In this document: piece by piece, positions 1-35,054 of the stretch | Layout of the letters: each line of letters starts with the position of its first letter | Numbering within the stretch: position 1 is the first letter of the stretch | Source of the DNA: Mycobacteriales bacterium | GTDB lineage: Bacteria; Actinomycetota; Actinomycetes; Mycobacteriales; CADCTP01 | Assembly (NCBI GenBank): GCA_035995165.1 | Contig: DASYKU010000083.1 | Coordinates: forward strand, 1-35,054 | Direction: 5' to 3' | Length of the DNA stretch: 35,054 bases | The notes under the pieces: model-generated | Told to the model about the DNA's origin: nothing | What the model saw: the letters and a program-made list of their open reading frames with translations, nothing else | Database searches by the model: none | Program-made: the position numbers and the translations under genes

Positions 1-513
1 ATCCGCACCGGTCACCAGCACCAATGGCGTTGCGGCTACCGGGACGCTCCCAAACCGAGGCCGCCCGACTCCTACTGGCCCTTCGTTCCCCGGAGTTGGC
101 ATCGACATCGTCCAGGACGAATGAACGTCAGCAGTGACTACCTCATCGCACGCCACGCCGCCGTCATCGCGCCAGCCGGCCGCTCAACTCCGATCCACGT
201 CACAACGCCATACGCCGCTGAAGCCGTACCATCCGTCGTAGTTCTGGTCTGGGCCCTGCCCAGGATCCGAACTTGCGGTCGGGTGGCGGGCAAGACAGCG
301 GACGGAAAGTCCGCTGCTTCGTGGGTGGTTCTCCGACTCGGCGTAGTCATCTCATCGAGCACTGGCGATCGTCTGAGGGCTCCATTCGTGCTCGGTGGCC
401 TTGGAGAACTTTGACACGGACCGACACGAGGCGACACGGCGGAATGCCACTGACTGCGAAATTGGCACGAGTCAGCAACCAGTGAATCTTCATGACACTG
501 TTGATTGCGTTCC
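1..513. other. gene-poor, lower-GC stretch: probable right end of an integrated element
   Basis: No reading frame here looks like a real protein. The frames open at the left edge stop early (one ends GIDIVQDE at about position 120), so the 3' end of an unrecognised gene may enter from the left. GC content is visibly lower than in the following 34 kb, most clearly just before the tRNA fragment. The only structure I see is a 10-base-spaced GACACG triple repeat. Because the tRNA fragment at 514-555 is oriented left to right, an element inserted in that tRNA gene would lie to its left, which makes this stretch element DNA. This is inference from orientation and composition; no integrase gene is visible in the window. 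Confidence 0.5.
413..438 (+). repeat. three GACACG repeats spaced exactly 10 bases apart
   Basis: GACACG occurs at 413, 423 and 433, each followed by four variable bases, so the copies lie on one face of the helix. They sit about 75 bases before the tRNA-Lys fragment. Arm-type sites for tyrosine integrases often occur as short direct repeats at this distance from an attachment core, and that is my tentative reading. Chance is possible for so short a motif. Confidence 0.4.
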
Positions 514-555
514 TTTAATCCGCGGGTTCCGGGTTCGATCCCCGGGCGGCCCACC
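514..555 (+). other. attachment-site remnant: 3' half of a tRNA-Lys(TTT) gene
   Basis: From 514 the sequence reads as anticodon TTT, AA, the 3' anticodon stem TCCGC, a 5-base variable loop, a perfect T arm (CCGGG, loop TTCGATC, CCCGG), then GCGGCCC and the discriminator A. The 5' acceptor, D arm and 5' anticodon stem are absent: the bases before 514 do not pair with TCCGC, and position 33 is C rather than the required T. It is therefore not a functional tRNA but a duplicated 3' end, as left at one junction when a tyrosine integrase recombines in the anticodon loop. The intact gene, with acceptor GGGCCGC, is expected to the left outside the window. Confidence 0.8.
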
Positions 556-564
556 CAGGCGGCG

Positions 565-1356
565 TCACTGCCAGCCGGCGACGCGGGGCCAGGGGAGTAC
601 TGCGCGCAGGCGGGTGTCGTGGGCCAGGACCTGCCGGTGGAGCTCGGCCAGGCGCGGTGACGGCTCCAGGCCGAACTCCCCGACGAGTACGTCACGGACC
701 CGGCGGAACGCGGACAGGGCGTCGGCCTGGCGGCCGGCCCGGTACAGCGCGGTGATCAGCTGCGTCCACGGCCGCTCGTGCCCGGGGTACGCGTGGACCA
801 GCGCTTCCAGCTCGGCGATCAGCTCCGCGTCGCATCCGACCGCGAGGTCGGCCTGGATCCGGTCGCACAGGACCGAGAGCCGTACCTCCGCCAGCCGGAC
901 GCCTTCGGCGACGAGCGCCGGGTTCTGGCCGAACTCCGCGTACGGCTCGCCCCGCCACAGCGCCAGCGCGCGGGTCAACGACGCCGACGCCGTGTCCGGC
1001 TGCTCCGCGTCCAGCGCGCGCCGGCCCTCGGTGGCCAGCCGCTCGAACCGGATCGCGTCGACCGCGTCGGGCGTGAGGCTCAGCACGTAGCCCGGCGGCC
1101 GGGTCACGACCACGTCCAACGGGCCGAGGTAGGCGCGGAGCCGGGACACGTACCGGCGGACGGTCCGTTCCGCGTCCGGCGGCGCGTCGGGTCCCCAGAG
1201 CCCTTCGGCCAGCGACCGGACGCTGACCACCCGTCCGGTCTCGGCGACCAGCATGGCCAGGACCACCCGGACCCGCGGGCCGCCGAGCTCGAGCACCCGC
1301 CCGCGGACCTCGGCCTCGAGCGGCCCGAGTACACGGAGATCCGTACCGACAGCCAC
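565..1356 (-). CDS. SARP-family transcriptional regulator (small, AfsR/DnrI-like)
   Basis: A 263-residue transcription activator of the Streptomyces antibiotic regulatory protein type. It has an N-terminal OmpR-like winged helix (DLRVLGPLEAEV through the PPGYVLSL hairpin, roughly residues 5-90) and then a bacterial transcriptional activation (BTAD) domain containing ALALWRGEPYAEF and a TPR-like HPGHERPW-type segment. There is no NTPase domain, so it is a short SARP. I chose the GTG at 1356 because GGGAG lies 5 bases upstream; an in-frame GTG at 1383 has no ribosome site. It is the last same-strand gene after the peptide cassette, separated by a strong hairpin, so it may have its own promoter. 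SARPs usually activate nearby biosynthetic genes, which makes it the likely regulator of the cassette (inference). Its stop lies 9 bases from the tRNA fragment. Confidence 0.88.
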   Translation of the reverse strand: MAVGTDLRVLGPLEAEVRGRVLELGGPRVRVVLAMLVAETGRVVSVRSLAEGLWGPDAPPDAERTVRRYVSRLRAYLGPLDVVVTRPPGYVLSLTPDAVDAIRFERLATEGRRALDAEQPDTASASLTRALALWRGEPYAEFGQNPALVAEGVRLAEVRLSVLCDRIQADLAVGCDAELIAELEALVHAYPGHERPWTQLITALYRAGRQADALSAFRRVRDVLVGEFGLEPSPRLAELHRQVLAHDTRLRAVLPWPRVAGWQ

Positions 1357-1447
1357 CGGGACTCCCTTGTCGTCCGTCCACACGCACCGACCAGCGGGCG
1401 AGGGCTAGGCCGCTGTATGCATGAGCAGCGGCGGGGCCCGCGAAATA

Positions 1448-1459
1448 CCTGTCGACAGG
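1448..1459. promoter_or_regulatory. 12-bp perfect palindrome upstream of the SARP gene
   Basis: CCTGTCGACAGG is a perfect palindrome about 90 bases upstream of the chosen SARP start. It could be an operator for SARP transcription. It also overlaps the foot of the adjacent terminator-like stem, so a purely structural role is equally possible. Confidence 0.3.
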
Positions 1460-1500
1460 AACCGCCGGGCGAGGCAAGGAGCCCCCGCCCGGCGGTCCTG
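1456..1500 (-). terminator. terminator-like hairpin after the beta-helix gene
   Basis: An 11-bp perfect stem (ACCGCCGGGCG with CGCCCGGCGGT) is extended by four more pairs (CAGG with CCTG) across one bulged A, with a 14-base loop. It lies 13 bases beyond the stop of the minus-strand beta-helix gene and before the SARP gene. No U-tract follows, as is usual for actinobacterial hairpin terminators. Confidence 0.65.
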
Positions 1501-1512
1501 CCGGAAGGCCGG

Positions 1513-2616
1513 TCAGCCCGTCCGGTGGCAGAGCCCGGCGGGCGAGCTGGTCCGGCAGTCGTTCACGCCGATGCGGTTGCCCCGGCCCCGGTCGACGACG
1601 TTCAGGTCGACCGGCTGGTTGTCCCGTACGGTGTTGCCGGCCACGAGGTTGCCGGTCGGTACGGGCGTCCCGCCGAAGGCCGTGCCGGACGTGAGCACGA
1701 TCCCCCCTCGGGCGAACGTGGTGCTGCCGCCCGGGGCCCGGTTGTTCGTGACGGTGTTGGCGAGCACCGAGACGTGGCTGGAACCGGCCAGCAGGATCCC
1801 GGTGCCGGCGAAGGTGATGTTGGCCTCGTCCCCCGGCAGCGGCGGGCAGACCCCGTCGTTGTGGCTGACCCGGTTGTGGGCGGCCAGCCAGTCGTCCACG
1901 GTGCCGGCCTCCGGACGGTCGGGTACGAACGAGATGCCGATGCAGCGCCCGCCGACGCGATTGCCGGTGATCCTGCCGTGCGACGAGCTGCGGATGAAGA
2001 TGCCGAACAGGCCGGCGCCGCTCACGTCGGTGCCGGAGATCGTGGTCCGCGCCTGGGGCGAGTCGCCGATGTAGATGCCGGCCTCCTGCCCGCCCACGAT
2101 GTGGCTGTCGCGGATGGTGCTGCCGCTGGTGTTCGACAGCAGGACGCCGTACTCGGAGCCGCCGGTGGCGCGGACGTTCTCCAGCCGGACGTTCCGGGCG
2201 CCGAAGGCGAGGATCCCGGTGGACGGGAACTGCCCGACGGTCATTCCCCGGACGGTCACGTTGCGGACCGGCCGGCTCTCGGCCGGCGTCGCTCCGACGA
2301 CGCCGGTGATGCACAGCCCGAACGGGTTGTCCCCGCCGTCGGAACACTCCCGTGGCGTCGAGACCGCGGGTGCTTCGAGGTCGGCGCCGTCGCCGACCAG
2401 GGTGACGCCGTCCTTGGTGATCTCCACGTTCTCGCGGTAGACGCCGCGCCGCACGATGACCGTGCCGCCGGCACCGACCGCATCGAGCGCGGACTGGATG
2501 GACTGACCGGGATGCACGACCCGGACGGCAGGGCTCGACGCCGCCGCCGGAGTCGCGAGACCCGAGAGAAACAGCGCGGCGCCCGCGGTGAGCGTCATTA
2601 CTCTGGCTGGCCGCAT
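1513..2616 (-). CDS. secreted right-handed parallel beta-helix protein (NosD/pectate-lyase fold)
   Basis: A 367-residue exported protein. The N-terminus (MRPARVMTLTAGAALFLSG...ATPAAAS) is a Sec signal peptide with an AxA-like cleavage site near residue 28. The rest is a chain of short beta-strand repeats typical of right-handed beta-helices (GDGVTLVG-, NVTVRGMTV-, GILAFGARNVRLENV- and ANTVTNN-like rungs), as in NosD or pectate-lyase superfamily proteins. I see no polysaccharide-lyase active site, so activity is unknown. I chose the start at 2616 because GAGGGG lies 7 bases upstream; the ATG at 2631 lacks such a site. It follows the 23-residue peptide on the same strand after a hairpin, so it is probably in the same transcription unit at a reduced level. 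Its role there is unclear; a surface scaffold or binding partner is only a guess. Confidence 0.8.
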   Translation of the reverse strand: MRPARVMTLTAGAALFLSGLATPAAASSPAVRVVHPGQSIQSALDAVGAGGTVIVRRGVYRENVEITKDGVTLVGDGADLEAPAVSTPRECSDGGDNPFGLCITGVVGATPAESRPVRNVTVRGMTVGQFPSTGILAFGARNVRLENVRATGGSEYGVLLSNTSGSTIRDSHIVGGQEAGIYIGDSPQARTTISGTDVSGAGLFGIFIRSSSHGRITGNRVGGRCIGISFVPDRPEAGTVDDWLAAHNRVSHNDGVCPPLPGDEANITFAGTGILLAGSSHVSVLANTVTNNRAPGGSTTFARGGIVLTSGTAFGGTPVPTGNLVAGNTVRDNQPVDLNVVDRGRGNRIGVNDCRTSSPAGLCHRTG

Positions 2617-2655
2617 GAACCGACCCCTCATTTCTGGGATTTCCGCAGACGGGCA

Positions 2656-2684
2656 CCGCGGGGCCGGGAGTCCCGGCCCCGCGG
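2656..2684 (-). terminator. 29-base near-perfect palindrome between peptide and beta-helix genes
   Basis: CCGCGGGGCCGGGA is followed, after a single G, by its exact reverse complement, giving a very GC-rich hairpin 11 bases after the peptide stop. It has no U-tract. Hairpins right after a precursor-peptide gene commonly let most transcripts end or be protected there, so that the peptide is made in excess over downstream genes; that role is inferred here. Confidence 0.6.
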
Positions 2685-2695
2685 CATTGGTCCTG

Positions 2696-2767
2696 CTAGC
2701 ACTTCGGGCACTTGACGATGGTCGTCTCGATCTTGTCGAGGCGGCGGATCTTGATGGACTTGCGCAT
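2696..2767 (-). CDS. 23-residue candidate precursor or signal peptide ending KCPKC
   Basis: ATG opens a 23-codon frame: it begins MRKSIKIRRL, continues DKIETTIV and ends KCPKC before TAG. The first twelve residues are strongly basic (R2, K3, K6, R8, R9, K12), the middle is beta-branched (E14 T15 T16 I17 V18) and the only cysteines are C20 and C23, the last residue. The ribosome site GGAGGTGA sits 5 bases before the ATG and contains the stop codon of the upstream peptidase gene, so translation is coupled. There is no Gly-Gly leader site and no secretion signal. The neighbours are a PqqD/E1-like enzyme, a PqqD/M50 membrane peptidase and a downstream hairpin, the usual surroundings of a RiPP precursor. 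It could also be a chance short frame, but the ribosome site, spacing and context argue against that. Confidence 0.75.
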   Translation of the reverse strand: MRKSIKIRRLDKIETTIVKCPKC

Positions 2768-2772
2768 GGGGG

Positions 2773-2780
2773 TCACCTCC
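2773..2780 (-). promoter_or_regulatory. ribosome binding site of the 23-residue peptide, overlapping the peptidase stop codon
   Basis: On the minus strand GGAGGTGA is an almost full anti-16S match, 5 bases before the peptide ATG; its last three bases are the TGA stop of the M50 gene. This fixes the peptide start and indicates coupled, high-level translation. Confidence 0.75.
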
Positions 2781-3993
2781 GTCCGGTTGTCGAAGGAATC
2801 CACCGGAACCAGCCGGCGTGGTTCCGGCGGAAGGCGAGGAGGAAGGCCAGCAGCAGGCCGAGGTCGACGAGCAGGACCAGCCCGCCGTCGACGGCCCGGG
2901 GCGCGTCCGAGCGGGCCGCGGCGACGGCCGATCCGGCCAGGGCGAGGGAGTGGACGAGGACCGGGACGCCGAACACCGCGTAGAGGGCGACCGCGCCGGC
3001 ACTGCTCACCAGCGCGAGCGGCCCGTAGATCCGCACGGCCCGGGCCTCCCGGGCCGGGATCTCGTCGGCCGGGTCGGTCCCGCGGCGGACCGTGCGGGCG
3101 AGGAGGTAGCGCACGTACCGCATGCCGTCGTGGTAGAGGTCGCCGCAACGCAGCGCCTCCATCAGCACGAAGTACAGGTCGGTTCGCATGTAGACGTTCG
3201 CCTGCAGGGCGAGGCTGACCAGGCCGACCAGCACGTACGCGCCCAGCAACCCCTGCGCCAGCGGGGGAACTCCGGCGTACGCGCTGACGAGGAGGGCGGC
3301 GCTGATGGCGGCGGCGTCCCAGGCCATCCCGGCGAGGTAGACGCGGTACCGCTGCCGCCGCCGTACGGCCCAGGCCGAGGAGACGTCGGTCTGGAAGGCG
3401 AGGGCGGTCAGCCGGGTGCTGACCTCGATCCGGGCCGGCAGTCCCAGCGAGTACGCCGCGGCGACGTGCATCGACTCGTGCACGAGACCGCCGCAGACGA
3501 ACAGCAGCGTGTTGCCGAGCGTCGCCAGCCCGACGTAGTCGGTCCAGAAGAAGTGTTGCGGCGTGGGCACCAGGGCCGGGTGCGTCGCCACCGTCACCAC
3601 GGCCGCCAGCACCAGCGCCCAGACGCCCAGGACGACGGGGCGGCTGAACAGCCAGCCCACGGCGGCCGGCGGGACCCAGCCGAGCCGGACCCGCGGCGGC
3701 ACCGGGTCGGGCAGCTCGCGGCCGTCGAGCTCGGCGACCCAGCCGAGGTCGACCAGCTCGTCCAGCAGTCCGGCCACGTCGGGCCGGTCGTCGCCCTCGG
3801 TCAGTCGTTGCTCGACGTCGCCGACGGTCAGCCCGGCCGCGAGCAGCTGCACCGCTTCCGCTCCGATCGCCGGCAGCTCCACGAACGTGCCGGCGGCCGG
3901 CCGCCCCACGACGTACGTGTCCGGGTCGTCGTCGCTCTCCCGGATGGCCAGGGGCCGCAACCGCGCCCGGGTACCCGCGCCCGTCTCCGTCAT
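2773..3993 (-). CDS. membrane M50-type metallopeptidase with N-terminal PqqD-like domain
   Basis: A 406-residue polytopic protein related to the peptide zinc metalloproteases found in RiPP clusters (SkfC/YydH type). Residues about 10-92 resemble a PqqD-like RiPP recognition element: strands around YVVGRPAAGTFVELP, then helices GAEAVQLLAAGLTVGDVEQRL and VAGLLDELVDLGWV. The membrane part has about six segments (roughly 119-137, 155-170, 218-240, 244-264, 324-344, 371-389). HESMH at 172-176 is the HExxH zinc motif, and D272 in MRTDLYF probably supplies the third ligand. The start is the ATG overlapping the upstream gene's stop (ATGA), preferred over an in-frame upstream ATG at 4206 inside that gene. 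It ends 5 bases before the peptide. The likely role is recognition and intramembrane cleavage or export of that peptide (inference). Confidence 0.8.
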   Translation of the reverse strand: MTETGAGTRARLRPLAIRESDDDPDTYVVGRPAAGTFVELPAIGAEAVQLLAAGLTVGDVEQRLTEGDDRPDVAGLLDELVDLGWVAELDGRELPDPVPPRVRLGWVPPAAVGWLFSRPVVLGVWALVLAAVVTVATHPALVPTPQHFFWTDYVGLATLGNTLLFVCGGLVHESMHVAAAYSLGLPARIEVSTRLTALAFQTDVSSAWAVRRRQRYRVYLAGMAWDAAAISAALLVSAYAGVPPLAQGLLGAYVLVGLVSLALQANVYMRTDLYFVLMEALRCGDLYHDGMRYVRYLLARTVRRGTDPADEIPAREARAVRIYGPLALVSSAGAVALYAVFGVPVLVHSLALAGSAVAAARSDAPRAVDGGLVLLVDLGLLLAFLLAFRRNHAGWFRWIPSTTGRR

Positions 3994-5072
3994 GACGTGC
4001 GGTCGCCGCAGGCCGGACAGTGCGGGTCCCGGGTGGCGGCCAGGAAGTACGAGTGGTCCCAGCGGGCCAGGTTGAGCTGGAAGACGCCGCCGCGGATCTG
4101 GGTCGGCAGGCCGGCCAGCTGGTAGAGCACGGCCAGCCCGCAGAGGTGGCCGGCGATCCCGGCGCTCGCAGCGATCACGGCGTGCGGGAGGTCGTCGAAG
4201 AGCCACCGGCCGTCAGCGGCCGGCTGCTGCCGGTCCAGGCACTCCCAGCAGCCGGTCTCCCCCGGCACGAACTGACCGACGCCGGTCATCGCGCCGGTGT
4301 ACGCGGCCGTGAACCAGGGCGTCGACGTCCGCAGCGCGGCCTCGTTCGCCCACGACTGGATCTCGCCGGCGGGCTCGTCCGCGCAGAGCACGAAGGCGTC
4401 GCAGCCGGCGATGAAGCGCTCGACGTCCCGTACGGAGGAGACCCGCAGGTCCTGGGCGGTGACGGCGACCGTCGAGTTCAGCGCGGTCAGGCGCTCGGCC
4501 GCGGCCGCCGCCTTGGGCCGGCCGACGTCCGCCTCGCAGTACAGGAGCTGGCGGGTGAGGTTGCCCTCCTCGACCACGTCGAAGTCCGCGCAGCGCAGCG
4601 CTCCGACGCCGCTGGCGACCAGCCCGGCGGCGACGGACGAGCCGGTCCCGCCGAGCCCGAGCAGCGCGACCTCGGCCTTGCGGATCCGCGCCAGCGCCTC
4701 GTACGGGGACGACCGCGGGGAGGCGTCGATCCAGGCGAGGAAGTCCCGGGTCGAGCGGTACCGGTCGGACTCGGACTCGCTCAGGCCCGGTGGCAACGGT
4801 GCCGCGGCGTCCTCGACGTGGCCCGCGCGGACGAGCTCGTCGATGGCCGACTCGACGTCCCCGGCCGTCCAGTCCGGGTGGGTGGAGCTGAGCCGGGCGG
4901 AGATCCCGGCGCCGTCGAGGGTGCCGTCCATCAGCTCCAGCAGGCGGGCCACGGTCCCGTACTCGTCATCGACGATCTCCGAGGCGATGCCGAACTGCTC
5001 CAGCCCGAGCCTGATCGTGCCGTCAGGCCGGACCAACGGCCGGTGCACCCGCTTGACCCTCGGCCGTAGCAC
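3990..5072 (-). CDS. E1/ThiF-like adenylating enzyme with N-terminal PqqD/RRE-like domain
   Basis: A 360-residue enzyme of the ThiF/MoeB/MccB superfamily, which adenylates the C-terminal carboxylate of a small protein or peptide. Residues about 10-90 form a PqqD-like winged-helix region (GTVARLLELMDGT and DVESAIDELVRAGHV), as in RiPP E1-like partners. The adenylation domain is intact: GLGGTGS at 139-145, D165 and N171-LTRQ, K187 in GRPK, and D232. Zinc cysteine pairs are C275/C278 (CWEC) and C352/C355 (CPAC). No thiamin or molybdopterin gene is nearby; instead it overlaps the M50 gene by four bases and lies upstream of the 23-residue peptide, so that peptide is the probable substrate (inference, by analogy to MccB acting on MccA). 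The start is GTG, with GGAGGCGAGG 5-14 bases upstream. There is no YcaO partner, so azoline formation is not expected. Confidence 0.85.
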   Translation of the reverse strand: MLRPRVKRVHRPLVRPDGTIRLGLEQFGIASEIVDDEYGTVARLLELMDGTLDGAGISARLSSTHPDWTAGDVESAIDELVRAGHVEDAAAPLPPGLSESESDRYRSTRDFLAWIDASPRSSPYEALARIRKAEVALLGLGGTGSSVAAGLVASGVGALRCADFDVVEEGNLTRQLLYCEADVGRPKAAAAAERLTALNSTVAVTAQDLRVSSVRDVERFIAGCDAFVLCADEPAGEIQSWANEAALRTSTPWFTAAYTGAMTGVGQFVPGETGCWECLDRQQPAADGRWLFDDLPHAVIAASAGIAGHLCGLAVLYQLAGLPTQIRGGVFQLNLARWDHSYFLAATRDPHCPACGDRTS

Positions 5073-5232
5073 CGTGACCTCGCCTCCGTACGAATCGCAG
5101 TCCGGGGCCGGTCCATTTCTCCGGGCCCCTGGCGTTCGCCGGAAGTCTCACAGCGGGCAGAGACAGATCAGCGACAGTACGGCGACAACGGGTTGACGCC
5201 GAGTCGCGATCGCGGCGGTCCGGGCCGTGGTG

Positions 5233-5252
5233 GCCCGGCGGAGCTACCGGGC
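5233..5252 (-). terminator. weak hairpin after the dioxygenase-like gene
   Basis: GCCCGG and CCGGGC can pair across 8 bases, 18 bases beyond the stop of the dioxygenase-like gene. The short stem makes this a low-confidence terminator. The surrounding 197-base gap (5073-5269) must also hold the promoter of the E1-like operon, but I see no clear promoter boxes there. Confidence 0.3.
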
Positions 5253-5269
5253 GTCGCGGGTGCGCTGAG

Positions 5270-6115
5270 TCAGGCGGCGTCGACGCCGAGGTTGACGACG
5301 GCGAGGTAGCCGGTGCCGGTCCTGCGGAGGGTCACGAGGCCGGAGGCGTCGTAGATCGAGTCGTCGGAGTTGCGGGTGTCGCGGCCGGAGTGCTCGTCGT
5401 ACGGCGACGTCGCGAAGACGGCGTCGTTCACGGCCTCGTCGAAGTACAGCTGGGTGGTCACCACGGTCTTGCGGTTCACGTGCAGCTTGAGGTGGATGTG
5501 CACGGTGCGCCCGCGATACCAGCCCGGGTAGATCGTCGTGAACTGCGCGATGCCGTTGGCGTCGGCGACCTGGGCGCCGCGCAGGTAGGTCCCGTCGTCA
5601 CCGGGGGACGCCTCCTGGTCGCCGGAGCTGTACGACCCGTCGGAGGTCCCGCCCCCGCCGCCCCCGGGACCACCGCCGGACGCGGACTCGAAGCCGGAGT
5701 ACACGCCGCCGGCGTCGCAGTGCCAGATCTCCAGCACGCTGTTCGCGATCGGCATCGGCGCGGAGCCGTTCGAGCACGACGACACGTCATGGGCCCGTAC
5801 GGCCAGGACCAGTTCGGCGCCCGGCCGGCCGTCGCGGACGTCGGACCGAATGGCGTCGACGTCGAACCAGTACGGGCCCTGCGTCTCCTCCTTCGCCGTC
5901 GTGCACGTGTTCGCCTGGTTCAGCAGGGCGATCACGTCGGAGCTCGCGGTGGACGAGGGCGTGAGCGGGGTGGTGCTGGAGGGCGCGGTGGTGGCGGTGG
6001 TGGTCGAGGACCCCGTGCACGCTGCGACCAGCGCCCCGAGGCTGACGGTCCCGCCCAGCGACAACGCCCGCCGCCGGCTGATCAGCGCCCGGCTCCGCTG
6101 CACGTCGTCGTTCAT
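5270..6115 (-). CDS. exported intradiol-dioxygenase-like lipoprotein
   Basis: A 281-residue member of the intradiol ring-cleavage dioxygenase family (protocatechuate 3,4-dioxygenase fold). The N-terminus carries a twin-arginine-like stretch (SRRRALSLGG, residues 13-22) and a lipobox ending at C33, followed by a Ser/Thr-rich linker, so it is probably exported folded and lipid-anchored. The four iron ligands are recognisable: Y139 in DAGGVYSG, Y196 in IYPGWY, and H206 and H208 in VHIHLK. A Gly-rich insertion at about 147-156 is unusual. The start at 6115 has AAGG 8 bases upstream; an in-frame ATG at 6187 has no such site and adds a non-signal extension. Extracellular members of this group are widespread in actinomycetes and their substrates are mostly unknown; I do not assign one. 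Confidence 0.85.
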   Translation of the reverse strand: MNDDVQRSRALISRRRALSLGGTVSLGALVAACTGSSTTTATTAPSSTTPLTPSSTASSDVIALLNQANTCTTAKEETQGPYWFDVDAIRSDVRDGRPGAELVLAVRAHDVSSCSNGSAPMPIANSVLEIWHCDAGGVYSGFESASGGGPGGGGGGTSDGSYSSGDQEASPGDDGTYLRGAQVADANGIAQFTTIYPGWYRGRTVHIHLKLHVNRKTVVTTQLYFDEAVNDAVFATSPYDEHSGRDTRNSDDSIYDASGLVTLRRTGTGYLAVVNLGVDAA

Positions 6116-6238
6116 GGGCGAACCTTTGCACGGGTTCCTGTCGAAGGGCTGTGAAAGGGGACGCCGGAGCGGATCCGACGTCCCCACCGCCGACCGTACG
6201 AACCGGCGGGCCGGGACACATCGCGGATCTGCGGAAGG

Positions 6239-7804
6239 TCAGGTCCGATCCGGCGTGACCGCGACGAGCAGCTCCGGCATGCGCAGGACGAGCCGCCGGG
6301 CCGCGAGCCGCCGCCCCACCGCCGCCAGCCCGAACCCCCACAGCGGCCCGCCCAGGAGCACCGCCAGCACGACCAGCGGCTGCGAACCCCAGACCAGCGC
6401 GGGCACGCCGACCGGCAACGCCAGGACCGCGGTCACCAGCGAGCCCAGCGCCCAGAGCAACCCGGCCAGGCACCCGCGCCCCGCCCCCGGCCCGGCGAAC
6501 GCGGCCCCGGCCTGGTCCGGCACCGGGTACGGCGCCAGCACGCTGAGCATCGCCCCCACCGCGAGCCCGGCCCCGAGCACGGCCGCCCCGGCGCCGAAGG
6601 CCAGCGGGATCGCCGACAGCGTCCGGGTCACGATCGCCAGCGCGGTCGCGGCGACCAGGATCCAGACCAGGGTGACCAGCGCGGTCGCGGTGTTGCGGCC
6701 GGCCAGGTCGGTCCGCGCGTCCCGTTCGGTGCCGGTGGTGACGATCGTCAGCCAGAACGCCGACCCCTCCGGCCCGAGCTGGTTGAACCCGAGCGAGGAC
6801 ACCAGCAGCGCGCTGAACATGCCGGCGACCACCGGGGCGAACCGGCCACCGGCGGCCAGCAGCGAGAACGCCGGTACGGCCAGCCCGAACACCATCATCT
6901 GCAGCCAGCTGAACTTCAGCCGCGGCTCCCGCCAGGCGTAGCGCAGGTCCTTGCCCGCGACCGCGCCGAGCCGGTCGTCCGGCAGCAGCCGCAGCAGCCC
7001 GACCCGGCGCGAGCGGGCCTGCTCGGTGGACGCGTCGACCATCGTCAACGCCGCGCCGAGCGCCGTGTACCAGCCGACGAGCAGGGCGGCGACGGCGACG
7101 GCGGCGTACAGCAGCTCCAGCAGGGAGACGGCCCAGGAGCCGGCCGACGCGTCGGCGACCGAGCGGATCGCGGCCCCGGGCGGGGTCCAGCGCAGCACCG
7201 CGCCGATCTGCTGCAGCCGGGTCTCGTCGACGTTCTGCACGAGGACCCGGGGCAGCTGCGCCGCCAGCACGACCAGCACGCCGACCAGCACGGCCAGGTC
7301 CCGCCCGCGCCGCGACCGCAGCAGCCGGGACAACGCCGACGTCGTCAGCCGCCCGAGCAGCAGGCACATCGTGGACACCAGGACGAAGGCGACGAGAGCG
7401 ACGGGCACCGCCGCGGCCGAGTAGACGACCGCGCCCACGCTCACCCCGAGCATGAGCACGGTGAGGATCGGTGGCACCCCGAGGAACGCGGCCACCAGCA
7501 ACCCGGTCAGCAGCCGGTCCCGGCGGATCGGCAGCAGCGCCAGCCGGCCCACGTCCAGGGTCTCGTCCACCCCGAACGCCGCGATCGGCACGGTCGCCCA
7601 GCCCAGCGCCAGCCCGGCCGCGATGAGCTCGCCGATCGAGGCGGCGGTCCGGGGCTCGTCCCGGAACACCACCAGCGCGATCCCGACCAGGCCGACCGTG
7701 AGCAGGCCGAACACCAGCCCGAGGAGCACCAGGACGAGCCGGGCCGGCGTGCGCAGCGAGGCGCGCAGCAGCCGCAGCTTCAGCCGGACGAAGAGCCCAA
7801 CCAC
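6239..7804 (-). CDS. ABC-2 type transporter permease
   Basis: A 521-residue, very hydrophobic protein with about ten to twelve membrane segments, for example LVLVLLGLVFGLLTVGLVGI near the N-terminus and VLVVLAAQLPRVLV in the middle. It is the membrane half of an ABC exporter: its GTG start lies inside the end of the ATPase gene (25-base overlap), with GGGGAG just upstream. An N-terminal basic run (RLKLRLLRASLRT) precedes the first segment, as usual for these proteins. The substrate cannot be read from the sequence. A 123-base gap separates it from the dioxygenase-like gene on the same strand, so the two may be separately transcribed. Confidence 0.85.
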   Translation of the reverse strand: MVGLFVRLKLRLLRASLRTPARLVLVLLGLVFGLLTVGLVGIALVVFRDEPRTAASIGELIAAGLALGWATVPIAAFGVDETLDVGRLALLPIRRDRLLTGLLVAAFLGVPPILTVLMLGVSVGAVVYSAAAVPVALVAFVLVSTMCLLLGRLTTSALSRLLRSRRGRDLAVLVGVLVVLAAQLPRVLVQNVDETRLQQIGAVLRWTPPGAAIRSVADASAGSWAVSLLELLYAAVAVAALLVGWYTALGAALTMVDASTEQARSRRVGLLRLLPDDRLGAVAGKDLRYAWREPRLKFSWLQMMVFGLAVPAFSLLAAGGRFAPVVAGMFSALLVSSLGFNQLGPEGSAFWLTIVTTGTERDARTDLAGRNTATALVTLVWILVAATALAIVTRTLSAIPLAFGAGAAVLGAGLAVGAMLSVLAPYPVPDQAGAAFAGPGAGRGCLAGLLWALGSLVTAVLALPVGVPALVWGSQPLVVLAVLLGGPLWGFGLAAVGRRLAARRLVLRMPELLVAVTPDRT

Positions 7805-8550
7805 CGCAGCTCCCCGGTGGCCGCGTCCCCGGCCCCGACCAGCGCCAGGAACGCGTCCTCCAGCGACCGCCCGCCCCGGACCTGGGCGATCGGGCCGGCC
7901 GCGACGACCGAACCCTTGTGCAGCACGGCGACGGTGTCGCAGAGCCGGTCGACCAGCTCCATCGCGTGGCTGGAGAACACCACCGTCGAGCCGGAGCGGG
8001 TGTAGCGCTCCAGCACCTCGCGGATCACCCGCGCCGACACCGGGTCGACCGCCTCGAACGGCTCGTCCAGGAAGAGCACGGCCGGGTTGTGCAGCAGCGC
8101 CGCGGCCAGCCCGATCTTCTTCCGCATGCCGGTCGAGTAGTCCGCGACCAGCGTGTCGGCCGAGCCGGCCAGGTCCAGCACCCGCAGCAGCTCCGCGCCG
8201 CGGGTGTCGGCCTCGGCCCCGGGCAACCCGCGCAGCCGCCCGGTGAAGCCGAGCAGCTCCCGCCCGGACAGCCGCTCGAACAACCGCAGCCCCTCCGGCA
8301 GTACGCCGCAGCGGGCCTTGGCCGCGACCGGGTCGGCCCAGACGTCGTGCCCGGCCACCCGTACGGTTCCGGCGGTCGGGCGGACGAGGCCGGTCGCCAT
8401 CGACAGCAGCGTGCTCTTGCCGGCACCGTTCGGCCCGACCAGGCCGAAGAAGCTGCCCTGCGGAACGGTCAGGTCGACGCCCGCCACCGCGACGGTCGGT
8501 CCGAACCGGCGGACCAGGCCGCGGATCTCGACGGCAGGGGCGGGGGGCAC
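7780..8550 (-). CDS. ABC transporter ATP-binding protein
   Basis: A 256-residue ATPase subunit with Walker A GPNGAGKST at 39-47, the signature YSTGMRKK near 142 (a variant of LSGGQ common in ABC-2 exporters), Walker B AVLFLDEP near 160 and the switch His in VFSSHAMELVD. It pairs with the overlapping permease gene and would energise its transport. The start is GTG at 8550; I see no clear ribosome site, and the gene diverges from the SGNH hydrolase gene across 87 bases. Confidence 0.92.
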   Translation of the reverse strand: MPPAPAVEIRGLVRRFGPTVAVAGVDLTVPQGSFFGLVGPNGAGKSTLLSMATGLVRPTAGTVRVAGHDVWADPVAAKARCGVLPEGLRLFERLSGRELLGFTGRLRGLPGAEADTRGAELLRVLDLAGSADTLVADYSTGMRKKIGLAAALLHNPAVLFLDEPFEAVDPVSARVIREVLERYTRSGSTVVFSSHAMELVDRLCDTVAVLHKGSVVAAGPIAQVRGGRSLEDAFLALVGAGDAATGELRWLGSSSG

Positions 8551-8599
8551 GCCCCGATTGTTCCCGATGGTCCGATCGGCCGCCCGCGGCGGGACTGGT

Positions 8600-8605
8600 T
8601 AGGGT
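8600..8605 (+). promoter_or_regulatory. -10-like box TAGGGT before the SGNH hydrolase gene
   Basis: TAGGGT in the divergent gap would place transcription start about 25 bases before the GTG, leaving room for the GGGGGAGG ribosome site. No convincing -35 box is visible. Confidence 0.4.
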
Positions 8606-8637
8606 GCTGCGGTCCGAGGTCGAGGGGGAGGTCAGGG

Positions 8638-9405
8638 GTGATCCGCAGCTTCATCGCGCTCGGCGACTCGTTCACCGAGGGCCTGGAGGACGAGCTCGGT
8701 CCGGCCGGGCGGCACCGCGGCTGGGCCGACCGGGTCGCGGTCGCGCTGGCCGCCACCCAGGGCTCGCTCCGGTACGCCAACCTCGCCGTCCGGGGCCGGC
8801 TGCTGGACCAGGTCGTCGCGGAGCAGCTGCCGGTCGCGCTGGAGCTCGGGCCTGACCTGGTCTCCTTCCATGCCGGTCCGAACGACGTGCTCCGGCCCCG
8901 CGCCGACGTCCCGGCCCTGCTCCGGCGGTACGACGACGCGGTCGCCGCGCTCGAGGCCGCCGGCATCCGGACCATCCTGTTCACGGTCGTCGAGCGCACC
9001 GGCGCCGGCCGGACCGCCGACCGGCTGGCCGAGCGGTTCGCGCTGTTCAACGACGGGGTCCGGCGGACCGCGGCCGCGCACGGTGCCGTCCTGGTCGACC
9101 TGGCCGCGGTGCCGGTGCTGCGGGACCGGCGGCTCTGGCACTCCGACCGGCTGCACCTCGCCCCGGAGGGGCACGCCCGGGTCGCCGCGGCCGTGCTGGA
9201 GGCGCTGGGCCTGGAGCGGTCGGACTGGTGGCGCTCGGCCCTGCCGGGCTCGACCCGCGCCACCCGGCGGGCCGCGCTGGTCGCCGACGCGCGCTGGGTC
9301 CGGGTCCACCTGCTGCCCTGGATCGGCCGCCGGATCCGCGGCGTCTCCAGCGGCGACGGCGTGCCGGCCAAGCATGCTGAGCTGGTCGAGATTATTCCCG
9401 ACTGA
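8638..9405 (+). CDS. SGNH/GDSL-family hydrolase
   Basis: A 255-residue esterase/lipase-type hydrolase of the SGNH fold, with no signal peptide, so probably cytoplasmic. Block I is GDSFTEG with nucleophile S11; block II has the oxyanion Gly in NLAVRGR (G53); block III is GPND with N82; block V is D170-RLH173. The C-terminal 60 residues (from about WWRSALPG) form the Arg-rich extension seen in many actinobacterial members. The start is the GTG preceded by GGGGGAGG; the frame continues upstream antisense to the ABC ATPase gene, and I reject that extension. The substrate is unknown. Confidence 0.88.
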   Translation: MIRSFIALGDSFTEGLEDELGPAGRHRGWADRVAVALAATQGSLRYANLAVRGRLLDQVVAEQLPVALELGPDLVSFHAGPNDVLRPRADVPALLRRYDDAVAALEAAGIRTILFTVVERTGAGRTADRLAERFALFNDGVRRTAAAHGAVLVDLAAVPVLRDRRLWHSDRLHLAPEGHARVAAAVLEALGLERSDWWRSALPGSTRATRRAALVADARWVRVHLLPWIGRRIRGVSSGDGVPAKHAELVEIIPD

Positions 9406-9436
9406 TCTGGTAGGGAATTGGTGGTACCAAGGGATC

Positions 9437-9925
9437 ATGACCGTCACCGATGAGCTGCTCGCCAACAACGCCGAGTACGCCGCCAGTTTCACCGGCCCGC
9501 TGCCGCTGCCGCCGGCCAGGCACGTCGCCGTCGTCGCCTGCATGGACGCCCGACTGGACGTCTACCGGATCCTCGGGCTGCACGAGGGCGACGCCCACGT
9601 GATCCGCAACGCCGGGGGCGTGGTGACCGACGACGAGATCCGTTCGCTGACCATCAGCCAGCGGCTGCTCGGCACCATCGAGATAATCCTGATCCACCAC
9701 ACCGACTGCGGGATGCTCACGTTCACCGACGACGACTTCAAGGCGTCGATCCACGCCGAGGTCGGCATCAAGCCGCACTGGTCGGCCGAGGCGTTCTCGG
9801 ACCTGGAGGCCGACGTCCGGCAGTCGATGGCCCGGATCACGACCAGCCCGTTCGTCCCGCACACCGACTCCGTACGCGGGTTCGTGTTCGACGTCGCCAC
9901 CGGGAAGCTCGACGAGGTCAAGTAG
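9437..9925 (+). CDS. beta-class carbonic anhydrase
   Basis: A 162-residue enzyme that interconverts CO2 and bicarbonate. It belongs to the short actinobacterial beta-class (Rv1284-like). The zinc ligands are C35, H88 and C91 (HTDCGM), and the D37/R39 catalytic dyad lies in CMDAR. IRNAGG at 56-61 is the family's second signature. Zinc in this class may also be bound by D37 in the closed form. The gene starts 31 bases after the SGNH hydrolase with AAGGGATC upstream, so the two may be cotranscribed. Transcription ends at the strong hairpin shared with the convergent glucanase gene. Confidence 0.93.
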   Translation: MTVTDELLANNAEYAASFTGPLPLPPARHVAVVACMDARLDVYRILGLHEGDAHVIRNAGGVVTDDEIRSLTISQRLLGTIEIILIHHTDCGMLTFTDDDFKASIHAEVGIKPHWSAEAFSDLEADVRQSMARITTSPFVPHTDSVRGFVFDVATGKLDEVK

Positions 9926-9931
9926 CACGGG

Positions 9932-9971
9932 CTGGAGGGGTGCCGTCCCGCTGCGAACGGCACCCCTCCAG
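9932..9971. terminator. bidirectional terminator hairpin, 15-bp perfect stem
   Basis: CTGGAGGGGTGCCGT pairs perfectly with ACGGCACCCCTCCAG across a 10-base loop. It fills the gap between the convergent carbonic anhydrase (stop at 9925) and glucanase (stop at 9973) genes, so it can end both transcripts. Confidence 0.85.
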
Positions 9972-9972
9972 G

Positions 9973-12900
9973 TCAACTGATGTTCAGCGTGAAGGTCGTC
10001 GTCGTGTTCTTGATGTCCTGGAAGTTGTTCGCCTCCCGCAGCGTGTGGAAGGTGGCCGAGCCGACCGCCGGGCCCTGACCCGGCTCGGGCAGCTCGTTGA
10101 CCCAGATCCCGAAGCCGGACTTGGCGTCGAACGCGTCACCGCTCTTCACCGCGCCGCTGATCGAGATGTTGGTGAACACGGTGTCGGTCACCGGGTTCTG
10201 CGGCGCGCTCCCCACGTAGTTGGTCTGGAACATGATCCCGCTGTACGTCGGGTCGACGATGTCCACATTGGACACCCGGATCCCCTGGAAGACCTTCGAC
10301 GCGGAGAACAGCCAGATCGCGGGGAAGGTCTGGTTGCCGAAGAAGTGCCCGCCGGCCCGGACGAACGAGACGTTGTCCACCGTGGTCGGCGGCGTCGCCC
10401 CGAAGCCGTTCATCGAGATGCCGAAGTCCAGCGAGCTGATCGTGGCGCCCGAGCCGGCCAGGGTGTCGGCCACGAGCACGTTGCGGAAGGTGTTGTTGAA
10501 GCCGCCGTAGACGGCGATGCCCGCGGCCCGCCAGGTCAGCTTCGAGGTGAGGTTCTCGAAGAGGTTGTTCGTCTCGTCGCCCGCGGCGATGTCGGTCGCG
10601 TTGAAGATGGCGAACGAGTCGTCCCCGGTGGCCCGGGCCTCGTTGTTGACGACGTGGTTGTCGGTCGAGTTGTTGGTGATGTTGATGCCGTCGGCGAACG
10701 TGTCCCGGATCCGGGAGTTCTCGATGGTGTTGTGGTCGGTGTTCGTGCCCCAGTACATGACGATCATGTGCTCGACCCAGATGTTGTCGATCGTCACGTT
10801 GCTGATGCCGTTGAAGTCGAACACCTTGCCCGGGCCGTCGATCCGGCTGGTGTAGTTGCCGAACACGGCGAACCCGCTGAACGACGACCCCGACGCCGTG
10901 GACTGGGCGCTGAAGCCGACGTCGGTGTTCTCGATCGTCGTCGGCGCGACGAAGCGGGTGAACCAGGGACCGGCCCCGACCACCCGGACCGCCTTGCCGA
11001 ACACGGTCAGCTTGCTGGAGACCGAGTAGTCCCCGGCCGGCAGGTAGACGCCGGTGAGGGTCGGGTCCTGCCGGGCCTTGTCCAGCGCGTTCTGCACGTC
11101 CTGCTGGGTGAACCCGGTCGGCACGGTCAGGTGGGCCGGGTCCGGGTTCGCGACCGGCGTCGCCTGCTCCAGGTCGACGAAGTCGATCGCGTACGACGAG
11201 GTGTTGGCCGCGTCCTTCTGCAGCCGGATCCGGTGCCCGGCCGCGACGGTCGTGCCGAGCATGAGGTTGGCCTCGTCGTAGATGTGCCGGGGGCCGGTGC
11301 CCGGGCTGTTGCCGGGCTGGGTCTCCAGGCCGTACAGCCAGGCGAAGTGGGACGTCAGGCTGATGGGCCTGAGCAGGACGCCGTCGACGTACACGTTCAG
11401 GGTGGCGTCGGTGCCGCCGCCGCCCGCGGAGTCCGGGATGGAGAAGCGGGTGACGAGCGTGTTGGTGCTGGCCCGGGTGGTGAACTCGACCGACGCGCCG
11501 GTGGTGGTCAGCCGGACCGCCTTGCGGCCGGACGCCTCCCCGGCGAGGTCGCCGATGGCCCGGTTGGGACCGACGACGGTGGCCCCGCCGCCGAGCACGC
11601 CGTCCTCGGCCTCGTACGTGTCGTACGGCATGTTGGCGCCGCGGCCGACGAACAGCGACTGCTCCACGGTGTTGTTGCCCTGCTTGATCGGCAGCTCGTT
11701 CGCGTCCGTGGCCACCGTGGCCCGGACGGTGAAGCGGCCGTTGACGGCGACCCAGGTGCCGACCGTCACCGGTGCCGACGAGGCCCCGGCCGCGATCGCC
11801 CCGGTGAACGAGCCGGCCAGCGACGCCACCGCGGTGCCGGCGTCGTTGCGGACGGTGAGCGTGATGGCGTGCGCGCCGGCGGCCGAGGCGATCGTGCCCT
11901 GGTTCTTCAGCGCGACGGTGAACGTGACCGTGTTGCCGCCGGCGGGGTTGCCCGGCGTCCACGCCGCCACCGGCACCAGGTCCGAAGAGGACACCGGCGC
12001 GACCACCAGGGTGGTGGCGCTGGTGAAGCTGTTGTTGTTCTCGTCCTGCTCGATGACCGCGTTGGCCTCGTCGACCTTCGCGATCGGCTGGTACGTCCCG
12101 GCCGTCCGGGTGCCGATGTTCGCCGGCACCGTCGCGGTCGCCCCGGCGGCCAGGCCCGCGACGGCGGCGGTGCCGACCCGGGTGGTGCCGAGGTAGAAGT
12201 TCACGGTCGTCGCGCCGGACGCCGCGGTGCCGGCGTTGCGCACCGTCGCGGTCAGCGTGATCGGGTCGGTCTCCACCGGCGCGGCCGGGCTCGCGGTCAG
12301 CGCGGTGACGGTGAGGTCCGGGTTGGGCGCGGGCACGCCGACCACCTGGAACTCGGCGATCTGGCCCCCGGTCGAGCCGCTGTTGGAGGTGATCCGCAGC
12401 TGCACGTCGGCGGCGGTCGCGGACACCGGGATCGTGACGGTGTTCCCGGTCGCGGGGTTGAATGTGTACACAGTGGACGGTGCGAGCGTCGTGAAGGCGC
12501 CGCCGTTCTGGCCGCGGCCGAGCACCTCGATGGTCTGGGTCCGGGTCGACCAGACCGGGTCCGGGTTGAGCTTGAGCACGACGCTGCTCAGCACCGCGTT
12601 CGAGCCGAGCGCGACGGTCAGCGTGTTCGGGAACGTTCCCGCGTTCGCCTCCCAGTACGTGGTGGCGTCGTTGTCGTTCGCGTTCCCGGCCACGAACGTG
12701 AAGATCGTGGACGACGCGGTGATCGGCTTGCCGATCGCGAGGTTGGACCCGGCGCCGGCGCTGCCGGTCCGGGTGACGGTGTTGCTCTGCGGGGAGCTGT
12801 TGCCGGCCGCGTCCCGGGCCCGGACGACGTACGAGACGGTGGCGGTGGCGGGCTGGGTGTCGGTGAAGGTGAGCACGGTGCCGGCGACGGTGCCGCGGAC

Positions 12901-14247
12901 GGCGCCGTTGGCGACCACGTCGTACGCGGTGACGCCGACGTTGTCGCTGGACGCCGTCCAGGTCAGCCGGATCGTGGTCGCGGTCGGTTGCGTGAAGGCG
13001 AGGCCGCCGGGCGCGGTCGGGGCGCTCGTGTCCCCGGTGGTGCCGGTGCGGGTGACGGTGTTGCTGTTGGCGGACTGGTTTCCGGCCGCGTCGCGGGCCC
13101 GGACGAAGTAGTTCACCAGCTGGCTCGCCGGCCGGGTGTCGGTGAACGTCAGCACGGTGCCGACGCTGGTGAGCAGGGTGCCGTTGGCGAACACGTCGTA
13201 GCCGGTGACGCCGACGTTGTCGGTGGACGCGGTCCAGGTCAGCCGGATCGTGTCCGCGGTCGGCTGGGTGAACGCCAGGCCGCCGGGCGCGGTCGGCGCG
13301 ACGGTGTCGCCTGTGGACGGTCCGTACGCCTCCAGCTCGGCGATCTGGGCCGCCGGCCAGCCGGTGTTGGCGGTGACGTTGATCCGGACGAAGCGGGTGG
13401 TCGCGGCGGCGAAGCTGATCGTCACGGCGTCCCCGGTCGCCGGGGTGAACGTCCGCGGCGCCGACGCGACCAGGTCGGTGAACGTCGTCCCGGTCGCGCT
13501 GCCCTGTACGGACAGGGTCTCGGTCCGGGTCTCCCAGGTCGGCGGCAACCGCAGCACGACCTGGTTGACCGGCACCGAGGCGCCGAGGTCGACCTGGACC
13601 CACTGCGGGAAGACCCCGTTGGTGCTCTCCCAGTACGTCGTGGTGTTGCCGTCGGTGACGTTGGCGGCGACCTTGTCCTGGGTGACGCTGCTCGCGCCGG
13701 CGGCCTTGCCGGCGGCCAGGTTCGGGCTGGCCGCGGCCGCGCCGTACACCTCCAGCTCGGCGATCTGGGCCGCCGGCCAGGTGGTGTTGGCGGTCAGGTT
13801 GATCCGGACGAAGCGGGTCGAGGCCGCGGCGAAGTTGATCACCGCCCGGTTGCCGTTGGCCGGCCCGAACTGGACGCCGGCGCTCGCGGCCAGGGTCGAG
13901 AACGTGGTGCCGGTCGTGCTGCCCTGCACCGAGAGCGTCTCGGTCCGGGCCTCCCAGGTCGACGGCAGCTTGAGCACGACCTGGTCGACGCCGGCCGCGC
14001 TGCCCAGGTCGACCTGGACGAACTGCGGGAAGGCGCCGTTGGTGCTCTCCCAGTAGGTGTCGGCGCTGGAGTCGGTGACGGTGCTCGCGACCCGTTCGGC
14101 CGTCGAGCTGCTGGCGGTGGCGGTCTTGCCGGCGGCGAGGTTGGGACCTCCGGCGGCCTGGGCGGACAGGGCCGGTACGGCGGTGGCGAGCAGGCCCGAC
14201 GCGAGCATCGCGGCGACCACTCCCCAGCTGAGGTGCTTCTTTCTCAT
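9973..14247 (-). CDS. secreted multidomain GH87-like alpha-1,3-glucanase (mutanase)
   Basis: A 1424-residue exported enzyme. Order: signal peptide (1-31, ending SAQAA); two discoidin/F5-8C domains (about 33-170 and 174-312); two FN3 domains (about 318-404 and 410-497); a third discoidin domain (about 500-638); two CARDB-like domains (about 642-752 and 757-868); a CBM6/35-like domain starting TYEAEDGVLGG (about 875-1030); and a right-handed beta-helix catalytic domain (about 1035-1424). D1186 (in FADGIN), D1209 and D1210 (in TGDDSFA) reproduce the 23- and 24-residue spacing that I recall for the catalytic aspartates of GH87 alpha-1,3-glucanases. The likely substrate is fungal-wall or biofilm alpha-1,3-glucan. 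AGAGGG lies just before the ATG. If GH87 is wrong, it is another beta-helix polysaccharidase of the pectate-lyase superfamily. Confidence 0.85.
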   Translation of the reverse strand: MRKKHLSWGVVAAMLASGLLATAVPALSAQAAGGPNLAAGKTATASSSTAERVASTVTDSSADTYWESTNGAFPQFVQVDLGSAAGVDQVVLKLPSTWEARTETLSVQGSTTGTTFSTLAASAGVQFGPANGNRAVINFAAASTRFVRINLTANTTWPAAQIAELEVYGAAAASPNLAAGKAAGASSVTQDKVAANVTDGNTTTYWESTNGVFPQWVQVDLGASVPVNQVVLRLPPTWETRTETLSVQGSATGTTFTDLVASAPRTFTPATGDAVTISFAAATTRFVRINVTANTGWPAAQIAELEAYGPSTGDTVAPTAPGGLAFTQPTADTIRLTWTASTDNVGVTGYDVFANGTLLTSVGTVLTFTDTRPASQLVNYFVRARDAAGNQSANSNTVTRTGTTGDTSAPTAPGGLAFTQPTATTIRLTWTASSDNVGVTAYDVVANGAVRGTVAGTVLTFTDTQPATATVSYVVRARDAAGNSSPQSNTVTRTGSAGAGSNLAIGKPITASSTIFTFVAGNANDNDATTYWEANAGTFPNTLTVALGSNAVLSSVVLKLNPDPVWSTRTQTIEVLGRGQNGGAFTTLAPSTVYTFNPATGNTVTIPVSATAADVQLRITSNSGSTGGQIAEFQVVGVPAPNPDLTVTALTASPAAPVETDPITLTATVRNAGTAASGATTVNFYLGTTRVGTAAVAGLAAGATATVPANIGTRTAGTYQPIAKVDEANAVIEQDENNNSFTSATTLVVAPVSSSDLVPVAAWTPGNPAGGNTVTFTVALKNQGTIASAAGAHAITLTVRNDAGTAVASLAGSFTGAIAAGASSAPVTVGTWVAVNGRFTVRATVATDANELPIKQGNNTVEQSLFVGRGANMPYDTYEAEDGVLGGGATVVGPNRAIGDLAGEASGRKAVRLTTTGASVEFTTRASTNTLVTRFSIPDSAGGGGTDATLNVYVDGVLLRPISLTSHFAWLYGLETQPGNSPGTGPRHIYDEANLMLGTTVAAGHRIRLQKDAANTSSYAIDFVDLEQATPVANPDPAHLTVPTGFTQQDVQNALDKARQDPTLTGVYLPAGDYSVSSKLTVFGKAVRVVGAGPWFTRFVAPTTIENTDVGFSAQSTASGSSFSGFAVFGNYTSRIDGPGKVFDFNGISNVTIDNIWVEHMIVMYWGTNTDHNTIENSRIRDTFADGINITNNSTDNHVVNNEARATGDDSFAIFNATDIAAGDETNNLFENLTSKLTWRAAGIAVYGGFNNTFRNVLVADTLAGSGATISSLDFGISMNGFGATPPTTVDNVSFVRAGGHFFGNQTFPAIWLFSASKVFQGIRVSNVDIVDPTYSGIMFQTNYVGSAPQNPVTDTVFTNISISGAVKSGDAFDAKSGFGIWVNELPEPGQGPAVGSATFHTLREANNFQDIKNTTTTFTLNIS
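12771..13328. repeat. two tandem 279-bp FN3-encoding repeats
   Basis: The units starting at 12771 and 13050 share long identical runs (for example GGGTGACGGTGTTGCT at both) and encode FN3 domains that match at most positions (TAPGGLAFTQPTA, TIRLTWTAS, DNVGVT, RARDAAGN). The period is a whole number of codons (93). Confidence 0.8.
13321..14160. repeat. two tandem 420-bp discoidin-domain repeats
   Basis: The units starting at 13321 and 13741 keep register exactly (CTCCAGCTCGGCGATCTGGG in both). They encode the first two F5/8C domains (RTETLSVQGS, TRFVRIN, WPAAQIAELE in each). The period is 140 codons. Confidence 0.8.
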
Positions 14248-14397
14248 CGCGTTCCCTCTCTGGAACGGCAGGGGGTGAGAGAAGCGGCCGCTGCACCCGG
14301 CGAGGGATCAGGACGGCGGGGGCCGGCGCGCGGAGTTCTGTAGTTGCGCGATACGATGCGCTGTTCTAGTCGCGTTGTTCGGTTCCTGCGTAAGTCC

Positions 14398-14414
14398 GTC
14401 TGAATATTGCAGAC
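14398..14414. promoter_or_regulatory. candidate operator upstream of the glucanase gene
   Basis: GTCTG and CAGAC form an inverted repeat around an AT-rich centre (AATATTG) in an otherwise GC-rich divergent region, about 150 bases before the glucanase ATG. A sugar-responsive repressor site is plausible. The 14248-14529 gap also holds a lower-GC patch (about 14340-14390) that probably contains the glucanase promoter. Confidence 0.35.
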
Positions 14415-14483
14415 GTGCCAACGAGACGTCAACGATTGGTTCAGCGCGGCACTCGATGGCCGAATCCGGACGAACCGGGTCGT

Positions 14484-14505
14484 CCACAGGCGTCCGGCCC
14501 TGTGG
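14484..14505. promoter_or_regulatory. inverted repeat just upstream of the recQ -10 box
   Basis: CCACAGG and CCTGTGG are separated by 8 bases and end 12 bases before TACACT. The position fits an operator covering the recQ promoter; no known regulator's site is recognised. Confidence 0.3.
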
Positions 14506-14517
14506 TTCGTCCGCTCG

Positions 14518-14523
14518 TACACT
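14518..14523 (+). promoter_or_regulatory. -10-like box TACACT for a leaderless recQ transcript
   Basis: TACACT lies 6 bases before the GTG of recQ, where transcription would begin at or next to the start codon. This explains the lack of a ribosome site there. No good -35 box is seen. Confidence 0.45.
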
Positions 14524-14529
14524 CGCGCG

Positions 14530-16341
<1,812 letters not shown>

Positions 16342-16373
16342 TTCCGTCCGGCCCGGGCGCGCCGGCGCGCCTC

Positions 16374-16464
16374 GCGTCTGGGCGTGGCCGGCATCGCGGT
16401 CTGGGCGTGGCTGGCCTCGCGGTCTGGGCGTGGCTGGCCTCGCGGTCTGGGCGTGGCCGGCCTC
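16374..16464. repeat. four tandem copies of a 23-bp repeat
   Basis: The unit GCGGTCTGGGCGTGGCTGGCCTC occurs four times head to tail (first copy 22 bases; copies 2 and 3 identical; copies 1 and 4 with a C for T change) in the gap between recQ and the SDR gene. No spacers, so not CRISPR. It may be a variable-number tandem repeat. Confidence 0.85.
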
Positions 16465-16504
16465 CGGTGCGGACCCGCGACCCGGCTGGGGAAGGATCGG
16501 GCGC

Positions 16505-17245
16505 ATGCCGCTCACGATCATCACCGGGGGAGGGCGCGGGATCGGCGCCGCGACCGCGCTGCACCTGGCCCGGGCCGGGCACGACCTGGTCGTCAACTAC
16601 CGCGTGGACTCTCGTGCGGCCTCCGACGTCGTCACCGCCGTCCTCGCCCTCGGGGTGCGGGCGATCGCCGTCCGGGCCTCGGTCGACGAACCGTCCGAAG
16701 TGGACTCCCTGTTCGACGCGGCCGCGACACTGGGCCCCGTGACCGGGCTGGTCAACAGCGCCGGGCTGACCGCGCACATCGGCGACCTGGCCGACACCCC
16801 GATCGAGATCATCCGATCGGTGCTGGACGTGAACCTGCTCGGCAGCATCCTGTGCGCCCGCAAGGCCGCGCAGGTGATGTCGACCCGGCGCGGCGGCGCG
16901 GGTGGCGCGATCGTCAACATCTCCTCGGCCGCGGCGACCCTCGGCTCCCCGCACGAGTACGTCCACTACGCGGCGGCGAAGGCCGGCATCGACGCGCTGA
17001 CGATGGGGCTGTCCAAGGAACTGGCGGGCGACGGCATCCGGGTCAACGCGGTCGCGCCGGGCATCGTCTTCACCGACATCCACGCGGCGGCGGGCCAGCC
17101 GGACCGCCCGGCGGCGGCGGCCGCGCGGATCCCGCTCGGGCGGGCCGGTCAGCCGGAGGAGATCGCGCCGACGATCGCGTTCCTGCTCGGTCCGGACGCG
17201 GCGTACACGACCGGCACGGTCCTTCGCGTCGCCGGCGGGCTCTGA
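16505..17245 (+). CDS. short-chain dehydrogenase/reductase (SDR) family oxidoreductase
   Basis: A 246-residue classical SDR. The cofactor motif TGGGRGIG is at 7-14 and NSAG at 84-87; the catalytic tetrad is N110, S140 or S141, Y155 and K159 (YAAAK). APGIV after the catalytic region and the LGRAGQPEEIA segment are typical of 3-ketoacyl-reductase-like members. There is no acidic residue right after the second strand (VVNYR), which favours NADPH; the substrate is not predictable. Its last codons and stop lie in the first unit of the downstream long repeat. Confidence 0.9.
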   Translation: MPLTIITGGGRGIGAATALHLARAGHDLVVNYRVDSRAASDVVTAVLALGVRAIAVRASVDEPSEVDSLFDAAATLGPVTGLVNSAGLTAHIGDLADTPIEIIRSVLDVNLLGSILCARKAAQVMSTRRGGAGGAIVNISSAAATLGSPHEYVHYAAAKAGIDALTMGLSKELAGDGIRVNAVAPGIVFTDIHAAAGQPDRPAAAAARIPLGRAGQPEEIAPTIAFLLGPDAAYTTGTVLRVAGGL

Positions 17246-17411
17246 GCCGCTGACGCCCCGCCCGGGTTCGGTCCGGCGCTGCCGGCGGACTGCGAGCCGC
17301 TGACGCCCGGCCCTTCTCCCGTCCGCCCGGGTTCGGTACGGCGGCTGCTGGCGGGTTCTGAGCCGCTATCGCCCGGCCCTTCTCCCGTCCGCCGGGTTCG
17401 GTACGGCGGCT
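17231..17411. repeat. three imperfect head-to-tail repeats (50, 66 and 65 bp) overlapping the SDR 3' end
   Basis: Units begin at 17231, 17281 and 17347 with GCYGGCGG. The second and third are nearly identical; the first lacks a 16-base internal piece (around CCCTTCTCCCGTCC). Unit 1 includes the final codons and TGA of the SDR gene, and unit 3 repeats that TGA, so the array looks like duplication of the gene end. The 323-base gap to clpP contains this array and, from 17412 to about 17556, nothing I recognise. Confidence 0.8.
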
Positions 17412-17556
17412 GCTGGCCCGGTGCTCGACCACCGGTCGTCGTTGAGCCCGCACGGGCGACCCCGGACCGGGTGCAGGCCGCGCTGGAGCGCGCCGGGCGG
17501 CCTCGGGTCTGGTGCGCTGAGCGCGAACAGGTGGAGCTCCTTGGGTGGAGCCGACC

Positions 17557-17562
17557 TAGGGT
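17557..17562 (+). promoter_or_regulatory. -10-like box TAGGGT for a leaderless clpP transcript
   Basis: TAGGGT is 6 bases before the clpP ATG, the spacing expected if transcription starts at the start codon. No ribosome site precedes the ATG. Confidence 0.5.
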
Positions 17563-17568
17563 CTGTGC

Positions 17569-18147
17569 ATGGCAGATCCCGTCATGCGGACGCCGTCCGC
17601 ACCGTCACTGTCGGACGCCGTCTACGAACGCCTGCTGGGCGAACGGATCGTCTTCCTCGGCTCGGCTGTCGACGACGACATCGCCAACAAGATCACGGCC
17701 CAGCTGCTGCTGCTCGCGGCCGAGGACCCCAGGCGGGACATCACCTTCTACATCAACTCGCCCGGCGGATCGGTGACTGCCGGTATGGCCGTCTACGACA
17801 CGATGCAGCTCATCGCGCCGGACGTGTCGACCTGGGCGCTGGGCCTGGCCGGGTCGATGGGGCAGTTCCTGCTGTCCTCGGGCACGCCGGGCAAGCGGTA
17901 CGCGCTGCCGCACACCAAGATCGTCATGCACCAGCCCTCGGCCGGAATCGGCGGTACGGCATCGGACATCGCGATCCAGGCCGAGCAGTTCCGGCTGACC
18001 AAGCGGGAGATGGCCGAGCTGACCGCGCAGCAGACCGGCCAGACGGTCGAGCAGATCACCACGGACGCCGACCGGGACCGGTGGTTCACGGCCGAGGAGG
18101 CCAAGGCGTACGGGTTCATCGACCAGGTCGTGACCCGGCTGCACTGA
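17569..18147 (+). CDS. clpP: ClpP-family proteolytic subunit
   Basis: A 192-residue serine peptidase of the ClpP family. The triad is S96 (GLAGSMG), H121 (MHQPSAG) and D170 (DADRDRWF), matching the spacing of E. coli ClpP. YINSPGGSVTAGMA and the handle helix (IQAEQFRLTKREM) are typical. The nucleophile motif is GLAGSMGQ where the usual form is QAASMGA, and this gene stands alone without a partner clpP or clpX. It is therefore more likely one of the extra actinobacterial ClpP paralogues than the housekeeping pair (inference). It would form a barrel-shaped protease with a Clp ATPase encoded elsewhere. Confidence 0.9.
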   Translation: MADPVMRTPSAPSLSDAVYERLLGERIVFLGSAVDDDIANKITAQLLLLAAEDPRRDITFYINSPGGSVTAGMAVYDTMQLIAPDVSTWALGLAGSMGQFLLSSGTPGKRYALPHTKIVMHQPSAGIGGTASDIAIQAEQFRLTKREMAELTAQQTGQTVEQITTDADRDRWFTAEEAKAYGFIDQVVTRLH

Positions 18148-18322
18148 GGTCCGCTGGTCCACAGTGGACACCGGGGCCGATCTTCGCGCAGCCGGTCCGA
18201 TCCTGGTTCAGCAGGACCGAAGATTGCCTCTCTCACCATTCTTGGCGCGCGCCGATTTGACGAATGCGTGCAAACCGAAGACCATTCAGGTAATTGTCGC
18301 CGGACAGGAAAGGCCAATTACC

Positions 18323-18676
18323 GTGGCGCAGCGCACAGTCGTCCAGTTGACCGACGACCTCGACGGCAAGTCCATCGCAGAGGGTAAGGGCGAGACCGTC
18401 CGCTTCGGCCTGGACAACCAGGACTACGAGATCGATCTCGGCGAGAAGAATGCGCAGGCACTGCGGGCGGTGGTCGGCAAGTACGTCGACGCGGGCCGGC
18501 GGGTCGGCGGCGGTTCCCGCGGCGGCCGTACGCGTACGGCGGCGGCGACCTCGGCACGTCGCGACTATGACCCGAAGGCCGTGCGGGCCTGGGCCGAGGA
18601 GCAGGGCCTCGAGGTCAGCGCGCGCGGGCGGGTGCCGGCCGATCTGGTGACCAAGTTCCAGGAAGCGAACGGCTGA
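18323..18676 (+). CDS. lsr2: Lsr2 nucleoid-associated protein
   Basis: A 117-residue actinobacterial H-NS analogue that bridges AT-rich DNA and silences foreign genes. The N-terminal oligomerisation domain (QRTVVQLTDDLDG...DYEIDL) and the C-terminal DNA-binding domain are both present, the latter with the RGR minor-groove hook in SARGRVPADLV near residue 102. A basic Gly/Arg linker (GGGSRGGRTRTAAAT) joins them. I chose the GTG at 18323 because GGAAAGG lies upstream and the conserved start (AQRTVVQL) follows. The 175-base upstream gap is less GC-rich than its surroundings and has a -35-like TTGACG at 18257, without a clear -10 box at the right distance. Confidence 0.95.
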   Translation: MAQRTVVQLTDDLDGKSIAEGKGETVRFGLDNQDYEIDLGEKNAQALRAVVGKYVDAGRRVGGGSRGGRTRTAAATSARRDYDPKAVRAWAEEQGLEVSARGRVPADLVTKFQEANG

Positions 18677-18703
18677 CGCACCGTCGTCTCATCTCGCTTG
18701 TCA

Positions 18704-18724
18704 TCACCGTCTAATCGACGGTGA
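18704..18724. terminator. hairpin between lsr2 and the M20 gene
   Basis: TCACCGTC pairs perfectly with GACGGTGA across TAATC, 28 bases after the lsr2 stop. No U-tract follows. It may end lsr2 transcription or, being 33 bases from the next -10 box, act as an operator for the hut pair. Confidence 0.5.
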
Positions 18725-18756
18725 ATGTGCCGTCCCCACTCGGCACGAGGCCCGGG

Positions 18757-18762
18757 TAATAC
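18757..18762 (+). promoter_or_regulatory. -10 box TAATAC for a leaderless M20-hutF transcript
   Basis: TAATAC is close to the TATAAT consensus and lies 7 bases before the ATG, with no ribosome site between, as expected for a leaderless mRNA. Confidence 0.55.
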
Positions 18763-18769
18763 TGCTCGG

Positions 18770-19930
18770 ATGAGCTTTGACACGTTGTGGTCGGCGCTGG
18801 CTCCGATCGGTTCTGCCTCTTCCGGTGGCTACCGGCGTTACGCCTGGACGCCGGTGGATTCCGCACTCCGGGAGTGGTTCGCCGGCGAGGCCGCGGCGCG
18901 TGGACTCGACCTCGTCGTGGACCGCGCCGGGAACCAGTGGGCCTGGTGGAGCACCGGCGATGGCCCCGGTGTGGTGATGGGCTCTCATCTGGACTCCGTT
19001 CCCGACGGCGGCGCGTTCGACGGCCCGCTCGGCGTGGTGTCGGCGTTCTGCGCGCTGGACGCCCTGCGGGAGAAGGGCTTCCGCCCGTCCCGGCCGATCG
19101 CGGTCGCCTGTTTCGGTGACGAGGAGGGCGCCCGCTTCGGCGTCGCCTGCGCCGGGTCGCGCCTGCTCACCGGAGCGCTGGCGGCCGCGCGCGGCCTCGG
19201 TCTCACCGACGGTGACGGCGAGACGATGGCGGCGGCTATGCGGACGGCCGGCTTCCGACCGGACGCCGTCGGGCGGGACGAGGAGACGCTCGCCCGGGTC
19301 GGCGCCTTCGTCGAGTTGCACGTCGAGCAGGGTCGCGGGCTGGTCGACCTGGACCGGCCGGTCGCGGTCGGCTCCTCGATCTGGGCCCATGGCCGGTGGC
19401 GGCTGGACCTGGCCGGTGAGGCCAACCACGCCGGCACGACCCGGTTGGCCGACCGCCACGATCCGATGCTCGACCTGGCCGCGGCGATCACGACGGCCCG
19501 GTCGTCGGCGACCGCGCGGGACTGCGTCGCCACGGTGGGAAAGGTCACGGTCGCGCCGAACGGGGTGAACGCCATCCCGTCCGCGGTCACCGCCTGGCTG
19601 GACGCCCGCGGCCCGGCCGCCGCGGAGGTCGCCGCCGACGTCGGTCGCGCCGCGGGCGTGCCGCCGGTGCAGGAATCCTTCACCGAAGACACCCGGTTCG
19701 CGCCGGAGCTGGTGACCCGGCTGTCCCGGCTGCTCGGGGATGCACCGGTGCTGCCGACCGGTGCCGGGCACGACGCCGGCATCCTGGCCGCGGCCGGGAT
19801 CCCGGCCGCGATGCTGTTCGTCCGCAACCCGACCGGCGTCTCCCATTCCCCGGCCGAGCACGCCGAGCGCGACGACTGCCTGGCCGGGATCGACGCGCTG
19901 GCCGCGGTGATCGAGGACCTCGCGGCGTGA
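18770..19930 (+). CDS. M20-family amidohydrolase (AllC/N-carbamoyl-amino-acid hydrolase type) in a hut pair
   Basis: A 386-residue di-zinc amidohydrolase. Metal ligands are visible: H73 (GSHLDSVPDGG), D84 (FDGPLGV), E118/E119 (FGDEEGARFG), the His of FVELHVEQG and the His of SHSPAEH. The family contains allantoate amidohydrolases, beta-ureidopropionases and N-carbamoyl-L-amino-acid hydrolases. No purine or pyrimidine genes are present; instead its stop overlaps the start of hutF by four bases (GTGA). I infer that it takes the HutF product N-formimidoyl/N-formyl-L-glutamate onward, filling the HutG step. The family-level call is firm and the substrate is not. Confidence 0.85.
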   Translation: MSFDTLWSALAPIGSASSGGYRRYAWTPVDSALREWFAGEAAARGLDLVVDRAGNQWAWWSTGDGPGVVMGSHLDSVPDGGAFDGPLGVVSAFCALDALREKGFRPSRPIAVACFGDEEGARFGVACAGSRLLTGALAAARGLGLTDGDGETMAAAMRTAGFRPDAVGRDEETLARVGAFVELHVEQGRGLVDLDRPVAVGSSIWAHGRWRLDLAGEANHAGTTRLADRHDPMLDLAAAITTARSSATARDCVATVGKVTVAPNGVNAIPSAVTAWLDARGPAAAEVAADVGRAAGVPPVQESFTEDTRFAPELVTRLSRLLGDAPVLPTGAGHDAGILAAAGIPAAMLFVRNPTGVSHSPAEHAERDDCLAGIDALAAVIEDLAA

Positions 19931-21153
19931 CCGCGTCCTATTGGGCCGAGCACGCGTGGCTGCCGGGTGGGGTTGCGTCCGGGGTCACGCTCATCATCGA
20001 GGGCGGACGGTTCCATTCGGTCACCGCCGGCACCAGCCCGGGCGGCTCGCACCGGCTGGCCGGCGTCGTGCTGCCCGGGTTCGCGGACGTGCACGGGCAC
20101 GCGTTCCATCGGGCGCTGCGGGGGCGCACTCACGACGGCGGTGGCACCTTCTGGTCGTGGCGCGAGGCCATGTACGCGGTGGCCGAGCGGCTGGACCCCG
20201 ACTCGTACCTCGCGCTGGCCCGGGAGACGTACGCGGAGCTGCTGCGGGCCGGGGTCACCACGGTCGGTGAGTTCCACTACCTGCACCACGGCCCCGGCGG
20301 GATTCCGTACGCCGACCCGAACGCGATGGGCGAGGCACTGCGGCAGGCCGCCGCCGACGTCGGCGTCCGGCTGACGTTGCTGGACACCTGCTACCTCGCG
20401 GGCGGGCTGACCGCCTCCGGGTATCTCCCGTTGGACGGCGCGCAGCTCCGGTTCGGCGACGCGGACGCGGACGCCTGGGCCGCCCGGGTCTCCGCGCTCG
20501 GGCCGTCCTCCGGCTTCCTGGTCGGCGCCGCCGTGCACTCCGTCCGGGCGGTCCCGCCCGCTGCACTGTCCACAGTGGCCGGTGTCGCCGGACCGCTGCA
20601 CGTGCACCTGTCCGAGCCGCGGGCCGAGAACGAGGCCTGCCTGGCCGTCCACGGCGTCACGCCGACCGCCCTGCTGGCCGCGCACGGTGTCCTGTCCGGC
20701 CGCACCACGGCCGTCCACGGGACGCACCTGACCCCGGCCGATATCGACACCTTGGCCTCCTCGGGCACCGGCGTGTGCTTCTGCCCCTCGACCGAGGCCG
20801 ACCTGGCCGACGGCATCGGTCCGGCCGAGGCCCTGCACCGCGCCGGGGTCAGGCTGTCGCTCGGCAGCGACCAGCACGTCCGCGCGGACCTGCTGGCCGA
20901 GGCGCGCGACCTGGAGCTGCACCAGCGGCTGGCGACCGGTCGCCGCGGCGTCCTCACGCCCGCGTCCCTGATCGACGCGGCCACCGCGCACGACGCGCTC
21001 GGCTGGCCCGACGCGGGCCGCCTCGAAGCGGGCGCGCGGGCCGACCTCGTCGCGGTCAGCCTGGACGCGACCGCGGAGCCGGCCCAGGTCGTGTTCGCGG
21101 CGTCGTCCGCCGACGTGCACACGGTCGTGGTCGACGGCCGCCGTCTGGTCTGA
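19927..21153 (+). CDS. hutF: formimidoylglutamate deiminase HutF
   Basis: A 408-residue amidohydrolase-superfamily enzyme that converts N-formimidoyl-L-glutamate to N-formyl-L-glutamate and ammonia in histidine breakdown. Metal and catalytic motifs are in order: HGHAFHRALRG (H56 and H58), the substrate-loop WSWREAMY, GEFHYLHHG, VHLSEPRAEN, GTHLTP and GSDQHVRADLL. WREAMY and HYLHH are characteristic of HutF as opposed to other deaminases. GTGA overlap with the M20 gene implies coupled translation. It ends 5 bases from convergent glgX, with no visible terminator between. The other hut genes are not in this window. Confidence 0.9.
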   Translation: MTASYWAEHAWLPGGVASGVTLIIEGGRFHSVTAGTSPGGSHRLAGVVLPGFADVHGHAFHRALRGRTHDGGGTFWSWREAMYAVAERLDPDSYLALARETYAELLRAGVTTVGEFHYLHHGPGGIPYADPNAMGEALRQAAADVGVRLTLLDTCYLAGGLTASGYLPLDGAQLRFGDADADAWAARVSALGPSSGFLVGAAVHSVRAVPPAALSTVAGVAGPLHVHLSEPRAENEACLAVHGVTPTALLAAHGVLSGRTTAVHGTHLTPADIDTLASSGTGVCFCPSTEADLADGIGPAEALHRAGVRLSLGSDQHVRADLLAEARDLELHQRLATGRRGVLTPASLIDAATAHDALGWPDAGRLEAGARADLVAVSLDATAEPAQVVFAASSADVHTVVVDGRRLV

Positions 21154-21158
21154 CCCGG

Positions 21159-23216
21159 CTAGCGCGGCGCGCGCAGGACGACGAGGGACCGCGGCCGTAG
21201 CGGGAACGTCTCGCCCGCGACGGTCGTCCCCACCGGCGAGGCCCCGTACGTGTCGAACTCCAGCATCCAGTGTGCCGGCCGCCCGATCGCCGGAACGGTG
21301 ACCTCGACCTCCTCCCACCAGCCGTTGACCGCGACCAGCAGGTCGTCGTCCAGCTCGGGCCGTCCCCGCTCGTCCACGTCCGGGGTGACGCCGCCGTCGA
21401 CGTGCGCCACGACCGTCCGCGACCAGGCCCAGTCCTCGTCCGTCATCGACGTCCCGGCCGGCGTGTACCAGCGCATGTCGTCCGGGGTCAGGTAGCGCCG
21501 CCGCCGCAGCACCGCGTGCGCCTTCCGGAAGGCGATGAGCCGCCGGGTGAAGTCCAGCAGTTCGGTGTCGACCGCGGACCAGTCGTACCAGGACACCTCG
21601 TTGTCCTGGCAGTACGCGTTGTTGTTGCCGCCCTGGGTGCGTCCCATCTCGTCCCCGCCGAGCAGCATCGGCACGCCGCGGGACAGGAACAGTGTCGCCA
21701 GCAACGCCCGCGACTGCCGGGCCCGCAGCGCGTTCACCTCGGGGTCGTCGGTCGGCCCCTCGGCGCCGCAGCTCCAGGACCGGTTGTCGTCGGCACCACC
21801 GGGATCCGGCACGTTGTCGTCGTTGTGCTTGTGGTCGTAGGAGACCAGGTCGCGCAAGGTGAAGCCGTCGTGGGTGGTGAGGATGTTCACCGACGCGGAC
21901 GGCCGGTTGCGGGCCGGGCCGTAGAGGTCGGGGGAGCCGGTGACCCGGGTGCCGAGGTCGGCGAGCGTGCCCTCGTCGCTGCGCCAGAACGACCGCACGG
22001 TGTCCCGGTACCGCCCGTTCCACTCCGTCCAGCCCGGCGGGAAGCGACCCACGTCGTACGAGTCGGGCTGGTTGACGTCCCAGGGCTCGGCGATGAGCTT
22101 GATCTGGGAGACGACCGGGTCCTGGTGCATCGCGTCGAAGAAGTCCGACAGCCGGGTGAAGGTGCCGTCCTGCCGGGCCAGCGTCGGCGCGAGGTCGAAC
22201 CGGAACCCGTCCACGCGATACTCGGTGACCCAGAACCGCAGCGAGTCCAGCACCAGTCGCAGGCAGTCCGGCTGCCCGGTGTCGAGGCTGTTCCCGGTGC
22301 CGGTGGTGTCGAAGTAGTGGGCGCGGTCGCCCGGCACCAGCCGGTAGTAGCCGGCGTTGTCCAGCCCGCGGAAGCACAGCGTCGGACCCCGCTCGTTGCC
22401 CTCGGCGGTGTGGTTGAAGACGACGTCGAGGATCACTTCGAGGCCGGCTGCGTGCAGCGCCTTCACCATGCTCTGGAACTCGGCCACCTGCCCACCGGCG
22501 CGCCCGGCCCGCACCGCGGCCGAGTACGGCGCGTGCGGCGCGAAGTAACCGATCGTGTCGTAGCCCCAGTAGTTGACCTTGCCGGCGTCGGCGAGGATGC
22601 CGTTGGTCAGCGAGTGATGTACCGGCAGCAGCTCGACCGCCGTCACCCCGAGCGTGTTCAGGTGCTCGATCACCGCCGGGTGGGCCAGGCCGGCATAGGT
22701 CCCGCGCTGGTCCTCCGGCACGTCCGGGTGCCGGGCGGTGATGCCCTTGACGTGCGTCTCGTAGATCACGGACCGCCCGTACGGCGTCCGCGGCGCCGCG
22801 TCGTCGCCCCAGTCGAAGGCGGTGTCCACCACCAGCGAGCGCGGCGCCGCCCCGGCCGAGTCGCCCGGGTCGTCGCCGAGCAACGACGGATCCCAACGCA
22901 CGTCCCCGTCGATCGCCCGCGCGTACGGGTCGAGCAGGAGCTTGGCCGGGTTGCAGCGTGCTCCGGAGCCGGGATCGTAGGGGCCGGTGACGCGATAGCC
23001 GTACCGCCGGCCCGGTCCGACGCCCGGCACGAAGCCACGCCAGACACCCGCGTCGTACGCGGGCATGGCGAGTCTTTCCTCCGCACCGTTCTCGTCGAAC
23101 AAGCACAGGGTCACCGCTGTCGCCACGTCCGAGGAGACGGCGAAGGTCGTACCGCCGTCCTGCGGATGGGCGCCGAGCGGGACCGGAACGAACGAGCCAG
23201 GCCAGATCTCCGTCAC
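21159..23216 (-). CDS. glgX: glycogen debranching enzyme GlgX (isoamylase type, GH13)
   Basis: A 685-residue GH13 enzyme that cleaves alpha-1,6 branches of phosphorylase-limit glycogen. The N-terminal CBM48-like domain (about 10-130; PLGAHPQDGGTTFAVSS and GRRYGYRVTGPYDP) precedes the barrel. Catalytic residues are the nucleophile D341 (DGFRFDLA), the acid E377 (IAEPWD) and the transition-state Asp of TTHDGFTL. The C-terminal beta domain ends in PRSLVVLRAPR. Length is normal for the family. GTG start with a -10-like TAGGCT 8 bases upstream and no ribosome site. It diverges from the STAND gene. No other glycogen gene is nearby. Confidence 0.95.
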   Translation of the reverse strand: MTEIWPGSFVPVPLGAHPQDGGTTFAVSSDVATAVTLCLFDENGAEERLAMPAYDAGVWRGFVPGVGPGRRYGYRVTGPYDPGSGARCNPAKLLLDPYARAIDGDVRWDPSLLGDDPGDSAGAAPRSLVVDTAFDWGDDAAPRTPYGRSVIYETHVKGITARHPDVPEDQRGTYAGLAHPAVIEHLNTLGVTAVELLPVHHSLTNGILADAGKVNYWGYDTIGYFAPHAPYSAAVRAGRAGGQVAEFQSMVKALHAAGLEVILDVVFNHTAEGNERGPTLCFRGLDNAGYYRLVPGDRAHYFDTTGTGNSLDTGQPDCLRLVLDSLRFWVTEYRVDGFRFDLAPTLARQDGTFTRLSDFFDAMHQDPVVSQIKLIAEPWDVNQPDSYDVGRFPPGWTEWNGRYRDTVRSFWRSDEGTLADLGTRVTGSPDLYGPARNRPSASVNILTTHDGFTLRDLVSYDHKHNDDNVPDPGGADDNRSWSCGAEGPTDDPEVNALRARQSRALLATLFLSRGVPMLLGGDEMGRTQGGNNNAYCQDNEVSWYDWSAVDTELLDFTRRLIAFRKAHAVLRRRRYLTPDDMRWYTPAGTSMTDEDWAWSRTVVAHVDGGVTPDVDERGRPELDDDLLVAVNGWWEEVEVTVPAIGRPAHWMLEFDTYGASPVGTTVAGETFPLRPRSLVVLRAPR

Positions 23217-23224
23217 GTGCCCGG

Positions 23225-23230
23225 AGCCTA
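23225..23230 (-). promoter_or_regulatory. -10-like box TAGGCT for a leaderless glgX transcript
   Basis: On the minus strand TAGGCT lies 8 bases before the glgX GTG. The same box-to-start arrangement recurs at clpP, tex and ynfA. Confidence 0.45.
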
Positions 23231-23271
23231 GGGCCTCCCGGCCCAGCGGGTGGTATCCGTTGAGCGGGGTG

Positions 23272-26200
23272 ATGGGCGATACGCCGCTGATACCTTCGAT
23301 GCTGATGGGGTCGAACGGTGCTCCGCTGGATGCCGCCGTCGCGCGGGTCTGGGGTCTCGGTGGGCGCCCGGTCGGGGCGGCGTTCCTCGCTTCCCCGGAT
23401 CATCTGGTGACCGCGACGCAGGTGGTCAACCTCGCGCTCGGGCGGGCGCCGGAGGCGGTGGTTCCGCCCGAGGCCGTCCTCGAGATCGACTTCCCGATGC
23501 TCGACCCCGGCGGCCGGCTGCCGGCCCGGGTCGTCCGCTGGGTCCCGCCGTCCCGGTTGGCCGGCGAGTCGCAGGACATTGCCGGCCTCCAGCTGGACCG
23601 GCCGGCGCCGGGCGACGCGGCGCCGTTGCCGATGGCCCGGGTGGACCACCCGTTCGACCGGCGGGTCGTGCTGCTCGGCTTCCCGGTCGGCCAGCACACC
23701 GGCACGTACTCCGTAGGCCGGCTGCGGGGCACGCAGGCGGCGGGCCTGGCGCGGATCGACGTCGAGGACGCGGGCGGCGGCCTGTCCGGGACGCCGGTCT
23801 GGGACGTGGACGCTGGCGTCGCTGTCGGCATGGTCATCGCCGATCCGCCGGGCGCTCGGATGGTCCCGGCCGCGACGCTGTTCGCGGCGTGGCCCCGGCT
23901 GTCCGAGCAGGCCCGGATCGCCAGCCCTTTCCCCGGGCTCCGGGCCTTTCGGGAGCAGGACGCGGTCTCGTTCTTCGGCCGGACCGAGCTGGTCGACCGC
24001 CTCGACGCGCTGAGCCGGGTCGCGCCGGTCGTCACCGTGCTCGGACCGTCCGGGGTGGGGAAGTCCTCGCTGCTGCACGCCGGCCTGATGCCGGCCCTGC
24101 GGACCCGGACCGACACGGTGGTGACCGTGACCCGGCCGGCCGAGTCGGCGAGCCCGCTGCGGTCGCTGGCCCTCGCGCTGGACCGGGCCGGGCCGGCGGC
24201 GGCCGATCCCGTCGCCCGGGCGGAGCGGGTGACCGCGCTCGAGCACCTGCTCCGGTACGGCCGGATCGCCGAGGTCGTCTCCGCCGTGCTCGCCCGGGCG
24301 GGCGCCGAGCGGCTGGTCCTGGTGGTGGACCAACTGGAGGAGGTGTTCGCAGGTGCCCGGCCGGACGAGCTGACCGAGTTCGGCGCGGTGCTGACCAGCG
24401 CGCTGAACGGGGGCCGGTCGTTCGCCGTGGTCACCGCGCTGCGGGCGGACTTCCTCGGCGAGGCGTTGCGGCACCCGGCGACGGCCCCGCTCGTCGACGA
24501 CCCCTGGCTGGTGTCGGTGGCCGAGCCGACCCGGGCCGAGCTGCGCGAGCTGGTGACGATGCCGGTGGAACGCCTGCACTCGGTCGTCTTCGAGGCCGGG
24601 TTGCCCGACCGGCTGCTCGGCGACCTGGGCATCGCCGCCGGCCGGCTCCCGTTGTTGCAGTTCACGCTGGCCGCCCTCTGGGACCGGGAGCGCGACGGCC
24701 GGCTCCGACACCTGGCGTACGACGAGATCGGCCGGGTCGATGCGGCGCCGGGCCAGCATGCCGAGGAGGTCTGGTCCGAGCTGAGCCCGGCGCAGTGCCG
24801 GGCCGGGGAGCGGCTGCTGGTGCAGCTGATCCGGCCGCTGCCGGACGGATCCGGCTTCATCCGCCGCGCCGCGCTCCCGTCCGAGCTGGACCCGGAGGCC
24901 TGGGCCATCGCCTGCCGCCTGGCGACCCAGCGGCTGCTCGTGCTCAGCGAGACCGAGTCCGCGAAGGGCGGTCCGTCCTTCGCGGTCGAGCTCGGGCACG
25001 AGTCCTTGGTCGCGCACTGGTCGCGGCTGACGGAACTTGCTGTCCGCAATCGTGATTTCCGGCGCTGGCAGGAGACTCTGCGCCAGCGGATGCGCGCATG
25101 GTCGGACGCCGATCGGCCGGTCGGCAAATTGCCTGGGCGCGCCGAATTGCGGACGGCATCGCGCTGGACCGGCGAACACGCCGATCAGATGAGCCCGGCC
25201 GAGCGTCGCTTCCTCGCACGGGGCCGAACCCGGCACCGATCGATGCTGGTCCGCACCGCCGTCGCCGTGCTGGTCCTGATCCTCGCCGTCACCTACCTCG
25301 TGGTCGCCCGGGATCGCGGTGCCGCGTCCCGCGCCGCGAACGACCTCGCGGCCAAGGCCGGCGCCGGCCATCCGGCCGCGCTGCGGGACCCGTACGGCAA
25401 GGTGCTGTTCGCGCTGCGCGGCTACCGCACCCGGCACACCGACGCCGCGGACAAGGCGGTGGAGTCGGTCGGCCGGGCGACGTTGGTCGCCGACGCGGTG
25501 CTGCCGGACTACAGCGCCTCCCCGTCCTACGACCTCACCGGCAAGGTCAGCGCCGACGGCCGGGTCATGGTCGCGACCACCGCGGACCAGAAGCCGGCCG
25601 CGTTCCGGATCGACGGCGGCTCGGTGGGTCGGATCCTGCTGGACCCGATGCCGCTCATGTCCTACAGGATCCTGGCCGCGGCGGGAGCCCGTGGGACGGT
25701 CGCCGCCTTCGCCGGGACCACCAGCGGGCCGCTCGACCCGGAAGCCCCGCGGACGCCCTGCGCGGCTCCCGAGCCGGATCGAGTGCAGGGCTGCGTGACC
25801 GCGTACGACCTGCGGACCGGCCGGATCGTGCTGGAGGCCCCGATCTGGGACCCCACCCTCAGCGCCGTGACCCGGCTCAGCGTCGACGGCACCGACCACG
25901 TGGTCGGCGCCCTCACCCAGGGCTTCGACGGAGTCTGGCGCGTGCTGCGCTGGCAGGTCGGGTCGGGCCGTGCACTGCCCCCGGTCAAGATCGCGGGGCA
26001 TTGGGACGACATACCCGGCTTCTGGCTCGCCCCGGGGGGCGAGCTGGCCACCGTCCTGCAGGTTCCGCCGTCGAGCCCGAATCGGCGACCCGGCTCGGTG
26101 CTGTCCGTGCTGAACATGGCCGGTGGCCAGGCAAGGGTCCTGAACGGCGCGGTGCACAAGGCCACCACCGTCGGGGCCTCGGCCGACGGCGGACGTGTCG

Positions 26201-26748
26201 CCTCGCTCGTCGATTCGGGTCCCGCGCCCGAGGTGCGGGTCTGGGACGTGACCTCCGGCCGCGTGCTGGCCCAGGTCCCGGTGCCCAGGGAGGCCCGTTC
26301 GGCGCTGGACCGCGGGGTCGCGCTCGACCCGAGCGGGATGGTGCTGGGCCTGACCTGGCTGCCGGATACCGAGACCGGCGCCGGTCGGGACCGCACGTCG
26401 CTGGCCCGTGCGATGCGCGACCAGGGTGACACCAAGGTGGCGCTGTTCTCGGTGTCCGAGGGCCGTCAGATCGGCACCCTGCAGGCGCCCGGTGGCTGGC
26501 CGGTCGTCCGCCCGCTCGGACCGAGCCGGGAGGCGCCCGTCGAGCTCAGCCAGGGCAGCCTGCTCGCCCTCGTGCTGCCGACGACGGCCGGTGGCCCGGC
26601 CGCACGGCTCGCCGCTGCCCCGCCGCAGTCGCTCAGCCCGGCGACGGCGTACGCAGCGTTGTGCGGCAAGTTGCTCGATCGGACCGAGTCCAGTGAGGTG
26701 ACCCGCGCCCGGCCGGACGGCGCGTACGCCGGTGACGTCTGCGGCTGA
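23272..26748 (+). CDS. trypsin-fold / STAND NTPase / membrane / beta-propeller protein (conflict-system type)
   Basis: About 1158 residues in four parts. Residues 20-205 form a trypsin-like domain of the kind fused to STAND proteins: D102 (DIAGLQL) and S172 (GLSGTPVWD) match catalytic Asp and Ser, but the His of the usual TxAHVV motif is Gln50 (TATQVV). Residues about 219-640 are an nSTAND1-like NTPase (FPGLRAFREQDAVSFFGR; Walker A GPSGVGKSS at 258-266; Walker B LVLVVDQLEE at 348-357) with a winged-helix tail. One membrane segment follows at about 658-679. The last 450 residues look like a degenerate WD40-like propeller, ending with the LC and VC cysteines common in this family. STAND proteins act as ligand-triggered switches, several in antiphage defence; that role is inferred. 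The start is uncertain: ATG 23272, 23299 and 23305 are all possible, none with a good ribosome site. Confidence 0.82.
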   Translation: MGDTPLIPSMLMGSNGAPLDAAVARVWGLGGRPVGAAFLASPDHLVTATQVVNLALGRAPEAVVPPEAVLEIDFPMLDPGGRLPARVVRWVPPSRLAGESQDIAGLQLDRPAPGDAAPLPMARVDHPFDRRVVLLGFPVGQHTGTYSVGRLRGTQAAGLARIDVEDAGGGLSGTPVWDVDAGVAVGMVIADPPGARMVPAATLFAAWPRLSEQARIASPFPGLRAFREQDAVSFFGRTELVDRLDALSRVAPVVTVLGPSGVGKSSLLHAGLMPALRTRTDTVVTVTRPAESASPLRSLALALDRAGPAAADPVARAERVTALEHLLRYGRIAEVVSAVLARAGAERLVLVVDQLEEVFAGARPDELTEFGAVLTSALNGGRSFAVVTALRADFLGEALRHPATAPLVDDPWLVSVAEPTRAELRELVTMPVERLHSVVFEAGLPDRLLGDLGIAAGRLPLLQFTLAALWDRERDGRLRHLAYDEIGRVDAAPGQHAEEVWSELSPAQCRAGERLLVQLIRPLPDGSGFIRRAALPSELDPEAWAIACRLATQRLLVLSETESAKGGPSFAVELGHESLVAHWSRLTELAVRNRDFRRWQETLRQRMRAWSDADRPVGKLPGRAELRTASRWTGEHADQMSPAERRFLARGRTRHRSMLVRTAVAVLVLILAVTYLVVARDRGAASRAANDLAAKAGAGHPAALRDPYGKVLFALRGYRTRHTDAADKAVESVGRATLVADAVLPDYSASPSYDLTGKVSADGRVMVATTADQKPAAFRIDGGSVGRILLDPMPLMSYRILAAAGARGTVAAFAGTTSGPLDPEAPRTPCAAPEPDRVQGCVTAYDLRTGRIVLEAPIWDPTLSAVTRLSVDGTDHVVGALTQGFDGVWRVLRWQVGSGRALPPVKIAGHWDDIPGFWLAPGGELATVLQVPPSSPNRRPGSVLSVLNMAGGQARVLNGAVHKATTVGASADGGRVASLVDSGPAPEVRVWDVTSGRVLAQVPVPREARSALDRGVALDPSGMVLGLTWLPDTETGAGRDRTSLARAMRDQGDTKVALFSVSEGRQIGTLQAPGGWPVVRPLGPSREAPVELSQGSLLALVLPTTAGGPAARLAAAPPQSLSPATAYAALCGKLLDRTESSEVTRARPDGAYAGDVCG

Positions 26749-26808
26749 CTGCGGCGGCAGCGCCGACGCGACGGCGAGCGGCTCGCGGCATGCGCGAGAC
26801 TTGTCGGC

Positions 26809-27150
26809 GTGACGCGGCCCGACGAGCAGAACGACAAGCCGCTCGGCCTCTTCCGGCGCCTGCTGCGGGCCGGTCAGGTCCCAGCCTCCCCGACCGATTG
26901 CGAGCACCTGCGGGCGGCACCGGCCGAGATGACATCGCGGACGCCGGGGGTGTGTGAGGACCACACTCCCGACGACGGGCCCTGGGTCCATCTGCGGGTG
27001 TGCCTGACCTGCGGGCACGTCGGCTGTTGCGACTCGTCGCCGGCTCGGCACGCGAGCGTCCACTACGAGCGGGCCGGGCATCCGGTGATGCGCTCGGCGG
27101 AGGCCGGGGAGTCGTGGCGATGGTGCTTCGTGGACCAGCTGCTCGGCTAG
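26809..27150 (+). CDS. UBP-type zinc finger protein
   Basis: A 113-residue protein that is essentially one zf-UBP domain, the finger that in eukaryotes binds the free C-terminus of ubiquitin. The ligand pattern is clear: C31, H33, C49, C65 and C68 (CLTCGHVGCC), C73, H81, H85 and H91, with ARHASVHYERAGHPV matching the family's H-x3-H-x5-H tail. The first 25 residues are a less conserved basic leader. In bacteria such stand-alone domains have no settled function. It starts 60 bases after the STAND gene and 34 bases before the PrsW gene, all on one strand, so cotranscription is possible. Start GTG; no strong ribosome site. Confidence 0.85.
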   Translation: MTRPDEQNDKPLGLFRRLLRAGQVPASPTDCEHLRAAPAEMTSRTPGVCEDHTPDDGPWVHLRVCLTCGHVGCCDSSPARHASVHYERAGHPVMRSAEAGESWRWCFVDQLLG

Positions 27151-27184
27151 ATTCCGCTGTGAGGCGGCGCTATAGGAGGCGGCA

Positions 27185-27961
27185 ATGGTACGAGGATGGG
27201 CCTGGCTCGGCGTACTGCTCGGCGGCGTGGCGCTGTTCGAGATCGTGCGCCGGGTCCTGATCGAGACCGAGAACCCGAATCTGGTCCCGTCGTTGATCCT
27301 GCTCGGTGCGGCGGTGGCGCCGGCGTCGTTCGTCACGTTCGTCCTGGGACGGCGGCTCCCGTACGACGTCAGCGGCGGAACGATCGGCGTGGTCGCCTTC
27401 CTGGGCGGCCTGGTCGGGGTGGTCACAGCCGGCCTACTCGAGTACGACACGCTGCGGGGCCTCGGGGTGCTCCCGATGGTGGCGGTCGGGCTCATCGAGG
27501 AGGCGGCCAAGCTGATCGTCCCGGTCGTGCTGCTGGTCGTGCTGCGGAGGCATCGGCGTCCCGCCGACGGTCTGCTGGTCGGGGTCGCGGCCGGTGCCGG
27601 CTTCGCCGCACTGGAGACCATGGGGTACGCGTTCGTCACGTTGATCTCGTCCAAGGGCAACGTGGGAGCCGTGCAGGACATCCTGCTGCTGCGTGGTCTG
27701 CTGAGCCCGGCCGCGCACATGGCCTGGACCGGCCTCACCGCGACCGCGCTCTGGTACGCCGCGGACCAGGGCTGGAAGGGCGCCGCGCTGCTGCGCTTCC
27801 TTGCCGTCTTCGTGCTGGCCGTGGCGCTGCACACGATCTGGGACAGCGCCGGGACGATCCCGGTGTACATCGTGCTGGCGGTCATCAGCCTCGGCCTCCT
27901 CACCTGGTTCGCGCACCTGCTCGCCCGCGGGACGAGGATGCCGGCGGTCCTGAGGACCTAG
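27185..27961 (+). CDS. PrsW-family intramembrane metalloprotease
   Basis: A 258-residue protein with about eight membrane segments, in the PrsW/CAAX-protease-like superfamily. The motifs are E105-E106 and K109 (IEEAAK), E144 (ALETMGY), H178 (SPAAHMAW), and H216 with D220 (ALHTIWD). PrsW of Bacillus cleaves an anti-sigma factor; family members cleave membrane peptides or anchored proteins. GGAGG lies 6 bases before the ATG, the best ribosome site in this part of the window. The neighbouring zinc finger and STAND genes are co-directional. No sigma/anti-sigma pair is nearby, so the substrate is unknown. Confidence 0.88.
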   Translation: MVRGWAWLGVLLGGVALFEIVRRVLIETENPNLVPSLILLGAAVAPASFVTFVLGRRLPYDVSGGTIGVVAFLGGLVGVVTAGLLEYDTLRGLGVLPMVAVGLIEEAAKLIVPVVLLVVLRRHRRPADGLLVGVAAGAGFAALETMGYAFVTLISSKGNVGAVQDILLLRGLLSPAAHMAWTGLTATALWYAADQGWKGAALLRFLAVFVLAVALHTIWDSAGTIPVYIVLAVISLGLLTWFAHLLARGTRMPAVLRT

Positions 27962-28035
27962 GCAGAGGCAATCGCTGATCTGTGGACAGTCGCTCGGCCT
28001 GTGGACGAGCGGACGCATCGGCGCTGCGACGGCTA

Positions 28036-28041
28036 TAGGGT
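28036..28041 (+). promoter_or_regulatory. -10-like box TAGGGT for a leaderless tex transcript
   Basis: TAGGGT (within CTATAGGGT) lies 7 bases before the tex GTG with no ribosome site between. Confidence 0.5.
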
Positions 28042-28048
28042 CGCGTCC

Positions 28049-30829
28049 GTGCCTGAGAAGGAGCAGACCATCGTCGCCCGCCGCATCGCCGAGGAGCTCG
28101 GCGTGCGGGAGGGACAGGTGACCGCGGCCGTCGAACTGCTCGACGGCGGCGCCACCGTCCCCTTCGTCGCGCGTTACCGGAAGGAAGTGACCGGAGCGCT
28201 CGACGATGCCCAGTTGCGCACCCTGGAGGAGCGGCTGCGCTATCTGCGGGAGTTGGAGGAGCGCCGGGCGGCGATCCTCGAGTCGGTCCGCGCGCAGGGC
28301 AAGCTCGACGCCGAGCTGGAGGCGCAGATCCTTGGCGCCGAGTCGAAGGCACGGCTGGAGGACATCTACCTGCCGTACAAGCCGCGCCGGCGGACGAGGG
28401 CGCAGATCGCGCGCGAGCAGGGCCTGGAGCCGCTGGCCGACCTGCTGCTGTCCGACCCGACGACCGATCCGTCGTCGGCTGCGGCCGGGTTCGTCACCGA
28501 GGAGGTGGCGGATGGGGCCGCGGCGCTGGAAGGCGCCCGGGCGATCCTGGCCGAGCGGTTCGGTGAGGACGCAGACCTGGTCGGCGAGCTACGTGAGCAC
28601 ATGTGGTCGCGGGGCCGGGCGGTCTCGAAGGTCCGTGAGGGGCGGGAGCAGACCGGGGCGAAGTTCTCCGACTACTTCGAGTTCTCCGAGCCGCTCGTCA
28701 AGCTGCCCTCGCACCGGATCCTGGCGTTGTTCCGGGGCGAGAAGGAAGAGGTCCTGGAGCTGGATCTGAACCCGGAGGACGCTCCGGAGTCCGGCGCGGG
28801 ACCGGGGCCGTACGAGGTCCGGATCGCCGCTCGCTTCGGGGTCTCCAACCAGGGCCGGCCGGCGGATTCCTGGCTGGCCGAGACCGTCCGGTGGGCCTGG
28901 CGGACGAGGCTGCTGGTCCGGCTCGACCTGGACCTGCGCGGACGGCTGCGGCAGCGGGCCGAGGACGAGGCGACCCGCGTCTTCGCCAACAACCTGCGCG
29001 ATCTGCTGCTGGCCGCGCCGGCGGGTGCCCGGCCCACGCTCGGGCTGGACCCGGGTCTACGTACCGGGGTGAAGGTCGCGGTGGTCGACGGCACCGGCAA
29101 GGTGGTCGCCACCGACACGATCTACCCGCACGAGCCGCGCCGGCAGTGGGATCCGGCGCTCGACTCGCTGGCCCGGCTGGCGCAGGAGCATCATGTCGAG
29201 CTGATCGCGATCGGCAACGGGACGGCGTCCCGGGAGACCGACAAGCTCGCGGGCGATCTGATCTCGCGCAACCCCGAGCTGCCGCTGACCAAGATCGTGG
29301 TGTCGGAGGCAGGCGCGTCCGTCTACTCGGCCTCGGCCTACGCGTCGAGTGAGCTGCCCTCGATGGACGTCTCGTTGCGTGGCGCCGTCTCGATCGCCCG
29401 CCGGCTGCAGGACCCGTTGGCCGAGCTGGTGAAGATCGACCCGAAGTCGATCGGCGTGGGGCAGTACCAGCACGACATCCCGGAGCCGGTGCTGTCCCGC
29501 GCTCTGGACACGGTGGTCGAGGACTGCGTGAACGCGGTCGGCGTCGACGTGAACACCGCCTCGGTTCCGCTGCTGACCAGAGTGTCCGGCGTGGGGCCAT
29601 CGCTGGCGGAGGGCATCGTCGCGCACCGGGATGCGAACGGGCCGTTCGCGGCGCGGACGGCGCTGAAGGAGGTGCCGCGGCTCGGGCCGAAGGCGTTCGA
29701 GCTGTGCGCCGGGTTCCTCCGGGTCCGCGGCGAGGACCCGCTGGACGGGTCCAGCGTCCACCCCGAGTCCTATCCGGTGGTGCGGCGGATCGTGTCCGCG
29801 ACCGGAACGGATGTGCGTTCGCTGCTCGGCAACGGACCGGTGCTGCGCTCGCTGGCGCCCGGCGACTTCGTCGATGATTTCTTCGGGCTGCCGACGGTGA
29901 CCGACATCCTATCCGAGCTGGAGAAGCCGGGCCGGGATCCGCGACCGGAGTTCAAGACCGCGCGGTTCACCGAGGGCGTGGAGAAGGTGGCCGACCTACA
30001 GCCCGGGATGGTGCTGGAGGGCGTGGTGACCAACGTCGCGGCGTTCGGCGCATTCGTCGACGTGGGCGTGCACCAGGACGGTTTGGTGCACGTGTCCGCG
30101 ATGTCGAACTCGTACGTCTCGGATCCGCGGGACGTGGTGAAGTCCGGCGACGTCGTCCGGGTCAAGGTGCTCAACGTCGACGTCCCGCGCAACCGGATCG
30201 GGCTGACGCTGCGGTTGGAGGAGGAGACCGCGCGGCGGCCACGGGAGGATCGGCGCCCAGGCGGACGCGCTGGTCGCGAGGCTGCTCGGCCGGGTGGGAA
30301 CGACCGCCGGCGCGGGCCGGGCGGCGGCCGGGCCGGGACCAAGGCTGCGGCGGGAGCACCCGTCGCGGCGGACGCCCCACAGGATGCGAATTCAGCCAAG
30401 CCCGCCGCCGCACCCAAGGCGGATGACGCCGGCCGTCGCGCTCCTGCTGGGAACTCCCGCGGTGATCGCCCCGACGGGCGAGACGCCCGGGGTGGTCGCG
30501 ACGGCGCCGGCCGGGGCGGCGCTGGCCGAGACGGCGCTGGTCGAGACGGCGCTGGTCGAGACGGCGCTGGCCGGGACGGCGGCGGTCGGGACAGCGCTGG
30601 CCGGGAGAGTGCTGGCCGGGAGAGTGCCAGCCGGGACGGCGGCAGAGCGGGCGGCGGGGAGCGTCGCGGTGGCGAGCGCCGCGACGGCGACGATCGCCGG
30701 GACAGCCGCGGCGGCGACCAGCGCGGACGTCCGGAGCCGACCGGCTCGATGGCGGACGCGCTCCGCCGGGCCGGTTTCGGAGGTTCGGGAGACGGCGGCA
30801 AGTCCCGGGACCGCGATCGAGGGCGCTGA
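28049..30829 (+). CDS. tex: Tex-family RNA-binding transcription accessory protein with long RGG-like tail
   Basis: A 926-residue protein. The N-terminal Tex helical region starts directly (EKEQTIVARRIAEELG) and is followed by the YqgF/RuvC-like domain (TLGLDPGLRTGVKVAVVDGTG near 330-350), the helix-hairpin-helix region (NTASVPLLTRVSGVGPSLAEGI) and the S1 domain (about 655-724; GVVTNVAAFGAFVDVGVHQDGLVHVS). The core is about 725 residues, so the last 200 are an extension: Ala/Gly/Arg/Asp-rich, disordered, with tandem GRDGA pentapeptides, then ERRGGERR-type RGG motifs and a short conserved end (GSMADALRRAGFG). Tex binds RNA polymerase and nucleic acids; the tail probably adds RNA binding (inference). 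The GTG at 28049 is preferred over an in-frame GTG at 28001 because the -10 box sits between them. Confidence 0.93.
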   Translation: MPEKEQTIVARRIAEELGVREGQVTAAVELLDGGATVPFVARYRKEVTGALDDAQLRTLEERLRYLRELEERRAAILESVRAQGKLDAELEAQILGAESKARLEDIYLPYKPRRRTRAQIAREQGLEPLADLLLSDPTTDPSSAAAGFVTEEVADGAAALEGARAILAERFGEDADLVGELREHMWSRGRAVSKVREGREQTGAKFSDYFEFSEPLVKLPSHRILALFRGEKEEVLELDLNPEDAPESGAGPGPYEVRIAARFGVSNQGRPADSWLAETVRWAWRTRLLVRLDLDLRGRLRQRAEDEATRVFANNLRDLLLAAPAGARPTLGLDPGLRTGVKVAVVDGTGKVVATDTIYPHEPRRQWDPALDSLARLAQEHHVELIAIGNGTASRETDKLAGDLISRNPELPLTKIVVSEAGASVYSASAYASSELPSMDVSLRGAVSIARRLQDPLAELVKIDPKSIGVGQYQHDIPEPVLSRALDTVVEDCVNAVGVDVNTASVPLLTRVSGVGPSLAEGIVAHRDANGPFAARTALKEVPRLGPKAFELCAGFLRVRGEDPLDGSSVHPESYPVVRRIVSATGTDVRSLLGNGPVLRSLAPGDFVDDFFGLPTVTDILSELEKPGRDPRPEFKTARFTEGVEKVADLQPGMVLEGVVTNVAAFGAFVDVGVHQDGLVHVSAMSNSYVSDPRDVVKSGDVVRVKVLNVDVPRNRIGLTLRLEEETARRPREDRRPGGRAGREAARPGGNDRRRGPGGGRAGTKAAAGAPVAADAPQDANSAKPAAAPKADDAGRRAPAGNSRGDRPDGRDARGGRDGAGRGGAGRDGAGRDGAGRDGAGRDGGGRDSAGRESAGRESASRDGGRAGGGERRGGERRDGDDRRDSRGGDQRGRPEPTGSMADALRRAGFGGSGDGGKSRDRDRGR
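30491..30660 (+). repeat. 15-bp coding tandem repeats (GRDGA pentapeptides) in tex
   Basis: About ten variants of GGYCGNGACGGCGCT follow one another in frame, encoding GRDGA, GRDSA and GRESA units. Middle units are identical or differ by one base; those at the edges have drifted, as in a slippage-grown array. Confidence 0.8.
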
Positions 30830-30873
30830 CCCGGCACGGGAGCGGTTGGGCGGCGCCTGCAGCCGGCGGCTCC

Positions 30874-30879
30874 TAGGCT
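30874..30879 (+). promoter_or_regulatory. -10-like box TAGGCT for a leaderless ynfA transcript
   Basis: TAGGCT lies 7 bases before the GTG of the YnfA gene, with no ribosome site between them. Confidence 0.45.
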
Positions 30880-30886
30880 GGCCGCC

Positions 30887-31222
30887 GTGACGGTGGCGCG
30901 GTCGTTGGTGTTGTTCGTGCTGGCGGCGATCGCCGAGATCGGCGGTGCGTGGCTGATCTGGCAGGGCGTACGGGAGCACCGCGGGATCGCCTGGATCGGC
31001 GGCGGCCTCCTCGCGCTCGGGATCTACGGTTTCATCGCCACGCTGCAGCCGGACGCGAACTTCGGCCGCATCCTGGCCGCGTACGGCGGGATCTTCGTGG
31101 TCGGATCGCTCGCCTGGGGCGTGGTCCTCGACGGCTTCCACCCGGACCGGTACGACATCGCCGGCGCGCTGATCTGCCTGGTCGGCGTCGTCGTGATCAT
31201 GTACGCGCCGCGGGCGGGCTAG
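30887..31222 (+). CDS. ynfA: YnfA (UPF0060) family membrane protein
   Basis: A 111-residue protein with four membrane segments. It carries the family's features: [14 protein letters not shown] in segment 1, [27 protein letters not shown] across segments 2-3, and [25 protein letters not shown] at the end. YnfA proteins resemble small multidrug-resistance transporters and have been linked to efflux of small cations in enterobacteria; the role here is open. Its TAG stop shares the CTAG palindrome with the stop codon of the convergent MDMPI-family gene. Confidence 0.93.
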
Positions 31223-31986
31223 AAGACCGAGGCCGCCAGCCAGCGGTCGAGCACCAGCCGGTCGCCGTGGATCTCGAAGCGCGGGTCATCCGCCGGCAGC
31301 CGTCGGTTGAGCAGCAGGAACAGCGAACCGGCGCCACCGCGGACGGCCACGTCCGCCTTGACGTGCCCGTGCTCCCAGGTCAGCCCGTCCACCGTCCCGC
31401 GCAGCACCCACTCGCCGGCCGGACCGAGATCGCCGTCGATCGCGTGCAGGTGAATCGAACGACCCGGCTCCAGCGCCCGCGTCTCCTTGTACGAGTGCAC
31501 GATCGGCAGGATCTCCAGCCACTCGTCCACGCCGCCCGCCGCGAGCGAGGACTCGATCGACACCGGCTGCTCCAGCGCCAGCGCCGCATCCGCGACGTGC
31601 ACCACGACCTCGTACGTCATCCGCTGCAGCCAGAACGACGTCGGCGCACTGCCTCCCGCCCAGGACCAGACCACCATCGACGGCCCGGCCGACCGGACGG
31701 CCGCGACCAGCTCGGCGGCGCCCTCCCGCAGCCAGTCCGGCAGGTCGGCCGGGTCGTCCGGTGTCGGGCGCCCCTGCGAGTCCCGGTGCCGCACCGGCTC
31801 CGTCGCCCGGGTCGCGATGATCGTGGTCATCCAGCGGAACGAGCCGCCCACATGCCCGGCCAGCCGGGCCAGGTTCCACTCCGGCGTGGTCGGCACCGGC
31901 GTCGCCGGATCGGCCCCGGCGACCAGGGCCGCGAGCGTCGCGGTCCAGGCCGGGAGCTCCTCGTACAGCCGCTCGATGTCGCGCAC
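31219..31986 (-). CDS. maleylpyruvate-isomerase / DinB-like (MDMPI) family protein
   Basis: A 255-residue protein of the mycothiol-dependent maleylpyruvate isomerase family. The N-terminal four-helix DinB-like domain has the metal-site signatures [16 protein letters not shown] and [12 protein letters not shown] (Glu and His ligands). A C-terminal SCP2-like MDMPI domain follows ([22 protein letters not shown] to [10 protein letters not shown]). Many actinomycetes have dozens of these, mostly of unknown thiol-transfer function, so no substrate is assigned. I chose the GTG at 31986, which has a -10-like TACGGT 6 bases upstream; an in-frame start at 32067 would run through the copper operator. 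Confidence 0.85.
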
Positions 31987-31992
31987 ACCCGC

Positions 31993-31998
31993 ACCGTA
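31993..31998 (-). promoter_or_regulatory. -10-like box TACGGT for a leaderless MDMPI transcript
   Basis: On the minus strand TACGGT lies 6 bases before the GTG. The divergent csoR operator is only 25 bases away, so copper control of this gene too is possible but unproven. Confidence 0.4.
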
Positions 31999-32022
31999 CC
32001 GGTCCTGAGCAGTGGCGATGAC

Positions 32023-32041
32023 TACCCTAGGGGGGTATGGT
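32023..32041 (+). promoter_or_regulatory. CsoR operator and overlapping -10 box of the copper operon
   Basis: TACCC-TAGGG-GGGTA (32023-32037) is the C-run/G-run inverted repeat typical of CsoR-family sites. It overlaps TATGGT (32036-32041), a good -10 box, with a weak TGGCGA 17 bases further upstream as a possible -35. A repressor here would block polymerase until copper releases it. The csoR ribosome site GAGGAGG follows before the ATG. Confidence 0.75.
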
Positions 32042-32065
32042 GTGCCTTGAGACCGAGGAGGCTCC

Positions 32066-32347
32066 ATGCCCGGCTACAGCGAGACCAAGGACGACCACCT
32101 GAGGCGACTGCGCCGCATCGAAGGCCAGGTTCGCGGTCTGCAGCGGATGGTCGAGGAGGACAAGTACTGCATCGACGTCCTCACCCAGGTCTCCGCGGCG
32201 ACCCGCGCGCTGCAGTCGTTCTCGCTGGGGCTGCTCGACGAGCACCTCACCGGTTGCGTGCTCGACGCGGCCGCCCGCGGGGGCAAGGAGGCGGACGACA
32301 AGGTCCGCGAGGCATCCGAGGCGATCGCCCGTCTGGTGCGGTCCTAG
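32066..32347 (+). CDS. csoR: copper-sensing repressor CsoR
   Basis: A 93-residue all-helical DUF156 regulator. The Cu(I) ligands are C35 (KYCIDV), H60 and C64 (DEHLTGCV), the C-H-C set that separates copper sensors from FrmR- or RcnR-type members. The N-terminal [16 protein letters not shown] helix carries the DNA-contacting Arg and Lys residues. It is the first gene of a csoR-copZ-copA operon and has its own operator, so it is autoregulated. The ATG follows GAGGAGG by 6 bases. Confidence 0.93.
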
Positions 32348-32365
32348 AGCACGGGGGAGACGACG

Positions 32366-32568
32366 ATGACCAGCACGTACGCGGTCGAGGGCATGACCTG
32401 CGAGCACTGCGTCCGCTCGGTGACCGAGGAGGTCTCCGAGGTGCCGGGTGTGACCGCGGTCGACGTCGACCTGGACAGCGGCCGGCTGACCGTCACCGGC
32501 GCGGCCGAGGAGAGCGCGGTACGGGCGGCGGTCGTCGAGGCCGGCTACCAGGTGGTCGAGCCGGCGTC

Positions 32569-32572
<4 letters not shown>
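32366..32572 (+). CDS. copZ: copper chaperone CopZ (heavy-metal-associated domain)
   Basis: A 68-residue single HMA domain with the metal site GMTCEHC (C12 and C15) and the family's beta-alpha-beta-beta-alpha-beta pattern ([30 protein letters not shown]). It binds Cu(I) in the cytoplasm and hands it to the CopA ATPase. It starts 18 bases after csoR and its stop overlaps the copA start (GTGA), so chaperone and pump are translated together. Confidence 0.93.
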
Positions 32573-34758
<2,186 letters not shown>

Positions 34759-34781
34759 CGGGCGGCCGCGAGCCGGGTCCG

Positions 34782-35054
34782 TCAGAGGCGCGGTCGAGGC
34801 CGCGGCCCCGGCACGGTGATCGGTCCCGGGATCCGGTCCAGCACCCAGTCCACGCTCACCCCGAGCGCATCCGCGACCAGCCCGAGCCGCCACGCATCCA
34901 ACCCCTGCGACCCGCGCTCGATCGCGCTCACGAAGTTCCGGCTCACCCGCGCCGCATCGGCGACCTGCTGCTGCCCCATCCGCAACCACTGCCGCTGCAA
35001 CCGAACCCGCCGCCCCACCACCTCCCGAAATTCCCTCTCATCCCGAACCCGCCC
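34782..35054 (-). CDS. XRE-family helix-turn-helix regulator, 5' end outside the window
   Basis: A Cro/cI-type DNA-binding domain: RRVRLQRQWLRMGQQQVADAARVSRNFVSAIERGSQGLDAWRLGLVADALGVSVDWVL, followed by a short Pro/Arg tail. Helix 2-turn-helix 3 is QQQVADAARVSRNFVSAIERG. The frame stays open to the right edge with family-like residues (DEREFREVVGRRV), so the true start is probably just outside; adjacent in-frame GTGs at 35021 and 35018 are alternatives. Convergent with copA and with no evident link to it. Target unknown. Confidence 0.8.
   Translation of the reverse strand, partial: GRVRDEREFREVVGRRVRLQRQWLRMGQQQVADAARVSRNFVSAIERGSQGLDAWRLGLVADALGVSVDWVLDRIPGPITVPGPRPRPRL

Follow-up and report, generated by a model that had tools for sequence, protein, structure and literature searches.

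A probable minimal TLAT RiPP cassette pairing an RRE-ThiF enzyme and an RRE-M50 protease with a short precursor peptide

If two enzymes that both begin with RRE-like domains are encoded together with a reading frame of 23 codons, is that frame their substrate, and what would they make of it? The genes in question lie in a 35,054-nucleotide stretch of a Mycobacteriales contig, here called the window (Table 1). The ThiF, M50 and peptide genes make up a single tight operon closed by a strong hairpin. ThiF and M50 overlap by ATGA and the peptide start follows the M50 stop after 5 bases; coordinates and sequences agree with the three packed minus-strand genes of the preliminary description, and its claim that the ribosome-binding site of the peptide holds the M50 stop also stands, since the 8 bases read from 2780 to 2773 contain TGA. 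The hairpin (15 bp, -37.9 kcal/mol, z -4.35) starts about 10 bases past the peptide stop, which probably makes the peptide gene the final one on the transcript; inspection of the hairpin sequence (2654..2686) found no T-run, and it is therefore not a classical intrinsic terminator. Genes for a dioxygenase-like and a beta-helix protein neighbour the cassette in the window.

Table 1. Coordinates of the cassette and its parts in the window.
Feature	Position	Strand	Detail	Basis
RRE-ThiF/E1-like adenylyltransferase gene	3990..5072	(-)	GTG start, 360 aa; RRE ~residues 2-90, adenylation domain ~residues 95-357	
RRE-M50 intramembrane metallopeptidase gene	2773..3993	(-)	406 aa; HExxH residues 172-176, RTDxY residues 270-274	
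Precursor peptide gene MRKSIKIRRLDKIETTIVKCPKC	2696..2767	(-)	23 aa; homologous short ORFs in 42 loci	
Conserved leader motif IKIRRLDKIETT	2720..2755	(-)	likely RRE recognition sequence	
Variable core IVKCPKC	2699..2719	(-)	41 distinct cores across the family	
Peptide-gene ribosome-binding site GGAGGTGA	2773..2780	(-)	contains M50 stop TGA	sequence
G+C-rich hairpin, probable transcript end	2654..2686	(-)	downstream of peptide gene	fold calculation

A frame this short might be meaningless, with the enzymes acting on some other substrate, and the plasmid record L115 does annotate the enzyme pair but not the short ORF. The codons speak against this: all 24 have G or C in the third position (GC1/2/3 of 0.33/0.38/1.00, versus 0.77/0.51/0.95 in the M50 gene), so the peptide frame carries its own coding signal. 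Leader-motif ORFs in 373 kb of homologous loci number 56 in sense, 0 in antisense and 2.7 in shuffled sequence, divergence is mostly synonymous (134 synonymous versus 10 non-synonymous codon differences among the tandem leaders of Bacillaceae), and a six-frame scan of the whole window with the strict leader motif has a single match, IKIRRLDKIETT. Profile searches recover the window peptide in its own genome at E 1e-9 to 3e-10, with both leader profiles including its own sequence. Recovery beside ThiF and M50 is independent, with all 15 class-level matches, the window included, adjoining a ThiF homolog, and all 16 order-level matches at E <= 6e-6 adjoining ThiF and/or M50, as against 0 of 6 at E 0.03-0.05; one weak phylum-level match (G1255, E 0.0014) has no adjacent ThiF or M50. 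A chance ORF, to which we assign virtually no probability, is ruled out by the motif counts, the codon usage and the independent recovery taken together; the 23-aa peptide is real and belongs to a conserved family.

The family comprises precursors of 19-44 aa in 42 loci, each near a homologous ThiF gene, with the leader motif followed by a core that spans about 5-17 residues and varies between loci. The leader consensus is IxIRxL(D/E)K(I/V/L)ETT in Actinomycetota, with L10, E14, T15 and T16 invariant in 18 precursors, and MKIxV(K/R)xxEKLxPT in Bacillota; Bacillaceae carry tandem precursors in 3-5 copies whose cores differ between copies. The 41 distinct cores, such as FIPYGG, VIPYGG, QLRLVG, GLREGG, TSSNSVGN and IVKCPKC, end in Gly in 20 cases, several of them GG, and in Asn in 3 (SVGN and MVTRN are examples of such ends). 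The preliminary description proposed looking for a short frame conserved after the M50 stop, with its basic half and CPxC retained, and took homologous loci lacking any such frame as fatal to its proposal. The frame is conserved in the homologous loci, and its basic half is kept together with ETT, but it lies more commonly upstream of ThiF or between ThiF and M50 than after M50, and CPxC is not family-wide, recurring in one other locus (AQSCPRCA, L115); other Cys cores occur elsewhere, including the Cys-terminal VICACSPCTDC of L143. A leader regex found no precursor in L037, L110, L112, L113 and L114, and missed those of L067 and L068, both of which the profile recovered.

The ThiF-M50-precursor trio recurs in two phyla, Actinomycetota and Bacillota, and this recurrence with a conserved tag and a variable end makes an undescribed RiPP family likely. 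ThiF and M50 are the only genes that nearly all actinobacterial loci share within 15-kb neighbourhoods, and the pair appears again in Bacillota amid otherwise unrelated surroundings. No further gene is common to nearly all loci examined, a DUF6879 gene being restricted to a Streptomyces-like subgroup and an HTH-TPR regulator gene to Pontibacillus-like loci. Three ThiF members (L066, L068 and L070) have a precursor and no M50 found nearby, and the tree does not establish that the M50-linked ThiF clade arose once: it requires 4-5 label changes or more, and its outgroup branches are long.

The window ThiF protein matches Pfam ThiF at E 3e-42, and its best PDB sequence match is MccB. Its AlphaFold model (pLDDT 91.5) matches MccB over residues 2-357, RRE included (Z 32.9), and PaaA over the full length (Z 29.2), the ThiF domain also being close to ThiF and MoeB structures. 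D163, D165, N171, R174, K187, D225, D232 and four Cys are invariant in an alignment of 34 members; the adenylation site is, judging by its residues, intact, and one GxGGxG residue is missing in Bacillota members. For the M50 protein, a PDB sequence search found nothing, and Pfam M50 has no match to it and weak matches to its homologs. Its AlphaFold model (pLDDT 91.7; two alignments used for structure prediction omit plasmid-record rows) has an N-terminus with the RRE fold (TbiB1 Z 9.2, PqqD Z 8.5) and a membrane core that aligns with SpoIVFB (Z 8.9), RseP (Z 8.1) and mjS2P, values that are modest for a helical bundle; one fold search gave the RRE alone and a second also the site-2 protease cores. 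H172, E173, H176 and R270-T271-D272 are invariant in 31 members, and the model places HExxH and a distal Asp ligand within a membrane helix bundle, as in site-2 protease/M50 enzymes. The catalytic residues picked out beforehand (D165 and K187; HExxH) thus proved invariant, and the PqqD/RRE-like N-terminus proposed for both enzymes is matched by RRE structures in both models, though Pfam PqqD reaches only E 0.15 on the M50 protein. The nearest curated relative of that protein is the daptide peptidase family (NCBIfam daptide_HExxH, NF041824), but its score of 34.9 bits lies below the cut-off of 300, which led us to reject daptide membership, and its partner here is an RRE-ThiF enzyme.

With a ThiF enzyme matching MccB (Z 33) and an M50 protein combining an RRE fold with a site-2 protease-like core, we consider it probable that the locus is a minimal TLAT (ThiF-like adenylyltransferase) RiPP cassette of a new family, in which a leader-bound precursor would be activated by the E1-like enzyme and cut by M50. 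An RRE-ThiF enzyme, an intact adenylation site and a linked precursor whose leader is conserved while the core varies are features of TLAT systems, and what distinguishes this family from other TLAT RiPPs is a leader of its own together with a dedicated RRE-M50 protease. The earlier statement that no described class fits has to be narrowed: RRE-ThiF (TLAT) RiPPs are known, among them those of GrcB (GRC), EnfB (enterofaecin) and IndF (PMC12150305, PMC12250964), and the kind also takes in microcin C and pantocin A, whereas this family with its RRE-M50 partner and leader appears undescribed. No TLAT family containing an M50 or site-2 protease came up in the papers searched, their coverage stopping short of the supplement to a 2025 survey of 27,400 RRE-ThiF proteins. 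GrcB, EnfB and IndF adenylate a carboxylate, in most cases the C-terminal one, of a precursor bound by the RRE, and an intramolecular nucleophile displaces AMP (PMC12250964, PMC12150305).

Among the closest known systems is IndF/IndA, an indolylamide RiPP of Streptococcus pneumoniae, which likewise has a short precursor, an RRE-ThiF enzyme and a zinc protease, together with ATP activation of the C-terminal carboxylate and an RRE-bound leader, both of which we infer here; but its protease, IndP, belongs to M16, and it has a dedicated transporter, an NWYFI core and no M50 (PMC12150305). The window differs in core and protease family, with no recognisable core similarity. Enterofaecin (EnfA/EnfB) is alike in its precursor of ~21 aa, whose leader contains the basic motif (V/I)RKA, and in an RRE-ThiF enzyme acting on the C-terminal carboxylate, as proposed here, but it has a WWIVI core, several transporters and no M50 described (PMC12250964), and none of the 41 family cores is of the WWIVI type. 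The GRC thiolactone (GrcA/GrcB) again involves an RRE-ThiF enzyme, and its cyclised Cys-containing C-terminus could plausibly serve as a model for KCPKC; however, it has a Glu-Cys linkage, a radical SAM partner and no M50 described, whereas IVKCPKC contains no Glu and the cassette no radical SAM gene. Microcin C (MccA/MccB) offers the closest solved structure, the same two-domain layout and a short core, but has a C-terminal Asn with a nucleotide, an MFS exporter and no M50, whereas in the window the core ends in Cys and an M50 gene, not an MFS exporter, follows ThiF. Pantocin A (PaaP/PaaA) shares the RRE-ThiF fold but differs in its bicyclic core chemistry, with no M50 partner described in review. 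An anti-phage E1-E2 system was also rejected: PADLOC matches cover the E1 core alone (~residues 113-292), and the neighbouring gene, where such systems have E2 and JAB partners, encodes the M50 protein and has no PADLOC match.

In the mechanism that we propose, the RRE of the ThiF enzyme would bind the 23-aa precursor via its IKIRRLDKIETT leader, the E1-like enzyme would adenylate the precursor C-terminus, and a nucleophile, perhaps Cys20 or a Lys in the case of IVKCPKC, would displace AMP. The membrane-embedded M50, with its own RRE presumably for the same leader, would cleave at or just after ETT and free a modified core of ~7 residues at the membrane. C-terminal adenylation is likely because 27 of the 41 cores lack Asp and Glu, leaving the C-terminus as their sole carboxylate; leader cleavage by M50 and its cut site, like the final linkage, export and biological role, are inferred. 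Since 19 of the 41 cores lack Lys, Ser, Thr and Cys, the cores share no one nucleophile and a single family-wide linkage is not assignable. The activated core might be transferred to an external amine or nucleotide, and the strictly conserved ETT, besides belonging to the leader, could itself be modified. A bolder proposal, rather doubtful in our judgement, is that the enzymes are a coupled pair, M50 freeing the core N-terminus while E1 holds the adenylated C-terminus, which would yield head-to-tail cyclic or newly linked penta- to nonapeptides and a distinct RiPP class over Actinomycetota, Bacillota and perhaps archaea; FIPYGG, VIPYGG and QLRLVG, without Lys, Ser, Thr or Cys, would fit it.

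Other chemistries would use the same parts differently. If the ThiF enzyme put AMP or CMP on the C-terminus and M50 trimmed the leader, as a variant of microcin C, then MccB as nearest solved homolog, the cores of ~7 residues and the Asn ends of some (SVGN, MVTRN) would be accounted for. MccB converts C-terminal Asn, however, which is terminal in just 3 of 41 cores and is replaced by Cys in the window, and true mcc-like clusters (L118, L113) combine ThiF with an MFS exporter that is absent beside the cassette, making this reading unlikely. ThiF makes a C-terminal thiocarboxylate on ThiS, and similar chemistry on short GG-ending peptides would suit the 20 Gly-ending cores and the closeness of the ThiF domain to ThiF/MoeB structures. 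This is highly improbable given that the enzyme carries an RRE, that the peptides are not ubiquitin-like and have a dedicated M50 partner, and that many cores, including the window's, end in a residue other than Gly. Sulfur-carrier metabolism, which the preliminary description had also named as an outcome fatal to its proposal, is rejected because the window protein scores 107.8 bits against 275 for the curated ThiF family and the genome encodes a separate, stronger housekeeping E1 of MoeB/MoeZ type (283 bits).

Two further readings concern what the ThiF protein acts on, if it acts at all. It might only dock the leader, as in YcaO pathways, with M50 excising an unmodified signal peptide; E1-like partners of TOMM/LAP systems do serve leader recognition (PMC7136475), and Bacillaceae members adjoin an HTH-TPR regulator of a type usual in peptide signalling. 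But the residues that bind ATP and Mg do not vary among 34 members, unlike those of degenerate docking proteins, and the cassette has no YcaO, so we hold such a scaffold role to be improbable. Activation of the side chain of the ETT Glu, not of the C-terminus, would recall PaaA, a full-length structural match, and would explain the invariant E14 of actinobacterial precursors. The Bacillota equivalent is non-acidic (LKPT, LTPT, LVPL, ICTT), however, so this Glu is not family-wide, and the next conserved acid (LDK/LEK) sits in the presumed RRE-binding stretch; we give side-chain activation very little credence and retain C-terminal adenylation as the likely step.

With this locus the ThiF-like RiPPs gain a compact, phylum-spanning family with a dedicated peptide-recognising intramembrane protease, whose products have probably been missed in annotated genomes because standard gene callers overlook precursors of this size. 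The two enzymes and the natural core variants lend themselves to direct in vitro tests of the linkage chemistry, with a substrate-tolerant C-terminal ligase or macrocyclase as a possible yield, and an E1 enzyme paired with short, often Gly-ending tails is relevant to the origin of ubiquitin-like activation.

The three minus-strand genes lie exactly where the preliminary description placed them, and, as it stated, the stop codon of the gene for the M50 membrane peptidase falls inside the ribosome site of the small ORF (GGAGGTGA). All codons of this ORF have G or C at the third position (GC1/2/3 0.33/0.38/1.00), the signature of protein-coding frames here, and about 10 bases 3' of its stop lies a 15-bp hairpin (-37.9 kcal/mol, z -4.35) without a T-run. 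Upstream and co-directional (5270-8550, minus strand) are genes for a putative lipoprotein with a dioxygenase fold and for a paired ABC permease and ATPase; the three near relatives L053, L060, and L069 likewise carry an ORF resembling this ATPase in the vicinity, which makes a link to export possible.

Genes of the candidate RiPP cassette in the window
Feature	Coordinates	Strand	Length	Remarks
ThiF	5072-3990	-	360 aa	
M50 membrane protein	3993-2773	-	406 aa	ATGA overlap with ThiF
ORF MRKSIKIRRLDKIETTIVKCPKC	2767-2696	-	23 aa	Starts 5 bases past the M50 stop

The proposal that a short conserved frame accompanies these enzymes held when M50 homologs were drawn from related genomes and a species-wide collection: many directly adjoin a ThiF homolog, and scanning M50/ThiF loci found ORFs with the motif of the window peptide, IxIRxL(D/E)K(I/V/L)ETT. 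A profile of 11 precursor peptides (A1), searched against 395 genomes of the class, gave 15 matches, window included, all of which adjoin a ThiF homolog; apart from the window itself, these homologs are 35-58% identical. With an 18-row profile (A7) and 399 genomes of the order, 16 matches at E <= 6e-6 all lie beside ThiF and/or M50, and six weak ones (E 0.03-0.05) lie beside neither. Several genomes with matches took no part in building the profiles.

Weaker homologs occur in Pontibacillus, Paenibacillus, Cohnella, and Brevibacillus, with precursors upstream of ThiF (for example, MKIEIREVENLTPTAIH.. and MKIEVKKTEKLKPT-FIPYGG), and searches of the orders of these Bacillota members found a ThiF homolog at E <= 1e-45 in 6 of 248 and 12 of 199 genomes. 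Four loci carry 3-5 tandem precursor genes each, and a ribosome site can be recognised for almost every one of these genes. RiPP precursor arrays characteristically combine a conserved leader with a variable core across translated tandem copies; here the 14-codon leaders show, over all pairs, 134 synonymous but only 10 non-synonymous codon differences, and the cores vary (FIPYGG, YVQNYAG, VLVPPPYAG, YYPYIS, and ANVYGG). Across 373 kb of homologous neighbourhoods, ORFs with the motif number 56 in sense, 0 in antisense, and 2.7 in shuffled DNA. An HTH-TPR regulator lies 5' of the tandem precursors in L028, L100, and L101; in L028 it is joined by a small ORF (2781-2912) whose start resembles a signal peptide, the two together spanning 1327-2912. 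The arrangement is like a peptide-quorum-sensing (RRNPP) pair and suggests density-regulated production. In a Paenibacillus ginsengarvi locus (L084/L037, ThiF at 3820-4947), a single stop codon interrupts the ThiF match of the genome search and no precursor can be recognised; this is perhaps a decaying copy.

Only ThiF and M50 are common to nearly all 15-kb actinobacterial neighbourhoods, and Bacillota carry the same pair in otherwise unrelated surroundings. The precursor can follow M50, as in the window, precede ThiF, or stand between both genes. Pontibacillus-like loci also have an HTH-TPR regulator. In Streptomyces-like loci the cassette is accompanied by DUF6879 genes, one or two of which stand between precursor and M50 in L057-L065 (9045-9683 and 9868-10626 in L058, as oriented) and may supply an extra tailoring or immunity function. 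The ThiF tree places the window in a set of ten actinobacterial rows that are linked to M50 and group with good support, and Bacillota members in a separate supported clade; owing to long branches, the order of MccB-like and PaaA-like rows is uncertain.

MccB is the nearest solved relative of ThiF by sequence (E 8e-26), and the sequence alignment to PaaA begins at residue 2. Because its AlphaFold model (pLDDT 91.5) superposes from residue 2 to 357 on MccB (323 residues at 2.8 A, Z 32.9) and also matches PaaA (Z 29.2), ThiF is predicted to have an RRE-adenylation layout. Residues D163, D165, N171, R174, K187, D225, and D232 and four cysteines are invariant among 34 members. In the M50 model (pLDDT 91.7), the N-terminus resembles an RRE (Z 9.2 to TbiB1, 9.0 to lasso B1, 8.5 to PqqD), and the core aligns, at modest Z, with SpoIVFB (8.9), RseP (8.1), and the site-2 protease of M. 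jannaschii (6.2); the HExxH and RTDxY residues of M50 are invariant. Pfam M50 gives no match to the window protein, which may be the reason for "hypothetical" annotations such as that in L115, a Streptomyces plasmid.

The loci yielded 41 distinct cores of 5-17 residues, of which 20 end in Gly, 3 in Asn, and one, that of the window, in Cys. CPxC, whose conservation the preliminary description named as support for a family, is not shared by the family as a whole; it reappears in AQSCPRCA of L115, and genome G1203 (L143) has VICACSPCTDC, a core with Cys at its end. Since 27 cores lack Asp and Glu, the C-terminal carboxylate is their sole core carboxylate; 19 lack Lys, Ser, Thr, and Cys altogether, so the usual side-chain nucleophile is unavailable in some members.

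ALTERNATIVES A microcin C-like nucleotide as product is disfavoured, as C-terminal Asn is rare among the cores and the cassette has no exporter; the mcc-like loci compared here have an MFS gene beside ThiF. The same genome encodes a separate 283-bit E1, which, together with core endings that do not fit, disfavours sulfur-carrier chemistry by ThiF, and the invariance of the catalytic residues disfavours a pure docking role. An anti-phage E1 system was rejected, its likeness to ThiF being confined to the E1 core.

We favour instead peptide activation. GrcB, EnfB, and IndF each adenylate a carboxylate of the precursor, from which a nucleophile then displaces AMP to give a thiolactone, an imide or amide, and an indolylamide, respectively (PMC12250964, PMC12150305); in a published model, an IndF dimer shares IndA, whose C-terminus threads into the active site (PMC12150305). 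Beyond the conserved leader and catalytic sites, which the comparison shows directly, we infer from homology and this precedent that the ThiF RRE would bind the IxIRxL(D/E)K leader and that ThiF would adenylate the C-terminal carboxylate of the precursor, with Cys20, Lys19, and Lys22 as candidate nucleophiles for a linkage in the window core. M50, whose own RRE presumably recognises this leader too, would cleave near ETT/PT, so that the short core is freed in modified form at the membrane.

Related genes occur in other settings. A second RRE-M50-like gene, 31% identical, is present in the window's genome (L016, G000:C79:6693-7868). Among the related loci (L010, L014, L017, L018, and L019), several have such a gene followed not by ThiF but by an unrelated conserved gene of ~370-480 aa with the motif LRGPY(T/S)AAGSLLR, possibly making another peptide-maturation pair. 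In Theionarchaeal MAGs, a related M50 gene lies beside large neighbours (L029:688-4938, L030:3-2431), and a CxxxCxxC (radical SAM-like) motif in the L030 neighbour suggests a further RiPP-like pairing in archaea. One contig of a Thermoplasmata MAG, as assigned, bears a complete ThiF-M50 pair (L027:3833-8723) with a precursor-like ORF ~2 kb beyond M50, which may be either a genuine member from archaea or the result of misbinning. Plasmids of Sporosarcina (L116:3992-6601), Exiguobacterium (L119:3992-5986), and Priestia (L120:3512-4597) carry RRE-ThiF-like genes without M50, accompanied respectively by an ABC transporter, an O-methyltransferase, and an MFS transporter with an AAA ATPase, and are likely other, uncharacterised clusters for ThiF-like adenylyltransferase (TLAT) RiPPs.

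A 2025 review mentions neither M50 nor actinobacteria, and the supplement to a survey of 27,400 RRE-ThiF fusions shows further unannotated network clusters (PMC12150305). TLAT RiPPs are a recognised kind, and the literature searched, a scope that stops short of that supplementary network, yielded no member with an M50 partner; we therefore class the trio as a new family within that kind.
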